NCBI GenBank assembly: GCA_021791495.1
Contig: JAJYWN010000028.1
Location: 1-54,178, forward strand
Source: Bacillota bacterium
GTDB taxonomy: Bacteria; Bacillota; Sulfobacillia; JAJYWN01
Direction of reading: 5' to 3'
DNA length: 54,178 nt
In this document: in pieces, positions 1-54,178 of the stretch
How the letters are laid out: the number at the start of each line of letters is the position of its first letter
Position numbering within the stretch: the first letter of the stretch is position 1
The notes under the pieces: generated by a model
Database searches by the model: none
The model's input: the letters and a program-made list of their open reading frames with translations, nothing else
Told to the model about the DNA's origin: nothing
Position numbers and translations under genes: made by a program

Positions 1-47
1 CGATCTGACGAATGCTACCACCGAATTGTGGAGAAACGGTGTGCCGC

Positions 48-77
48 TATGAGAAGAGCCACGGAGGACCGTGGCTC
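48..77 (-). terminator. Rho-independent terminator of the 64-aa gene
   Basis: A perfect 9-bp stem (GAGCCACGG / CCGTGGCTC, 56-64 and 69-77) encloses a 4-base loop. On the minus strand it is followed by TTCTC. It lies just past the stop of the small acidic gene and is the likely end of that transcript. Confidence 0.65.
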
Positions 78-107
78 AAGTGGGCTGCAGCTTCGTCCTA
101 GATACGT

Positions 108-302
108 TCAGTTCGACGGTGGCAATCTCCGTTCCGGCAAACCCATCACAAAATCCACGTCTTCCGGAGGAAATGCGTCGGTCCAGGATTCGTTCCAGGG
201 CTCAGTGACGGCGGGATCGTCTTCGTAGTATATCAGCTCGTCTATGGGGAAGTCGTCGCCGGTCTCGGGGTAGAACTTCCGCACAGGTCTCTTTTCTCCC
301 AC
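108..302 (-). CDS. Small acidic protein of unknown function (64 aa)
   Basis: I do not recognise this protein. The start is the GTG at 302 because AAAGGAGGG lies 8 bases before it; an upstream in-frame start would have no such site. The product is short and acidic, with an N-terminal basic stretch (GEKRPVRKFYPETGDD) followed by clusters of Asp and Glu (IYYEDDPAVTEPWNE, PPEDVDF). It has no membrane segment, cysteine pair or obvious DNA-binding motif. It lies downstream of the yneA-like gene on the same strand with a 131-bp gap, so it could be part of the SOS transcript or separately expressed. A terminator hairpin follows it. That it is a gene rests on the ribosome-binding site and the terminator; the function is unknown. 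Confidence 0.6.
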   Translation of the reverse strand: MGEKRPVRKFYPETGDDFPIDELIYYEDDPAVTEPWNESWTDAFPPEDVDFVMGLPERRLPPSN

Positions 303-433
303 TCCAAACACCCTCCTTTCGTATCCGGACGACATTAATGTCCCTCTACGAAAGTCTGGTATTCGCGCACGTGGCAACACTAATGTGCAGAGACTATCTG
401 TGCGTCCTTGATGCTGAGGTTAGTACAACTGAA

Positions 434-817
434 TCAGCGCTTCGTCGTGGGTACGACCAAGACTTGCCCTGGGAACACCAAGGCGCTGGTAAGATGGTTG
501 ACCGCCCTTATGGACGTGACCGTTTTTCTGGGATCGGCTCCAGCATCGCCGTACTTAACTGCAATGCTCCAGATGCTGTCGCCTTTTTCCACCATGACTG
601 ACACAAGAGCCGGGCCAGTGCTGGAGTCTGATGTGCCAAGTCCCGCCGCTGAAGCGCTGCGTGAGGTGAAGCCGGACATCAACAACCCCAGGAGAATCCC
701 CAGCACCAAAGCTACTACGGCGAGGAACACCGCGAACCGCGGTCTGAGGGAGTAGTGCGTGCGATAGTAGGATGTCGAATCCGCCAAATGCGGCGCAAGA
801 CCCGAGTTCTCGGACAT
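434..817 (-). CDS. yneA: YneA-like SOS cell-division inhibitor candidate (TM + LysM)
   Basis: Likely the SOS-induced, membrane-anchored division suppressor that in Bacillus is encoded divergently from lexA. The 127-aa product has one membrane segment near residues 27-48 (FAVFLAVVALVLGILLGLLM), a short Ser/Ala/Gly linker, then a LysM domain to the C-terminus (VMVEKGDSIWSIAVKYG ... PGQVLVVP). Size and layout match YneA. The start is the ATG at 817, preceded by GGAGGGG at a good distance; a longer reading frame would run back over the promoter and SOS boxes. Its promoter holds an SOS box in the -35/-10 spacer and a second box just downstream. YneA is poorly conserved in sequence, so the call rests on architecture, divergence from lexA and the SOS boxes. 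The alternative is a generic LysM cell-wall protein. Confidence 0.78.
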   Translation of the reverse strand: MSENSGLAPHLADSTSYYRTHYSLRPRFAVFLAVVALVLGILLGLLMSGFTSRSASAAGLGTSDSSTGPALVSVMVEKGDSIWSIAVKYGDAGADPRKTVTSIRAVNHLTSALVFPGQVLVVPTTKR

Positions 818-838
818 ATGACTCCCCTCCATCTCCAC

Positions 839-852
839 CGAACATCCGTTCG
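839..852. promoter_or_regulatory. SOS (LexA) box 1
   Basis: CGAACATCCGTTCG matches the Bacillus-type SOS core CGAAC-N4-GTTCG at all ten fixed positions. It lies between the -10 of the yneA-like promoter and that gene's ribosome-binding site, where bound LexA would block early transcription. Confidence 0.85.
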
Positions 853-860
853 CTAACGTC

Positions 861-889
861 ATGATATCGAACGTCTGTTCGTAAGTCAA
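861..889 (-). promoter_or_regulatory. Sigma-A promoter of the yneA-like gene
   Basis: On the minus strand TTGACT (884-889) is separated by exactly 17 bases from TATCAT (861-866). The spacer contains a whole SOS box, the classic arrangement for LexA repression. Confidence 0.75.
868..881. promoter_or_regulatory. SOS (LexA) box 2
   Basis: CGAACGTCTGTTCG carries both perfect arms of the Bacillus SOS consensus and sits inside the spacer of the yneA-like promoter. Confidence 0.88.
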
Positions 890-910
890 GGGCTCGGCCA
901 AAGAAATACC

Positions 911-924
911 GAACAGGTGTTTGC
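911..924. promoter_or_regulatory. SOS (LexA) box 3
   Basis: CGAACAGGTGTTTG has one arm perfect and the other with a single change, and its centre fits the RNRY pattern. It overlaps the -35 of the lexA promoter, so it is the likely autoregulatory operator. Confidence 0.82.
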
Positions 925-949
925 ATTCGAGCGCCAATGTGTTATAATC
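922..949 (+). promoter_or_regulatory. lexA promoter
   Basis: TTGCAT (922-927), a 16-base spacer and a consensus TATAAT (944-949). Transcription would begin near 956, leaving a short leader with GGAGGTG before the lexA ATG. Confidence 0.75.
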
Positions 950-983
950 GCCTCAAAGGAAACCTTTCCCTGGAGGTGCGGAG

Positions 984-1592
984 ATGGCGAGCCGCCTGAC
1001 CGGTCGTCAAAGGGAGATTCTGGACTATATCAGGAAGGAGACCCAATCACGCGGGTATCCACCATCGGTCCGGGAGATTGGTCAAGCCATCGGGCTGTCC
1101 TCCAGTTCGACGGTCCACGGCCACCTGCAGCGCCTCGAAGAGAAAGGGTTCATCCGGCGCGATCCGACGAAACCGCGGGCCATCGAAGTCACCGGTGATA
1201 GCAGTGGCCGCCAGAAGCGGATCATCCAGGTCCCTCTTGTCGGAAGGGTTACGGCCGGACAGCCTATTCTGGCCGTGGAGAACATCGAGGATTCTTTTCC
1301 CCTACCCTACGACATGGTCCGCACGGAAGACTCATTCCTTCTCCGCGTGGAAGGGGAAAGCATGATCAATGCCGGCATCTACGACGGGGACTTCGTCATC
1401 GTCCGCCGGCAGGATTCCGCCCACAACGGCGAGATCATCGTGGCCCTCATTGGTGACGAGGCCACCGTGAAACGCTTCTTTAGGGAAACGGACCACGTGC
1501 GTCTCCAGCCGGAAAACGACTCGATGGAGCCCATTCTGGTCCGCGACGTCAAGGTCCTCGGTAAGGTCGTGGGGTTGCTGCGCCGCTACTGA
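984..1592 (+). CDS. lexA: LexA, SOS repressor
   Basis: Self-cleaving repressor of the SOS regulon. The 202-aa length is typical. Residues 1-65 form the winged helix-turn-helix that reads the SOS box. The hinge holds the Ala91-Gly92 cleavage pair (VTAGQPI). The C-terminal peptidase fold has nucleophile Ser126 ([14 protein letters not shown]) and general-base Lys163 (EATVKRFF). The start is the ATG behind GGAGGTG. It is divergent from the yneA-like gene and shares a control region with three SOS boxes, one over its own -35. Its 3' end overlaps the convergent DUF2933 gene by 7 bases. Cleavage stimulated by RecA filaments is family knowledge; recA itself lies at about 40 kb in this window. Confidence 0.98.
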
Positions 1593-1927
1593 CCTTGGCG
1601 GATCGCCCTCTGACCGGAGGTGGCTTCATCGGTGCTGCTTCCGCCGTGGCACCCCGCGCGGCTTTCCCGAGCATCATCCGGACCTTCATCCGCGGCGCCG
1701 CTCCCGTGCCCGGCGTGCCCTGAACCATGTCCGCCGTGGCCCATGCCCCGCATCATGAAGACGTGCATCAGGGGGCAGGCCAGGACCGCCAGGTACCCCA
1801 GGTAGGACCCGCGGCCGGTACCGATTAGCAACCAGATGCCTCCCAGAAGTAAGAGGCATCCGACGACCCACCCTATTCGCTTGTCAATTCTCGGAAGAGC
1901 CAGCTTCTCGCTGTCGCGATCGTGCAT
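1586..1927 (-). CDS. DUF2933-type small His-rich membrane protein
   Basis: A 113-aa protein with a basic N-terminus, one or two closely spaced membrane segments (about residues 18-36 and 43-58), then [18 protein letters not shown] and a His/Gly-rich tail. The CPLMH-x-FM motif with trailing His and Gly is characteristic of DUF2933, a family of unknown function often found near metal-handling genes. Metal binding by the tail is an inference. Its start lies 44 bases inside the 3' end of the upstream spermidine-synthase-like gene, so the two are probably cotranscribed and translationally coupled. Its end overlaps lexA tail to tail. Confidence 0.75.
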
Positions 1928-4352
1928 ACTCCTCGCCTCCGCTAACAGATTCGGCTATGTCCATGGAATCGCTGACCAAAGTCGGGACCCGGCTGGATGT
2001 GGCCGAGGTGGTCGCCCGGGCTACAGTGCCGGCTATCGCGGACACACCATATGCTGCAATCCCACTGGCTAAGGCGAGGTTGAACCCGCCTAGCATAGCC
2101 AAAGTCAAGGATCCGGCGGATCCCGCCACCGCCGCGGCCCCGTTCACCGCCCAAAACCTCGGAATCTCGCCGGGCCGCTCCGAGCCAAAATGGCTGAGGC
2201 CCGCCGGAAACGGAATGCCCAGGACAAACCCGACGCCGGCGGCCAAAGCGCCGGCCAGCACCAGCCGGCCAGTGAGAGGCCAGGTGAAAGCCCACGTGCG
2301 GGCCAATGTCAATCCGGGCCACACCAGCAACGCCGCGAGGGAACACAATATGGGGCCTATGGCGACGCGCCGTGCCGGCCACCAATGGCGCCCGCCCACG
2401 ATGCTGCCGATTCCCGCTCCACCCAAGAGTGCTCCCAGAACGGCGCTGGCGGCCAGAACCGGTTGCCCCAGAAAGGCGGTAAGCCGCTGGATCAGGACCA
2501 TCTCTACGGCCATGAAACCGAAGCCGAGTCCGGCAAAGTACAGGCCCGCCGGATTCCAGGGCGCACTAGTTGCGGATGCAGGTCCCCCCGCCCTGACACT
2601 TGCCGCGCGCGAGAAGCGGCCGAGTCCACCCAAGGCCAGATACGTACCCGCGAGCCCGGCCGCCAGCACACCGGCGATGTAATCGGGCACACCCTTCTCG
2701 GACCGGTAGAAGAAGGGGCGAACGTCCGTGGCTGGAGTCACGTAGCTGTTGGAGGAGCGGGCCAGTCCGGCCGGGGTCGTCTTTCCGGACTTGAGGTCAC
2801 GCAGAGGCTCCTCCCACTTGAGAGGCACGTAGTAGATCCTGAACCCGTCCCGGGTAGCAAGGTCCGCCGCCCTTGCCGCTTCGTCTCCGAGGAAGGCCCG
2901 GCCCGGACGGAAGACCACTAGGGGGTGATGCACGGTCCCATGCTCCTGCCCGGGGTCGGGGCCCACCGCGATCAGCCGGTCCAGGGCGTCTGCTGTTCCG
3001 ACCCCGTCGGTTCTCATGGCCTCCACTAAGGTCAGCACGACCTTCGTCAGTTCGTCGCCACTGTGCACCTGGACCACCAGGCGGCCGCCCGGCGCCAGCC
3101 TTGCCATGTAGGTGCGGAAAGCCTCCACCGTCAAGGCGTAACTCTCAATCAAGGACGCCCCGAAGCGTCCCGCGGTATCGGTCATCACCAGGGACAAGTA
3201 GATAGTGTCAAACCGCTCCGTGGTCCGCTCCAGGAACCGCCGGGCGTCACCCGACACCACTGTGACTCCGGGCCGGTCGTAGACATTACCCGCGTAGGCG
3301 CCAAGCTGTCGGACAAGTTCGATGCTGCCTCGGTTCAACTCAATGGCTGTCACCGCCGGGCTGCCCGCGAGGAGGCTCATCTGCACTTCTCGTCCGGCGC
3401 CGGCGCCGATGACCGCCACTTTCCCCGGCGCAGCCAGCTCCAGCGGGTAGAAGGCGATGTCTTCCCTCATCACCGTCTCGTCCTGCGGTCCCTGCCAGCG
3501 GTAGACCTGAGAGGCCGCTCCCCCGTCGATGAAGACCGAGTCATAGCGCGAGTCTTTGGTGCTCACCAAGTCCGTCCGCGAGAATTCGTCCCAATTCACG
3601 CCCAGAACCTGTGCCTGCAGATCCTTTTGTTTTAACAACTCTCCCAGTGGCTTGTTTCCATATGGCACGGTACGTAATTCGGTGACGAGAAGGTGAGGAA
3701 CCAGTACTGCGGCTCCCGCGGCGACCACCGTGATTCCCAGGGCAACGAGGCCGGCTGACATCCAGGCCCGCCGGGGCCGGACCCCCCGGGTCACGCCCGC
3801 GAAAAGGCTGGTTGCCACAGCGGCCACCCCGCTGGTCAGGCCAATCAGAAGGGCCGTCCCGGCCAAACCGGCGCGGGCGGTCAGGGCCGGAGCGAGGCCG
3901 GCTCCCAGAGCGGCTCCGGAAAGGTCGAAGAAGTAGAACAGCGCACTGGCCGACGCCCTAGAGGCGAATATCCTTGAAACCGCCGCTCCGGAGAAGACAA
4001 AGGGAAGAGCCGCCGTGACGATTGTGACTGGGAGAGACCTCGCGGCCGAAGTGAAAATGAGCAGAGCCACACTGGCGGGAACGCTGATGGCGAAGGCCGC
4101 GGCAGTGCGAAGTGGCGATTGAAACACCGTCACCGAGCGGCCATGCGCGGACCGGTGGGCGGTCGAAGCCCCCAAGGCGATGCCCAGAACGGCGATGGAA
4201 AGGGTGAAGTAGACGAAGTTGTAGTAGAAACGCGTGGAGAAGAGCCTGGTCAAGGCCACCTCGAAGAGAACGGTCGAGGAAGTAAGGGTGAAAAGCAGCG
4301 CCAAAGGCGCACGCCGGATAGGAGCTGCGTTTTGGTGGTCGTTGAGTTTCAC
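1884..4352 (-). CDS. Membrane-embedded spermidine-synthase-like protein
   Basis: An 822-aa fusion. The N-terminal 230 residues hold about six or seven hydrophobic segments, beginning ALLFTLTSSTVLFEVALTRL, which resembles the membrane part of 'fused MFS/spermidine synthase' proteins. The middle (about 290-480) is a Rossmann methyltransferase-like domain with VIGAGAGREV, an acidic strand end (AIELN) and VVSGDARRFL. The C-terminal part (about 555-790) has further membrane segments with a VEMVLIQRLTAFLGQP motif. It starts at a GTG with only a weak ribosome-binding site (GGTGG). Soluble spermidine synthases transfer aminopropyl groups, but membrane versions have unproven substrates, so polyamine synthesis should not be assumed. 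The DUF2933 gene follows with an overlap. Confidence 0.8.
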   Translation of the reverse strand: MKLNDHQNAAPIRRAPLALLFTLTSSTVLFEVALTRLFSTRFYYNFVYFTLSIAVLGIALGASTAHRSAHGRSVTVFQSPLRTAAAFAISVPASVALLIFTSAARSLPVTIVTAALPFVFSGAAVSRIFASRASASALFYFFDLSGAALGAGLAPALTARAGLAGTALLIGLTSGVAAVATSLFAGVTRGVRPRRAWMSAGLVALGITVVAAGAAVLVPHLLVTELRTVPYGNKPLGELLKQKDLQAQVLGVNWDEFSRTDLVSTKDSRYDSVFIDGGAASQVYRWQGPQDETVMREDIAFYPLELAAPGKVAVIGAGAGREVQMSLLAGSPAVTAIELNRGSIELVRQLGAYAGNVYDRPGVTVVSGDARRFLERTTERFDTIYLSLVMTDTAGRFGASLIESYALTVEAFRTYMARLAPGGRLVVQVHSGDELTKVVLTLVEAMRTDGVGTADALDRLIAVGPDPGQEHGTVHHPLVVFRPGRAFLGDEAARAADLATRDGFRIYYVPLKWEEPLRDLKSGKTTPAGLARSSNSYVTPATDVRPFFYRSEKGVPDYIAGVLAAGLAGTYLALGGLGRFSRAASVRAGGPASATSAPWNPAGLYFAGLGFGFMAVEMVLIQRLTAFLGQPVLAASAVLGALLGGAGIGSIVGGRHWWPARRVAIGPILCSLAALLVWPGLTLARTWAFTWPLTGRLVLAGALAAGVGFVLGIPFPAGLSHFGSERPGEIPRFWAVNGAAAVAGSAGSLTLAMLGGFNLALASGIAAYGVSAIAGTVARATTSATSSRVPTLVSDSMDIAESVSGGEEYARSRQREAGSSEN

Positions 4353-4394
4353 GCCACCAGTCTAACCGCGCCTTATGAAGAAGTCGTGATGCCT

Positions 4395-5678
4395 CTACGG
4401 CTCCAAGGCCGCCGCGGCGCTGACGAGCGCGATCTGGGCGTGCGCATACGACAATCCACCCTGAACGTAGACGTCGAAGGGCGGGCGGATAGGTGCGTCC
4501 GCCGATAGCTCGATGGATGAACCCTGAACGAAGGCGCCGGCAGCCATCAGGATCCGGTCGGGATATCCCTCCATGGGTGCCGGCTCGGGGCGGACGCGTG
4601 AATTGACCGGACTGGCCCGTTGGATGCCGCGACAAAAAGCGATCAAACGCTCCTCTGACCCCAATCGGATGCCCTGGATGATGTCGTAACGGGCTTGCCC
4701 GGGCGCGGGTGAGACTTCATATCCCAGTTCCTTGAAGAGCGCGGCGGCGAAATGGGCGCTCTTCACCGCCTCGCCGACGACCATCGGGGCCAGGAAAAAG
4801 CCTTGGAGCACCTGGCGGGCATCGGAAGCGGTAATCCGCCCCCTTCCTCCGACTCCCGGAGCGGTCAGCCGGCGCCGTGCACCCTCGACCAAGGTAGCCC
4901 GCCCGGCCACGTAACCGCCGCCCGGGGCTAAGCCCCCGCCGGGATTCTTGATAAGTGAGCCGGCGACGAGGTCCGCCCCGGCCGCCAGCGGTTCCCGGTC
5001 TTCGACAAACTCACCATAGCAGTTGTCCACGAAGACGACCGCGCCCGGCGCCCGCCTCCGCACGACCTCGACCACTTCTCCGATACCCTGGCACGAAAGG
5101 GAAGGTCGAAACGCGTAACCACGGGATTTCTGTACCATGACCATCCTGGTCCTCGGCGTGAGAGCCGCGGCCAAAGCTTTCAGGTCCGGGCGACCGCCGG
5201 CGGTCAGACGGACTTCGCGGTAGGTGACGCCCATTGATGCCAGGGACCCTGTCGCGGCGGGAGTAGCTCCGGCCACGCCGACTACTTCTTGCAGTGTGTC
5301 GTAAGGCTGGCCGCTGGCCGCCACCAACTCATCCCCCGGCTTCAGGTTGCCGAAGAGGGCTAGAGCAATAGCGTGGGTACCCGAAACAATGCCCATGCTG
5401 ACCAGGGCGTCCTCCGATCCGAAAGCCGAAGCGAAGACGCCTTCAATGCGCTCGTGGGCCGCGCTGTGATAGCCGTACCCGGTGGACTCGGTCAGGTCCT
5501 CTTCCCCCACCCCGGCGTCGAGAAAAGCTTGAAGGACACGGGCTTGGTTGGCAGCCACGACGGTCTCGACTCCAGCCAAAACCGGTCCCAGGGCCGCCTC
5601 AGCGCGCCCGGCCGCCTCTAACAAGGCAGGACTGGCCCTAAACCTGTCCCTAAGAAGCTTCAGCGCTCTCTCGTTCAC
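4395..5678 (-). CDS. ynbB: Methionine gamma-lyase family PLP enzyme (YnbB-like)
   Basis: A fold-type I pyridoxal-phosphate enzyme of 427 aa, full length for the family once called 'aluminium resistance protein'. Visible features are SMGIVSGTHAIALALFG in the cofactor pocket, the aspartate strand FVDNCYGEF (Asp218), and the Schiff-base lysine in GSLIKNPGGG (Lys244). The GTG start overlaps the hflX stop by 4 bases, so the two are translationally coupled; hflX-ynbB is a common order in Bacillota. The physiological substrate is unclear. C-S lyase activity on methionine or cystathionine is assigned by similarity only. Confidence 0.88.
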   Translation of the reverse strand: MNERALKLLRDRFRASPALLEAAGRAEAALGPVLAGVETVVAANQARVLQAFLDAGVGEEDLTESTGYGYHSAAHERIEGVFASAFGSEDALVSMGIVSGTHAIALALFGNLKPGDELVAASGQPYDTLQEVVGVAGATPAATGSLASMGVTYREVRLTAGGRPDLKALAAALTPRTRMVMVQKSRGYAFRPSLSCQGIGEVVEVVRRRAPGAVVFVDNCYGEFVEDREPLAAGADLVAGSLIKNPGGGLAPGGGYVAGRATLVEGARRRLTAPGVGGRGRITASDARQVLQGFFLAPMVVGEAVKSAHFAAALFKELGYEVSPAPGQARYDIIQGIRLGSEERLIAFCRGIQRASPVNSRVRPEPAPMEGYPDRILMAAGAFVQGSSIELSADAPIRPPFDVYVQGGLSYAHAQIALVSAAAALEP

Positions 5679-7156
5679 CGCGGGGCCTCCCCGGTCGGGT
5701 CACCGTCTGGCCGCGCCGCAGTGCGGGGCCCACCTCCCAGCGCCGCCCTGATCCGAGAAGCCCAGACCCCAGGCAGCACCACCTTCAGCCGTACACCCTG
5801 GGGCCCGTACTCCTTCTCCTGCACCTTCCCATGCTCATGGGCCAGCGAAACCAAGTCCGACCGCTCAAAGGGCACCGTTACCCGGAGAACCTCGTAGCCG
5901 GCCGCCAGTGCCTGACCCACCCGCTCTTTCAGCTCATCTATCCCCCGCCCCGTCAAGGCGGATACGGCCACGGGCCGCCCCATGTCCGCAGGCGGGTTAT
6001 CGCACATGGCTCTGATCATATCCTCTTCCACCAGGTCGATTTTGTTGAGAACGTGGAGCACGGGGCGGTCGGACGCACCGATATCACCAAGGACCCGGCG
6101 CGTCGCCTCCAACTGCTCCCTCCACAGGCGCTGCGCCAGGTCGGTCACCACCAAGATAAGGTCCGCCTCCAGGACTTCTTCCAAGGTCGCCCGAAAAGCG
6201 GCCACCAGGTGGTGCGGGAGCTTGCGGATGAAACCGACGGTGTCGGTCAGGAGCACCTCGCGACCGCCCGGAAGGTCCACCTTGCGGGTAGTGGGGTCCA
6301 AGGTGGCAAAGAGCTTATTCTCCACCAGAACGTCAGCGCCGGTCAGGGCCCGAAACAGCGTGGACTTGCCGGCGTTCGTGTATCCCGCCAGGGCCACCAC
6401 GGGCACTGGCACACTACGGCGGGAAGTCCGGTGCAGGCCGCGCTGCTGCCGCACGCCCTCCGTCTCGCGTTTCAGGTCGGCGATGCGCCGGCGGATGGCC
6501 CGCCGGTCGGTCTCCAGCTTGGTCTCGCCCGGACCCCGGGTCCCAATGCCGCCGCCCAAGCGCGACAGCTCTGTGCCCCTTCCAGCCAGGCGCGGCAGCC
6601 GGTAGTTTAGCTGGGCCAGTTCGACCTGCAGCTTGCCCTCGCGGGTCTGCGCTCGCCGGGCGAAGATGTCCAGGATCAACTGGGTGCGGTCGACGACGTC
6701 GACCTTCAGCGCCTCCTCAAGGTTGCGGAGTTGCGTTCCCGAAAGCTCGTCGTCGACGATGATACCCGAGGCACCAGTTCCTTCGACCAGCGTGGCGACC
6801 TCTCTTGCCTTGCCTTCCCCTATGTAGGTGGCCGGGTCTGGATGCGGGCGCTTTTGGATGATCTTTCCGGCGACCCGTAGACCCGCCGTGTCCGCCAGCT
6901 CCCCCAGTTCCTCCAGGGAATCTTCAGGGGTGACCCCAACCCAGGCCAGTGTGTCTGCCCCGGCCACGGCCGGCCCCCAGGGCCCCAGGCCGGCCCCGCC
7001 GCCACCACTGTCACCTCCGCCGGTACCCCCACGGGCCGCCACCAAGCCGGTCGGCCCGCCCGGCACCCCGCCGGCAGGCGTGTCTAGCCCGACCAGAATC
7101 ACCGCGTCCCTGGTATCTTCTTCGGGCGAATGGGGTGTATTATTGTGTGTCGCCAA
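5675..7156 (-). CDS. hflX: HflX, ribosome-associated GTPase
   Basis: GTPase that binds the 50S subunit and splits stalled or stressed ribosomes. The N-terminal HflX domain contains PATYIGEGKAREV (about 108-120), and the linker has LGGGIGTRGPGETKLE. The G domain has G1 GYTNAGKST (258-266), G3 DTVGF (305-309) and G4 NKID (371-374). The product is 493 aa, longer than the usual 420-450 because a Gly/Ala/Pro-rich insert (about 27-67) interrupts the N-terminal strand between ILVGLDTP and the SLEELGELADTAG helix. The start is TTG behind a G-rich Shine-Dalgarno. A hairpin separates it from the upstream gene, so it may have its own promoter. Confidence 0.95.
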   Translation of the reverse strand: MATHNNTPHSPEEDTRDAVILVGLDTPAGGVPGGPTGLVAARGGTGGGDSGGGGAGLGPWGPAVAGADTLAWVGVTPEDSLEELGELADTAGLRVAGKIIQKRPHPDPATYIGEGKAREVATLVEGTGASGIIVDDELSGTQLRNLEEALKVDVVDRTQLILDIFARRAQTREGKLQVELAQLNYRLPRLAGRGTELSRLGGGIGTRGPGETKLETDRRAIRRRIADLKRETEGVRQQRGLHRTSRRSVPVPVVALAGYTNAGKSTLFRALTGADVLVENKLFATLDPTTRKVDLPGGREVLLTDTVGFIRKLPHHLVAAFRATLEEVLEADLILVVTDLAQRLWREQLEATRRVLGDIGASDRPVLHVLNKIDLVEEDMIRAMCDNPPADMGRPVAVSALTGRGIDELKERVGQALAAGYEVLRVTVPFERSDLVSLAHEHGKVQEKEYGPQGVRLKVVLPGVWASRIRAALGGGPRTAARPDGDPTGEAPR

Positions 7157-7216
7157 TTGTAGCCCCCCGCAGCGTTGGTTCGGGATATGAGAGCCTGTTT
7201 CGAGGCCCTATGGCAA

Positions 7217-7241
7217 GGGCCCGGGATTCCCTCCCGGGCCC
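7217..7241 (-). terminator. Hairpin terminator after the SNase-like gene
   Basis: A 10-bp perfect stem, GGGCCCGGGA / TCCCGGGCCC, with a 5-base loop. On the minus strand it is followed only by TTGCC, a weak T-tract. It lies between the stop of the SNase-like gene and hflX, so it probably ends or attenuates the upstream transcript. Confidence 0.5.
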
Positions 7242-7311
7242 TTCTAAGTATAGCATTCGCGCCCGCGGGGCGTGAAGGGCGGGTCTTAGTGGGCTGTCTT
7301 AGCTGGGTGCC

Positions 7312-8238
7312 TCAGTGGGGAATGATAGGCCTCTCGCCTGTCCCCTCCCCACCGGGTTCCACCCCGCCGCCCGACTCCGGCAGGGCGCCCGGTACCTGAA
7401 TCTCCTCGGGCGCCCCCGGCGGCGGCGACAATAGAGCGTACCCCATACGGACCAGTTCCGTGTTCAGCAGAAACTCGTCGCCTTCCTCGCCGCTGCCCAT
7501 GACCCAGACCAGACCCGCCGTGCGCCCCCCCGATTCGGGCCCACCCGCCCACAACTTGACCCGTACATCTTTCCCTTGGGCCAAGGCGCGGAGGACTTCA
7601 GCCGCGTCGGCGTACCGCGGGTCGTCGGGGGCTGGGGAAAGGATCCCCAGAAGAGTCACGTTCTCGGTGCCGTCAAGGGTCACCACACCGGCCTCCGGCA
7701 CATTGGTAACTCTGGCGTAGAAACCTTCCCCTTCCTCCGCGTCACCGCCGGTCGCGAAAACAGGTACCGCCGCCCGTCCGGTTTCCAGGCCCATCCCGCC
7801 ACCGCCCGAGGAGACCGTCCCCGAAGGCTCGTTCTCCTTATGAGCAGCCACCTCCGGTACCGGTGGGAACGCCATGGGCGTGGACGGGAAAGCCCGACCG
7901 GCGACATAACCGAAAGCCAGCATCAGCACTACGAAATAACCAGCCAAGGCGATGAGTCGTTCCACCTTCCACTTGACCCCACGGAAACCGGGCATCCACC
8001 GGTACGAACCGTGCAGGCCCATGGCCATGACCACCAGCAGGTATGCTATGGCGAGGGATAGCCCTCCCAGAAGGTCGTTGGTGCGGTAGGCCGTCCAGGC
8101 GCCTCCGCCCATCACGGCATAGAAGGCGACATAACAAGGAAAACGGAGGAACCGGAAGAGACTGAAACGGCCGCGGCGCTGGGCTAGCCAGTCATCGCGG
8201 AGTTTGGCTTTCCGGGCTCGGCGCTTTGGGAGGGACAC
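7312..8238 (-). CDS. Three-TM membrane protein with degenerate SNase-like domain
   Basis: A 308-aa protein with three hydrophobic segments (about 32-52, 57-75, 95-115), a flexible Gly/Ser/Glu linker, and a C-terminal domain (about 172-272) that reads like a staphylococcal nuclease (TNase) fold: VVTLDGTENVTLLGILSP, then GKDVRVKLW, GGRTAGLVWV and LLNTELVRMGYALL. The strand order and the closing LN..LV..GYA helix fit. The catalytic Arg and acidic residues of the RL-G-IDTPE motif are replaced (TLLGILSPAP), so nuclease activity is unlikely and a binding role more probable. The start is GTG behind GAGGTGG. It overlaps the preceding small membrane gene by 55 bases. The SNase assignment is by pattern, not alignment. 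Confidence 0.7.
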   Translation of the reverse strand: MSLPKRRARKAKLRDDWLAQRRGRFSLFRFLRFPCYVAFYAVMGGGAWTAYRTNDLLGGLSLAIAYLLVVMAMGLHGSYRWMPGFRGVKWKVERLIALAGYFVVLMLAFGYVAGRAFPSTPMAFPPVPEVAAHKENEPSGTVSSGGGGMGLETGRAAVPVFATGGDAEEGEGFYARVTNVPEAGVVTLDGTENVTLLGILSPAPDDPRYADAAEVLRALAQGKDVRVKLWAGGPESGGRTAGLVWVMGSGEEGDEFLLNTELVRMGYALLSPPPGAPEEIQVPGALPESGGGVEPGGEGTGERPIIPH

Positions 8239-8516
8239 ATGACCACCTCGGGCTGATTATCCCTCACCAAGGCACCGTTATTCTGGCCTTGTTGGCTTTC
8301 CGGCGCCGCCTCCGCCGTTTCCGGCCAAGCCGCGGAGCCGCAGAGGAGGCATTGCCCGTCCAGCAGTGCACGGGCCCGCATCCTCAAGGGGGCTTCGGCC
8401 ATCCCCAAGGCGTAACCACGCCGCCCGCCGGCACGGCGGCCGAGGGCGTAACCGGTGGCGAAGGCCGCCAACGCCGTCATGAAGGTAACTCCGATAGCAG
8501 TCCACACGGTGATCAC
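8184..8516 (-). CDS. Small single-pass membrane protein, unknown
   Basis: I do not recognise this protein. About 110 aa: an N-terminal hydrophobic segment (about residues 1-25), a basic stretch (GRRAGGRRG), a MAEAPLRMRARALLDGQCLLCG section with a CxxC pair, and a polar C-terminal tail. The GTG at 8516 is preferred because it overlaps the stop of the UbiA-like gene as GTGA; an upstream GTG at 8537 is possible. Its end runs 55 bases into the next gene. It belongs to the tightly packed spoVK-GTPase-UbiA-like group. The CxxC could bind a metal, but one pair alone is weak evidence. Confidence 0.5.
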   Translation of the reverse strand: MITVWTAIGVTFMTALAAFATGYALGRRAGGRRGYALGMAEAPLRMRARALLDGQCLLCGSAAWPETAEAAPESQQGQNNGALVRDNQPEVVMCPSQSAEPGKPNSAMTG

Positions 8517-9130
8517 AGCCGGCTTCCCGACCGCCACCTCTTGATGATCCGTTCGCCGACCCAGATGAGACCGGCGCTGGCTATGACCGCCACACCCAGG
8601 CTGAAGTCCCCCAACAGCGCCGCCACCGCCAGCGCCGCTCCCGCCACCCCGGTCTCCACCCGCCCGAACCGCGCCGCCAAATTAGCCTGGCCCACTAGTC
8701 CATCCTCGTGCCAGTCCATCACGTCGTCCCAGCACTGGACGGCGGCCATCCCCGCCAGGGCCGCCCCCGCCAACCGCCCGCCCGCCAGAAGGGCCGCCAG
8801 TCCCACGGCCAGACAAGACTCCACCCACGCCGGCAGGCCGGACGGCATCCGCTGCCGGGGCAACCCGAACATCCCCACGGCGTAACTGGCCAGGAACATC
8901 ACCGTCGCTACCTTGGGCGCCAGTGCGCCCGCTACCGCAAGGGCCGCCGCGCCGTAGGGAAAGGCCCAGGCCGCTCGGTCCTCGGGGGCGGCGTCCAGAA
9001 AATCGTCCAGGATCTTCACGGCCACGCCCGTCAGCAGTGTGGCCAGGAAGGTCTGGACCAGCCCGGCGAGGCTCGCGATGGTTGCGTCTCCGGGGAATAG
9101 ACCCGCGGTTTCAAAGAAGCCGCCGGACAC
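8513..9130 (-). CDS. UbiA-like integral membrane protein
   Basis: A 205-aa, largely hydrophobic protein with about six membrane segments and two aspartate-rich motifs, KILDDFLDAAPED (about 39-51) and CWDDVMDWHEDG (about 133-144). These sit where the two NDxxDxxxD-type motifs of UbiA prenyltransferases lie, and are followed by QANLAARFGRVETG. It is shorter than a typical UbiA enzyme (about 290 aa), so it may be a reduced family member or only a distant relative. The start is GTG behind GGGAGG and overlaps the GTPase gene by 20 bases. Prenyl transfer is inferred from the Asp motifs alone; the acceptor cannot be guessed from the neighbours. Confidence 0.6.
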   Translation of the reverse strand: MSGGFFETAGLFPGDATIASLAGLVQTFLATLLTGVAVKILDDFLDAAPEDRAAWAFPYGAAALAVAGALAPKVATVMFLASYAVGMFGLPRQRMPSGLPAWVESCLAVGLAALLAGGRLAGAALAGMAAVQCWDDVMDWHEDGLVGQANLAARFGRVETGVAGAALAVAALLGDFSLGVAVIASAGLIWVGERIIKRWRSGSRL

Positions 9131-9767
9131 CGGCGCGAACCTCCCGGAAACCCCGCATGGTCAGGGCCGAGACGGGCATCACGCGGTCCCGCCCGAAGGC
9201 CTCCCGGATGACCCCCAGTCCCCGGTCGGCTTCGGGCAGGTCCATTTTGTTGGCCAGAATCAGGTATTGCGGGCGGAGCCGCGCGTACCGTGCCACCTCG
9301 TAGTCGATGCGCCCGAGCCCCAGCGCCGGTCCGTCCTCCCCCACCCGGGCGGCGTCGATGACGTGCAGGACGACGTCGGCGCGAAGGAGGGCTCCGATGG
9401 TCTGGGCCATCCCTTTGCGGACATCGGCGTCGCCGTGGATGTGCTCGGCCAGCCCGGCCGAATCCACCACCGAAAACCCCTGTTTCCCTTTGCCAACGGA
9501 GAGTTCCAGGTCGATGGCCGCCAGGTCCCTCGTCTTGTACGGCTCGGGACTCACCAGAGTGCGCCGGGCAGTGTCGAAAGGGACTCTGGCGACGGCTTCC
9601 ACGCCGGACCCGGCCCCTGGTCCGGCCCCCCCCGCCCCCTCCCGCGAAGGGACCAGGGCCAAGCGCCGGAGGCGCAGGTCGCGCGCTCCGAGATAAGCGG
9701 CGAAGTTCACGGCGAAAAGGGTCTTGCCGGCGTTGGTCGCGCCGACCAGGAGGAAGGAACGGCCCAT
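9111..9767 (-). CDS. Small P-loop GTPase
   Basis: A compact 218-aa GTP-binding protein: G1 GATNAGKT (9-16), G3-like VDSAGL (101-106) and G4 NKMD (173-176), with SAL near the C-terminus as a possible G5. There is no second domain, only a short Gly/Ala insert (about 43-55). The P-loop resembles the TrmE-Era-type class, but I cannot name a subfamily. The ATG lies 2 bases after the spoVK stop, so the two are cotranscribed, and the end overlaps the UbiA-like gene. GTP binding is well supported; the target is unknown. Confidence 0.8.
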   Translation of the reverse strand: MGRSFLLVGATNAGKTLFAVNFAAYLGARDLRLRRLALVPSREGAGGAGPGAGSGVEAVARVPFDTARRTLVSPEPYKTRDLAAIDLELSVGKGKQGFSVVDSAGLAEHIHGDADVRKGMAQTIGALLRADVVLHVIDAARVGEDGPALGLGRIDYEVARYARLRPQYLILANKMDLPEADRGLGVIREAFGRDRVMPVSALTMRGFREVRAGVRRLL

Positions 9768-9769
9768 CG

Positions 9770-10798
9770 CTAGACCACTTCCTCGAGGTCCGACGGAAGC
9801 AGTAACATCAGTTCGTCCCGCGTCGCCTCCGGCCGCCCCACCAGCCTGGTGGCGTGTCGCCGGATGGCCCGCTCGATGAGGTTCCGCACCAGGCGGGCGT
9901 TGCCGGAGTTCTCGTCCAGCCGGCTGCGCGCGGCGACAATGTTGGACAGCTTGGCCTGGGACTCTTCGGCCAGCACGTATTGCCTTTTCTCCAGCATCAG
10001 GCGGGCGATGCGCAGCAGTTCCTCAAGGCTGAAATCGGGGAAGTCGATGTGGATCGGGAAACGCGACTTGATACCGGGGTTCTGCCGGATGAAGTGCTCC
10101 ATCTCCCTGCGGTAGCCCGCCAGGATGACGATGAGGTTCTCTTTATTGTCTTCCATGGCCTTGACCATAGTGTCAATGGCTTCCTTGCCGAAGTCCTTCT
10201 CCCCGCCACGCGCCAACGAGTAGGCTTCGTCCACGAAAAGGATGCCGCCCATGGCCTTTTTCAGCTGCTCGCGTGTTTTTTGGGCCGTGTGGCCGATGTA
10301 CTCGCCCACCAGATCGGCCCGTTCCACCTCGACGAGGTGGCCCTTCTGGAGAACGCCCATCTCCTTGAAAAGGCGGCCGATAATCCGCGCCACCGTCGTC
10401 TTGCCGGTGCCGGGGTTACCCTTGAAAATCATGTGTAAAACCAAGGGGTCGCTGGCCAGCTGTTCGCGTGCCCGCCGGCGCTGCACTTCGATGTAGGCCT
10501 GGATCTCGCGGATGAGCTCCTTCACGGAGTCCAGGCCGATGAGGGTATTCAGCTCGTTCCAGACCTCATCGATGGCGCGCGGGCGTGGTTCGGGAATGGC
10601 GGTGCCGTTGGAGGCCGAGGAGCCGGCCCGGCCGGTGCCACCGCCGCCCTCCAGCGCCTCGGCCCTCTGCAAGGCGCGCAGGGCGTCGTAGGGAGACAGC
10701 TGCCCCATCTCCACCATCTGCGTGACATTTTCGGGAGTGACCAAAAGGTCGGGGGGCAGGCCGTAGGGACCTACCGGGGGAATTAGCTGGCTTGCCAT
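9770..10798 (-). CDS. spoVK: SpoVK-like AAA ATPase
   Basis: Single-domain AAA+ ATPase of the SpoVK/CbxX-CfxQ family, required late in sporulation in Bacillus. Of 342 residues, the first 75 are a variable N-terminal region with a short Gly/Ser linker. Then come NTLIGLDSVKELIREI, Walker A GNPGTGKT (127-134), Walker B ILFVDEAYSL (186-195), and the second-region motif NSGNARLVRNLIERAI with the sensor-2 arginine. The ATG at 10798 is chosen because GGAGGG precedes it by 5 bases. It lies 125 bases downstream of hfq. The position between hfq/miaA and hflX matches the usual spoVK locus in Firmicutes. Confidence 0.9.
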   Translation of the reverse strand: MASQLIPPVGPYGLPPDLLVTPENVTQMVEMGQLSPYDALRALQRAEALEGGGGTGRAGSSASNGTAIPEPRPRAIDEVWNELNTLIGLDSVKELIREIQAYIEVQRRRAREQLASDPLVLHMIFKGNPGTGKTTVARIIGRLFKEMGVLQKGHLVEVERADLVGEYIGHTAQKTREQLKKAMGGILFVDEAYSLARGGEKDFGKEAIDTMVKAMEDNKENLIVILAGYRREMEHFIRQNPGIKSRFPIHIDFPDFSLEELLRIARLMLEKRQYVLAEESQAKLSNIVAARSRLDENSGNARLVRNLIERAIRRHATRLVGRPEATRDELMLLLPSDLEEVV

Positions 10799-10894
10799 AG
10801 TTGCCCTCCAGAGCACTACATTATATCGGGGCTCTGGGGCAAAGGTACCAGACGGATCGGGCGTCGCGCCTATGCGCCTGGGTGACCGTCCTGC

Positions 10895-10905
10895 GGGGGG
10901 GGGGG
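10895..10905. repeat. Run of 11 guanines
   Basis: An uninterrupted G11 tract (C11 on the coding strand) in the hfq-spoVK gap, about 97 bases before the spoVK start. It lies outside coding sequence; its length may vary by slippage or be a sequencing uncertainty. Confidence 0.9.
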
Positions 10906-10923
10906 TCTACGCTGTAGCCGGCC

Positions 10924-11178
10924 CTACTCCCCTTCCCGTCGCGACTCGGCGGGAACGGTGTAGTTGATGGCCCGGACCGGGGTCACAGTGGAGATGGCGT
11001 GCTTGTAGACCAGAAGCTGCTTGCCTTCGTTCTCCAGCACCACGGTGAAGCTGTCGAAACCTTTGATCATGCCTTTCAGCTGTACGCCACTGATGAGGTA
11101 AACGGTCACCGGGACGTTCTCTTTCCGCACTTGGTTCAGAAAGGTATCCTGCAGGTTGACGGGTGTCTTAGTGGTCAT
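10924..11178 (-). CDS. hfq: Hfq, RNA chaperone
   Basis: Sm-like hexameric RNA chaperone that binds U-rich and A-rich RNA. The 84-aa product has the Sm1 motif ([26 protein letters not shown]) and the Sm2 signature YKHAIST. The C-terminal tail is short and acidic, as in Gram-positive Hfq. The ATG at 11178 gives standard family length; the upstream GGAGGG is 12 bases away, slightly far. The gene follows miaA by 69 bases, the same miaA-hfq order as in Bacillus and Escherichia. Confidence 0.96.
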
Positions 11179-11247
11179 GACGGGCGATAACCCTCCAGTG
11201 GCCTGCTTCTCTCCAAGTCCGGTCCGGCCTCCCAAGCTCTTTTCAGG

Positions 11248-12207
11248 CTATCCCCTATTATACATACCGGGCCATTTTTCCGCAACGAGCCTGACAGTTT
11301 CTTCCACTACCCCCTCGGGCCACCCCGCGGCGCCGGTCTCGATCCAATGAACCTCCGGCTGGGCGCGGAACCAGGTCAGTTGCCGCTTCGCGAACCTCCT
11401 GGTGTCCTGCTTCAGCCTGGCCGCCGCTTCCTCCAGGCTGATCTCTCCCCTCAAAGACGGAAGGAATTCCTTGTACCCGAGGGCCTGCCCGGCCACCTGC
11501 CCGAAACCGCGGGCCGCCAGGCGCTCCACCTCGCCCACCAGCCCGGCGGCGATCATCCGGTCCACGCGCCGATCGATGCGGCGGTACAACTCCTCGCGCG
11601 GCCAGGCTAGTCCCATCTGAAGGACATCGTAGAGCCTCCCCCTGGCGCCGGTCCGGCCGACCGCTTCGGAGATCGGGTGGCCGGTACGTTCCCAGACCTC
11701 CAAAGCCCGCACCAAGCGCCGCAGGTCATTGGGGTGGATGCGCGCCGCCGCCGCCGGGTCCACCTCACCCAGCTTCCGGTGAAGCGCAGCCATCCCTTCA
11801 CGCTGGGCCGCCAGGCGCCATTTGTCGCGGATGGACGCATCAGTCTCATCGGGAGACAAATCGTAGTTCTCCACCACAGCACGGATGTAGAGGCCACTGC
11901 CGCCCACCAGAAAAGGCAGGTTCCCGCGCTGGTGGACCTCGACGATGGAGCGGTCGGCCTCCTCTTTGAAGGCGGCCACCGAGAAAGGCTCCCGTGGGTC
12001 TACCAAGTCCAGCAGATGATGGGGTACGGCGGCCCGTTCCAAGGGGGACGGTTTGGCGGTACCCACGTCCATTCCCCGATAGACCTGCATGGAGTCGCCG
12101 GAAACGATCTCGACCCGCAGTCGCTGAGCCACACCCATCGCCACCTCGCTTTTCCCGGAGGCGGTGGGGCCGACCAGCACCAGGAGGGGCGGTGAGGGAG
12201 ATTTCAT
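11248..12207 (-). CDS. miaA: MiaA, tRNA dimethylallyltransferase
   Basis: Transfers a dimethylallyl group to N6 of A37 in tRNAs that read UNN codons. The 319-aa product has a P-loop at the N-terminus (GPTASGKSEVA, about 13-23), the conserved SGDSMQVYRGMDVGTAKP, HHLLDLVDP, and LVGGSGLYIRAVV. The ATG overlaps the mutL stop by 4 bases, which couples translation. MiaB, which adds the methylthio group to the MiaA product, is the first gene of the same series. Length and motifs are complete. Confidence 0.96.
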   Translation of the reverse strand: MKSPSPPLLVLVGPTASGKSEVAMGVAQRLRVEIVSGDSMQVYRGMDVGTAKPSPLERAAVPHHLLDLVDPREPFSVAAFKEEADRSIVEVHQRGNLPFLVGGSGLYIRAVVENYDLSPDETDASIRDKWRLAAQREGMAALHRKLGEVDPAAAARIHPNDLRRLVRALEVWERTGHPISEAVGRTGARGRLYDVLQMGLAWPREELYRRIDRRVDRMIAAGLVGEVERLAARGFGQVAGQALGYKEFLPSLRGEISLEEAAARLKQDTRRFAKRQLTWFRAQPEVHWIETGAAGWPEGVVEETVRLVAEKWPGMYNRG

Positions 12208-14117
12208 TGTCCGCGGCGCCCGAACCGCCGCCGCAGTTCAGACAAGGGAAAACGTACCACGGTGGGCCGCCCGTGGGGGCAAGTGAAAGGTTCCGCGCAC
12301 GCAGACAGCTGGGCGATGAGGGCCGACATCTCCTCTAAGGCGAGGTTCTGGTTGGCGCGGACCGACCCGTGGCAGGCCGCCAGCGAACGCCGGATGGCCT
12401 CGCGGCGGCCTTGTCCTGGAAGATTGGGCACGGCGCTTGGCGAGCGGGGCACTTCCCGTTCGAGAGAATCAATGAGTTCGCCGATAGAAGCCGGGCTAAA
12501 ACCACCGGCCAGAGCCCTGGGAACTTCACGCACGGCAAAGGAGCCGCGGGGGCCGAAAGCCTCTATCACCAAGCCGGCGGCTACCAGTTCGGCCACCACA
12601 CTTTCCACGACGGACGCCTCCCGGGGCGAGAGGTTCACGGTCATGGGTGTCAGGAGCACTTGGCTGTCACGGGCGGCCGCGGCCGGGGCAGGGGCGAGTC
12701 GCTCGTAGACCACCCGTTCGTGGGCCGCGTGCTGGTCTATGAGGTAGAGACCGTCTGGACCCGCCGCCACGATGAACTGGCCGGCCAACTGGCCCAAGGG
12801 CTTCAACCTCGCCAGGCGTGAGGCGTCCTCCGGGCCGAAGAGACCGAGGCCGGTATCGCCTGCCGCAGCACCCACGTGGGGGCCCCCGTCACCTCTCGCG
12901 TCCAGCGTTACTGCCGTTGAGGTGGAGGAAGCCGGTCCGGACAATGGTGCCACGGGCAAGGGAGTTCCCGGTTCCCTGATCCAACTCACTGGAACGCCCG
13001 GTACCGCCGCCGCACTCGGCGCCGCCACCGCACCTGGCAGTAGCACCATGCCCTCCACCGCCTTCGCACCCGGCGCCTGGCGGGTCCCGACGGCCACCTT
13101 CACGGCGTGGAAGACGGCCCGGAAAAGGTCCTGTTCCCGAGAGAAGCGGACTTCACGCTTGGCGGGATGCACATTCACGTCGAAATCCGATGGGTTCAAG
13201 TGCAGGGACAGGGCGTAGACGGGGTAGCGCCCCTTGGGTAGCAGGCCGGCCAGGGCTTCCTCCACCGCGCGGCCCACCAGGCGGCTTTCGATGGGGCGCC
13301 CGTTCAGGGCCAGGTACTGGTACTGCCGGTTTCCACGGCCTTTGTCCGGTCGCCCCACCAGACCGCTAACGCCGACAGTCCCGGGGGCGGCCGGCACCAC
13401 CGGGACCGCGGCCTCCTGCTCACCATACTCACCGACCGGGAAGAAATCGGCCGGGCCCATGTTCCAGACCGCCAGCAGCACCTCGCCCAATTCCCCTCGC
13501 CCCGCCGTGCCGAAGATCAGGTTCCCTTCGCGCCTCAGGCGGAAAGAGACGTCCGGGCGCGCGGTGGCCAGCCTTGCCACGGCATCCACGATATGCGTCG
13601 TCTCGGTAGACGCCGATTTCAGGAACTTCAGGCGGGCCGGCGTGTTGTAGAAAAGGTCTTGGACCGCCACGGTGGTGCCCGGAGGCGCGCCGGCCGGTAC
13701 CGATCCCACCAAACGCCCTCCGTCCAACCGCACCTCGAAACCGGGCTCGTCTGCTCCCCCCTCGCCGGCGGCGGCCTTCGTCAAGAGCCGCAGGTGAGAA
13801 ACGGCGGCGATGGAAGGAAGGGCCTCACCGCGAAACCCCAGGGAATTCAGGGTTTGCAGGTCTTCTAATGAAGCTATCTTACTGGTGGCGTGGCGTTCGA
13901 AAGCCAGGATAGCGTCGTCTGGCACCATCCCGCAGCCGTCATCGGTCACCCTGATCTCGGCCAGCCCAGCCTCCCGGAAAGAGACCTCCACGTGGCGCGC
14001 CCCGGCATCCAGGGCGTTCTCCACCAGCTCTTTGACCACCGAGGCCGGCCGCTCCACCACTTCGCCGGCGCTGATGCGGTTGACGGTCTTCTCATCCAAC
14101 AAACGGACCCTGCCCAC
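12204..14117 (-). CDS. mutL: MutL, DNA mismatch repair endonuclease
   Basis: GHKL ATPase that couples MutS mismatch recognition to strand incision. The N-terminal ATPase holds ELVENALDAG (Glu33/Asn34), DDGCGM (59-64), HATSKI and LGFRGEAL. The C-terminal dimerisation domain contains DQHAAHERVVYE (461-472), the DQHA(x)2E(x)4E endonuclease motif, so this is a nicking MutL as expected in an organism without MutH. At 637 aa it is average; a low-complexity Pro/Ala/Gly linker (about 345-440) joins the domains. The start is GTG, 3 bases after the mutS stop. Confidence 0.96.
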   Translation of the reverse strand: MGRVRLLDEKTVNRISAGEVVERPASVVKELVENALDAGARHVEVSFREAGLAEIRVTDDGCGMVPDDAILAFERHATSKIASLEDLQTLNSLGFRGEALPSIAAVSHLRLLTKAAAGEGGADEPGFEVRLDGGRLVGSVPAGAPPGTTVAVQDLFYNTPARLKFLKSASTETTHIVDAVARLATARPDVSFRLRREGNLIFGTAGRGELGEVLLAVWNMGPADFFPVGEYGEQEAAVPVVPAAPGTVGVSGLVGRPDKGRGNRQYQYLALNGRPIESRLVGRAVEEALAGLLPKGRYPVYALSLHLNPSDFDVNVHPAKREVRFSREQDLFRAVFHAVKVAVGTRQAPGAKAVEGMVLLPGAVAAPSAAAVPGVPVSWIREPGTPLPVAPLSGPASSTSTAVTLDARGDGGPHVGAAAGDTGLGLFGPEDASRLARLKPLGQLAGQFIVAAGPDGLYLIDQHAAHERVVYERLAPAPAAAARDSQVLLTPMTVNLSPREASVVESVVAELVAAGLVIEAFGPRGSFAVREVPRALAGGFSPASIGELIDSLEREVPRSPSAVPNLPGQGRREAIRRSLAACHGSVRANQNLALEEMSALIAQLSACAEPFTCPHGRPTVVRFPLSELRRRFGRRGQ

Positions 14118-14120
14118 GCC

Positions 14121-16955
14121 CTATCGCCCCCCTCTGCGCGCCCGGTCCTGCAGATCGGCCAGTTTCTGGAGGGCCTCTAGAGGTGTCAGGTTATAGACGT
14201 TCAGGGCCTTCAGTTCGTCCACGATGGGGTCCGGTCTGGCTTCGAAAAAGGAGAGCTGCAGATCCGGATTGACCACGCGGGGACCTCCTCGGGCAGGCAA
14301 TCTCCCCCGTCCGGGCGGGCCGGCCTGTCCGGCCGGGCCCGCGGTTCCAACCCCATCTTCCGCGGCGCGGCCGGGGTCCGCCTTCTCGTCGTCCGCCGCC
14401 GTCCCCGCTCCCGCGGCGCCGACGGCCGCCTGACGCACACTCTTGGCCATTTCGGCCGAAGCCTCCAAGGTGTGCAGGATGTGCCTGGCCCGGGCCAAGA
14501 TTTCCTCAGGAAGGCCGGCCAACCGCGCTACCTGGATGCCGTAGCTGCGGTCCGCCCCGCCGCGGATGATCTTCCTCAGGAAGATGACGTCGCGGCCCCT
14601 CTCCTGCACAGCCACGGTGTAATTCCGTACCGCCGGCAGCAGTTCTTCCAACTGGGTGAGCTCGTGGTAGTGCGTGGCGAAAAGGGTCTTCGCGCCGATG
14701 CGCTCATGGATGTATTCGGCCACCGCCCAGGCGATGGACAAGCCGTCGAAAGTGGCCGTCCCCCGCCCCACCTCATCCAGGATAACCAAACTGCGCTGGG
14801 TGGCATGGTTCAGTATCCGGGACACCTCGGCCATTTCCACCATGAAGGTGGACTGACCCATCACCAAGTCGTCGGCGGCCCCCACGCGCGTGAAGATGCG
14901 GTCCACCACGCCGATGCGGGCCCGCTCGGCCGGGACGAAACTGCCGACCTGCGCCATCAGGCAGATAAGGGCCACTTGCCGCAGGTAGGTTGACTTCCCC
15001 GCCATGTTGGGCCCGGTGATAATCAGGAGCCGGTCCTCTTCCGCGTCCAGGTGGGCATCGTTCGGGATGTACTCGCCGGGGGGTAAGACCTTCTCCACCA
15101 CCGAGTGGCGTCCGGCGACAATCTCCAGTCCCAAGCCATCGTCCACCTGCGGACGCACGTAGTTCTCCCGCGCCGCCGCTTCGGCCAGGGCCGCCAGGGC
15201 ATCGGCCGCCGCCAGCGCGCCCGCGGTTTTCATGATAGAAGAGAGGTGCCCCGCCACATGCGTCCGGACCCCACTGAACAAGTCGTATTCGAGGGCGGCC
15301 AACCGCTCTTCCGCGCCCAGTACCAACTGCTCTTTTTCCTTGAGCTCCTGGGTTACATAACGCTCGGCTCCCGCCAGGGTCTGCTTCCGCTGGTAGTCCG
15401 CGGGGACCTGGGCCAGGTTGGAGTTAGTGACCTCGATATAGTAGCCGAAGACCCGGTTGTACCCGACCTTCAGGGACCTTACCCCTGTGCGCGTTTTCTC
15501 CTGGGCCTCGAAGGAGGCGATCCAGCCGCGGCCGTCGGTCCTGGCGGCCCGCAGGCTATCGACCTCGGGAGAGTACCCGTCGCGGATGATACCGCCCTCG
15601 GACACCGCGATGGGCGGGTCCGGGTGGATGGCAGCGGCGATGAGCGCGGCCACTTCGTCCAAGGGTTCGAGACTGCCGGCCAGCTCGGCCAAGAGCTCGC
15701 CCCGGTCGGCCAGGATGGCTTTCACGCCGGGTACCAGTTCCAGTGACGACCCCAACGCCAACAGGTCCCGGGGGCCGGCTGTGCCGAAGGCCACGCGCCC
15801 GGCGAGACGCTCCACATCCCGGATGGACTTCAGCCGGTCGCGGAGGTCGGCGCGCAGGAAGGGGTCGGCCCAGAGCGCCTGGACTGCGTCCAAGCGGCTC
15901 TCGATCTGGTCCCGCCGCACCAGCGGCTTATCGACCCATTGACGTAACAGCCGCCCGCCCATCGCGGTAGCCGAGTGATCGAGGAGCCACAGCAGCGTGT
16001 GCTTCCGTCCCCCGTCCCGGATATTCCGCGTTAGCTCCAGGTTCCGACGGGTGGCCTGGTCCAAGAGCATGAACTCGTCCACCGAGTAGGTGGCCAGGCG
16101 CGTCAGGTGAGAGGGGTCGGCTTTCTGCGTCTCTTCCAGATAGGCCAAAGCCGCGCCGGCCGCCCCCAGGGCCAGCGGCAGGTCCTCGCAGCCGTACGGC
16201 ACCAGACTGCGGGCGGCGAAATGCTCCAAGAGGCGCCGCCGGGCCCGTGCCGGGTCGAAATAGGAGTCTGGCACTTGGGTCACCGGCACACCCACCAACT
16301 GCGCGGCGGCGGGGCCGTCACCGCGCGCGACCGCGGCCCCCGTACCGGGCCTCCCACCGGCCCGATCGCCGGCTCCAGTCCCCCCGTCTTCCGCCGTCCC
16401 GCCCAATCCGGGCGGCACGATGATCTCCCCGGGTCCCAGACGGGCCAGTTCATCACGGAGGCGGGACGCCGCGGTCTCCCCTTCGATCTGTGTGGTGGCA
16501 TACTCGCCCGTCGAACAGTCGACATAACACAACCCGAAGGGGCCGTCCTCGCCCTTTCCGCACAGGGCCGCCAGGTAGTTGTTCCGCCTTTCGTCCAAGG
16601 CTCCCTCGGTCATGACGGTCCCCGGCGTGACGATGCGCACCACTTCGCGACGCACCAGCCCCTTGGCCTGCCGCGGGTCCTCCACCTGATCACAGATGGC
16701 GACGCGGAACCCCTTCTCCAGAAGCTTGGCGATGTACCCCTCCGCCGCGTGGTAGGGGATGCCGGCCATCGGCACGCGGCCGGACTCCCCCGCGTCCCGC
16801 CCGGTCAGGGTGATCTCCAGCTCGCGCGCCCCGACCTCGGCGTCCTCGAAGAACATCTCGTAGAAGTCGCCCAGCCGGAAAAAAAGGATCTTATCGGGGT
16901 GCTGCTCTTTGATGCGCCGGTACTGGCGCATCATGGGCGTGAGTGAATCGGTCAC
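14121..16955 (-). CDS. mutS: MutS, mismatch recognition ATPase
   Basis: Recognises base mismatches and small loops. The mismatch-contacting FYE motif is at 31-33 (GDFYEMFFEDAEVG). Clamp, lever and ATPase domains follow, with Walker A GPNMAGKST near residue 650 and a TFMVEMAE / VILDEVGRGT signature. The C-terminal region ends with the helical tail LNVYNLTPLEALQKLADL. At 944 aa it is longer than the usual 850-870. Two low-complexity stretches rich in Gly, Ala and Pro explain this, at about 183-218 and about 840-900. The stop is 3 bases before mutL and the start overlaps miaB by 4 bases. Confidence 0.97.
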   Translation of the reverse strand: MTDSLTPMMRQYRRIKEQHPDKILFFRLGDFYEMFFEDAEVGARELEITLTGRDAGESGRVPMAGIPYHAAEGYIAKLLEKGFRVAICDQVEDPRQAKGLVRREVVRIVTPGTVMTEGALDERRNNYLAALCGKGEDGPFGLCYVDCSTGEYATTQIEGETAASRLRDELARLGPGEIIVPPGLGGTAEDGGTGAGDRAGGRPGTGAAVARGDGPAAAQLVGVPVTQVPDSYFDPARARRRLLEHFAARSLVPYGCEDLPLALGAAGAALAYLEETQKADPSHLTRLATYSVDEFMLLDQATRRNLELTRNIRDGGRKHTLLWLLDHSATAMGGRLLRQWVDKPLVRRDQIESRLDAVQALWADPFLRADLRDRLKSIRDVERLAGRVAFGTAGPRDLLALGSSLELVPGVKAILADRGELLAELAGSLEPLDEVAALIAAAIHPDPPIAVSEGGIIRDGYSPEVDSLRAARTDGRGWIASFEAQEKTRTGVRSLKVGYNRVFGYYIEVTNSNLAQVPADYQRKQTLAGAERYVTQELKEKEQLVLGAEERLAALEYDLFSGVRTHVAGHLSSIMKTAGALAAADALAALAEAAARENYVRPQVDDGLGLEIVAGRHSVVEKVLPPGEYIPNDAHLDAEEDRLLIITGPNMAGKSTYLRQVALICLMAQVGSFVPAERARIGVVDRIFTRVGAADDLVMGQSTFMVEMAEVSRILNHATQRSLVILDEVGRGTATFDGLSIAWAVAEYIHERIGAKTLFATHYHELTQLEELLPAVRNYTVAVQERGRDVIFLRKIIRGGADRSYGIQVARLAGLPEEILARARHILHTLEASAEMAKSVRQAAVGAAGAGTAADDEKADPGRAAEDGVGTAGPAGQAGPPGRGRLPARGGPRVVNPDLQLSFFEARPDPIVDELKALNVYNLTPLEALQKLADLQDRARRGGR

Positions 16956-18400
16956 CTATAACGCCCCTCCAGGCTCAAAATGTGGGCCTTGGTGATGGTT
17001 ATGTCAACAAACTCGCCGCGCCGCCGCGCCGTCTGTCGCGCGCTTGCGCTCCCGTTCGCACCCTCGCCCCCGGCCGGGCGAGCCGGAAACACCACCATCT
17101 TATTGGTGCGGGTGCGACCGATGGACTTGCCTGGGTCATCCTCGCTGGACCCTTCCACCATTACTTCCACCGTCCGTCCGATCCACCTCTGATTTGCGGC
17201 CAGGCCCATTTCCTTCTGAAGATCGATCAGCCGCGCCAGCCGTTCCTTCTTCACTTCCAATGGGACTTGATCCGGGAAACGCGCGGCCGGCGTGCCGCGC
17301 CGCGGCGAGTACATGAAGGTGAAGGCACCATCGTACCCCACGCGGCGCACCAGGTCCATGGTGTCGAGGAACTCCTCTTCGGTCTCACCTGGGAACCCCA
17401 CGATGATGTCGGTGGTGATGGCCGAGTCGGGGACCATCTCCCGGATCTTCTCTACCAGCCGGAAGTAGTGCTCGCGCGTGTAGCCGCGGTTCATCCGTTG
17501 CAGGATCCGGTCCGACCCCGCCTGCACCGGCAGGTGGAAGTGCTCGCAGACCTTGGCCGACCGGGCGATGGCTTCTATGGTGCGATCGGAGAAGTCTCGC
17601 GGGTGGGAGGTCATGTAACGAATGCGGGCGATGCCTTCGGTACGGTCGAGCGCCGTTATCAATGCGGCGAAATCGGGCCGCTCCGGAGGCGCTTCCCCGT
17701 CCACACCCAGCACCACCGCCTCCACAACCGGTAGATCCCGCCCATAGGTGTTCACGTTCTGGCCCAAGAGAGTAATCTCCTTGTACCCCTGGCGCGCCAA
17801 CCCACGGACTTCATCCAAAATGGCGGCCGGCGGGCGGCTCTTCTCCGGGCCACGCACGTAGGGTACGATGCAGTAAGCGCAGAAGTTGCTGCACCCCAGG
17901 CTGATGGTGACCCAGGCTTTCAAGTCGTCCCCCCGCCGCCGCGGCGCCACTTCGGGCAAGGACGTGCCCGCCTGCCCGGCCGGGACGATCTCCACCACGT
18001 GCCCGCGCGTCTCCAGGCACTGGTCCAGTAGCTCTGGGAACCGGCCCAGGTTATGGGTGCCCAAGACAATATCGACGTGCGGGGCCTTCGAACGGATCTC
18101 GTCGGCGCGCCCCGCCTGCTGGGGCATGCACCCGGCCACGGCGACCACCATTCCCGGTCGCGCCGCCTTCCATCGCTTGGCCTCCCCAATGTGCCCCATG
18201 ACCCGCGTTTCAGCGCTATCCCGCACACAACAGGTGTTGAAGATGACGACATCGGCATCCTCCGGCCGGTCCGCGCGTGCGTAGCCCCTTTCCTCTAGAA
18301 GGCCGGCCAGCACCTCAGAGTCGTGCTCGTTCATTTGGCAGCCGTAGGTCCCGATCCAGATACGGGGATTGACGTCTCCGCGCTTGCTATGGTCGCTCAT
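16952..18400 (-). CDS. miaB: MiaB, tRNA-2-methylthio-N6-dimethylallyladenosine synthase
   Basis: Radical-SAM methylthiotransferase acting on i6A37 of tRNA. The N-terminal UPF0004 domain carries three cluster cysteines, Cys21 (TYGCQMNEHDSE), Cys57 (NTCCVRDSAE) and Cys91 (AGCMPQQ). The radical-SAM CxxxCxxC is Cys170, Cys174 and Cys177 (GCSNFCAYC). A TRAM domain (about 380-480) ends the 482-aa protein. Cys58 beside Cys57 is unusual but not disabling. It is the first gene of the miaB-mutS-mutL-miaA-hfq series, and its stop overlaps mutS. Confidence 0.97.
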   Translation of the reverse strand: MSDHSKRGDVNPRIWIGTYGCQMNEHDSEVLAGLLEERGYARADRPEDADVVIFNTCCVRDSAETRVMGHIGEAKRWKAARPGMVVAVAGCMPQQAGRADEIRSKAPHVDIVLGTHNLGRFPELLDQCLETRGHVVEIVPAGQAGTSLPEVAPRRRGDDLKAWVTISLGCSNFCAYCIVPYVRGPEKSRPPAAILDEVRGLARQGYKEITLLGQNVNTYGRDLPVVEAVVLGVDGEAPPERPDFAALITALDRTEGIARIRYMTSHPRDFSDRTIEAIARSAKVCEHFHLPVQAGSDRILQRMNRGYTREHYFRLVEKIREMVPDSAITTDIIVGFPGETEEEFLDTMDLVRRVGYDGAFTFMYSPRRGTPAARFPDQVPLEVKKERLARLIDLQKEMGLAANQRWIGRTVEVMVEGSSEDDPGKSIGRTRTNKMVVFPARPAGGEGANGSASARQTARRRGEFVDITITKAHILSLEGRYR

Positions 18401-18514
18401 CTACATCTACCCCCACGTGGGCGTGCTCTCTTCTTGGTCTTCGGAGTGAACCGTATGGTAAATATGTACCACTACCCGCCCTCTTTTTCAAACATCCTAG
18501 CTCAGTAAACAATC

Positions 18515-18544
18515 TTGACACGTAACCATCTAGTTTCATATGAT
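18515..18544 (+). promoter_or_regulatory. Sigma-A promoter of the ArsR/SRPBCC operon
   Basis: Consensus TTGACA (18515-18520), an 18-base spacer and TATGAT (18539-18544), divergent from miaB. The local sequence is AT-rich compared with its surroundings. Confidence 0.75.
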
Positions 18545-18550
18545 AGATGC

Positions 18551-18566
18551 GTAACCTGAACGTTAC
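18551..18566. promoter_or_regulatory. Putative ArsR-family operator palindrome
   Basis: GTAAC-CTGAAC-GTTAC is a perfect inverted repeat at the expected transcription start, immediately below the -10. CGTAACC also occurs upstream at 18521-18527, inside the promoter spacer. The placement fits autorepression by the ArsR-type regulator encoded next. This is inference from position and symmetry. Confidence 0.55.
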
Positions 18567-18588
18567 CTATTCGAGGAGGGGTGGAGGT

Positions 18589-18909
18589 GTGACTGAGGTA
18601 GTCCACCATGATGTTTACAGCGCCATCGCCGACCCGACGAGGCGCCAAGTCCTTGGAATCCTGGCGGGCGGCGAGTACTCCGTTACGGCGCTGACCAGCC
18701 ACTTCACCGTGACCCGACCGGCAGTCTCCAAGCACCTAGCCATCCTGCGTGAGGCCGGGCTGGTCACGGAGCGGAAGATGGGCCGCGAACGACGGTACCG
18801 CCTCCGCGCCGAGCCCCTGAAGGAAGTCCGCGACTGGACCGAACGCTTTGAGCAATTCTGGATCGCAAAGCTGACCGCACTCGAAAAGCACTTAGAAAAG
18901 GAGTCTTAG
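18589..18909 (+). CDS. ArsR-family winged-helix regulator
   Basis: A 106-aa transcription factor. The winged helix runs through IADPTRRQVLGILAGGEYSVTALTSHF, with recognition helix TRPAVSKHLAILREAGLV and wing ERKMGRERRYRL. The C-terminal helix contains DWTERFEQFWIAKLTALEKHLE. There is no CxCxxC metal site, so this is not an arsenic sensor; it resembles the YdfF/SdpR-like ArsR proteins paired with SRPBCC domains. The GTG at 18589 is chosen because GGAGG lies just upstream. The operon partner starts 22 bases later. Repression of its own promoter is likely, given the palindrome over the transcription start. Confidence 0.88.
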   Translation: MTEVVHHDVYSAIADPTRRQVLGILAGGEYSVTALTSHFTVTRPAVSKHLAILREAGLVTERKMGRERRYRLRAEPLKEVRDWTERFEQFWIAKLTALEKHLEKES

Positions 18910-18931
18910 AGAATACGGAGGGCTATGACGA

Positions 18932-19336
18932 ATGCAGAACAGGATCGAGCTTGAGCAAACCTACTCTTTTCCGGCGGAGCGCGTGTGGCGCGCACTGACG
19001 GATTCGGAAGCGATCGCCCGATGGCTGATGCCGAATGACTTCCACCCGAAAGTGGGCCACAAGTTCAAATTCCAGGCGAAACCTGCTCCCGGGTGGGATG
19101 GCGTCATCGAGTCCGAGGTTATCGAACTGGACGAGCCCCGCAAGTTGGTCTACACCTGGAACTCCAGGGGCATGAGCACGTTAGTCACCTGGACTCTGGA
19201 ATCTGTGCCCGGCGGCACCCGCCTCCTGCTCCAACACACCGGGTTCACGGGCCCCGAAGCAGCCTTCGCCGTGTCCAACATGGGCTCCGGCTGGCAGGGA
19301 ATCCTGGAAACCCGCTTCCCCGCGGAACTGCGGTAG
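18932..19336 (+). CDS. SRPBCC (AHSA1-like) domain protein
   Basis: A 134-aa START/Bet v1-like ligand-binding domain. It opens with the family's typical IELEQTYSFPAERVWRALTDSEAIARWLMP and continues through GHKFKFQ, GVIESEVIELDEPRKLVYTW, a STLVTWTLE strand and a C-terminal helix (GSGWQGILETRF). AHSA1-like proteins of this kind commonly follow an ArsR regulator in the same operon. The ligand is unknown and any role as regulator of the partner is unproven. A strong terminator lies 22 bases after the stop. Confidence 0.85.
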   Translation: MQNRIELEQTYSFPAERVWRALTDSEAIARWLMPNDFHPKVGHKFKFQAKPAPGWDGVIESEVIELDEPRKLVYTWNSRGMSTLVTWTLESVPGGTRLLLQHTGFTGPEAAFAVSNMGSGWQGILETRFPAELR

Positions 19337-19357
19337 GCCCCCGCCATACAATCAAGA

Positions 19358-19384
19358 GCGGAAGGCCCTGGCCGGGCCTTCCGC
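19358..19384. terminator. Terminator between converging operons
   Basis: An 11-bp perfect stem GCGGAAGGCCC / GGGCCTTCCGC with loop TGGCC. On the plus strand it is followed by TTTGG. It lies between the SRPBCC gene and the converging ABC permease gene and could serve both. Confidence 0.7.
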
Positions 19385-19422
19385 TTTGGAAGGGGGGGCG
19401 AGTGAGGAAGGTTCGTTGTTAG

Positions 19423-20585
19423 TTACTCGCGGCGCAGAGCCTCGATGGGGTCCATCGCTGCCGCCTTCATGGCCGGCCAGACGCCGAAGAACAGGCCCAC
19501 GGCGGCGGCGAAGCCGAAAGAAATGATGATGGACGTGGGCGAGACATACGTAGTCCACCCGGCCATCTTACTGATGACCCGCGAGGCCATGATGCCTACG
19601 GCAATGCCGATGGCCCCACCGAACAGGCTCATCAAGATGGATTCAGTCAGGAACTGACCGAGAATGTAGATCCTTCGGGCTCCAACAGCCTTGCGTAGGC
19701 CGATCTCCCTAGTGCGCTCGGTGACCGACACCAGCATGATGTTCATGATGCCGATGCCGCCCACCAAAAGCGAGATCCCGGCGATGGCGGCCAGCATGGC
19801 GGTGAGTGTTCCGGTCATCTGGTTCACAGTGGACAGTAGTTCATCTTGGCTCCGGACGCTGACGGAGTCTTCGCGCCCGAACTTCTGGTCGAAGATGCCC
19901 TGGATATGGGCTACGGTGTCCGCCGTCTGACTGCCGTCGATAACCTTGATGTACAGCGACCCCACCCGTGTGCTGCCGCGTAACCGCTGAAGAGTGGTGA
20001 TCGGGACGTAGATCATGTCGTCCTGGTCGCGGCCCATGGTGGCGCCCTTCTTCGTCATGATGCCGATGACGGTGAAGCGCTGACCGTTGATGGTAATGGT
20101 CTGGCCGATAGCCGGGTTGCCATCGAAAAGCGTATCCAGCAAAGTCTGACCGACCACCGCGACTCTCCGTCGTCCGCTAACGTCGTCGGCCGTAAGGAAG
20201 CGGCCCTCCTCCGCGCCGAAGTCCCGGACGTCCGGGAATTGCTCCGTAGTACCGTCGACCGTGGTTTGGACGTTCTTGTTCTCCCATTTGACCGTCAGCA
20301 TACCGGCCATGTCCGGGACGATGGCGGCGATGTTATCGACTCGGGTCGGCAGCTCCTTGACGTCGTCCATCGTCAGGTTGGCGCCGCGCACCGGGTTAAC
20401 AATGACCAGGTTGCTGCCCATGCTTTGGATCCGGCTGGTGACAGACAGGGTCGCGCCCTGGCCGATCGAAACCAGGGCAATGACCGCGGCCACGCCGATG
20501 ATGACACCCAGCATCGTCAGGGCTGACCGGAGTTTGTTCCCGGTTAGCCCGAAGGCGCCGATCTTCAGGATGTCGAGGCTTTTCA

Positions 20586-20589
<4 letters not shown>
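19423..20589 (-). CDS. MacB-type ABC transporter permease
   Basis: A 388-aa permease of the MacB/FtsX superfamily. There is one N-terminal membrane segment (about 20-42, [22 protein letters not shown]) and a large extracytoplasmic MacB_PCD domain (about 45-235). Three C-terminal membrane segments include the FtsX core [36 protein letters not shown] and end in the usual PIEALRRE. The ATG overlaps the ATPase stop by 4 bases. With the ATPase and adaptor it forms a three-gene exporter as in Bacillus YknXYZ-type systems. Substrates of such systems are peptides or small amphipathic toxins; none can be named here. Confidence 0.93.
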
Positions 20590-21443
<854 letters not shown>

Positions 21444-21461
21444 GGGTGGCCACCCTCCCCT

Positions 21462-23624
21462 TTACCGGCCACCGGGGACCGCGCCGCCGCCGATGCGGTT
21501 CGGGTTAAACATGTTCAGTCCACCAGTCTGGTTCCTGTTGCCGCTGCCATTGGTCGTTCCCGTGACCACGGTCTCGCCTTCGGAAAGACCCTTGGTGATC
21601 TCCACATCGGACTCACCGGTCAAGCCGACGGAGACCGGACGGATCTCCACCGTGCCGTCGGAGTTCATCACCCGGACGCTGCGCTGGTTGCCCTTGCCGA
21701 CCACTGCTTCCGCCGGGACCAGAAGGACGTTATCGTGCTCGGCGATGGCGATGTCCACCTGGGCGGACATGCCGCCGCGCAGGCCGATCGGCTTCGACAC
21801 CTCCAGCGTAACCTTGAAGGTGGAAACGCCCTGGTTCGGCGTGCCTTCGGTGGCGATGCTGGTTATCACGGCGTCGAACGTCTTGTCGGGGAGCGCGTCG
21901 ATGGAGACCGCGGCCTTCTGTCCGATGGCTGCTTTCACCACGTCCAGTTCGTCCACGGTGATGGTAACCAGCACCCGGTTGTAGTTGACCACGGTGGCCA
22001 GTTTGGTGTTGGTGCCGACACTATCACCCTCGATGACCAGGGGGTTGGTGAAGACACCGTCGATGGGGGACTTGACGACCAGGTTATCCAGCTCGTCGGT
22101 CCTGTTCTTGACGTTCAGCTTCGCCTGCTCGACCTTGAGCCGCTGGGCCGTGATATCGCTAGTTTCCGCCACTGGGTCCGGGTTTGATGGGCGGACCGAA
22201 GCCACCAGAGCGTTGGCGCCGAGTTGATCTCCGGCCTTCACGTAGAGGTTCTCTACCTTGCCGGCCACCGCCGCCCGGACCTTCAGGTTATCGACATCGG
22301 TCTGCCTGCTCTGCAGGGTCAGTCGCGCCTGGTCCACTTTGACCAGTTGCTGCTGGACCTGGTCGGAGGAGGTGGCCGACGCCAGGTTGCTGTTGGCGAT
22401 GCCCAAGTCGTTCTGGGCCTGCTGCAAGGCCAGGTTCAGACTGTCGCTCGTCAACGTTGCCACCGCCTGCCCCGCCGCGACCTGGGAGTCGACACCCACG
22501 GCCAGCGACGCGACCTTTCCGGCTATGGCGGCTTTCACGTCGTCCTTACTGTTATAGGCGGCCGTCCCCGAGCCGCTGAGGACCACCGCGGTGCTGGTCC
22601 CGTCGGTGTTGGTCAAGAGGCCGTTGATGGTCCCGGTACCCGTCATACCCGACCTGATCCAGCCAGGGTTGGTCAAGGTGATGGTGACTTGGTAAGTCGC
22701 GACTTTGCCGGCGGCGGCGTCGGTGGCGATGGCCGTCACGGTACCGTTCACTGTCTCGCCCCGGGAGAAGAAGTAGACGGCAGCTGACTGGCCCATGGCC
22801 AGGTACTTTAGCTGGGTTTCGGGGATTCCCACATTGAACAGGATGGTGCGGTCGTCCACAGTGTTCAGGATGACCTGACCCGCGGTGACGTCATCGCCCA
22901 CCGTCACGTTTACCTGAGTCACACGACCGGCGTCCGTGGCCGTCACCGCCAACTTGCTTTGGTCGGCCTGCCTGGCCTGTAGGTTCAACTGGGCCTGCGT
23001 CACTTTCAGTTTCAGAGCTTCGACATCCTGGCCACCTCCACCCACGGCGGTCTGGATATCCTTCAGCTTGTCTTCCTGGGTCTTCAGGTCAAGCTGGGCC
23101 TGAGTGAGCGCCACATTGACGTTGTCATTGGATAGGAGGGCGATGACGTCGCCCGCGGCCACCTGCCCCCCTTGTGGCACGTAGACCTTGGCCACGTTAC
23201 CGGAAATGCCGGTGCGCACATCGCTCTTGGGGTTGACCATGTCGGTCAGCTTGTCTTCCGCCGTTTGCAGGTCGGACTTGGCTTGCTGCACGTTGAGGCC
23301 GGCTTGATCGTTATCCACGATGAAGAGAGGTTGCCCTGCCTTCACCTGATTGCCTTCCTGGACCAAGATGGTCTTGAGTGTCCCGGTGGTGCCCGCCACG
23401 ACCGGCTTCGACTGGTAGGCCTGGGTCGTCCCGGAACCGGTGATGGCGATACGGAGGTTGCCACGCCTCACCGTGGACGTCGAGTACTTCGTAACTTTGG
23501 AGCTGGCTGCTTTCTTGGCCGCTTGCCTGCGGTAAAGGAAAACTCCGCCCACCGCCAGCACAAAAACCAGAACCAAGGCAAATAGTCTGCGTCCCCATGA
23601 CGATCTGCGGATGCCTGTCTCCAA
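21462..23624 (-). CDS. Tandem HlyD/MFP-type efflux adaptor subunit
   Basis: The periplasmic-adaptor-type partner of the MacB exporter. It has an N-terminal anchor (LFALVLVFVLAVGGVFLYRR) and then an unusually long 720-aa extracytoplasmic part. Six lipoyl-type half motifs are visible, for example GTTGTLKTILVQEGNQVKAG, GNVAKVYVPQGGQVAAGD, GRVTQVNVTVGDDVTAGQ, GKVASLAVGVDSQVAAGQ, GKVENLYVKAGDQLGAN and GVFTNPLVIEGDSVGTN. They are separated by Gln/Asp-rich coiled coils. Two beta-barrel segments occur, one in each half. A normal adaptor has one set in about 350-400 aa, so this looks like two adaptors fused in tandem. The start is TTG behind GGGGGG. It is the first gene of the three-gene operon. Confidence 0.88.
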   Translation of the reverse strand: METGIRRSSWGRRLFALVLVFVLAVGGVFLYRRQAAKKAASSKVTKYSTSTVRRGNLRIAITGSGTTQAYQSKPVVAGTTGTLKTILVQEGNQVKAGQPLFIVDNDQAGLNVQQAKSDLQTAEDKLTDMVNPKSDVRTGISGNVAKVYVPQGGQVAAGDVIALLSNDNVNVALTQAQLDLKTQEDKLKDIQTAVGGGGQDVEALKLKVTQAQLNLQARQADQSKLAVTATDAGRVTQVNVTVGDDVTAGQVILNTVDDRTILFNVGIPETQLKYLAMGQSAAVYFFSRGETVNGTVTAIATDAAAGKVATYQVTITLTNPGWIRSGMTGTGTINGLLTNTDGTSTAVVLSGSGTAAYNSKDDVKAAIAGKVASLAVGVDSQVAAGQAVATLTSDSLNLALQQAQNDLGIANSNLASATSSDQVQQQLVKVDQARLTLQSRQTDVDNLKVRAAVAGKVENLYVKAGDQLGANALVASVRPSNPDPVAETSDITAQRLKVEQAKLNVKNRTDELDNLVVKSPIDGVFTNPLVIEGDSVGTNTKLATVVNYNRVLVTITVDELDVVKAAIGQKAAVSIDALPDKTFDAVITSIATEGTPNQGVSTFKVTLEVSKPIGLRGGMSAQVDIAIAEHDNVLLVPAEAVVGKGNQRSVRVMNSDGTVEIRPVSVGLTGESDVEITKGLSEGETVVTGTTNGSGNRNQTGGLNMFNPNRIGGGAVPGGR

Positions 23625-23783
23625 GGTCCCAACCCCCCGGCATGGTGAGCCATCCTTCCAATTTCAGACTCAGGCTATCAGGCAAATGTGAACAAACTAT
23701 TACGTGTTTTGGAATATCGCCTCGGCACGATCCAACGCTGGGTGGGGCGATTTCCAGGAAAGGAGATCGAGGTTTAGAAAGCC

Positions 23784-25043
23784 ATGCGGAAGCGAATCTG
23801 GCCTTTGCTTTGGCTGATTGCCACCGGGGTTTTGCTGGTCTTCTCAATGGTCGCTCTGGGGCTCTCCCCCATCCCACCGGCCGTGGCCAAACTACCACTA
23901 CCATGGGGTTCCGGTAGCGGGGCCGGCTCGGTCCTGGTCCCCGCCGGGCCGCCCGGCCCATCCGGCCCATCCGCGGACACCGCTCCGTCCGCCGGTCTCA
24001 CTCAGCCTTCCGGCAGTATGGCGTCGGCTCCACCGGCTGCTTCCGGACAGGGATCCGGACAGGCATCGGAGTCGGGAGAGGCCGTCGTCGACGTCTACGC
24101 CGACGACGCCGATGAATCTGTTCCGGTCATGGCAGGAGAGGTCCTTCCCCGCGCCTTCACGGACCCCGACCCCTGCCTCGAACAGCGCACCCTGAAACTG
24201 GCCTTTCCGCTCATGAGCGGCGACGACGTACGCGACCTCCAGGAAGGTCTGGTCGCCCTGGGCTATCGTCCGGGCGCGACGGACGGGATCTTCGGCCCCG
24301 AGACCTACGCCGCGGTCCTGGAATTCCAGCGGCGCAGTCATCTGCCGGAGACGGGTGAGGCGGATATCAAGACGTGGAGTGCCGTGGCCGACCACTATGT
24401 CGCGGCCAATTCCGCCGGTGGCACCGGGGACTCCTCCGACGGCGATGACACCTGGCAACCGCCGCCCGACCCGGAAAACATTTCCCTGGTGATCGACACC
24501 GACGCTCGCCTCCTAACCGTGCTCCGGGGAACCACCGTCGTGAAGCAGTATCCAGTGGCCGTGGGCGCGGTCGATAACCCCACGCCCCACGGCGAGTGGT
24601 TCATCCGTCAGAAAACAGCCTGGTCTGGCGGGTTCGGTACTCGGTTCATGCGGCTGTCCATCCCCTGGGGCGTCTACGGTCTTCACGGCACGAACAACCC
24701 GTGGTCCATCGGACGGCGTGAATCCCACGGATGCATCCGCATGTACAACCGCGACGTGGAGCAGGTGTTCAAGATGGTATCCGTTGGGACGCCCGTCCGT
24801 ATCGTGGGGCGACCCGTCGATCGCTTCGGCGAAGTCCGCCGGGTCATCGGTCCCACGGCGGTCGGCTCGGACGTCCTGGCCCTACAGTACAGGCTGATCG
24901 AACTGGGGTACGACCCAGGCGTGCCGGACGGGATCTATGGCCCGGGAACGCTCAAAGCCATAAACCAGTTCCAGAAGGAGAGGGGCTTGACGGTCGATAG
25001 CATCCTTAGGAAGGAAACCTGGGAGGCCCTGGATCTCTGGTAG
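23784..25043 (+). CDS. L,D-transpeptidase (YkuD) flanked by two peptidoglycan-binding domains
   Basis: A 419-aa cell-wall enzyme. A signal/anchor segment (about 5-27) precedes a Pro/Ser/Gly-rich spacer. Then come a peptidoglycan-binding domain (about 138-200, DDVRDLQEGLVALGYRPG), the YkuD catalytic domain (about 233-342) with His301 and Cys317 (HGTNNPWSIG and SHGCIRM), and a second peptidoglycan-binding domain (about 355-417). It would form 3-3 crosslinks or attach groups to peptidoglycan outside the membrane. The ribosome-binding site is weak: the best purine run, AAAGGAGATCGAGG, is further upstream than usual. It is divergent from the exporter operon. Confidence 0.92.
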   Translation: MRKRIWPLLWLIATGVLLVFSMVALGLSPIPPAVAKLPLPWGSGSGAGSVLVPAGPPGPSGPSADTAPSAGLTQPSGSMASAPPAASGQGSGQASESGEAVVDVYADDADESVPVMAGEVLPRAFTDPDPCLEQRTLKLAFPLMSGDDVRDLQEGLVALGYRPGATDGIFGPETYAAVLEFQRRSHLPETGEADIKTWSAVADHYVAANSAGGTGDSSDGDDTWQPPPDPENISLVIDTDARLLTVLRGTTVVKQYPVAVGAVDNPTPHGEWFIRQKTAWSGGFGTRFMRLSIPWGVYGLHGTNNPWSIGRRESHGCIRMYNRDVEQVFKMVSVGTPVRIVGRPVDRFGEVRRVIGPTAVGSDVLALQYRLIELGYDPGVPDGIYGPGTLKAINQFQKERGLTVDSILRKETWEALDLW

Positions 25044-25146
25044 ACTCTGCCGCGGCCAGGCGCCGGAGGCGGTTGGAAGGAGAACACGGGTGTCACGACG
25101 TATACGCAAAGAGCCAATCCATTAGAGCACACAAGGGGGAGCTCCG

Positions 25147-25773
25147 ATGCTTGTCAAGACGATCATGACCCCGCATACCATCTCGGTCACGCCGCAGCAG
25201 TCCCTGCGGGACGCTTTCCAGATCATGAGGGCCAACGACTTCGAGGGCCTTCCGGTGGTGGATGGCGACCGAATCGTTGGCATCCTCACGATGTGGGATC
25301 TGCTGATGGCGTCATGCCTGCAAGAAGGCCAGGACTTCATGTCCAAGACCCCGGCCGGCCAGATCATGAACGCGAAGGTCATCACCATCAAGGAAGATGA
25401 CATCATTGAAGAGGCCGCCTTCCTCATGCGGAAGCACGACATCAACCTGATCCCGGTCACCGATGAGTTCGATAACCTCACCGGCGTCGTAACTCAGTCG
25501 GACCTGTTCAAGGTCTTCGTGGAGATGATGGGGCTCCAGTCCCGTGGCACGCGCATCCACATCCAGGTGCCGGATAAGGTCGGGCAGTTAGCCGAGGTGG
25601 CCGGCATCATCCGCCGGAACGGGATCAGCATCGCCAGCATGTCCACTTTCGCACCCCATCACGACCAAATGGACTTGGTGGTCCGTATTAAGACCATCGA
25701 TGCCAAACGGGTGGTGGATGACCTGCGGCGTTCCGGTTTCCGCATTCTCCATGTCTCGCAGGTGTGGGAGTAG
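25147..25773 (+). CDS. CBS-pair and ACT domain protein (AcuB-like)
   Basis: A 208-aa ligand-sensing protein. Two CBS motifs fill residues 1-135, beginning VKTIMTPHTISVTPQQSLRDAF and NAKVITIKEDDIIEEAAFLM; each closes with a typical VVDGDRIVGILTMWDLL or VTDEFDNLTGVVTQSDL strand pair. An ACT domain (about 138-208, HIQVPDKVGQLAEVAGIIRRNGISIASM) follows. CBS pairs bind adenine nucleotides and ACT domains bind amino acids or related effectors, so this is probably a regulator of a metabolic enzyme, as proposed for AcuB. The start has GGGGGAG 6 bases upstream. Its stop abuts the convergent HTH gene with no gap. Confidence 0.9.
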   Translation: MLVKTIMTPHTISVTPQQSLRDAFQIMRANDFEGLPVVDGDRIVGILTMWDLLMASCLQEGQDFMSKTPAGQIMNAKVITIKEDDIIEEAAFLMRKHDINLIPVTDEFDNLTGVVTQSDLFKVFVEMMGLQSRGTRIHIQVPDKVGQLAEVAGIIRRNGISIASMSTFAPHHDQMDLVVRIKTIDAKRVVDDLRRSGFRILHVSQVWE

Positions 25774-26397
25774 TCAGCGACCGTCTTCTCCACTTGAGGC
25801 GTGCCCCAGAAGGCCTAGGGCGGGCTTACGTCGCCGCCGGTCCCGGCGAGACAGGCCTGTCACCGCGGCGTAGCGGATCTCCTGGATTTCCTGCTGGAGC
25901 CGGGCGATGGCGGTCACCGACCGGTGGCGCTCGGTCGCCAGGGTCTCCTCCAGCCGGGTGACCTGCTTGGTGAGGTCCGCCACCAGGGCCGCCAAAGTGG
26001 GAAGGTCGGGGACCTCGGTCACGGTCTCCTCGCCCTCGGGTATATCGCATGTAACGCCGTCCGCCGGAAGAGAGGCGGCGGCGTTTTCCTTTTCCTGCTT
26101 CGTTTCCGGTTCCGCCTCGGACCGACTTTCAACAGCTTCCTCCGCGGTGTCCGCGGTCTCAACCGCCGCCCGAAGCGCCTGGCGGATGCCCTCCGCCGTC
26201 TCCCCCGCCCTCTCCTTCTCCACGATCGTCTGGAGCGAGTAGAAAGCCGAAACGGAGATGTGGCGGGGCGGCGTGTTGGCCGGTTGCTCCCCCAGGGCGT
26301 CGGCGTACTCCGCCAAAAGCGTGCGGAAGGCCTTCCAGGAAAGGCCCAACAAAACGCAGGCTTCCTGATATGAAACGAACTCCTTCGCGAGGGCCAA
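25774..26397 (-). CDS. MerR-like HTH protein with C-terminal coiled coil
   Basis: About 207 aa. The N-terminus (FVSYQEACVLLGLSWKAFRT) resembles a MerR-type helix-turn-helix; HISVSAFYSLQTIVEKERAG then resembles the wing and helix that follow (yRrYs-x-D-x3L-x2I). An acidic Glu/Ala-rich middle is followed by a predicted coiled coil (PTLAALVADLTKQVTRLEET and on) and a strongly basic tail (RRDRRRRK). The start is uncertain: I prefer the TTG at 26397 (AAGGGACGGG upstream), but an ATG at 26430 is in frame. It is divergent from spoIIP, so a role in sporulation or cell structure is possible but unproven. The layout recalls DNA-binding structural proteins of the RacA type. Confidence 0.65.
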   Translation of the reverse strand: MALAKEFVSYQEACVLLGLSWKAFRTLLAEYADALGEQPANTPPRHISVSAFYSLQTIVEKERAGETAEGIRQALRAAVETADTAEEAVESRSEAEPETKQEKENAAASLPADGVTCDIPEGEETVTEVPDLPTLAALVADLTKQVTRLEETLATERHRSVTAIARLQQEIQEIRYAAVTGLSRRDRRRRKPALGLLGHASSGEDGR

Positions 26398-26574
26398 CCG
26401 GATTCCCGTCCCTTCACCGATCCCGGGCATTTGGGCGCAGATGCATTTCGACGGGCCCACAGTCAATCCTGCCGTCCGCGGCTACTTCCCGGTTCGCATA
26501 CCCCCATCCACGCTGGGAAAACTTATGTCGCCGCACCGGCATGTCATCGTCGGGCGACGGTGAGGGGGAGAGGA

Positions 26575-27552
26575 GTGTCCAAGCTGCGTCGCTATAGGCA
26601 CCTGAGCGTTTCGGTGGCAGCGTTGTTTCTTGTACTGATGTTCGCCTGGTGGTACGGTCCGACACCGGGAGGCGCCGGCTGGGCCAGGGACAACGTCACC
26701 CTCCACAGTCTGATAACGGAGGAAGGGGAAATCATCCTCCAGACCGCCCTTCCCGTCCGCAAGGGTGATATCTACATTACCGCCGACAACCGCCGGTTCA
26801 CGGCCGTGGCGGTGAAAGACGGCGTGGCCGGCATGCGCTTCGACGGCTACGAGCAGCTTTCACAAGGGAAAGCGGAGGCCCCGTCGGACCTGGCCCCCTG
26901 GCTCCTGGCGGGCGACCTGAAGCTGGGTGACCAGGACGGGGTGGTCGAGGCCATGCCGGAGGCCGGCGGAGCCAGACTGGTGGTACTTTACCACACCCAT
27001 TCCGACGAATCCTACATCCAGGGCGATGGGTTCTCGAACGCTCCGGGCTTGAGGAGCGGTGGTATCTACCAGGTCGGAGACGCCATGACTGCCAGTCTGC
27101 AGACCGATGGCTGGACCGTGTATCACGACCTGACCAACCACAGCCCCCACGACGCCATGGCCTATACCCGCTCTCGTCGTACCGTCTTCCAGGATCTGAC
27201 CTTGCGCCCCTTTGCTCTCTTCGACGTACACCGCGACGCCGGACCCGGCGGGCCCTACGCCTGGTCCTTCCAGGGGCAGCCGACGAGCAAGGTGTTGCTG
27301 GTGGTCGGCCAGCAGAACCCTTTGATGCTGGTCAACATGTTCCTGGCCGAGAGGCTGAAGGGCGTGGCCGACTACTTGTACCCCGGGCTGGTCAAGGGCA
27401 TTTTCATCGCCCACGGCAACTACAACCAGGATCTGGACCCGGGGGCCCTTTTGCTGGAGTTCGGGACTGAACAAACCCCTAAGACGGCCGCCCAAAACGG
27501 TGCGGCTCTGTTCGGTCATGTCATTTCCGCCACTCTGGGGCCGGCCAAGTAG
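26575..27552 (+). CDS. spoIIP: SpoIIP, stage II sporulation protein P
   Basis: Membrane-anchored peptidoglycan amidase/endopeptidase that acts with SpoIID and SpoIIM during engulfment. The 325-aa product has an N-terminal anchor (about 10-28) and the family's hallmark motifs: YHTHSDESY (139-147) with a zinc/catalytic His, FDVHRDA (216-222), and the C-terminal AHGNYNQDLDPGALLLEFGT. It is shorter than Bacillus SpoIIP (about 400 aa), mainly in the linker after the anchor. The GTG at 26575 is used because GGGGGAGAGGA directly precedes it. SpoIID and SpoIIM are not in the window. Confidence 0.93.
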   Translation: MSKLRRYRHLSVSVAALFLVLMFAWWYGPTPGGAGWARDNVTLHSLITEEGEIILQTALPVRKGDIYITADNRRFTAVAVKDGVAGMRFDGYEQLSQGKAEAPSDLAPWLLAGDLKLGDQDGVVEAMPEAGGARLVVLYHTHSDESYIQGDGFSNAPGLRSGGIYQVGDAMTASLQTDGWTVYHDLTNHSPHDAMAYTRSRRTVFQDLTLRPFALFDVHRDAGPGGPYAWSFQGQPTSKVLLVVGQQNPLMLVNMFLAERLKGVADYLYPGLVKGIFIAHGNYNQDLDPGALLLEFGTEQTPKTAAQNGAALFGHVISATLGPAK

Positions 27553-27682
27553 TCGGTTTCAAGGGAAATCAAATCGTACTTTACCAGGCGAAATATCCCA
27601 GTATGCCAATTTAGGCCACGGTGACACTATCTTCGCGGTGGAATCATCAAATGGAGCCTCGTGCTCCCGCGGAGGTGATACT

Positions 27683-28036
27683 GTGCCAAACTACAGTGAT
27701 GATCGCCTGCTGGTCCCCGATGCGACCGCTGCGCTGAACCGCTTGAAGTTCGAGGTCGCCGGCGAACTCTCGTATCCGGACGCCACCGGCACCAAGAAGG
27801 TGAACTTCAGTCAGGGTAACTACAGTCAGCAGTTGGATAGCCTGAAGTACGAGGTGGCGGCCGAACTGGGCATCCTTGGGGAGATCCGCCAGCGCGGTTG
27901 GGCCGAGATGCCGTCGAAAGAAATGGGACGGATCGGCGGCCGGATTGGCGGGCCTATCGGGGGTAACATGGTTCGCCGCATGATCGCCCTGGCCGAACAG
28001 CAGTTGGCCCAAGGCGGACGCCTTCCTCAGGCTTGA
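27683..28036 (+). CDS. Alpha/beta-type small acid-soluble spore protein
   Basis: Spore DNA-protecting protein that coats DNA in the A-form. The C-terminal signature GGRIGGPIGGNMVRRMIALA is diagnostic of alpha/beta SASPs. Two related N-terminal-type helices are present, RLKFEVAGELS and SLKYEVAAELGI. The second carries the usual germination-protease site context, and the first looks like a partial duplication. At 117 aa it is longer than the 60-75 aa Bacillus proteins, as in several clostridial-type members. The GTG at 27683 follows a near-perfect GGAGGTGATA. Expression should be forespore-specific, but I could not identify a convincing sigma-G promoter. A terminator follows. Confidence 0.9.
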   Translation: MPNYSDDRLLVPDATAALNRLKFEVAGELSYPDATGTKKVNFSQGNYSQQLDSLKYEVAAELGILGEIRQRGWAEMPSKEMGRIGGRIGGPIGGNMVRRMIALAEQQLAQGGRLPQA

Positions 28037-28066
28037 AAAGACGTCTCTTCGCCAGAAACGCGGAAT

Positions 28067-28090
28067 AAGGCGGGGCTGCGACCCCGCCTT
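28067..28090. terminator. Terminator after the SASP gene
   Basis: Stem AAGGCGGGG / CCCCGCCTT with a 6-base loop, followed by TTCG on the plus strand. It lies between the SASP gene and the convergent pxpBC gene and could serve both. Confidence 0.65.
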
Positions 28091-28117
28091 TCGCTTGTCC
28101 GTGTGCCTGGAACCCTT

Positions 28118-29884
28118 CTACCTATCGTCCAGCTTCCGGACGGAAGCCACGAAAGACTTCCCCCGACCGGACCAGCGCAGGACGCTCGCGTCCACCGGCC
28201 CGAAAAGGGACTCCTGTTCCCGCCGGACCCTGGCGCCTTCACCCGCTCCGACGGCGGCGAAGCGAGCTTTCTCCCCCGGTTTCTTCTGGGCTAATACCCG
28301 AAGGTCGCCCGTGATCACCGTGGCCGGCTTGGGATAACCCCCGGCCGTGTGGTGGTCCGCCAACATCACGATGGGGTGGCCGTCGGCGGGCACCTGGACC
28401 GACCCCAGCGCGATGCCGTCAGAGATGATGTCGTGTCCGCCCGGCGCCTGGAGGACCGGCCCGTCCAGCCTGACACCCATGCGGTCGGAATCGGGTTTGA
28501 CTCTGTACTCACCGGCGAAGAGCGGTTCGAGGCCGGCGAAAAGGTAATCCTGCGGCCCAGGCACCACTCTCACCACACATTCGTCAAGATAACCGAACCA
28601 CTCCCTGGGCGCGGTCCCGAGCGGAGCCGGCCCGTCCGACCCAGCCCACGCCGCCACGGCCCCTGCCGACAGGACGTCCCCCCGGCGCAGCGGACGGCCC
28701 CCAAATCCTCCCAGACCGGCACGATGCAAAGTGGACCGACTACCCATCACCGGCGGCACATCCACTCCTCCGGCCAGGGCCAAATAGGCCCGAAAACCGC
28801 GCCCGAGACGGCCAAAGCGCAATTCCTGCCCTTCTTCCGCCCGGATGACAGTGCGCCCGGGGACCGGTTCTCCGTCCAGAGACAGCTCGAATTCAGCTCC
28901 GGTTACCGCGAACTCCGCTCCCCGCAGGAAACGCAGGCGGGGCCCGGCGGCGGTGACTTCCAAGGTCGCCCGACCATCGGCGTTACCCACCAACCGGTTG
29001 GCGACGCGGTGGGCGAAAGCATCGGCCGCCCCTGATGTCGTCAGCCCAAAGGCGCCGAATCCCGAACGTCCCAGATCCTGAACCGTGGTGAAGAGACCGG
29101 GTTCCAATACCTGGACCGTCGCCAAGGCCGCTGCCGGCCCCCCCGTTCCTCCGGCTGGGGCCCGGTCGGCCGCGGCCGCCGTCTCCTCGTCTTCCCGCGC
29201 CCGGTCCAGCCGCGCGTACTCTCCGGCGCCGATGGGCACGAAACGCACCACTGCGTTGGGACCGATCAGAAACGGGTCCTCGGACTGGGGATTCCACAGG
29301 CTCACCGGGGTCCGGCCGATGAGATGCCACCCGCCCGGAGTTTCCAGAGGGTAGACGCCGGTCTGTTCGCCGGCCAGCGCCACCGATCCGCGGGGCACCC
29401 GAGCCCTTGGTGTGGAGAGGCGGGGAATCCTGAGCCTGTCCGGAAGCCCGCCCAGGTAGGCGAATCCGGGCATGAAACCCAACATGTAGACGGGGTACTC
29501 GGCGCCCGAATGGAGGGCTACCACTTCGTCTTCGGACAGTCCCAGCCGCTGGGCCACCCCTGCCAGGTCCGGACCCTCGGCGCCACCGTAGCGCACGGGC
29601 ACCTCGACGACGCGTCCGCTCCCCCCGGCCCCCCGTGGCGGTCGGAGGGCAGACAGAACGGGGGTCAGGGCGTCGAAGTCGGTCACCAAGGGGTCGAAGA
29701 CCACCAGCACAGAACAATACGATGGGACCGTTTCCACCAGTCCGGGGACCCCAGTCTCCGCGATCGCCCGGTTCCAGGACCGCACGTGGTCCCGCACCTG
29801 GGGAGAGATACTCTCACCAACTTCCACCACCAGCGCGGCGTCGCCGGCGGGGTGAATCCGCGGCGTTCGTGGATCCAGGGTCAA
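28118..29884 (-). CDS. pxpBC: Fused 5-oxoprolinase subunits PxpB-PxpC (KipI-KipA)
   Basis: A 588-aa fusion of two subunits of the ATP-dependent 5-oxoproline hydrolase, which recycles pyroglutamate to glutamate with PxpA. Residues about 8-230 are the PxpB/KipI domain (HPAGDAALVVEVGE, YMLGFMPGFAYLGGLP, GSVALAGEQTGVYP, ETPGGWHLIGRTP). Residues about 255-585 are the PxpC/KipA domain (VLEPGLFTTVQDLGRSG, GVTTSGA-like GLTTSGAADAFA, DRMGVRLDGP, DGIALGSVQVPADG). A Glu/Ala linker joins them. The start is a TTG overlapping the pxpA stop as TTGA. The subunits are usually separate genes; fusion resembles the carboxyltransferase-like half of urea amidolyase. Confidence 0.92.
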   Translation of the reverse strand: MTLDPRTPRIHPAGDAALVVEVGESISPQVRDHVRSWNRAIAETGVPGLVETVPSYCSVLVVFDPLVTDFDALTPVLSALRPPRGAGGSGRVVEVPVRYGGAEGPDLAGVAQRLGLSEDEVVALHSGAEYPVYMLGFMPGFAYLGGLPDRLRIPRLSTPRARVPRGSVALAGEQTGVYPLETPGGWHLIGRTPVSLWNPQSEDPFLIGPNAVVRFVPIGAGEYARLDRAREDEETAAAADRAPAGGTGGPAAALATVQVLEPGLFTTVQDLGRSGFGAFGLTTSGAADAFAHRVANRLVGNADGRATLEVTAAGPRLRFLRGAEFAVTGAEFELSLDGEPVPGRTVIRAEEGQELRFGRLGRGFRAYLALAGGVDVPPVMGSRSTLHRAGLGGFGGRPLRRGDVLSAGAVAAWAGSDGPAPLGTAPREWFGYLDECVVRVVPGPQDYLFAGLEPLFAGEYRVKPDSDRMGVRLDGPVLQAPGGHDIISDGIALGSVQVPADGHPIVMLADHHTAGGYPKPATVITGDLRVLAQKKPGEKARFAAVGAGEGARVRREQESLFGPVDASVLRWSGRGKSFVASVRKLDDR

Positions 29885-30684
29885 CGCGAGGCCCTTCCCG
29901 CCAGCGGCAATTCGGCCATGGGCCGCACCTGGATGTCCTGGGCCGCCAAAGCATCGCGCAGCTTGGCGGCGATATCCACCGCTGCCGGGTTATCGCCGTG
30001 CAGGCAGACCGTGTCGGCCTGCACGGATACCCGGTGGCCCTCGATGGAAAGCACATATCCCTGGCCCACCATGGTTGCCACGCGGGCCGCCACTTCCTCG
30101 GGATCGGTGATCAGGGCCTTCGGATGGCTCCTAGGGACCAACTGCCCGTTGTCAAGGTAACCACGGTCACCGAAGGCCTCAGCCGCCGTTACCAGACCCT
30201 CGTCCAGCCCGGCCCGATACAGGATGGACCCCGACAGCGCCACGAAGATAAGCCCCGGATCGACCTTTCGCACGCCACCGGCCAGGGCTTTCGCCAGCCG
30301 CTCGTCCTTCGCCGCCATATTGTACATGGCGCCATGGCACTTGACGTGCTGGAGCCGCCGGCCGGCGGCGGCCGCAAAGCCGGCCAGGGCGCCGACCTGA
30401 TAGACTACATAATCCTCAAACTCCTGGGGTGAAGCGCCCATATCCCGCCGGCCGAACCCCATGAGGTCGGGGAAACCGGGATGGGCTCCGAGGCGGGCGC
30501 CGCTGCCTACGGCCAAGGCCACCGTTTCCCGCATGACGCCGGGGTCTCCGGCGTGGAAACCGCAAGCGATGTTGGCCGAACTCACCAACTTCAGCATCTC
30601 CGCGTCGCTGCCGACCCGGAAGGCCCCGAAGCTTTCGCCCAGGTCGGAATTGAGGTCTACCATCAAGGTCTTCTCCCGCGCCAT
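29881..30684 (-). CDS. pxpA: PxpA, 5-oxoprolinase subunit A (LamB/YcsF family)
   Basis: A 267-aa member of the LamB/YcsF family, the third component of 5-oxoprolinase. Diagnostic stretches are DLNSDLGESFGAFRVG at the N-terminus, SANIACGFHAGDPGVM, GAHPGFPDLMGFGRR, and HVKCHGAMYNMAAKD with the conserved His and Asn. The start is the ATG at 30684, preceded by GGCGGAGAG. Translation is coupled to pxpBC by a 4-base overlap, giving a complete two-gene system. Confidence 0.95.
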   Translation of the reverse strand: MAREKTLMVDLNSDLGESFGAFRVGSDAEMLKLVSSANIACGFHAGDPGVMRETVALAVGSGARLGAHPGFPDLMGFGRRDMGASPQEFEDYVVYQVGALAGFAAAAGRRLQHVKCHGAMYNMAAKDERLAKALAGGVRKVDPGLIFVALSGSILYRAGLDEGLVTAAEAFGDRGYLDNGQLVPRSHPKALITDPEEVAARVATMVGQGYVLSIEGHRVSVQADTVCLHGDNPAAVDIAAKLRDALAAQDIQVRPMAELPLAGRASR

Positions 30685-30823
30685 GGTCTCTCCGCCGCCT
30701 TTCCAGTTATCCTTGCCTCTTTTTGATTTCGCTTTGCCGCGGCCCTTTCCTTGCCTTGCGGCGGGTCGGTTATTCCCGTCAGTAAGGGTTAGATTAGATT
30801 CAGAATCCCGGAGGTGACTGCAA

Positions 30824-31084
30824 ATGGAACCATCAGTAACTGGCCAAACCGCGCCCTACTACTGCCCGCAGTGCAAGAGCAACCGGGTGCGCTTCCAGGT
30901 GATCAGCAAGTACGCCCAACCCCTCCACAAGGACGCGCGCACCGGCGAGGTCCGCGAGAAAGTGGCGGAGCCGCATCTGGTGGTCAAGGATGGACAACCC
31001 GATGTGGACGTGCGGTGTGAAGTGTGCAACTACACCGCGGGAGAATCCATTTTCACAGCGGCGGCTCGGAATAACCCGCTCTGA
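30824..31084 (+). CDS. Small zinc-ribbon protein, unknown role
   Basis: An 86-aa protein with CPQC near the N-terminus (about residues 14-17) and CEVC near the C-terminus (about 65-68), spaced as in a zinc ribbon. The intervening region is rich in basic residues. It starts at an ATG with GGAGGTGA 7 bases upstream, a strong site. I do not recognise the family. Zinc binding is likely; a role in nucleic-acid binding is a guess. The following small gene starts 4 bases after its stop. Confidence 0.72.
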   Translation: MEPSVTGQTAPYYCPQCKSNRVRFQVISKYAQPLHKDARTGEVREKVAEPHLVVKDGQPDVDVRCEVCNYTAGESIFTAAARNNPL

Positions 31085-31088
31085 AGTG

Positions 31089-31346
31089 ATGAAGCCGCAC
31101 ACCAAACCCACTCCAGTGAAGGGGCGGACGACCAACTCGACGCGGCGTCGCCCCCAGAAGCCGGACGACAAAGTCAACCTCAAGGGCCGGTGGGATCAGG
31201 AGGTCGGGCTCATCGAGGAGCCCATCCAGGGCTGGTGGTCGAACTACTGGGTACCCTACGATAGCATCCTGGACGCTGAAAAGGCCCAGATGCGCCAGCG
31301 CGAATCAGAAAGGCGCGTGACTGGGCCCGGTAGAGAGAGCCCTTAA
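31089..31346 (+). CDS. Small basic protein, unknown
   Basis: I do not recognise this 85-aa product. A basic, Thr/Arg/Lys-rich N-terminus (TNSTRRRPQKPDDKVN) is followed by a tryptophan-rich section (GRWDQEVGLIEEPIQGWWSN, then YWVPYDS) and a charged helical end. The composition looks protein-like rather than random. The ATG lies 4 bases after the zinc-ribbon stop, with only a weak GAAGTG before it, so translation probably depends on coupling. It may be real or a chance frame. Confidence 0.5.
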   Translation: MKPHTKPTPVKGRTTNSTRRRPQKPDDKVNLKGRWDQEVGLIEEPIQGWWSNYWVPYDSILDAEKAQMRQRESERRVTGPGRESP

Positions 31347-31358
31347 ACACCCCCCAGG

Positions 31359-31625
31359 CTATTTCAGGCTCTTCTGCCGCAGGCTGGGGAGTTCCAGAAG
31401 GCGCGGACCGGGGCCATCCGATTGGTCCAAAAGACTCCGGGCCAACCGCTTATTTCGCATTTCCAGAGCATGCTTCTCCCGCTCCAGACGGCTCGTTTCG
31501 GTCTTCTTCTCTTGCTGCAGCCGGGCGACGAGGTTCAACAGGACCCGCCGCCCTACCCGCAGCGTGGCAATCTGCGCTTCCAAATCCGCGATTCTCTTCT
31601 TCAGGTTCTCCACGCTCTCGGCCAA
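31359..31625 (-). CDS. Small coiled-coil protein
   Basis: About 88 aa, nearly all one predicted coiled coil with leucine heptads (VENLKKRIADLEAQIATLRV, then LLNLVARLQQEKKTETSRLE), ending in a polar tail. The TTG at 31625 is preferred because GGAAGGAG precedes it by 8 bases. The alternative ATG at 31649 has no such site and sits inside a TATAAT that could be the gene's -10. Size and heptads recall ZapA/ZapB-like or MreC-like division coiled coils, but no signature supports a name. It converges on the small basic gene. Confidence 0.6.
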   Translation of the reverse strand: MAESVENLKKRIADLEAQIATLRVGRRVLLNLVARLQQEKKTETSRLEREKHALEMRNKRLARSLLDQSDGPGPRLLELPSLRQKSLK

Positions 31626-31747
31626 GCTTCCAACTCCTTCCGGTTCCATTATAGCCGGAGGAAGGGGTGAATATGCTGCTACGCTGCTGCCAAGGATGCC
31701 GGACCCAGGGGCGGCCCCTGCGCCGCCGCCGTTCCGGCGAAACTTGA

Positions 31748-33118
31748 TTAGAACTCCGTAGCCCCGGTGAAGCTGAAGCCGGAGACCTGGATGGGCGGTA
31801 CGACGGCGCCGCCGAACCAGCCACCCTTGAACACCCGTTCGCGGCCGATCATCTCGGCCCGCGCCAAGGCGTCCACGACACTCTGGGTGAACCGGAGGTT
31901 CCTGACGCCGCGCCTAATCTCGCCGTCCTCGATGAGGAAAGTGCCGTCCCGGGTCATGCCGGTCAGAATCACCTTGATCGGGTGAACCGGGTTCGTATAG
32001 TGGAAACGCGTCACCAGCAGACCCTTCTTCACCGACCGGACCATCTCATCAAGAGTGGATGTGCCCGGGGCCATGAACATGTTCAGCGCCATGGGGCCGT
32101 ACGTGTTCGGAGCGGGAAGCGCGTGGCCGGTGGAACGACGGCCCGCATTGGCAGCCGTCAGGGAGTCGTACACTACGTCGCGCGTAAGCCCGTTTTCGAT
32201 GAAGGTCACTTTCTGCTTGGGCACCCCCTCGAAATCGAAGGGGATGGGCATCCCCAAGGGGTCTTGCCCGTCATCCCAAATGGTCACCTTATCACCCATG
32301 ACCTTCCGACCAGGCTCGCCCATCATGAAACTCCGTCCTTCCTGGACGGCCAGGGCGGAGAAGGAAAGGAAGGCGAGGAACTGGAGCATGTCGGCGACGG
32401 CGGCTTCCTGAAGGACGACCACGTACTCGCCGGGGTCCACGGAGACCGGATTCCTGCTCTTCACGCACTTCTCCACGGCGACGGTCCCGACGTGTCCCGC
32501 ATCCAGGTTCTCCAGGCGTCCGGCAGTGGCGTCGGCGAACCCCGAACTGTCGTCGCCCATGACGACCGTGCTGATACTTGCCACCGTGGCCGCGGCATAG
32601 TCTTCGATACCCAGGGAGTTCCCCACGGCCAGTTCGTTGACACCGGTGGTGATGGCTCCGGAACCGTTTACGCCGGCCTGGCGGCACCGCGAGGCGATTT
32701 CTCTGACCTTCTCCGCCCGTACGGTGGGCGAGGCCTCAGCCGTGGCCCGGTCGTAAAGGCCGGAACGGGCGGCCCCGGTAGCAGCGGCGACTCCGGTGGA
32801 GGACGCTGCGTCCGGCCCGGGGAGGGAGACGAACTCGGGGTTCTCCGGCTGTAGGCGGGCCACCGTCTCAGCCCGGCGCACCAGTTCAACAATGGCCTCG
32901 TCGTTCAGGCGGTTGCTCTGCGCCACTCCTACTCTCTTGCCGATTGCCACCCGAACAGAAAGGGCGTCGTTTCTCTCGCCCACATTCTGGTGGATGTAGT
33001 TTTGCGTAAAACGGGTCAGATAGGTGTCATTGGCCATGATCACTGCTTCCACCTGGCCCTCGCGGGAGGCGGCAACGACTTTCCGGAGAATCTCGCGGGC
33101 CCTTTCTTCTCCCAACAC
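31748..33118 (-). CDS. TldE/PmbA-like protein of the TldD/TldE family
   Basis: A 456-aa (start-dependent) member of the TldD/PmbA family, whose paired forms make a protease that matures or degrades peptides. Recognisable stretches are the N-terminal RFTQNYIHQNVGERNDALSV, the central GYxD-like GSGAITTGVNELAVGNSLG and the C-terminal IENGLTRDVVYDSLTAANAG, with GTFLIEDGEIRRGVRNLRF. The catalytic HExxxH of TldD is absent, so this is the TldE-type non-catalytic subunit. No TldD lies beside it in the window, although it may lie elsewhere. The start is uncertain: GTG at 33118 (GGTGG upstream) is preferred; an in-frame GTG at 33148 lacks a ribosome-binding site. Confidence 0.87.
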   Translation of the reverse strand: MLGEERAREILRKVVAASREGQVEAVIMANDTYLTRFTQNYIHQNVGERNDALSVRVAIGKRVGVAQSNRLNDEAIVELVRRAETVARLQPENPEFVSLPGPDAASSTGVAAATGAARSGLYDRATAEASPTVRAEKVREIASRCRQAGVNGSGAITTGVNELAVGNSLGIEDYAAATVASISTVVMGDDSSGFADATAGRLENLDAGHVGTVAVEKCVKSRNPVSVDPGEYVVVLQEAAVADMLQFLAFLSFSALAVQEGRSFMMGEPGRKVMGDKVTIWDDGQDPLGMPIPFDFEGVPKQKVTFIENGLTRDVVYDSLTAANAGRRSTGHALPAPNTYGPMALNMFMAPGTSTLDEMVRSVKKGLLVTRFHYTNPVHPIKVILTGMTRDGTFLIEDGEIRRGVRNLRFTQSVVDALARAEMIGRERVFKGGWFGGAVVPPIQVSGFSFTGATEF

Positions 33119-33180
33119 CAAAACCCACCAGCCTTTCCCTGACCTCACTTAACTTGACTTTCAAGGTGGCGCGGCCCTCC

Positions 33181-34101
33181 CTAGGGCCGGTCGTCCCTCG
33201 TGGCACCCCCGGCCGCCCCGGCGCCTCCGGCAGCCCTGGCAGCCCTGGCAGCCCTGGTAACCCGGCCTTTCCTGGCGGCTGCTTCCAGCAGTGTGACAGT
33301 CTCGAATGGGCACGTCCGCTGCCCCAGTCCGGACCGGAAGGCAAACCCCGATCCGTGGCTGTCGGAGCCACCCGTCATAATCAGGCCGTTTTCCTCGGCG
33401 ATCCTACGGAAGAGGCGTTCCGCCTCCTCCCCATGTTCGGGATAGAACACTTCTATTCCTACCAGCCCGTGTTCCAGGAGGCGCGGGATCAGGTCTCCGG
33501 CGTCCCCAGCCGTTCCGGGATGCGCCAGGACCGGCGCGCCCCCGGCCGCCAGAATGACGTCCGCTGCCTCGGTGGGCGACAGCCACTCTCTGGGGACGTA
33601 GGCCGGGGCCCCCAGTCCGATGAACTGGTCGAAAGCTTCCGCCATGTTCCGGACCCACCCTGCCTCAGCCAGGGCTCGGGCCACGTGGGGACGTCCTACC
33701 GCCGCGCCGGCGGCCAGCTCCATCACATGGTCAAGGGAAATGGTGACGCCGATCTCCCGCAGACGGGCAACGATGCGGGCCGCCCGGCGCTCCCGGCCGC
33801 CGCGGAGCCATTGCAGCTTGGCAGCCAGCTCGGGCGCGTGCCGGTCCACGTAGTAACCCAGGATGTGGATTTCGTGGCCGCCCTGCTCGGTATTGATCTC
33901 GACTCCGGGGACCACCACCACCCCGCTCTTCCTGCCCTGCTCCAGAGCTTCTTCCAGCCCCGCCACAGTGTCGTGGTCGGTAATGGCCACCGCCGAAAGC
34001 CCGAGGTCCGCCGCGGCGCGGACTACCTCCGAAGGCGTCTGTGAGCCGTCGGAGGCATTGGTGTGGGTGTGCAAGTCGGCCCTGCCCGCCAGGAAACCCA
34101 T
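33181..34101 (-). CDS. PHP-domain phosphoesterase (RNase AM / TrpH-like)
   Basis: A 306-aa metal-dependent phosphoesterase. The PHP motifs are complete: DLHTHTNASDG (9-19), ITDHDTV (about 40-46), VPGVEINTEQGGHEIHILGY, LAHPG (about 199-203) and GGSDSHG (about 253-259), with YVPREWLSPTEAADVI between. This matches the YciV/TrpH group, which removes 3'-phosphorylated nucleotides or acts 5' to 3' on short RNA. The ATG lies 3 bases after the M19 dipeptidase stop, so they are cotranscribed. The last 25 residues are an Ala/Arg/Gly repeat encoded by a tandem 9-bp unit and are probably dispensable. Confidence 0.9.
   Translation of the reverse strand: MGFLAGRADLHTHTNASDGSQTPSEVVRAAADLGLSAVAITDHDTVAGLEEALEQGRKSGVVVVPGVEINTEQGGHEIHILGYYVDRHAPELAAKLQWLRGGRERRAARIVARLREIGVTISLDHVMELAAGAAVGRPHVARALAEAGWVRNMAEAFDQFIGLGAPAYVPREWLSPTEAADVILAAGGAPVLAHPGTAGDAGDLIPRLLEHGLVGIEVFYPEHGEEAERLFRRIAEENGLIMTGGSDSHGSGFAFRSGLGQRTCPFETVTLLEAAARKGRVTRAARAARAAGGAGAAGGATRDDRP
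33229..33257. repeat. Three tandem copies of a 9-bp unit
   Basis: GGCAGCCCT is repeated three times head to tail, in frame at the 3' end of the PHP gene. It encodes an Ala-Ala-Arg-type repeat. Being a multiple of three, changes in copy number would not shift the frame. Confidence 0.85.
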
Positions 34102-34104
34102 TCT

Positions 34105-35094
34105 CTAGCCCATGACCTCCCGGATCACCCGTAGGTGGTTTTTCCCGAGGATTTTCTCCACGTCCTCTTCACTGTATCCCCGTTGGAACAAGCCATCCGT
34201 GATGTGCCAGGTCTGGGTTACGTCGTCCAGCCCCTCCGGGGTGGCCCGGATGCCATCAAAGTCCGAGCCCAGCCCCACATGGTCCGGCCCTACCAGGTCG
34301 ACGATGTGGTCGATGTGGTCCAATATGCCATCTACCGTAGCTTTTTCCTTGTGCACAAAGTACGGAGCAAAGTTCATCCCCATCACTCCGCCGTTCTTCG
34401 CCAACGCTTTGATCTGATCGTCGGCGAGGTTACGCGGGTGGTAGCAGACAGCGCGGGAATTGGAATGGGTGGCCATGATGGGCACAGTGCTGGTTTCGAT
34501 GACGTCCCAGAATCCCTCGTCGGTTAGGTGGGAGACATCCACGATGATACCCAGTCGGTTCATCTCCTTGACCACCTGGACGCCGAAATTGGTGAGGCCA
34601 CCCTTGGTCCGCTGCTCCCCAATGCCGTCGGCGATGAGATTCCGCTGGTTCCAGACCAGCCCGATACTACGGACGCCCAGTCTCTGCAGGGCGCGCAGGG
34701 CTGCCAAGTCGTCACCGATGGCCTCCCCGCCTTCGATGGCCAGGATGGCGGCCACCTTGCCGGACTTCACGGCCTCCTCGATCTGACTGGAGGTGGTGCA
34801 ATGGGCCATGCGGCCGGCATTGCTCTCCAACTGCTGGTAGAACAGGTCGATCATCTGCAGGGCTCGTTTCAGCCCGCGGTCGGGTTTGTATTCCGCCTCG
34901 ATATAACAGGCGAAGAACTGGGCGTCCACCCCGCCCTCCACCAAGCGCGGCAAGTCAATGTGCCCGTCCCCGCGCCTGTCACCGAGGTTGCGCTTTCCGT
35001 CCATGTACCGCAGAAGGGTATCTGCGTGGGTGTCCACTACTGTGCATCTCCGGTGGAATTCGCGAACCTGAATCTCACTAAGTTGAGCGGACAT
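34105..35094 (-). CDS. Membrane dipeptidase-like M19 peptidase
   Basis: A 329-aa zinc dipeptidase of the renal-dipeptidase family. Metal ligands are visible in VVDTHADTLLR (HxD), LAIEGGEAIG (bridging Glu), DVSHLTDEGFWDV and THSNSRAV (His), and GLGSDFDG (Asp). The start is the ATG at 35094 with GGAGGAGGTACCCC upstream; a longer frame would read through the spoVS terminator. There is no signal peptide despite the family name, so the bacterial enzyme is cytoplasmic and probably cleaves dipeptides, including D-amino-acid forms. It heads a short operon with the PHP gene. Confidence 0.93.
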   Translation of the reverse strand: MSAQLSEIQVREFHRRCTVVDTHADTLLRYMDGKRNLGDRRGDGHIDLPRLVEGGVDAQFFACYIEAEYKPDRGLKRALQMIDLFYQQLESNAGRMAHCTTSSQIEEAVKSGKVAAILAIEGGEAIGDDLAALRALQRLGVRSIGLVWNQRNLIADGIGEQRTKGGLTNFGVQVVKEMNRLGIIVDVSHLTDEGFWDVIETSTVPIMATHSNSRAVCYHPRNLADDQIKALAKNGGVMGMNFAPYFVHKEKATVDGILDHIDHIVDLVGPDHVGLGSDFDGIRATPEGLDDVTQTWHITDGLFQRGYSEEDVEKILGKNHLRVIREVMG

Positions 35095-35200
35095 GGGGTA
35101 CCTCCTCCGGTCTGGTCTGCTTTCCTCTTCGTCCTTCGCTCCCCCGAGGACCTTCCCCTCTGTGTGCGGACGGTCCACAGGCGAAGCAGGCGCACAAGGG

Positions 35201-35231
35201 CAAACGAAAAGCGACCTTCCGGTGTGGTCGC
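35201..35231 (-). terminator. Terminator after spoVS
   Basis: On the minus strand GCGACC and GGTCGC form a 6-bp stem around a 9-base loop and are followed by TTTTCGTTTG. It lies 68 bases past the spoVS stop and before the M19 gene. Confidence 0.7.
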
Positions 35232-35298
35232 GCCCCCAAGAAGACACGGGGCGGACCATCACCGCCGGTCGCGCGACAAACCAGGGAGAAGAGTCTTC

Positions 35299-35559
35299 TT
35301 ACCTGGGTTCGACGATGAAGCGGATGGCCGTCCTCTCTTCGCCATCGATGACGATGTCGGTGAAAGCCGGCACGCAAATAAGGTCCATACCGCTGGGTGC
35401 CACAAATCCACGGGCGATGGCGATAGCTTTGACCGCCTGGTTGATGGCCCCTGCCCCGATGGCCTGTATCTCGGCCGTGCCCCTCTCGCGAAGGACGCCG
35501 GCCAGGGCGCCGGCCACAGAGTTGGGATTCGACTTTGCTGAAACCCTTAGGACCTCCAT
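35299..35559 (-). CDS. spoVS: SpoVS, stage V sporulation protein S
   Basis: An 86-aa, highly conserved protein with an Alba-like fold that affects septation, sporulation and coat assembly. MEVLRVSAKSNPNSVAGALA at the start and the GAGAINQAVKAIAIARGFV and RFIVEPR segments match the family almost without change, and the length equals that of Bacillus. The ATG at 35559 follows GGGGAGGTCACCA. It has its own downstream terminator and sits two genes from rny, the usual ymdB-spoVS neighbourhood. Confidence 0.97.
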   Translation of the reverse strand: MEVLRVSAKSNPNSVAGALAGVLRERGTAEIQAIGAGAINQAVKAIAIARGFVAPSGMDLICVPAFTDIVIDGEERTAIRFIVEPR

Positions 35560-35726
35560 TGGTGACCTCCCCAGATGAATCCGTTTTGCGATTTGCGGCC
35601 CTGGTGTGCGGAATACCTTCTTTTCCACAGAGCGTTGACGGCTCCTGCACCGGGATGGAAATAAATCAAGAAAATCCCATTATTAAGGGGCAAAAGTGTC
35701 TGGAAAGATGCGTGCGAGTAGGATTT

Positions 35727-36536
35727 CTAGCTTTCCTGGGGCCCGTGCCGGGCGGAAACGTGTTCTAGGATACGGCTGATGCCACGGGCTTTCCCTGTTA
35801 CCGGGTCGACGTCCACCACGGCGGCGGAGAAGATGGCTGGCCCCCCCGCCACCTCGAGGCGCACCGGCATCTGAGTGAGGAAACGCTCCAAGGCCAGGTC
35901 TTTGTCCATGCCGATGATGCTCTGGCCGGGTCCGGTCATGCCCACGTCCGTCAGAAAAGCCGTCCCTCCCGGGAGGACGCGCTCGTCGGCTGTCTGCACG
36001 TGCGTGTGGGTCCCCAGCACCGCGGAGACCTTGCCGTCAAGGTACCAGGCCATCGCCGCCTTCTCCGAGGTGGCCTCGCCGTGGAAATCCAGCAGGATAA
36101 CTGAAGTCTCGCGGCGCAGGCGTCCTACTTCGGCCAGGGCCGTCCGGAACGGGCAGTCGTAGTGCGTGGTGGCGAAGACCCTCCCGGCTACCGACATGAC
36201 CGCAACCTTGACGCCGTCCACATCCACCACCGCCGAACCTTTTCCCGGAGGCGTGCCTGGATAGTTTAGCGGGCGCAGGACGGGACGCAGGCTGCTATCA
36301 AGGTAACCCATGATCTCTCGTTTCGCCCAGGCGTGATTCCCGAGGGTGATGAGGTCCACACCTTGGGCGAACAGTTCCTCCGCGATATCGGGGGTTAGGC
36401 CCGTACCGCCCGCGGCGTTCTCCGCGTTGGCCAGGACAATATCCGCCCCCTCGCGGCTCTGCACCTCCGACAGCTTGTCCCGCACGGCGTTCCGGCCCGG
36501 GCGCCCCACGATGTCCCCGATGAACAGGATCTTCAT
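35727..36536 (-). CDS. ymdB: YmdB-family metallophosphoesterase
   Basis: Dinuclear-metal cyclic-nucleotide phosphodiesterase of the YmdB group, which in Bacillus affects biofilm and motility decisions and the RNA pool. Motifs in the 269-aa product are FIGDIVGRPGR, NAENAAGG, LGNHAW, DFHGEATSEK and LGTHTHVQTAD, supplying all the expected Asp, Asn, Glu and His ligands. The start is an ATG with GGGGAG 12 bases upstream. Its leader contains the duplicated 76-bp hairpin element. The rny-ymdB-spoVS order is conserved in Bacillota, suggesting a shared role in RNA turnover and differentiation. Confidence 0.95.
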   Translation of the reverse strand: MKILFIGDIVGRPGRNAVRDKLSEVQSREGADIVLANAENAAGGTGLTPDIAEELFAQGVDLITLGNHAWAKREIMGYLDSSLRPVLRPLNYPGTPPGKGSAVVDVDGVKVAVMSVAGRVFATTHYDCPFRTALAEVGRLRRETSVILLDFHGEATSEKAAMAWYLDGKVSAVLGTHTHVQTADERVLPGGTAFLTDVGMTGPGQSIIGMDKDLALERFLTQMPVRLEVAGGPAIFSAAVVDVDPVTGKARGISRILEHVSARHGPQES

Positions 36537-36570
36537 AAAGTGTTAGTCTCCCCAGTTTGATTCTGGTGGG

Positions 36571-36646
36571 GGCCGCGCCCTCCGCCGCCCGAACGCTCCG
36601 CCGGGCGAAGCCCGGCTACGCTGGCGGCTGCAGGACCCCGGCCCCC
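36571..36646. repeat. 76-bp direct repeat, copy 1
   Basis: A GC-rich element with an internal 7-bp palindrome (GCCGGGC-GAA-GCCCGGC, 36600-36616). It is identical to copy 2, which starts 89 bases further on; another 6-9 bases upstream also match imperfectly. It lies in the leader of ymdB. The hairpin content and exact duplication suggest a dispersed intergenic repeat of the REP/BIME kind. Confidence 0.9.
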
Positions 36647-36659
36647 TGACTGTGGTGGT

Positions 36660-36735
36660 GGCCGCGCCCTCCGCCGCCCGAACGCTCCGCCGGGCGAAGC
36701 CCGGCTACGCTGGCGGCTGCAGGACCCCGGCCCCC
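36660..36735. repeat. 76-bp direct repeat, copy 2
   Basis: The second, identical copy of the element described for copy 1, with the same internal hairpin (36689-36705). The two copies are separated by 13 bases. Together with the adjacent terminator they fill the 305-bp gap before ymdB. Confidence 0.9.
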
Positions 36736-36786
36736 ACCATGACCGTCGACCGTCTGCTTTAGGCATCGCCAGGTCCGGCGGTGAGG

Positions 36787-36823
36787 TGAGAAAAGGGGCC
36801 GGGTCTCTTCGGGACCCGGCCCC
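36787..36823 (-). terminator. Terminator of the 168-aa gene
   Basis: An 11-bp perfect stem GGGGCCGGGTC / GACCCGGCCCC with a 7-base loop. On the minus strand it is followed by TTTTCTC. It lies 19 bases past the stop of the unknown gene and separates it from ymdB. Confidence 0.82.
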
Positions 36824-36841
36824 TCGCTCACGCATGGCTTG

Positions 36842-37348
36842 TTACTTATTAAAGACGAGAACCCGGCCTTCCTCGCGGAAGGCGATGAGGTTCTTCTCCA
36901 GCTTGTCTTCCTTGATGTCTTCCAGCATCTCCTGGATGAGCTCTTCCTGCATGGAAAGGTCCTCATCCGGCGACCCGTCGTTATGATCTACCACAAGCCG
37001 GTCACCTAGGGTGTCTTTCATCAATCCAATGACCAGAGCCAGTTCCTCCTGGGACAGCGAGGCCACGTCCCTGGTCATCTCCAGGACCGACACGCCCGCG
37101 AAAGATGAAATGGTGAAGGAGAAATCCGAGGGTTTCCTCCGGCCCAGATTCCAGTAGGCGTCCAGGCTGGCTTCGGTGAGGTCCCGCAGCTTCCGGAACT
37201 CCTCCTCGGACAGGAGCTTCGTTGCCAAGAAGGTGAACTTGAGGCTTTGCTCCTTCGGATCGAAGTTGAGGGAAGCCAGCTCCGGATAGCGCACAAGGAT
37301 GGATATCAACAGCCCGACGCTGTTACGCGCACGCTGCTCCACATCCAA
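36842..37348 (-). CDS. Unknown soluble protein between rny and ymdB
   Basis: I do not recognise a named family. The 168-aa product is soluble and mostly alpha/beta: an N-terminal RARNSVGLLISILVRYPELA, the strand LKFTFLATKLL, a helix EEEFRKLRDLTEASLDAYW, then FSFTISSFAGVSVLEMTRDV and a long acidic C-terminal helix (LSMQEELIQEMLEDIKEDKL). It has no cysteines, signal peptide or membrane segment. The start is TTG at 37348 or GTG at 37342; neither has a good ribosome-binding site. It has its own terminator and a possible promoter upstream. The position beside rny suggests RNA metabolism or sporulation, but that is context only. Confidence 0.8.
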   Translation of the reverse strand: MDVEQRARNSVGLLISILVRYPELASLNFDPKEQSLKFTFLATKLLSEEEFRKLRDLTEASLDAYWNLGRRKPSDFSFTISSFAGVSVLEMTRDVASLSQEELALVIGLMKDTLGDRLVVDHNDGSPDEDLSMQEELIQEMLEDIKEDKLEKNLIAFREEGRVLVFNK

Positions 37349-37419
37349 AGACCAATCGGCGGATACCGTGACCTTTTCCCCCTGTTCAGACGGCGGTCTT
37401 CCCGTGGCTCGCCGGAACG

Positions 37420-37447
37420 TTCATAGCATTCGTGCACGCGCCGGCAA
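37420..37447 (-). promoter_or_regulatory. Possible promoter of the 168-aa gene
   Basis: On the minus strand TTGCCG (37442-37447), a 16-base spacer and TATGAA (37420-37425), about 70 bases before the gene. Neither element is a strong consensus match, and a sporulation-sigma promoter is equally possible. Confidence 0.35.
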
Positions 37448-37529
37448 ATCCTTCTCATGGAAATCGCCTGCTCCAACCCAGCAGCTGGAATCCATTTCCT
37501 GGCCGCCGCGGCTGTCGACCGAGCTAGCG

Positions 37530-39080
37530 CTACTTGGCGTAGTCCACGGCCCTTGTTTCGCGGATGACAGTCACCTTGATCTGGCCGGGGTACTCCAGTT
37601 CGTCCTCGATCTTCTTCACGATATCCCTGGCCACCCGTACCGAGGCCACATCGTCGATCTTGTCCGGCTTTACGATGATGCGGATCTCACGGCCGGCCTG
37701 GATGGCGTAGGATTTCTCCACGCCTTCGAAGGAATCGGCGATCTCCTCCAGCTTCTGAAGGCGCTTGATGTAGTTCTCGAGAGTCTCACGACGGGCGCCC
37801 GGACGGGCCGCCGAGATAGCGTCGGCCGCCTGGACCAGGACCGCTTCCACCGTCTTAGGTTCAATGTCGTTGTGGTGAGCCGCCACGGCATGAATGACTT
37901 CGTTCGATTCGCGGTACTTCTTCAGGAGGTCCACGCCAATGGCTGTATGACTGCCTTCCACCTCGTGATCCACGGCTTTTCCGATGTCGTGGATGAGGCC
38001 GGCCCGCTTGGCCACGGCCACGTCCGCGCCCAGTTCGGCCGCCATGGCGCCGGCCAGATGAGCGACTTCCAGGGAGTGTTTCAGCACGTTCTGCCCATAG
38101 CTGGTACGATAGTGAAGGCGCCCCAGCAGCCTGACCAACTCGGGATGGAGGCCATTAACGCCCGCTTCGAAGGTGGCCGCCTCCCCTTCCTCACGGATGC
38201 GGGCGTCCACTTCTTTCTGGGCCTTCTCCACCATCTCTTCGATACGCGCCGGGTGGATGCGCCCGTCGACGATGAGTTTCTCCAAGGCCAACCGGGCGAC
38301 TTCGCGGCGCACCGGGTCGAATCCGGATAAGATCACGGCTTCTGGAGTGTCGTCGATGATGAGATCGATGCCGGTGAGGGTCTCCAAGGTGCGGATGTTA
38401 CGCCCCTCACGGCCGATGATGCGTCCCTTCATGTCCTCGTTTGGCAAGTTCACCACGGAGACGGTGGCTTCCGCCACGTGGTCCGCCGCGCAACGCTGGA
38501 TGGCCAGGGAGATAACCTCGCGGGCTCTTTTCTCTCCCTCTTCTTTGGCCTGGGACTCGATGTTCTTGATCAGAATGGCGGCGTCTTGCTTCACTTCTTC
38601 CTCAACGGTGTCCAGAAGAAGTTGTTTTGCTTCCTGAGCGGTCAGATTGGCCAGTCGCTCCAATTCCTGCAATCGCTTGGTCTGCAGGGCTGCGGTGGCC
38701 TGCCGCAAGTTCTCGACGTCCTGGATCTTATGCTGCAAATCCTCGTCCTTGCGTTCCAGGCTCTCGTACTTGCGGTCGATGCCTTCCTCCTTCTGCTGTA
38801 ATCGCCTTTCAACCCGCTGCAGTTCGCCTCTTCGGTCCCGGATCTCGCGCTCGACATCCGACCGCATGCGGTGGATGTCTTCCTTGGCCTCGATCAAAGC
38901 CTCTTTCTTCTTCGCGTCGGCTTCTCTCTTAGCTTCCTCGACGAGCTTATTGGCGGCCTCCTCGGCGGAGCCCATTTTGGCCTCAGCTACGTACTTTCGA
39001 AACGCGTATCCAGCGAAAAGAGCAACAGCACCGGTGACCAGGGCGATAACAAGGGTTTTTACTACGTCGATGCTGGTCAC
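37530..39080 (-). CDS. rny: Ribonuclease Y
   Basis: Membrane-anchored endoribonuclease that starts mRNA decay. With the GTG at 39080 it is 516 aa, close to Bacillus (520). A membrane segment (about 6-25) precedes a long coiled coil. The KH domain has [17 protein letters not shown], and the HD domain has [17 protein letters not shown]. The C-terminus ends [15 protein letters not shown]. The start is not settled. The strong Shine-Dalgarno AAGGGGGGTGA touches this GTG but stands 8 bases before an in-frame ATC (39071), and an ATG at 39104 lacks a site. It has its own promoter and a long leader ending in a terminator-like hairpin. Confidence 0.96.
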
Positions 39081-39119
39081 CCCCCTTACGGCGCGAAACC
39101 CCATCCCATTGGGGCCGGC

Positions 39120-39155
39120 CGGAATAAAGAAACAAGGCCGAGCCAGGGCTCGGCC
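39120..39155 (-). terminator. Terminator-like hairpin in the rny leader
   Basis: A 9-bp perfect stem GGCCGAGCC / GGCTCGGCC with a 2-base centre. On the minus strand it is followed by TTGTTTCTTT. It could end recA-recX transcripts, but it also lies downstream of the apparent rny promoter and so could attenuate rny. Confidence 0.75.
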
Positions 39156-39364
39156 TATCGATGCACACGTAGAAACGGTGGCTTTCCGGCGCGCTTGGGC
39201 GTATGCTTCGGCCACGAAAAGTGTATATCAGGCGGCGCTGGCAAACCTGGCGCGCCGGAGACCTTCAAACGACCGAATCCGCCGCATAGCGGGGAGTATA
39301 TACCTACTCTCGGGTAAAACCAACGTCGCTAGCTGAAATCTTTAGGACTTACCCTTGCCTGACT

Positions 39365-39393
39365 ATTCTAGCTTTACTAGAAGTTATTGTCAA
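39365..39393 (-). promoter_or_regulatory. Sigma-A promoter of rny
   Basis: On the minus strand a consensus TTGACA (39388-39393), a 17-base spacer and TAGAAT (39365-39370), overlapping the 3' end of recX. Transcription from here would produce a leader of about 280 nt before rny. The 39081-39376 interval holds no gene, only this leader and its hairpin. Confidence 0.75.
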
Positions 39394-39895
39394 GTTGAAC
39401 AGAGTCTTCCCCCGCCCGGCGCGTCACGGTGAGCATCGCCACCTTGCGGCTGACACCAGCCGGAAATCCCCGGCGCAGCAAGTACGCAAAGAGCCGCGCG
39501 GCGGCTTTCTGCGCGCCTTGCCCGTCCATAGGGAGATCTTTCCCGGCCGCCCAGCGTTCCGCCGCCTGTTGAGCCAGCGGCAAATCATCTTCCGGCGGAA
39601 CCGTGGCCTCGGCGACGGCCAGAGCCGCCGACCTGGTGAAACCCAAGGCCGACAGGCCTTCAACGATAGCCGCTCGCCCGCACCCCCGCCGCCGTGCCGC
39701 TGCCGCCCAACTGGTGGCGAAAGCTTCGTCGTCGATGTACCCGCGGGCGACCAAATCCTGCGTCACGCTTTCGGCGGTGTCCCGCGCGTAGCCCCGGCGT
39801 ACCAGACGGTCCACCACCTGACGGCGGGTGGCGGCCCGGCGGGCCAGCATGGCCACAGCCGAACTGCGGGCGGCCTTGGCGTTTTCGGGGTCCAT
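39377..39895 (-). CDS. recX: RecX, modulator of RecA
   Basis: A 172-aa RecX-family protein that binds RecA filaments and tunes their growth. Three-helix RecX repeats are visible: AVAMLARRAATRRQVVDRLVRRGY, then VTQDLVARGYIDDEAFATSWAAARR-like, then AARLFAYLLRRGF near the C-terminus. The ATG at 39895 is chosen because AGGA lies 6 bases upstream; it starts 17 bases after the recA stop, so the two share a transcript. The sequence is divergent, as is normal for RecX, but size, repeats and position are convincing. Confidence 0.88.
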   Translation of the reverse strand: MDPENAKAARSSAVAMLARRAATRRQVVDRLVRRGYARDTAESVTQDLVARGYIDDEAFATSWAAAARRRGCGRAAIVEGLSALGFTRSAALAVAEATVPPEDDLPLAQQAAERWAAGKDLPMDGQGAQKAAARLFAYLLRRGFPAGVSRKVAMLTVTRRAGEDSVQLDNNF

Positions 39896-39912
39896 GGTCG
39901 GTCCTGCCACTG

Positions 39913-40947
39913 CTATTGCACCGACGACTCCTCTTCGGTAGCCGCGGTCGCGCGCACGGTACCGAGACTGAGCGCCTCGCGCACCTTGGCCTCGATCTCC
40001 TTGGCGACGTTCGGGTTCTGTTTCAGGAAATCGCGAGTATTCTCGCGCCCCTGCCCCAGGCGAGTGTCGCCGTAGGAGTACCAGGCGCCCATCTTACTGA
40101 TGATGCTCAGTTCAGTGGCGATATCGACGATACAGCCTTCCTTCGAGATCCCTTCGCCGTAGATGATGTCGAACTCTGCCTGTTTGAAGGGCGGAGCCAC
40201 CTTGTTCTTCACGACCTTCACGCGGACACGCATACCCACATTGTCCTGGCCCACCTTCAAGCTTTCGGCCTTGCGGACTTCCAGGCGGACGGAGGCATAG
40301 AACTTCAGGGCGCGGCCGCCGGGTGTCGTTTCGGGGTTGCCGAACATCACCCCGACCTTCTCACGGAGCTGGTTAATGAAAACAGCTACGGTATGGGACT
40401 TGCTGATGGCGCCGGTGAGTTTCCGGAGAGCCTGGGACATGAGGCGCGCCTGCAGCCCCACGAAGGAATCGCCCATTTCCCCTTCGATTTCCGCCCGCGG
40501 CACCAAGGCCGCCACGGAGTCCACCACCACCACGTCCACCGCATTGCTGCGCACCAGCGCCTCGGCGATCTCCAGGGCCTGTTCGCCGGTGTCCGGCTGC
40601 GAGATGAGCAGGTTGTCTACGTCCACGCCGAGGTTCTTCGCGTAGGCAGGGTCCAGGGCGTGCTCGGCGTCGATGAAAGCCGCCACGCCGCCGGCGCGTT
40701 GGGCCTCGGCGATGATGTGCAGGGCCACGGTGGTCTTTCCGGAGGCCTCCGGACCGTAGATCTCCACCACCCGCCCCCGGGGGATGCCTCCCACACCCAA
40801 GGCCACGTCCAGGGATAGCGCCCCGGTGGTGATAACGTCCACCGTCATCTTCGCCGAGGCTTCTCCCAGTTTCATGATGGACCCCTTGCCGAACTGTTTT
40901 TCGATCTGCGCCAAGGCCATTTCCAGAGCCTTTTTCTTATCTGACAC
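39913..40947 (-). CDS. recA: RecA recombinase
   Basis: DNA-strand-exchange ATPase and co-protease for LexA. The 344-aa product has Walker [10 protein letters not shown] (65-73), the L1/L2 DNA-binding loops ([40 protein letters not shown]), and a short acidic C-terminus (ATEEESSVQ). The GTG at 40947 has GGGGGGAGG upstream; a longer frame would start inside the promoter. The promoter carries a degenerate SOS box at the transcription start. recX follows by 17 bases. Confidence 0.98.
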
Positions 40948-41011
40948 TGCGGGCCTCCCCCCGGCTATAACGCCGACTGCCATCTTTCGCGTTCTGGAAG
41001 GATTTTCCTGT

Positions 41012-41025
41012 CGAATTACGTTTCT
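41012..41025. promoter_or_regulatory. Degenerate SOS box at the recA promoter
   Basis: On the minus strand AGAAACGTAATTCG matches the SOS core CGAAC-N4-GTTCG at seven of ten fixed positions. It lies immediately downstream of the -10, at the likely transcription start. Position supports it; sequence alone would not. Confidence 0.4.
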
Positions 41026-41055
41026 ATGATAACCTGCCGGCTCGTCCACGGTCAA
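41026..41055 (-). promoter_or_regulatory. recA promoter
   Basis: On the minus strand TTGACC (41050-41055), an 18-base spacer and TATCAT (41026-41031), about 80 bases before the recA GTG. The -10 hexamer is the same as in the yneA-like promoter. Confidence 0.7.
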
Positions 41056-41058
41056 TGG

Positions 41059-41730
41059 TCACTTGGTCATTGCGCCCTCCCGTCTCCCAGCGGGGCCCAG
41101 GGCGAAACCGGCCAGTTTGGTGTAGACCGGCCCGGCGGGCCGGAGGTCGCTGCGCATCAGCGCCAGTTCGGTAACCCATTGGGCTCCGGCTTCAAGAGCG
41201 CCTTCCTTCTCGATGAAGGCCTTCAGTTCGGACTGCCCGCGCGGGCTACGGACGCGGCCCAAGGTGATGTGAGCGGCGAAAGGCCTGTCCTCTCGGGCAT
41301 AGCCCAAGGCGCCCAGCCCGGCGTCCACCGCGCCGGCCAGACTCACGAGAGCAGCGGGAGCATCACCCGGCCGCACAGCCGGTGCAGCGGTCCGCCCGAC
41401 CGCCGCGCGCCCCCCCTCTCCTTTCAGGCCCACCCAGACCACGCGGGGTGTCCCCCGGGGCGGGAAAGTGCCCAGGCCTTCCAGGCGGATGCCGAAGGGC
41501 TGGCTCTCGCGCGCCGCGGCTGCCAGAACCTGGGCGATGCCCGCCAAGGCGGACGCTTGAACGTTACCCAGGAACTTCACCGTGACGTGGAGGTTGGCCG
41601 GTTCCACCCACTTCACATCGGAAGGCAGGGCCGCGGCCCGGTCCAGCAGAGCGGTCAGCGCACGCCGGACCGTGTCGCCCAGGAGCACGGCCACAAAGGC
41701 TCTGATCTCGCCGGCCTCGTCGCCCGTCAT
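41059..41730 (-). CDS. thpR: RNA 2',3'-cyclic phosphodiesterase (2'-5' RNA ligase family)
   Basis: A 223-aa 2H phosphoesterase. The two catalytic HxTx motifs are HVTVKFLG (about 48-55) and HITLGRVRS (about 154-162), and the N-terminal IRAFVAVLL is typical. The enzyme opens 2',3'-cyclic phosphates, and ligates 2'-5' bonds in vitro. The start is the ATG at 41730, which overlaps the cinA stop as ATGA. The insert between the motifs is Ala/Gly-rich and longer than usual. cinA-thpR-recA is a recurring order in Bacillota. Confidence 0.93.
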   Translation of the reverse strand: MTGDEAGEIRAFVAVLLGDTVRRALTALLDRAAALPSDVKWVEPANLHVTVKFLGNVQASALAGIAQVLAAAARESQPFGIRLEGLGTFPPRGTPRVVWVGLKGEGGRAAVGRTAAPAVRPGDAPAALVSLAGAVDAGLGALGYAREDRPFAAHITLGRVRSPRGQSELKAFIEKEGALEAGAQWVTELALMRSDLRPAGPVYTKLAGFALGPAGRREGAMTK

Positions 41731-43022
41731 GCTCCGGCCTGGCCTCCCGTTCCCATAGTCTTGGCCTCGCGCCATAGCATCACCAGCGCCTGCCAGGCGG
41801 CCCGCCGCCGGATGAAGGCGCGCGGTCCGCTATAGACAAACCTCTCGTGGCGGGTCCCTGCCGGGCCGGCCAGGGCGAAGTGCACCAGGCCCACAGGTTT
41901 CTCGGCGGTGCCGCCGCTGGGGCCGGCGATGCCCGTAACGCCGATACCGAAAGTGCTGCCGGCGCGCCGCCGGACCCCTTCGGCCAGTTCGCGGGCGGTC
42001 TCCTCGCTGACCGCCCCGTGGGACGCCAGCGTCTCCGGCGAGACTCCGGCCAAAACGGTCTTGGACTCGTTCGAGTAGACGGTGGCACCCCACAAGAAGC
42101 AGGCCGAAGCACCGGGGATATCGGTGACGCGGCTGGCCAGAAGGCCCCCGGTACAGGACTCGGCGATGGCCAGCGTCTGCCCGTTTTCGGTCAGGAGCCG
42201 CACCACGGCGGCGGGCAGGCTGACCTCGTCCACTCCGAAGATGTGGTCATCCAGGCGCGCCCGGACGGCGGCCTCCACCTCATCGATCATGGCTTCAGCC
42301 GCAGGCGCCGAATCCGCCTTCGCCGTCAGACGCAGGCGGACTTCGCCATCCTCGATAAGCGGCGCGATGGTGGGATTCTTCCCTTCGTGGATGAGGTCCA
42401 GCACCGCCGCTTCCACCATGGGTTCGCCCATCCCGCAGATGCGCAGCAGGCGCGAGCGGATCACCCAACCGCCCATGTGTTCGCGCAGCCACGGGGCGAC
42501 CTCATTCTGGAACAACAACTGCATTTCGGTGGGCGGTCCGGGCAGCAGGACCACGGCCTTGCTGGCCCCGTCCCAACGGCCCTCCCGACGTCCTTCCCAG
42601 AGAATGCCTGGAGCGGTGCCGGCGGCGTTCCGGAGAGGCCGGCCGCCCTCGGGGACCTGGGCCTGGCGGAACTGGACTTCGGTCAGCTGAAGGCCACGCC
42701 GGCGGAAGACTTCCCGCACCAAAGTTTCGGCGTCCGGGTGGCGGAGCAGGGGCACTCCCAGCGCCGCCGCTAGTGCGTCGCGGGAGAGGTCGTCTTCGGT
42801 CGGGCCCAGACCGCCGGTGGAAATAACAAGGTCGGCGCGCTCAAGCGCTTCCCTGAACGCGGCCGTGGCCCGCTCCAAGTTATCGCCAACGGTGGTCTGG
42901 CGGTAAAGATCCACGCCCACTTCGGCCAGCCGGGCGGCCAAGTAGGCGGCGTTACTGTTGACGATTTGCCCTAGAAGGAGTTCTGTTCCGACCGAAAGGA
43001 TCTCCGCTCTCGTTACGCCCAC
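41727..43022 (-). CDS. cinA: CinA, competence/damage-inducible protein
   Basis: A 431-aa two-domain protein. The N-terminal molybdopterin-binding-like domain (about 1-170; LSVGTELLLGQIVNSNAAYL, STGGLGPTEDDLSRDALA) is the ADP-ribose pyrophosphatase-type half. The C-terminal CinA domain (about 270-420) is the nicotinamide-mononucleotide deamidase half, with LAIAESCTGGLLASRVTD and GVTGIAGPSGG. It functions in NAD salvage; the competence link comes from its cotranscription with recA in Gram-positives. It is preceded by a terminator hairpin, so it probably starts its own transcript. Confidence 0.95.
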   Translation of the reverse strand: MGVTRAEILSVGTELLLGQIVNSNAAYLAARLAEVGVDLYRQTTVGDNLERATAAFREALERADLVISTGGLGPTEDDLSRDALAAALGVPLLRHPDAETLVREVFRRRGLQLTEVQFRQAQVPEGGRPLRNAAGTAPGILWEGRREGRWDGASKAVVLLPGPPTEMQLLFQNEVAPWLREHMGGWVIRSRLLRICGMGEPMVEAAVLDLIHEGKNPTIAPLIEDGEVRLRLTAKADSAPAAEAMIDEVEAAVRARLDDHIFGVDEVSLPAAVVRLLTENGQTLAIAESCTGGLLASRVTDIPGASACFLWGATVYSNESKTVLAGVSPETLASHGAVSEETARELAEGVRRRAGSTFGIGVTGIAGPSGGTAEKPVGLVHFALAGPAGTRHERFVYSGPRAFIRRRAAWQALVMLWREAKTMGTGGQAGA

Positions 43023-43075
43023 CCCCGGCCCCTATCCTTCTCCGATCGGCGGCTAAAACCTGCTGCTAACAAGGG

Positions 43076-43099
43076 AGCCCCCGTCGCTTGGCGGGGGCT
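43076..43099 (-). terminator. Terminator of the FtsH-like operon
   Basis: An 8-bp stem AGCCCCCG / CGGGGGCT with an 8-base loop, in the cinA upstream gap. On the minus strand CCCTTGTTA follows. It lies 38 bases past the stop of the FtsH-like gene. Confidence 0.6.
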
Positions 43100-43137
43100 G
43101 GAGACGTACTTTGCCGGTATGGTCGGTTTGTGGTTTC

Positions 43138-44724
43138 TTAGACATCCCCGGCGCTTGTGGCGGCCGGCGCAGCTTGCGACTGGTCGTTCGCCGAAGCGGC
43201 AGCCGCTGCAACCGGTTGGTCGCCGGCTTCAGTGCCCTCGTCACCCGCTGCTCCCGCGGCGCCGGCGGCGATGCGCCGGAAATCGTCGCCGCCCAGGGAC
43301 TCTTTGTCCAACACCGCACGGGCGATCTTCTCCAAGGTATTCTTTCTCTCCCCGACAGCTTGCCGGGTCACTTCCTCCTGTTCGCGCAGGATCTCGCTGA
43401 CGGCGCGCTGGTAAGCCCGGTCGGAAGTGATGTCGTCACCGACGATACCGATGGGAGAAAGCCCGGTCTGCACGATCCGCCGCGCCAAGTCGGCGGCGGC
43501 TTCGAAATCGTTGGCCGAACCCGTGCTTTTCTCGCCCAATACCACTTCTTCGGCCACCGCCCCCGCCAGAGCCACCCGGATCTGCGACTCCAGCTGGGCC
43601 CGAGTGTAAAGGTAGAAGTCCTCTTTCGGCGTGTGCCGTACGTGTCCCAGGCTGCCACCGCGCGAAGTAATGCTGATGGACGAAACCGAACCCGCCCGGT
43701 CGCTTTCCGCTTGGAGGGCATGGCCAGTCTCGTGCACAGCGATGCGCCATCGCTCGTCGTCACTAGGGCGCCGCTCCAGTTTCTCGCCCATGATGACCTT
43801 GTTAATCGCCTCTTCAAAATGGCGTTGGGTGATGACCTCGGCCGACTCGCGCAACGCCAGGATGGCAGCTTCGTTGGTCAGGCTCTCCAGATGCGCGCCG
43901 GAGAACCCGAAAGTCTCCCGGGACAGCCCGTCCAAGTCGACGTCCTCGGCCAAAGGTTTGTTGCGCGTGTGGAGCTCCAGGATCTGCCGGCGGCCGTCAC
44001 GGTCCGGCAGGTCCACGTTGACGATACGGTCGAAACGGCCCGGACGGAGCAGGGCGTTGTCCAGCAAGTCGAAGCGGTTGGTGGCGCCGACGAGCACGAT
44101 CTGGATGGCGTCATCGTACGCCAACCCGTCCATCTCCACCAAGAGCTGGTTCAGCGTCTGGTCGTATTCGAGATGGCTCGAGTGTTGACCGCGCTTGCCT
44201 CCCAGCACCTCAATCTCGTCGATGAAGATGATGGCGCTGGCCTTATTGTCGCGCTTAGCCAGTTCGCGCGCCTGATCGAAGAGCTGGCGCACACGCTGGG
44301 CGCCGACCCCGGCGTAGATCTCCACAAACTCGCTGCCGCTGGTGGAGAGGAAGATCGAGTTTGTATAGTTAGCTGCCGCCTTCGCCAGAAGGGTCTTACC
44401 GGTACCCGGAGGGCCCGTCAGCAGAATGCCCTTCAAGGGTCGAATGCCGAGCTTCTTGATCTTGTCGGCCGCGACCACGAAATCGAGGGCCTCGACCAGT
44501 TCCTTCTTAGCCGTGGGCTGCCCACCGATGTCCTGGAAAGTGACCAACGCGGCCACCACGGGAGCGCCGACCGACACGTACTTGCGGGAAAAGCCCCGCA
44601 GATTGGTCTGCTGGGCCAGGACCAGCAGAAGTCCCACCAAGAACAGGCCCGGCAGGACGTTATAGCCCTGCCACAGCAGGAAGAGCACGAAACCAAGGCC
44701 GACGCCTATCGCCAGTTCCTTCAT
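43138..44724 (-). CDS. FtsH-like AAA zinc protease without extracytoplasmic domain
   Basis: A 528-aa membrane AAA protease. Two hydrophobic segments at the N-terminus (about 4-18 and 23-37) form a tight hairpin with almost no external loop, where FtsH carries a domain of about 70 residues. The AAA domain follows: Walker A GPPGTGKT (104-111), Walker B IIFIDE (165-170), and the second-region LLRPGRFDR. The M41 peptidase has HETGH (331-335) and the third-ligand context GSANDFEAAADLAR. The C-terminal 45 residues are Ala-rich. All catalytic residues are present. The ATG overlaps the stop of the upstream membrane-protein gene, which may provide the missing outside domain. A normal ftsH is likely elsewhere. 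Confidence 0.9.
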   Translation of the reverse strand: MKELAIGVGLGFVLFLLWQGYNVLPGLFLVGLLLVLAQQTNLRGFSRKYVSVGAPVVAALVTFQDIGGQPTAKKELVEALDFVVAADKIKKLGIRPLKGILLTGPPGTGKTLLAKAAANYTNSIFLSTSGSEFVEIYAGVGAQRVRQLFDQARELAKRDNKASAIIFIDEIEVLGGKRGQHSSHLEYDQTLNQLLVEMDGLAYDDAIQIVLVGATNRFDLLDNALLRPGRFDRIVNVDLPDRDGRRQILELHTRNKPLAEDVDLDGLSRETFGFSGAHLESLTNEAAILALRESAEVITQRHFEEAINKVIMGEKLERRPSDDERWRIAVHETGHALQAESDRAGSVSSISITSRGGSLGHVRHTPKEDFYLYTRAQLESQIRVALAGAVAEEVVLGEKSTGSANDFEAAADLARRIVQTGLSPIGIVGDDITSDRAYQRAVSEILREQEEVTRQAVGERKNTLEKIARAVLDKESLGGDDFRRIAAGAAGAAGDEGTEAGDQPVAAAAASANDQSQAAPAATSAGDV

Positions 44725-45275
44725 AGCCCGGTACGCCCCCCTGTCTGTGCCTGGGTCGCCTTTTCCGTGGGGCGGTCCAGGACCTCGTATAGGTAGTGAT
44801 CGTTGTCGGAGAGTTGAAGATAGACCCGGTCGTTGTCCACATAGAGCCGCGCCGTCTCAAGCTGAGCCGTGGCCGCCTCACGGGTGACCACATCTTCGGC
44901 GGAAGTGAAAGTGCCTCGCTGCAGGCTCTCTTGAATGGCGAAGTGCATCCGGTAGTAGGCCTGGTCCAGCGCGGCGTCCCGGTCGTCGGCCACGACGACT
45001 TTGATGGGGTCTTTGGACACCTTCTCCAGACCCTTGGTGATGGTGGTGTATGTAGTCCGCAGGTCGCTTACCGGCCCAAGCTTGACGTTAACGGTGGTGC
45101 CATCCGCGTCCCGCTGCACATTGAAGCTCTTCACCTCAGGCGTGCTGGCGAGGAAAGCTCTCAATGGCCGGTCGACGGTCTGCATCCGGTAGACGAACTG
45201 GCCCACGCCAAGGACAGCCACGGTAGCTACAAGGATGGCTATCACCGCGGGCCAACGGATGTTTCTGAAGTCCAT
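44721..45275 (-). CDS. Single-pass membrane protein coupled to the FtsH-like protease
   Basis: I do not recognise a family. The 184-aa product has an N-terminal anchor (about 9-28, WPAVIAILVATVAVLGVGQF) and an extracytoplasmic-looking alpha/beta domain: VKSFNVQRDADGTTVNVKLG, then TTYTTITKGLEKVSKDPIKV, a helix DAALDQAYYRMHFAIQESLQ and a closing strand YVDNDRVYLQLSDNDHYLYE. The start is an ATG behind GGAGGGGGG. Its stop overlaps the FtsH-like start by 4 bases, so the two should be made in fixed ratio. A substrate-adaptor or regulatory role, standing in for the protease's missing domain, is inferred. Confidence 0.8.
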   Translation of the reverse strand: MDFRNIRWPAVIAILVATVAVLGVGQFVYRMQTVDRPLRAFLASTPEVKSFNVQRDADGTTVNVKLGPVSDLRTTYTTITKGLEKVSKDPIKVVVADDRDAALDQAYYRMHFAIQESLQRGTFTSAEDVVTREAATAQLETARLYVDNDRVYLQLSDNDHYLYEVLDRPTEKATQAQTGGRTGL

Positions 45276-45605
45276 GCGCTCCCCCCTCCAGTTGACGATG
45301 GGATGCTTTATGTGAACAACTTGACGCTCGTAAACGTTCTTGCGGACGACCGACCATCAAGGCGGCACCGCGTCGCCGGCGGAGTCTGGTGGGGCGAGTA
45401 GAAGTTCGAATGCTATTCCGAGTGATAGAAAGGAAGGTATGCCGCGGTGTCGCCTTTTGTCGGTGACATAATTATAGCATGGGCATTTTAGCAGGGAGTA
45501 TAGAACACTTTATGTAACTCTTTGCGAGTCGTGGCATGTATGGTCGGAAACGTTCATGCGGTATCAGAAACTTGTCGAAGATGCGGGCATTCTCGCCCGC
45601 CGACA
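45276..45605. other. 330-bp gap between rimO and the FtsH-like operon
   Basis: No open frame here looks like a gene. On the minus strand the interval holds an extended -10 (TGCTATAAT, 45471-45479) and, about 180 bases on, the GGAGGGGGG site of the membrane-protein gene. The stretch around 45460-45530 is AT-rich compared with its surroundings. I see no clear terminator for rimO. Confidence 0.6.
45471..45479 (-). promoter_or_regulatory. Extended -10 promoter of the FtsH-like operon
   Basis: TGCTATAAT on the minus strand is a consensus TATAAT with the TG extension, so it needs little -35 sequence; no good -35 is visible. The leader would be about 190 nt. Confidence 0.55.
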
Positions 45606-47012
45606 CTATCTGGATTCGACCTCGGCGAACGTATCATAGGACCCGGCGTCAAGGACGGTTGCCCGGACGATTTCACCTGGGACGACCGGCCGTTCCTGAT
45701 CGGACGCTATATCGAACAGCAAGATCTTGCCATCGATTTCCGGCGCTTCGCGGAATGACCGCCCGGCCAGGCGGCGCACCGGTCCCGGCTCCGGCGCCAG
45801 TTCGCTATCCACTAGCACATCCAGCTTGCGGCCGACCCACGCCTTATTGGCGTCTTTGGAAAGGCCGGCCTGAAGGGCCATGGCCCGCCTGTACCGATCT
45901 TCCTTAACGTCCTCCGGCACCTGCCCGGGCATCTCGGCCGCCGGGGTCCCCTCTTCTCTTGAGTACCGGAAAACTCCCACGCGGTCGAAGCGGACCGTTC
46001 TCATGAACTGCAAGAGTTCGCTGAACTCCTTTTCTCCCTCGCCAGGGAACCCCACCATCAGCGAGGCTCGCAGGCAGGCGTCGGGGAAGACGGTGCGGAT
46101 CTGGCGGATGGCCGACAGCACTTCCCGGCTCCCGCCAAGGCGGCCCATGGCCTTCAGGACACGGTCCGAACCGTGCTGCACCGGCAGATCGAAATAAGGC
46201 ACGAACTTGCGCGCCGCGGCCATTTCTTCCAGCATCCGGGCGTTCAGGCGCGTCGGGTAGACATATAGGACGCGTAGCCAATCCAGGCCGTCCAACTCAG
46301 ACAAAGCACGGAGGAGACTGGGCAGATCGTGGATACCACGCTGAGTCGCCCCTCGTCCGCCGGCCAGGTCGTGGCCGTAGTAGGCCGTGTCCTGAGCCAC
46401 CAATACTAGTTCGCGGGCGCCGCCCTCCACCAGTGCGGCAGCCTCAACTAGGAGATCCTTTGGCGGCCGGCTGCGGAAAGGTCCGCGCAACTGTGGAATA
46501 ATGCAGAACCGGCAGCGGTAGTCGCAACCCTCGGCGATGCGTAAATAAGCCGAATGACGCGCCGTGCTGACCAGGCGTTTCGGACGGCGTGAGAGGTCGT
46601 AGGCAGGTCTGGCCGCCAGACCAGAAGCGCCCGCGCTCCCGCCTCGCAGGGCCCGGTCGATGGCCCCGTCCAGCGACGACCAGGCGTCCACACCGAGCAC
46701 CACGTCGATCTCCGGGATCTCGCGCGCCAGCTCGTCTCCGTAGCGCTGGGCTAGGCATCCGGTGACCACCAAGGCGCGGCAGCGCCCGCCGCTATCCTTA
46801 TGCCGCGCCATTTCGATAATGGTCTCGATGGACTCGCGCTTGGCAGCTTCGATGAAACCGCAGGTGTTGATGACCAGGACATCGGCCTCGCCGGCCTGAC
46901 TGACGATACGATAGTTGCCGGAGGCCGCCAGATGCCCCATCATTTCCTCAGTATCGACGGTGTTCTTCGGGCAGCCCAGAGAGATAAAGCCGACATTAAC
47001 GGCCTGTCTCAT
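45606..47012 (-). CDS. rimO: RimO, ribosomal protein S12 methylthiotransferase
   Basis: Radical-SAM enzyme that adds a methylthio group to an aspartate of ribosomal protein S12. The 468-aa product has UPF0004 cysteines at Cys14 (SLGCPKN), Cys51 (NTCGFIEAA) and Cys86 (TGCLAQRYGDEL). The radical-SAM triad is Cys163, Cys167 and Cys170 (GCDYRCRFC), and a TRAM domain ends the protein. The SLGCPKNxVDxE motif separates RimO from MiaB, also present here. The ATG at 47012 follows AAGGAGGGTGG. A Gly/Ala insert lies near residues 124-132. Confidence 0.95.
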   Translation of the reverse strand: MRQAVNVGFISLGCPKNTVDTEEMMGHLAASGNYRIVSQAGEADVLVINTCGFIEAAKRESIETIIEMARHKDSGGRCRALVVTGCLAQRYGDELAREIPEIDVVLGVDAWSSLDGAIDRALRGGSAGASGLAARPAYDLSRRPKRLVSTARHSAYLRIAEGCDYRCRFCIIPQLRGPFRSRPPKDLLVEAAALVEGGARELVLVAQDTAYYGHDLAGGRGATQRGIHDLPSLLRALSELDGLDWLRVLYVYPTRLNARMLEEMAAARKFVPYFDLPVQHGSDRVLKAMGRLGGSREVLSAIRQIRTVFPDACLRASLMVGFPGEGEKEFSELLQFMRTVRFDRVGVFRYSREEGTPAAEMPGQVPEDVKEDRYRRAMALQAGLSKDANKAWVGRKLDVLVDSELAPEPGPVRRLAGRSFREAPEIDGKILLFDIASDQERPVVPGEIVRATVLDAGSYDTFAEVESR

Positions 47013-47094
47013 TGGTCCACCCTCCTTCTCGTGCTTTGGCAATGCCGAAGCTAATTGAACCATTCTTGGCGCGGCCAGTCAACCGAAGTCGAGT

Positions 47095-48228
47095 TCACGC
47101 GGAAAGAACAGCCCCGGATATCACTCGTCTGTAGAATTCCTCGTAGGCCGGGACCACCTTCGCCGTGGCGAAACGGTCTTCCGCCAGCCGTCGCGCTTCC
47201 TCACCCATCCGCCGTCGGAGCCCGTCGTCGGACAGCACCAGCGCCGCCGCCCGGGCCATCCCCTGGACGTCGTCGGGCGGGAACAGGAAGCCGGTGCGCC
47301 CGTTTTCGACCAGTTCGGGGATGCCGCCCACATCGGAGGCGACTACCGGAACGCCGCAGGCCATCGCTTCCAGTGCAGCCAGACCGAAGCTCTCCTTCGA
47401 GGACGGCAGGAGGAACAGGTCGGCCGCGGCCAGTACGGGCGCCACGCGGTCCTGCGAGCCAAGAAAGACCAACCGGTCGGCCACGCCCTCCGCCCGGGCC
47501 GCCCGGCGGAGCAAGTCTATGTCTGGCCCGTCCCCCACCAAGACGAGGCGGCTCGGCACCTGCCGCGCCACCGTCGCGAAGACTTTCGCCACGCGGTCCA
47601 CACCCTTGACCGTCCGGAAATTAGACATGTGCATTAGGATACGTTCGCCGGGCTGTGCCCAGAGACCGCGCAGCTCACGGGAGTCACGCGGGGCAAACTC
47701 GGCCACATCCACGAAATTCCGGATGACGGTGATGTCCCGCGTCACGGCGAAGGTGTCCAAAGTCTCCTGGCGGAGGCTGGCCGAGACCGCCGTCACGCCG
47801 TCGCTGCGGTTGATGCAGAAGGACACCACGCCGGTGAAGGAGGGGTCGCTTCCCACCAGGGTAATGTCGGTACCGTGGAGGGTCGTGACGACCTTGAAGG
47901 CGCCGTCCGACATCTCGCGCGCCAGGAAGGCCGAGGCCGCGTGGGGGATGGCGTAATGCACGTGGAGGACATCGAGCTTCTCGGTGCGGGCCACTTCGGC
48001 CATCTTGTTCGAGAGGGCCAAGAGGTACGGCGGGTACTTGAAGAGCGGGTAAGTCGGGACATCCACCTCGTGGTAGAAGATGTTGGCGTGGTATTCGCGC
48101 AGGCGAAAAGGCGTATCGTAGCTTATAAAATGAACGTGATGGCCACGCCGGGCCAGTTCTTTCCCCAGTTCCGTGGCGATGACGCCGCTTCCCCCGTGAG
48201 TGGGGTAGCAAGTGATGCCAATGTTCAA
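47095..48228 (-). CDS. bshA: BshA, N-acetyl-glucosaminyl L-malate synthase
   Basis: GT4 glycosyltransferase that makes GlcNAc-malate, the first step in bacillithiol synthesis. With the TTG start at 48228, which overlaps the bshB1 stop as TTGA, it is 377 aa, the same length as Bacillus BshA. The GT-B fold shows CYPTHGGSGVIATELGKELA at the N-terminus, HVHYAIPHAASAFLA, NFVDVAEF, SNFRTVKGVDR, and the donor-site PSSKESFGLAALEAMACGVPV-type region with Glu residues. An apparent longer frame reads back through bshB1 in another phase and is not real. BshC, the last enzyme, is not in the window. Confidence 0.95.
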   Translation of the reverse strand: MNIGITCYPTHGGSGVIATELGKELARRGHHVHFISYDTPFRLREYHANIFYHEVDVPTYPLFKYPPYLLALSNKMAEVARTEKLDVLHVHYAIPHAASAFLAREMSDGAFKVVTTLHGTDITLVGSDPSFTGVVSFCINRSDGVTAVSASLRQETLDTFAVTRDITVIRNFVDVAEFAPRDSRELRGLWAQPGERILMHMSNFRTVKGVDRVAKVFATVARQVPSRLVLVGDGPDIDLLRRAARAEGVADRLVFLGSQDRVAPVLAAADLFLLPSSKESFGLAALEAMACGVPVVASDVGGIPELVENGRTGFLFPPDDVQGMARAAALVLSDDGLRRRMGEEARRLAEDRFATAKVVPAYEEFYRRVISGAVLSA

Positions 48229-48992
48229 TGTCGTTTCCCTCTCGGACTCTCCACGTTTCCCTTTTCCCAAATCTCCTCGATATCCCTCACCAGGCGCGGC
48301 CCCTGCGCCAGTAATCCCTCGGCCCGTCCCACCCCGGCCAGGGCGCCGAAATAGGCGTCGCGGGCCTCCACCATCTGGAGGAACGATCCCGTGTTCAAGG
48401 GGGTGGGCCGGGTCCCCCGGCCACCGGCGAATTGGGTCCCGTAACAACGGAGAGCACGCATCTTCCGCTCCGAGGCGGCCGTCACGTCGACCAGAATGTC
48501 CGGCCGGGCCTGGCTGTGGATGAGGTAGAACCGGACGGCCGGAGTGCGGTGGGCCGGGAAGACCTTGGGAGTGACCACGTCGCCGCCGTCGGCGCCGTCC
48601 GGCGGCTCGAACCGTGCCAACCCGGCCAGTCCCACTCCTCTCAGGCAAAGAGCGGAGGCCGCCTGGTGATCGGCGTGCCGGTCTTCTCCGTGCGGTATCA
48701 GGGCCAGGTCCGGCCGGAATTCCCGCACGGCGCGGGCTACCGCCGCCGCCTGCTCGGGGCAGTCTACCAGCCCCTGATCGGGTAGCCCCAGACACGTCCG
48801 GCGCACCCCAAGGATGCCCGCCGCTTCCCTGGCTTCGCGGGCACGGTCCTCCGGTGAGCCGTTGCTGGCCATTTCCCCGCGGGACAGGTCGCAGATGAGG
48901 ACTTCGTGGCCGCGACCGGCAGCCAGAGCCATGAGACCCCCGGCCCCTATCTCAGCGTCGTCCGGATGGGGCCCGAAGACTAGAATGCGCAT
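48225..48992 (-). CDS. bshB1: BshB1, bacillithiol biosynthesis deacetylase
   Basis: Zinc-dependent LmbE/PIG-L deacetylase that removes acetyl from GlcNAc-malate to give GlcN-malate. The 255-aa product has the zinc motif HPDD (9-12, FGPHPDDAEIGAGG) and the second site HADHQ (106-110). The fingerprint SRGEMASNGSPEDRAREA is typical of BshB1. The start is the ATG at 48992 with AAGGTGA upstream. It is coupled to bshA by overlap. The pair implies bacillithiol as a major thiol. Confidence 0.95.
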   Translation of the reverse strand: MRILVFGPHPDDAEIGAGGLMALAAGRGHEVLICDLSRGEMASNGSPEDRAREAREAAGILGVRRTCLGLPDQGLVDCPEQAAAVARAVREFRPDLALIPHGEDRHADHQAASALCLRGVGLAGLARFEPPDGADGGDVVTPKVFPAHRTPAVRFYLIHSQARPDILVDVTAASERKMRALRCYGTQFAGGRGTRPTPLNTGSFLQMVEARDAYFGALAGVGRAEGLLAQGPRLVRDIEEIWEKGNVESPRGKRH

Positions 48993-49083
48993 CGTTCGTC
49001 TGTCACCTTTGCTACCTGCAGAGTTTGTCGCATGATTCTTCCCGCTAGCCGCCGCCTCCTGCAGGAAACCGGGTTCGCCCTAG

Positions 49084-49097
49084 AGAACAAGTGTTCG
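49084..49097. promoter_or_regulatory. SOS (LexA) box upstream of mrfAB
   Basis: AGAACAAGTGTTCG matches the SOS core CGAAC-N4-GTTCG at nine of ten fixed positions, and its centre AAGT fits RNRY. It lies 33 bases before the mrfA start in the gap divergent from bshB1, where LexA could block mrfAB transcription. No other gene lies close on the plus strand. Confidence 0.72.
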
Positions 49098-49129
49098 GTT
49101 CATATCCCCGCGGGGACAGGAGGCCTTCC

Positions 49130-51397
49130 GTGAACCTAGCACTGCTCCTCGAAACCTTGATGGATGAACCCCGTTTCCGGTCGTGTGTCGAGGCGCGCGT
49201 CTCGTTACCGGCGCGTCCGGCTTCCTATGCTCCTTTCCCGGAGTGGGTCGACCCAAGGTTGAAGGACGCCCTGGCGGCTCGGGGTATCACCCAACTCTAC
49301 TCTCACCAGGCCGAGGCGGTGGAAATGGCCCACGCGTGCCGCCACGTCGTGGTGGTCACTCCCACGGCGTCCGGGAAAACCTTGACCTATAACCTGCCGG
49401 TGCTCTCCCGTATCCTGGAGAATCCGGATGCGCGGGCCCTTTACCTCTTCCCCACGAAAGCCCTGTCCCAGGACCAGGTGGCTGAGGTCCACGAGCTGAT
49501 CACGGCCGTGGGTGCCGATATCAAGACTTTCACCTACGACGGGGACACCCCCCAGTCCGCCCGCAAGGCCATCCGCTCCGCCGGTCACATCGTGGTGACG
49601 AACCCGGACATGCTACACACGGGTATTCTGCCCCACCACACCAAGTGGGTCAAGCTGTTCGAGAACCTGGAGACCGTCGTCATCGATGAACTCCATCACT
49701 ACCGGGGTGTTTTCGGGAGCCACGTGGCGAACGTCATCCGCCGTTTGAAGCGCATCTGCGCTTTCTACGGCTCCCACCCCGCTTTCATCCTGTGCTCCGC
49801 CACCATCGCGAACCCCGGAGAGCTGGCTTCCCGTTTGACCGGCGAGGACGTGACAGTGGTGGACCGGAACGGCGCGCCGTCGGGTCCCAAGGAGTTTGTC
49901 TTCTATAACCCGCCGGTGGTTAATAAGGAGCTGGGCATCCGGCGCGGTTCCGTCCTGGAAGCGCGCGACGTGGCCACCCGCTTCATCAAGAACGACATCC
50001 GCACCATCGTCTTCGCCCGCTCACGCGTGACTACCGAGGTGCTCCTCACCTACTTGAAAGAAGCGGTCTCCGAGTTCCCCGGCCTGCCCGAGAAGATCCG
50101 CGGCTACCGCGGAGGTTACTTGCCGCTGGAGAGGCGGGAGATCGAGCGTGGGCTGCGCCAGGGACGCCTCCTCGGTGTGGTCAGCACCGACGCGCTGGAG
50201 CTGGGCGTGGATATCGGAACGTTGCAGGCCTGCGTCATGGTGGGCTACCCGGGGTCGGTGGCCAGCACCTGGCAACAGGCTGGACGGGCCGGGCGGCGTC
50301 AGGACCTCTCTTGCGCCGTCATGGTCGGTTCCTCGGCCCCCTTAGACCAGTACATCATGAGTCATCCGGACTACTTCTTCGGCCGGGCTCCCGAACACGG
50401 CCTGATCAACCCAGATAACCTCTACATCCTGCTGTCCCATCTGAAATGTGCCGCCTTCGAATTGCCTTTTGCCGCCGATGAGACTTTCGCCGGCGGAAGC
50501 ACCCCGGAGACCCTGGCTTTCCTGGCCGAGCAGGGCATTCTCCACCGGTCGGGCGATAAGTACCACTGGGCCGACCAGTCCTTCCCCGCCGAGGCCATCA
50601 GCCTGCGGTCGGCGGCGAACGAGAACTTCATTATTATTGACATCACGGATGAGGGGCGCCGGAGGGTCATCGGCGAGGTGGACCGCTTTGCGGCTCCCAT
50701 GCTAGTCCACCAGGAGGCCATCTACATTCACGGTGGGCAACAATACCACGTCGACCTGCTAGACTATAAGGAGAAGAAGGCCTACGTGAAAGAGGTGAAG
50801 GTGGACTACTACACCGACGCCAACCTAGCCGTGGACCTAAAAGTCCTGGACGTTTTCGAGTCGAAGGAAGGAGCCACACTGAAACAGGGCCTGGGTGAGG
50901 TTCTGGTCACCGCGGTGGTCACTATGTTCAAGAAGATCAAGCTCCACACTCATGAGAACATCGGTTGGGGCCGTCTGCACTACCCCGAGGAACAGGTGCA
51001 GACCGCCGCGACCTGGTTCTCCGTACCTGCCGCGGTGGCGGCGAAGTTCAGCCCCTCGGAGATGGAGACGGCTCTGGCCGGCGTCGCGAACGTCCTGGCT
51101 AACGTCGCTCCTCTGCTGCTCCTGTGCGACCCGCGGGACCTTCACGTCGTCCCCCAGGTCCGCGCTCCCTTCACCGAGGAGCCCACCGTCTATTTCCACG
51201 ACCACTATCCCGGCGGCATCGGGCTGGCTGAGAAGCTTTATGAAGTCCTTCCCCGAGTGTGGAAGGCGGCGGAGGAACTGGTGGACGGGTGTAAGTGCGA
51301 TGCAGGCTGCCCCTCTTGCGTTGGCCCCGCCACGGAGCTGGGACCGAAGGCCAAGGGGCTGGTGCGGCGACTCTTAGCGGAGGCGAGACCGGCATGA
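49130..51397 (+). CDS. mrfA: MrfA (YprA), DNA-repair helicase
   Basis: Superfamily 2 helicase of the mitomycin repair pathway, a UvrA-independent excision system known from Bacillus. The 755-aa product has a Q-motif-like YSHQAEAV (57-64), Walker A TPTASGKT (77-84), DELH (186-189), the motif III-like SATIANPGEL and the motif VI QQAGRAGRR. A DUF1998-type C-terminal region ends in a four-cysteine cluster CKCDAGCPSC (721-730), which binds zinc in the family. The GTG at 49130 follows GGAGG. It overlaps mrfB by 4 bases and has a likely SOS box upstream. Confidence 0.93.
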   Translation: MNLALLLETLMDEPRFRSCVEARVSLPARPASYAPFPEWVDPRLKDALAARGITQLYSHQAEAVEMAHACRHVVVVTPTASGKTLTYNLPVLSRILENPDARALYLFPTKALSQDQVAEVHELITAVGADIKTFTYDGDTPQSARKAIRSAGHIVVTNPDMLHTGILPHHTKWVKLFENLETVVIDELHHYRGVFGSHVANVIRRLKRICAFYGSHPAFILCSATIANPGELASRLTGEDVTVVDRNGAPSGPKEFVFYNPPVVNKELGIRRGSVLEARDVATRFIKNDIRTIVFARSRVTTEVLLTYLKEAVSEFPGLPEKIRGYRGGYLPLERREIERGLRQGRLLGVVSTDALELGVDIGTLQACVMVGYPGSVASTWQQAGRAGRRQDLSCAVMVGSSAPLDQYIMSHPDYFFGRAPEHGLINPDNLYILLSHLKCAAFELPFAADETFAGGSTPETLAFLAEQGILHRSGDKYHWADQSFPAEAISLRSAANENFIIIDITDEGRRRVIGEVDRFAAPMLVHQEAIYIHGGQQYHVDLLDYKEKKAYVKEVKVDYYTDANLAVDLKVLDVFESKEGATLKQGLGEVLVTAVVTMFKKIKLHTHENIGWGRLHYPEEQVQTAATWFSVPAAVAAKFSPSEMETALAGVANVLANVAPLLLLCDPRDLHVVPQVRAPFTEEPTVYFHDHYPGGIGLAEKLYEVLPRVWKAAEELVDGCKCDAGCPSCVGPATELGPKAKGLVRRLLAEARPA

Positions 51398-52818
51398 CGG
51401 AGGCGGAGGCGGAGGCGGACGGAATCCGCTCCCGTGACCTAGCCCAGAAACTGGCGGCCCTGCGGCGCATCATCGCGGAGAAGGAGGCGGCGGGCCGGCC
51501 GTGCCCGGGTGCTGGGCCGGCGACAGTGCCCGCTCCCGGTAGCGCCGGCCCGTCTGTCCGGCAGCCCCACTCCCGGCCCATCCAGCGCCCCGCCGTTCGC
51601 CCCATCGAGACATGCCTCCCCGGAGAGGTCCGCCAGACGGCCGAAGGGCGGTTTTTCCTCCACGAGCGTGCCTTCCCGCTTGAACACCAACACGGGCGTA
51701 GGCCGTTGGCTGGGGCCCTCACTTTCCGGCCGGAGGAGGGCGGGCGCCTCTCCCCCGGCGGCACGGACCTCGGCTTTGACCCGGTCCACGCGGTCTTTCT
51801 CGACACGGAAACTACCGGGCTGGCTACCACCTCTGGGACGCTGGCTTTTCTCATCGGCACGGGCTTCTTCTCCGGAAGCACTTTCGTCGTGCGACAGTAC
51901 TTCGTCCCCGACTTCGCCGATGAGGAGGCCTGCCTGCGGGCGCTTCGTGAAGACCTGGGCCGGTTTGACGCCGTGGTCACTTTTAACGGCCGGTCCTTCG
52001 ACCTCCCGCTCTTGGAGGCCCGTTACATCACCTCTCGCCTGCGCCCACCCCTGGCCGGCGCCACCCACTTGGACCTTTTGCCGGCCTGCCGCCGCCTCTT
52101 CCGGCAACGCATCGGCGGCTGCCGCCTGGCCGAACTGGAGAACGCCGTCCTGGGCTTTTACCGGGAGGATGATATCCCCGGCGAGTTGATCCCTCAGATG
52201 TACTTCGACTACCTCCGCTCGGGCGACGCCGCCCCCCTGGCCGGAGTCTTCGAACATAACCGCCACGACATCCTGGCCATGGCCGCCCTACTGGCCGAGG
52301 TTCAGGCGGTGGTCCAGGGGTGTCGCCGCGGCGAAGGGCACCCCATCGACCTGTTCTCCCTGGCGTGTGCCGACGAGCGGGAAGGCCGGCTGGAGGACAG
52401 CCGTGCCTTGTACGAACGGGCACTGGCTCTGGAACTGCCACCGGCCCAAGACCTGGTGGCCAGGAAGCGCCTCTCGCTGCTCTACAAGAGAATGGGCCTG
52501 CACGACCACGCCGCCGACCTCTGGCGGCAGATGTGCGACCAGTCCACGTGCCTTTCGCTGTTTCCCTTCATTGAGCTGGCCAAGGACCTGGAACACCGGC
52601 ATCGCGATCCGGCGGCCGCACGCCAGGTGGTTCTGGCGGCTTTGTCACGGTCGCGTGCCTTGGACCAGGTGTTCTCCCCAAATACCGTCACCTCCGCCGA
52701 CCTGGAAAAGCGCCTGCGGCGCCTGGAGCGGAAAGCTGGCGTTTCGCCCGCCCCCGCCCCCGCCCCCGCCCTTTCGCCCGCCCCTCCTCCCGCCCTGTCC
52801 TCAGAAACCCGCAGGTAA
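51394..52818 (+). CDS. mrfB: MrfB (YprB), DEDD exonuclease partner of MrfA
   Basis: Metal-dependent exonuclease of the RNase H-like DEDD class. The 474-aa product has an N-terminal acidic helix and a Pro-rich spacer. The nuclease domain (about 130-305) has FLDTETTGL (Asp137, Glu139), TFNGRSFD (Asp203) and EHNRHDILAM (Asp292). A helical TPR-like region follows (about 310-440; DEREGRLEDSRALYERALAL). The C-terminus is a Pro/Ala repeat with no fold. It is coupled to mrfA by ATGA overlap. In Bacillus the pair repairs mitomycin adducts. Confidence 0.93.
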   Translation: MTEAEAEADGIRSRDLAQKLAALRRIIAEKEAAGRPCPGAGPATVPAPGSAGPSVRQPHSRPIQRPAVRPIETCLPGEVRQTAEGRFFLHERAFPLEHQHGRRPLAGALTFRPEEGGRLSPGGTDLGFDPVHAVFLDTETTGLATTSGTLAFLIGTGFFSGSTFVVRQYFVPDFADEEACLRALREDLGRFDAVVTFNGRSFDLPLLEARYITSRLRPPLAGATHLDLLPACRRLFRQRIGGCRLAELENAVLGFYREDDIPGELIPQMYFDYLRSGDAAPLAGVFEHNRHDILAMAALLAEVQAVVQGCRRGEGHPIDLFSLACADEREGRLEDSRALYERALALELPPAQDLVARKRLSLLYKRMGLHDHAADLWRQMCDQSTCLSLFPFIELAKDLEHRHRDPAAARQVVLAALSRSRALDQVFSPNTVTSADLEKRLRRLERKAGVSPAPAPAPALSPAPPPALSSETRR

Positions 52819-52874
52819 TACCCCGCCGCCGCCCGCATAGGCATAGGTCGACAAACTGTGCAGGAGCGGGGAGC

Positions 52875-53618
52875 GTGGGACGAGTGATCTTCGTAACCGT
52901 ACGGCGCCCATCCAGGAAGGCATGGCGCGTGGGCCTGGTCCTCACCGTGGCGGTCCTTCTGATTGCCGGCTCGTCCCTCTTCGTCGGGGGCTATCTGCCC
53001 ACCATCGGCAAGTTGCAGCCCATCCGCACCGCCGACACGCAGGAGAACCGGCTGGCGCTGACTTTCGACATCAGTTGGGGCGAAGTCATGCCCGACCTGG
53101 TGTTGGATGCCCTGAAAACGGCCGGGGTCCGGGCCACCTTCTTCATCTCCGGCCCCTGGGCCAGCAAGCATCAGTCCGTGGTGAAGCGCATCGTGGCCGA
53201 CGGCCACGAGGTGGAGAGCCATGGCTACCGCCACATTAACCTCAGCAACTACTCGGCGGACATCATCAAGGACGAAATCTCCAAGGCCCACCAGATCATC
53301 AAGGACATCACGGGCCGCGACGCCACTTTCATCCGTCCCCCCAACGGTGACTTCAACGACACGGTCATTCAGGTGGCTGGAGATCTCGGCTACAGCGTGG
53401 TCATCTGGGGCACCGACTCCATTGACTGGAAGAACCCCGGCGTGGACTACATCATCCGGCGAGTCCTGACCAAGGCGCAGAAGGGCGATATCATCCTCAT
53501 GCACGCCAGCGACACCTGCCGCCAGACCCACCTGACCCTGCCTACCATCATTTCAGGCTTGAAGGAAAGGGGCTTCGAGCTGGTCACCTTGTCTGAACTG
53601 CTGTCCAGCGAGAGGTGA
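52875..53618 (+). CDS. PdaB-like polysaccharide deacetylase
   Basis: A 247-aa NodB-fold deacetylase anchored by an N-terminal segment (about 20-40). Motif 1 is LTFDISWGE (catalytic Asp65), as in the PdaB group, rather than the TFDDG of most NodB enzymes. Motif 2 is SHGYRH (115-120), the metal pair. FIRPPNGDFND and the closing HASDTCRQTHLTLPTII complete the site. PdaB-type proteins are needed in Bacillus to keep spores viable, so a sporulation cell-wall role is likely. The GTG start follows GGAGCGGGGA. Confidence 0.9.
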   Translation: MGRVIFVTVRRPSRKAWRVGLVLTVAVLLIAGSSLFVGGYLPTIGKLQPIRTADTQENRLALTFDISWGEVMPDLVLDALKTAGVRATFFISGPWASKHQSVVKRIVADGHEVESHGYRHINLSNYSADIIKDEISKAHQIIKDITGRDATFIRPPNGDFNDTVIQVAGDLGYSVVIWGTDSIDWKNPGVDYIIRRVLTKAQKGDIILMHASDTCRQTHLTLPTIISGLKERGFELVTLSELLSSER

Positions 53619-53696
53619 CCTCCGGAGCACCACGACTGCGGCCCCGGCACGAAAGCCGACTCTCGCGCCGTGACCCGTCTCGGAACCGACCTTCCT

Positions 53697-53729
53697 TGCC
53701 TTCCGTCCAATGGTATAGGATGGAAGGCA
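53697..53729. other. Inverted repeat upstream of the lipoprotein gene
   Basis: TGCCTTCC and GGAAGGCA are inverted 8-bp repeats with a 17-base spacer containing TATAGGAT. It could be an operator or a leader hairpin next to the ribosome-binding site. The rest of the 53619-53745 gap shows nothing else. Confidence 0.4.
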
Positions 53730-53745
53730 GGGAGGTGCGAGGGAG

Positions 53746-54000
53746 TTGATCGAGACACGGAGCCGATGGTCCCTAGTCCGGTTCCCGTTGATCCTCTTGA
53801 CGCTCCTCTTAGCGTTAGCCGTGCTGGTTTCCCCCTTGACTGGCTGCAGCCGCAAGACCTCCCTCACCACTCCGCCGAAAGAGAAAGTGGCGGGTGAAGC
53901 TGGCACCCCAGCCGGGACGACTGGGGCCGGGTCACCGACCTCTCTGGGGCACGCCACCGGAAGGCAGGACACGCCGACTAGTAGAGCGATTCCTAAGTAG
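53746..54000 (+). CDS. Small putative lipoprotein
   Basis: An 84-aa product with a basic N-terminus, a hydrophobic stretch (FPLILLTLLLALAVLVS) and a lipobox-like PLTGC, which would make Cys34 the lipidated residue. A short Thr/Gly/Pro-rich tail follows and no folded domain is visible. The start is TTG behind GGGAGGTGCGAGGGAG. The function is unknown; the short tail suggests a surface peptide. A longer frame on the opposite strand has no such features and is rejected. Confidence 0.55.
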   Translation: MIETRSRWSLVRFPLILLTLLLALAVLVSPLTGCSRKTSLTTPPKEKVAGEAGTPAGTTGAGSPTSLGHATGRQDTPTSRAIPK

Positions 54001-54178
54001 GTTGCCCCTGCCAACTGGCAGACGTCCCCAGCGTCACTGTGGTATTGGGACCGCGTTTGCCGGCCGTGGGCCGTCTCTTTCCTCGGAGCGTTGGCGCCGT
54101 CGGGGCCGACCCAGGGGATTGGGGGCGGTGTAAAACCGGGACACATTTCTCAGGATCCGAGTGTGTCAGGAGTATACA

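Follow-up and report, generated by a model that had tools for sequence, protein, structure and literature searches.

Assembly of the spore surface and cortex in Bacillus subtilis requires the AAA+ chaperone SpoVK, and the way in which it activates MurG at the forespore is recent knowledge and only partly understood. B. subtilis spoVK presumably also adjoins hflX and ynbB, and we take it to stand there without the GTPase, UbiA-like and CxxC companions that directly follow spoVK in the DNA described here. UbiA proteins, the other known family of interest, have a fold of nine helices and carry the motifs (N/D)DxxDxxxD and DxxxDxxxG; one structure of this superfamily, 8j8k, is a membrane-bound phosphoribosyltransferase that acts on a polyprenyl phosphate. 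PMC10659427 places the activation of MurG by B. subtilis SpoVK at the forespore surface, and PMC517825 gives B. subtilis spoVK both sigma-E and sigma-K promoters. According to PMC13232292, ShfA (YabQ) of B. subtilis, a mother-cell membrane protein with four intramembrane polar residues, is proposed to bind undecaprenyl phosphate (UndP) at the forespore membrane, where SpoVK and MurG act; depletion of UndP is reported to abolish its recruitment there. We use ShfA only as an example of a protein that may work alike, with no claim of homology to the UbiA-like protein and its two DDxxD-type motifs.

Locus organization

The window, that is the whole stretch of DNA analysed, comprises 54,178 nt of contig JAJYWN010000028.1 from a Bacillota bacterium. 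Between hfq and hflX it holds five closely packed genes, all on the minus strand, and the tight packing given in the original prediction was confirmed: spoVK and the GTPase gene are 2 nt apart, the following junctions overlap by 20 nt (GTPase/UbiA-like), 25 nt (UbiA-like/CxxC) and 55 nt (CxxC/SNase-like), and a gap of 155 nt separates the last gene from hflX.

10924..11235, minus strand: hfq, flanking gene given for context (PF17209, E 6.5e-33)
10819..10848, minus strand: possible degenerate sigma-K-like promoter, GTAC (10848-10845), 17 nt, GATATAATG (10827-10819)
10816-9770, minus strand: open reading frame of spoVK, AAA+ ATPase, opening with GTG at 10816
9770..10798, minus strand: spoVK from its probable start, ATG 10798 (342 aa)
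9111..9767, minus strand: SpoVK-associated GTPase, Era/Obg-like P-loop (218 aa; MMR_HSR1, PF01926, E 1.1e-9)
8513..9130, minus strand: putative miniature UbiA-like membrane protein, internally duplicated (205 aa; GTG start)
8184..8537, minus strand: small CxxC membrane protein (117 aa; alignment of 20 members)
7312..8238, minus strand: membrane protein with a C-terminal degenerate SNase-like domain, lineage-restricted accessory (308 aa)
5675..7156, minus strand: hflX, flanking gene given for context (PF13167, PF16360, PF01926)

A Shine-Dalgarno-like GGAGGG (10809-10804) stands ahead of the spoVK ATG. By its match to TIGR02881 (E 1.8e-124, 413.9 bits) the product belongs to the same AAA+ family as B. 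subtilis SpoVK, and it just misses the curated cut-off of 422.95. This cut-off is narrow, since only 19 of 199 genomes of the phylum pass it while 145 match at E<=1e-60. The runner-up family, CbbX, scores far lower (278.9 bits), and both the AAA+ core (PF00004, E 7.8e-19; Walker A GNPGTGKTT) and the lid (AAA_lid_6, PF17866, E 1.7e-18) are present.

The SNase-like gene had been counted among the partners in the cluster, which was not borne out: it was detected at only 6 of 67 relative loci (two contigs among them are counted twice) and therefore lies outside the conserved unit. PF00565 is matched by one of seven family members (E 6.9e-5), not by that of the window, and the family profile finds SND1 (3bdl) at E 0.0012. 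The AF2 model is poor (pLDDT 59.6), and a Foldseek search with it returned nothing convincing, the first SNase-related match being Tudor-SN (2wac, E 0.6). The predicted beta-alpha order in this low-confidence model is similar to that of SNase domains (PF00565, SND1). Unlike staphylococcal nuclease, the window protein is membrane-anchored. As we read the family alignment, with the register set by eye, it does not preserve the residues equivalent to SNase Asp21, Arg35, Asp40 and Glu43, so the catalytic Asp/Arg/Glu set is not conserved. A SirB match of the window protein (Pfam E 0.021) lies far under the cut-off and was disregarded.

Co-occurrence of spoVK and its neighbours

Comparison of genomes gives good support to the view that spoVK and the genes for the GTPase, the UbiA-like and the CxxC protein form one conserved unit, and to its link with sporulation. 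Profile matches in the 199 genomes, counted regardless of kinship, place the GTPase in 55, of which 54 have SpoVK, and close by in 49. The UbiA-like and CxxC proteins occupy an identical set of 48 genomes, all within these 55, so these genes of the original prediction do co-occur. Alicyclobacillus contaminans DSM 17975 is one spore former in which the cluster is present. The counts leave aside seven genomes whose CxxC matches were all weak (E 0.003-0.01), as well as weak second matches found in carriers. Four of the 27 carrier families are without both the UbiA-like and the CxxC protein, and no family is mixed. At the level of loci, six of the 67 have a UbiA-like gene with no CxxC gene detected; at three of them (L112, L123, L127) the contig stops at the expected place, and at the other three (L143, L144, L147) it continues past it.

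The genes are also close to each other. SpoVK and GTPase matches lie on one strand and 10-265 nt apart in 49 of the 54 genomes, as measured between profile matches and not gene ends; the GTPase and UbiA-like matches lie near each other in 47 of 48 genomes, the UbiA-like and CxxC matches in 48 of 48. The order spoVK-GTPase-UbiA-like-CxxC is beyond chance because it recurs in unrelated genera. On the other hand, the block is situated in the ancient housekeeping neighbourhood mutL-miaA-hfq-hflX, so gene order alone could be inherited. The trio next to spoVK would then be a vegetative membrane or lipid module that happens to sit in an old mutL-miaA-hfq-spoVK-hflX block and has no part in the work of SpoVK. 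Conservation of the block does extend well past the trio, hflX and ynbB tend to stay put, and in five of the 54 genomes SpoVK and the GTPase are parted by other genes, or found on the opposite strand or a different contig. We nevertheless consider mere inheritance of gene order unlikely. The GTPase is found in none of the 26 genomes negative for the spore protein SpoIVA and in 55 of the 173 positive ones, so that all its carriers have SpoIVA; it is present in 54 of 145 SpoVK-positive genomes (absent from 91) versus one of 54 SpoVK-negative ones; 39 of the 49 close pairs of SpoVK and GTPase matches are separated by no more than 50 nt; and spoVK of the relatives is preceded by a sigma-K-like element.

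Promoter-like element upstream of spoVK

The sigma-K-type consensus consists of an AC-type -35 and a CATAnnnTA-type -10 element. A two-box element of this kind, scoring at least 9/10, was found upstream of spoVK in 27 of 75 cases (4.2 expected), upstream of dpaA in 8 of 21 cases (1.0 expected) and at one of 214 flanking housekeeping starts (MiaA, MutL, HflX, YnbB, Hfq); the model was shaped on dpaA when the spoVK sequences had already been seen, so the test was not blind. GTPase starts have the element in 7 of 83 cases (5.2 expected) and full two-box matches in 2 of 83 (0.1 expected), and at UbiA-like starts the element is not enriched (2 of 58 versus 3.1 expected). With one mismatch allowed, the -10 element is present in 36 of 75 spoVK upstreams (11.1 expected), an enrichment that is post hoc because the element had been spotted in these very sequences; among the controls it occurs at 16 of 41 hfq (8.5 expected) and 5 of 32 HflX starts (2.1 expected) and elsewhere at or below expectation. 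Sigma-E-like weights give a weak enrichment on spoVK upstreams (21 of 75-76 versus 12.2 expected, score >=15). At dpaA, CRTATANTR is full in 3 of 21 cases and CATANNNTR is found in 9 of 21 (0.6 expected). The spoVK element in relatives resembles a late mother-cell (sigma-K) promoter, a type also seen at dpaA. It differs from the type upstream of spoIVA, where one of 38 cases is a full match, and from the spoIIIAA type (0 of 20).

The element in relatives backs the link with sporulation, though the copy in the window is poor: it reaches 8/10 by manual count, under the cut of at least 9/10, and the script gave another 8-point site. The earlier suggestion of one process, possibly in sporulation, is partly supported: SpoIVA in every GTPase genome and the sigma-K-like element in relatives speak for a link of the four-gene unit with sporulation, and the SNase-like gene does not belong to that unit.

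UbiA-like and CxxC membrane proteins

The third gene had been described as coding for a shortened UbiA-like protein. This is right, and internal duplication sharpens it: to judge from its sequence, the protein is kin to UbiA, reduced to miniature size and built on an internal repeat. Five aspartates are invariant in the family. The first motif is DDxxD in all 36 members and DDxxDxxx[DE] in 30; the second has DxxxD in all 36 and is complete in 17. Both motifs are complete in the window protein (DDFLD from 42, DDVMD from 135), the first closing with E instead of D. It matches no Pfam or NCBIfam family. PF01040 is matched by 15 of the 36 members at E<=1 (best 1.3e-7), and among ten members scanned singly the best score, 31.6 bits, does not reach the gathering score of 34.2, so the protein is filed as UbiA-like only and not as a PF01040 member. 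A colinear profile alignment to nine canonical UbiA proteins, picked by eye from 17 ORFs for UbiA-type motifs, gave E 8.6e-4 (1.9e-3 with a trimmed alignment) versus about 0.08 for two controls. The separate halves match canonical UbiA weakly (E 0.0018-0.019), and the internal repeat scores 58.9 as compared with about 21 for the halves of canonical UbiA.

The AF2 model (pLDDT 91.6) has seven long helices. Its fold matches are weak: the best VIA row is the UbiA homologue 4tq4 (Z 7.8, rmsd 2.5, 84 residues), which is only supportive since unrelated helical proteins appear at Z 6-7, and the best Foldseek E is 0.1. With the UbiA superfamily (PF01040; 4tq4, DGGGP synthase 6m31, 8j8k) the protein appears to share a helical membrane bundle and two Asp-rich motifs at matching positions, with a weak, colinear profile match; it differs in its size of about 200 aa, the seven long helices of the model, the strong internal repeat and a score under the Pfam cut-off. 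C. difficile CD0982, named 'ubiA' in a sporulation regulon table, was considered as possibly the same gene.

Could the protein instead catalyse prenyl transfer and so make an isoprenoid specific to spores (a prenylated quinone, sugar or glycerophosphate), with SpoVK and the GTPase regulating or repairing this enzyme? The invariant aspartates stand at both UbiA-type motif positions, and isoprenoid synthases and UbiA lead the fold matches, if weakly. Set against this are a length of 205 aa versus the 250 positions of the Pfam profile, a second motif that is incomplete in many members and an operon with no evident substrate gene, and we regard such an enzyme as improbable.

The CxxC protein, which resembles a zinc knuckle on a membrane anchor, has one hydrophobic segment, a GRR motif and then CxxC in a short tail. 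Gly33, Arg35, Gly37, Gly41, Cys63 and Cys66 are invariant in the 20 members aligned out of 25 candidates, and we infer that the protein binds zinc. Neither Pfam nor NCBIfam has a match for the window protein. Hits to the Rad50 zinc hook, PknG rubredoxin and Yae1 came from one or two members of the family only and were treated as chance.

The GTPase and the start of the UbiA-like gene

Motifs G1, G3 (DxxG) and G4 (NKxD) are present in the GTPase. Our alignment holds 47 of 52 candidates (for the alignments, candidates outside set length ranges were left out); Gly9, Gly14, His135 and Asp176 are invariant in it, and Lys15, Asp102, Gly105 and Lys174 nearly so. The P-loop with DxxG and NKxD is common to Obg, Der and Era GTPases, and the window protein has a hydrophobic residue after DxxG; in contrast to them, the SpoVK-associated GTPase is a bare domain with an invariant His in an LHxxDA strand. 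Among solved chains, Obg (1lnz) comes closest to it (profile E 2.5e-17).

In 42 of 59 loci the UbiA-like gene starts exactly 20 nt inside the end of the GTPase gene, an AGGTGA-like site was seen by eye ahead of this start, and the Phe codon at the overlap is TTT in 36 of 41 cases versus 15.4 expected. The start codon of the UbiA-like gene within the GTPase gene looks to be under selection. It is quite improbable that the GTPase serves in translation or ribosome assembly in the manner of Der, Obg or HflX and stands beside hfq and hflX for that reason, the membrane genes hitching along, for although Obg, Der, HflX and Era are its nearest relatives by profile, the window protein is far from the NCBIfam equivalog cut-offs (ObgE 35.8 of 406, Der 32 of 306.7, HflX 14.5 of 216.75 bits), consists of a bare domain of 218 aa and has a membrane protein as its start-coupled partner.

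Discussion

We give about an even chance to the reading that the four genes constitute one mother-cell sporulation operon, whose products form a module at the forespore membrane that aids synthesis of cortex precursors. Its biochemistry we infer as follows. The mini-UbiA protein would reside at the outer forespore membrane and bind a polyprenyl lipid, most likely undecaprenyl phosphate, by its phosphate or diphosphate; its two DDxxD-type motifs would hold Mg2+ for this at the cytosolic face. The CxxC protein may cross the membrane once and serve as an anchor clamping the complex, perhaps with two protomers sharing a zinc ion, and the GTPase, produced in step with mini-UbiA, would switch the assembly on and off. 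SpoVK could use this platform to pass lipid carrier and enzyme to one another so that cortex precursors are made, and the SNase-like protein would be a non-catalytic add-on of the lineage.

No description of the trio or the operon was found in the open literature searched; Figure 3A of PMC10659427 could already show some of it. The trio next to spoVK is kept or lost as a set in many spore formers, which points to an undescribed machine of spore wall building. Since the partners are kept beside SpoVK and their predicted activities are clear, they offer direct handles on it: a G-protein switch, a candidate for binding the lipid carrier and a membrane anchor. A wider reading is tentative, and we would not bet on it: in many spore formers SpoVK, instead of acting as a chaperone on its own, might drive a membrane machine that is under G-protein control and manages the undecaprenyl carrier on the forespore. 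The membrane part of such a machine would be a minimal, nearly symmetric, duplicated UbiA-type protein, perhaps near the form whose duplication gave rise to the UbiA fold, and would act on a polyprenyl phosphate in an undescribed reaction or handover. The duplicated mini-UbiA family also bears on the origin of the UbiA fold.

Conservation of the spoVK-linked genes

On the minus strand of the window, the interval from hfq to hflX carries the genes for SpoVK, a GTPase, a UbiA-like protein, a CxxC protein and an SNase-like protein, in that order, spaced successively by a gap of 2 nt and overlaps of 20, 25 and 55 nt. SpoVK is identified by TIGR02881 (E 1.8e-124, with a score slightly below the curated cut-off) and the GTPase by its MMR_HSR1 match, with no equivalog cut-off reached; in Pfam and NCBIfam the UbiA-like and CxxC proteins have no match and the SNase-like protein only a sub-threshold match to SirB. 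The likely start codon of spoVK is the ATG at 10798, with GGAGGG ahead of it.

Among 199 genomes of the phylum (completeness >=90%, window's genome included), SpoVK was found in 145 (TIGR02881, E<=1e-60; the count takes in a few genomes with a CbbX-like score only), the GTPase in 55 (profile A2, E<=1e-20), the UbiA-like protein in 48 (profile A1, E<=1e-6), the CxxC protein in 48 (profile A4, matches at E<=3.1e-8, leaving out 7 genomes with weak A4 matches only) and the spore protein SpoIVA in 173 (TIGR02836). The UbiA-like and CxxC sets consist of the same genomes and are nested in the GTPase set, 54 of whose 55 members are also SpoVK-positive. SpoIVA is present in all 55 GTPase genomes, while the GTPase occurs in 0 of 26 SpoIVA-negative ones (Fisher p 2e-4, kinship ignored). 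The seven genomes having the GTPase without the UbiA-like and CxxC proteins fall into four families, none of which also has GTPase genomes carrying these two proteins. When the phylum was sampled more widely, 81 of 299 genomes had the GTPase.

In 49 of 54 genomes the profile matches of SpoVK and the GTPase are separated by 10-265 nt; the GTPase is close to the UbiA-like gene in 47 of 48, and the latter to the CxxC gene in 48 of 48. Where SpoVK is separated (5/54), the GTPase, UbiA-like and CxxC genes are still grouped, followed in all five by hflX and/or ynbB. At one contig end (L164 of genome G221, 7388-7594) a short SpoVK-like stretch adjoins this trio even though a different contig carries a full spoVK, reflecting duplication, relocation or an assembly effect.

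We also sought the GTPase in 101 genomes of the class and in a GTDB contig collection, and retrieved the flanks. The resulting 67 loci (two contigs, L032/L149 and L042/L133, are counted twice) were scanned in six frames, with SpoVK calls taken from a separate analysis. SpoVK, GTPase, UbiA-like and CxxC genes occur together in 41 loci, 5 of them with the SNase-like gene; CxxC was undetected beside the other three in 6, one of which has the SNase-like gene and three of which are terminated by a contig edge. SpoVK and GTPase only were found in 17 loci, the trio without SpoVK in 2 and the GTPase alone in 1; the SNase-like gene is present in 6/67 in total. In three relatives (L168, L179, L180) hfq lies downstream of the GTPase and UbiA-like genes instead of upstream of spoVK, and in L168 and L179 also downstream of CxxC. 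The GTPase match is split or carries one in-frame TAA in L177 (G204) and contig G214:C3, through sequencing error or decay.

Overlapping start of the UbiA-like gene

In 42 of the 59 loci carrying both genes, a start codon, mostly TTG and, by eye, with an AGGTGA-like site ahead, is located inside the GTPase gene at a distance of exactly 20 nt from its end; the gene calls overlap by precisely this length in 35 of 59. The Phe codon supplying the TTG is TTT in 36 of 41 cases, compared with an expectation of 15.4 (sd 2.4) derived from these loci, and TTC in the only two cases where the UbiA-like gene is absent. This TTT excess argues that the overlapping start is under selection, although the loci are related and not independent.

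Properties of the encoded proteins

The 36 members of the length-filtered UbiA-like alignment have in common Asp42, Asp43, Asp46, Asp135, Asp139, Tyr59, Gly86, Met87 and Glu104. PF01040 matches 15 of them at E<=1 (best 1.3e-7, 31.6 bits versus a gathering score of 34.2), and the protein is named UbiA-like, not a PF01040 member. The family profile aligns colinearly over columns 17-206 with nine canonical UbiA sequences from the same class (E 8.6e-4; one reversed and one unrelated control, E ~0.08). Its two halves align with each other (probability 96.8, E 2.4e-10, score 58.9; <=14.4 in 30 column shuffles), whereas canonical UbiA halves score only ~21, in what we read as the same motif register; each UbiA-like half weakly matches both canonical motif regions. 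The AlphaFold2 model is a confident helical bundle (pLDDT 91.6), and structure searches with it returned isoprenoid synthases and UbiA weakly (Foldseek E 0.1 or worse; best VIA row 4tq4, Z 7.8, rmsd 2.5, 84 residues).

In the GTPase (9111-9767 in the window) motifs G1, G3 and G4 are intact, and its nearest relatives by profile are Obg, Der and HflX. Its LHxxDA strand has an invariant His135 (47/47) and a near-invariant Asp138, a pattern that is, to our knowledge, unusual among Era/Obg-type GTPases. The CxxC alignment shows a single hydrophobic stretch, the motif G-R-R-x-G and a CPxC-like pair. From inspection of its alignment by eye, the SNase-like domain seems to have lost its nuclease residues; its structural model is of poor quality.

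A candidate promoter upstream of spoVK

A full -10-like box CRTATANTR lies upstream of spoVK in 22 of 75 loci, where 0.6 would be expected; each control set has it in 0-1 cases. A two-box model, GCAC-N15-18-CRTANNNTR, which was not blind to the spoVK sequences, scores >=9 of 10 in 27 of 75 spoVK loci (4.2 expected). At this threshold it is found in 8 of 21 upstream regions of dpaA, a sigma-K gene in B. subtilis (1.0 expected), in 1/20 of spoIIIAA, 2/18 of spoIVA and 1/214 of MiaA, MutL, HflX, YnbB and Hfq pooled. The window's own copy, taken alone, is not convincing:

10848-10819, minus strand, possible promoter, GTAC-N17-GATATAATG, degenerate

An eleven-G run (10895-10905, plus strand) lies between hfq and spoVK, upstream of this possible promoter. 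Contigs C25 and C62 of the window's genome have dpaA-family matches (E 4.2e-69 and 8.8e-61), both below the curated cut-off. For B. subtilis spoVK, PMC517825 describes two promoters, P1 for sigma-E and P2 for sigma-K, and PMC10659427 names sigma-E only.

Discussion

No title or abstract opening about this operon was found in the open literature searched, a coverage mostly outside subscription journals. The words GTPase, UbiA and prenyltransferase are absent from PMC3533761, on minimal sporulation gene sets, and in PMC10659427 'GTPase' occurs in reference titles only. Part of the operon may already be drawn in Figure 3A of PMC10659427, since that figure shows operons and a 'ZnBd' label.

PMC10659427 describes SpoVK as an activator of MurG at the forespore surface, reported from no bacteria other than sporulating Firmicutes, and PMC13232292 proposes ShfA as a protein that binds undecaprenyl phosphate at that same membrane. 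Because of these reports and the anatomy of the proteins, we propose a mother-cell complex of SpoVK, GTPase, mini-UbiA and CxxC proteins, in which the mini-UbiA protein would bind a polyprenyl (di)phosphate and the CxxC protein would serve as anchor, with the GTPase as the switch and SpoVK as the remodeller. Details of the handover are speculative, and we put lipid-carrier binding at slightly under an even chance. That the genes form a conserved unit linked to sporulation, a link the original prediction had raised as a possibility, we consider quite likely.

Follow-up and report, generated by a model that had tools for sequence, protein, structure and literature searches.

The site AGAACAAGTGTTCG, located at 49084..49097 on the forward strand upstream of mrfA, was predicted to be a LexA operator (SOS box) that represses mrfAB and is freed on DNA damage, and we put the probability of this reading at about 0.88. 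The window, that is, the whole stretch of DNA analysed, comprised 54,178 nucleotides. The site matched CGAAC-N4-GTTCG at nine of ten positions; the GAAC-N4-GTTC core was complete (8/8), and the centre, AAGT, had the form RNRY. The sequence-only reading had described a near-perfect SOS box with an RNRY centre at this place, and its sequence and coordinates were both correct. Thirty-two bases separated the end of the box from the GTG start codon of mrfA at 49130, which was closely preceded by ggagg. The longest open reading frame began at another GTG inside the box (49091); this start was rejected because the alignments with relatives began at 49130, with the consensus MNLxQ.

The mrfA gene (yprA; 49130..51397, forward strand) encoded an SF2 helicase comprising DEAD (PF00270), Helicase_C (PF00271), HRQ1 winged helix and C-terminal MrfA Zn-binding (PF09369) domains, and the three Pfam families given by accession all scored over the cut-off. 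The best PDB match of its product by phmmer was YprA of B. subtilis (6znp; 949 bits, E 1.2e-284, about 60% identity). It was followed by mrfB (yprB; 51394..52818, forward strand), which encoded an RNase_H_2 exonuclease (PF13482, 4.6e-36) with a weak TPR match. The two genes are orthologues of MrfA and MrfB, in line with the names given to them earlier. An MrfB-type DxETT motif was found after mrfA in 55 of the 63 named relatives with enough sequence. The start codon of mrfB overlapped the stop codon of mrfA (ATGA), so both genes should come under control.

The window also carried lexA (984..1592, forward strand), with the HTH and S24 peptidase domains identified by Pfam. The LexA sequence contained an Ala-Gly cleavage site (VTAGQ) and the Ser/Lys catalytic residues, as in self-cleaving LexA. 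Three LexA boxes on the forward strand belonged to this gene: CGAACATCCGTTCG (839..852) and CGAACGTCTGTTCG (868..881), both matching at 10/10 positions, and CGAACAGGTGTTTG (910..923), matching at 9/10. Boxes of 9/10 or better were also present before lexA in 26 of 29 other genomes of the class that were examined. The recA gene (39913-41055, minus strand) lay downstream of two genes, a cinA-type one and a short one, and no box of 8/10 or better was found directly upstream of it. An SOS organism without a box before recA is unusual.

In the window, 10 sites departed from CGAAC-N4-GTTCG at no more than one position; in the whole genome 218 did, vs. 139 for the reversed control pattern. A bare 9/10 match is therefore neither rare nor significant and was rejected as proof, and the case rests on conservation. 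A LexA matrix was built from the lexA-promoter boxes of other genomes of the class, which were picked by consensus match, and the boxes of the window were left out. When the 54-kb window was ranked with this matrix, the three lexA boxes came first and the mrfA box fourth, with 16.9 bits, and the next site in the window had 13.2 bits. When the window was shuffled 60 times by single bases, no site reached the 16.9 bits of the mrfA box.

The mrfA gene was found in 98 of 154 genomes of the class, and its upstream DNA was read for 90 of these, representing 38 families. A box of 9/10 or better occurred within 110 nt upstream of mrfA in 27 of the 90 genomes and 13 of the 38 families, vs. 0.35 genomes on average, and at most two, in dinucleotide shuffles. 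The matches piled up in the last 100 nt before mrfA, and the reversed motif had two matches in 600 nt. The sequence-only reading had named a lack of conservation before mrfA in relatives among the grounds for refutation, and in the face of these counts, together with the boxes found in Bacilli, its proposal survived. Under a broader criterion, in which perfect cores were counted and distances of up to 160 nt allowed, boxes were found in 33 genomes belonging to 17 families. The other 21 families had no box before mrfA even by this criterion; the cut-offs or wrong start codons may account for some of the missing boxes. The 5′ half-site was imperfect in most relatives, and for this reason the affinity of LexA for the mrfA boxes may be lower than for the lexA boxes.

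In most of the relatives with a box, it was placed between a TTGAC-like −35 element and a −10-like hexamer (TAGAAT, TACAAT, or TAAAAT), both facing mrfA. The −35/−10 spacing around the box was 16–18 nt in the order-mates and in many families, and the −10-like hexamer started 15–17 nt after the start of the box in 56 of 81 distinct cases. At a position between −35 and −10, a repressor keeps RNA polymerase out. A consensus promoter scan of the DNA upstream of mrfA in the window found no promoter, and its own −35 and −10 elements were poor and degenerate. The candidate for a degenerate −10 was TCATAT (49100..49105, forward strand), which aligned with the TAGAAT/TACAAT that closely follows the box in the order-mates.

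This lack of a consensus −35/−10 in the genome itself, along with the 218 genomic sites at the same mismatch level, would fit a site that no longer works here, whether as decayed regulation or as a chance match, whatever holds in the relatives. We consider this very unlikely, as the position and the core of the site agreed with those in three order-mates (GGAACGTACGTTCG, GGAACGCGTGTTCG, and AGAACGTACGTTCG, at −50 to −52 of mrfA), and its matrix score was the fourth best in the window. LexA control of mrfAB in this genome, as judged from sequence, is very likely. It was also considered whether the LexA operator serves the divergent gene for a PIG-L-type deacetylase (48225-48992, minus strand) instead of mrfA, as this gene has its start about 90 nt away from the box, at 48992, and the intergenic region is common to both. 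We give this arrangement hardly any credence, since the distance from the box to mrfA was kept in the relatives (mostly 35–60 nt) and the elements flanking the box faced mrfA.

Elsewhere in the phylum, mrfA was preceded by a box in several families, and the named genomes with such a box included Bacillus, Rossellomorea, Fictibacillus, Peribacillus, Neobacillus, Cohnella, Paenibacillus, and others. The box was mostly absent in this part of the phylum where the identity of MrfA was under about 48%. The boxes of Bacilli were mostly CGAAC-N4-ATTCG or ATTCT, directly followed by TAAAAT or TACAAT. The slightly different motif in Bacilli could point to another repressor with a similar palindrome acting on mrfA, which is scarcely credible because the Bacilli form is the recA box of B. 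subtilis read backwards and the lexA boxes of the window match its mrfA site. LexA-type boxes, CGAACATTTGTTCG and AGAATGTATGTTCG, also preceded mrfA in two Chloroflexota genomes (L288 and L265), and the link between mrfAB and LexA may thus reach beyond Bacillota. The proposal that a LexA site controls mrfA was therefore supported, at the level of sequence, by its conservation in the class, in many Bacilli and in the two Chloroflexota genomes.

In a B. subtilis genome whose MrfA was 100% identical to the 6znp sequence, a weaker site, CAAACAAATATTCG, was found 31 nt before mrfA. Its other strand, CGAATATTTGTTTG, was among 18 fits to CGAAY-N4-GTTYG in that genome, and others of these preceded recA, lexA and uvrB (the genes being named from protein starts). 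A 17-nt run over CAAACAAATATTCG was invariant in 20 Bacillus genomes, and its flanks varied. The B. subtilis site may be weak, because both of its half-sites depart from the consensus.

Other boxes were observed in the genome under study. A perfect box within the extended palindrome GTAGCGAACACCAGTTCGCTAC (L006, C20:38792-38805) was located 23 nt before a gene for an AlkZ-like DNA glycosylase (PF06224, a family with crosslink-repair enzymes among its members). No box was seen before this gene in 13 relatives of the class, which as a gene-level control indicated that upstream boxes are not generic. Another perfect box (L003, C7:73166-73179) preceded the gene of an N6/N4 DNA methyltransferase by 113 nt. 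Other likely SOS genes were a Y-family polymerase gene (IMS domain), which had two boxes, and two genes of the DinB superfamily that were closely preceded by boxes (L136, L014, and L142 on C77, C62, and C4). Perfect SOS-like palindromes, CGAACACGTGTTCG and CGAACACACGTTCG, with one flank in common, occurred at L010-L013 and L015 (C44, C51, C60, C61, and C73), mostly just before IS200-type Y1 transposase genes; they may represent either an element hairpin or a site that responds to LexA. The perfect pattern matches were not accepted as a list of the regulon, since at least four adjoined IS200-type transposase genes and others preceded TnpB-like genes. Many perfect matches elsewhere in the genome are at transposon genes, and the pattern alone misleads.

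We infer LexA binding, repression and RecA-dependent induction at mrfAB, which would proceed as follows. In the undamaged cell, a LexA dimer on the site would cover the stretch from −35 to −10 and keep RNA polymerase off the mrfAB promoter. Once RecA is loaded on single-stranded DNA after damage, LexA would undergo self-cleavage and the operator would be freed. The overlapping mrfA-mrfB operon would then be transcribed, and this would supply the helicase and the 3′–5′ exonuclease of the MrfAB excision pathway.

The best reading of these sequence comparisons is that mrfAB is a widely conserved operon of the LexA regulon. To judge by the spread of the boxes alone, LexA control of mrfAB is probably old in Bacillota. 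We also lean, with less assurance than for the site itself, towards the wider view that damage-inducible control of MrfAB by LexA is old in Bacillota and valid in B. subtilis, and that mitomycin excision belongs to the core SOS response of the phylum instead of being a separate constitutive system. Alongside UvrABC, MrfAB forms a second excision pathway, one known from damage by mitomycin C. Under LexA control of MrfAB, both excision systems would be raised through one alarm, and such control would also suggest that MrfAB handles the lesions of ordinary SOS induction and not just those of one antibiotic. The B. subtilis site would allow this control to be tested directly in a model organism.

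A literature search combining LexA with MrfA or YprA found no statement linking them; the primary B. subtilis SOS regulon paper (Au 2005) and a key MrfAB paper (Burby and Simmons 2019) lay outside its reach. The LexA operator is well known as a kind, and mrfAB appears to be a new member, with an earlier report being possible. Compared with the LexA/SOS regulon of Bacillota (B. subtilis-type box; recA, lexA, and uvrB), the system described here was alike in the operator motif, its promoter placement in relatives, the cleavable-type LexA and the lexA boxes in the window, and it differed in that no paper in the literature searched, which left out Au 2005, listed mrfAB among the SOS operons. The published accounts consulted on the MrfAB (YprAB) mitomycin excision pathway of B. 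subtilis cover activity and structure and not regulation, and LexA or SOS is nowhere mentioned in those on MrfB and on the YprA family (PMC11194089, PMC12458937). The system of the window shares with that pathway an orthologous helicase and RNase_H_2 exonuclease in one operon.
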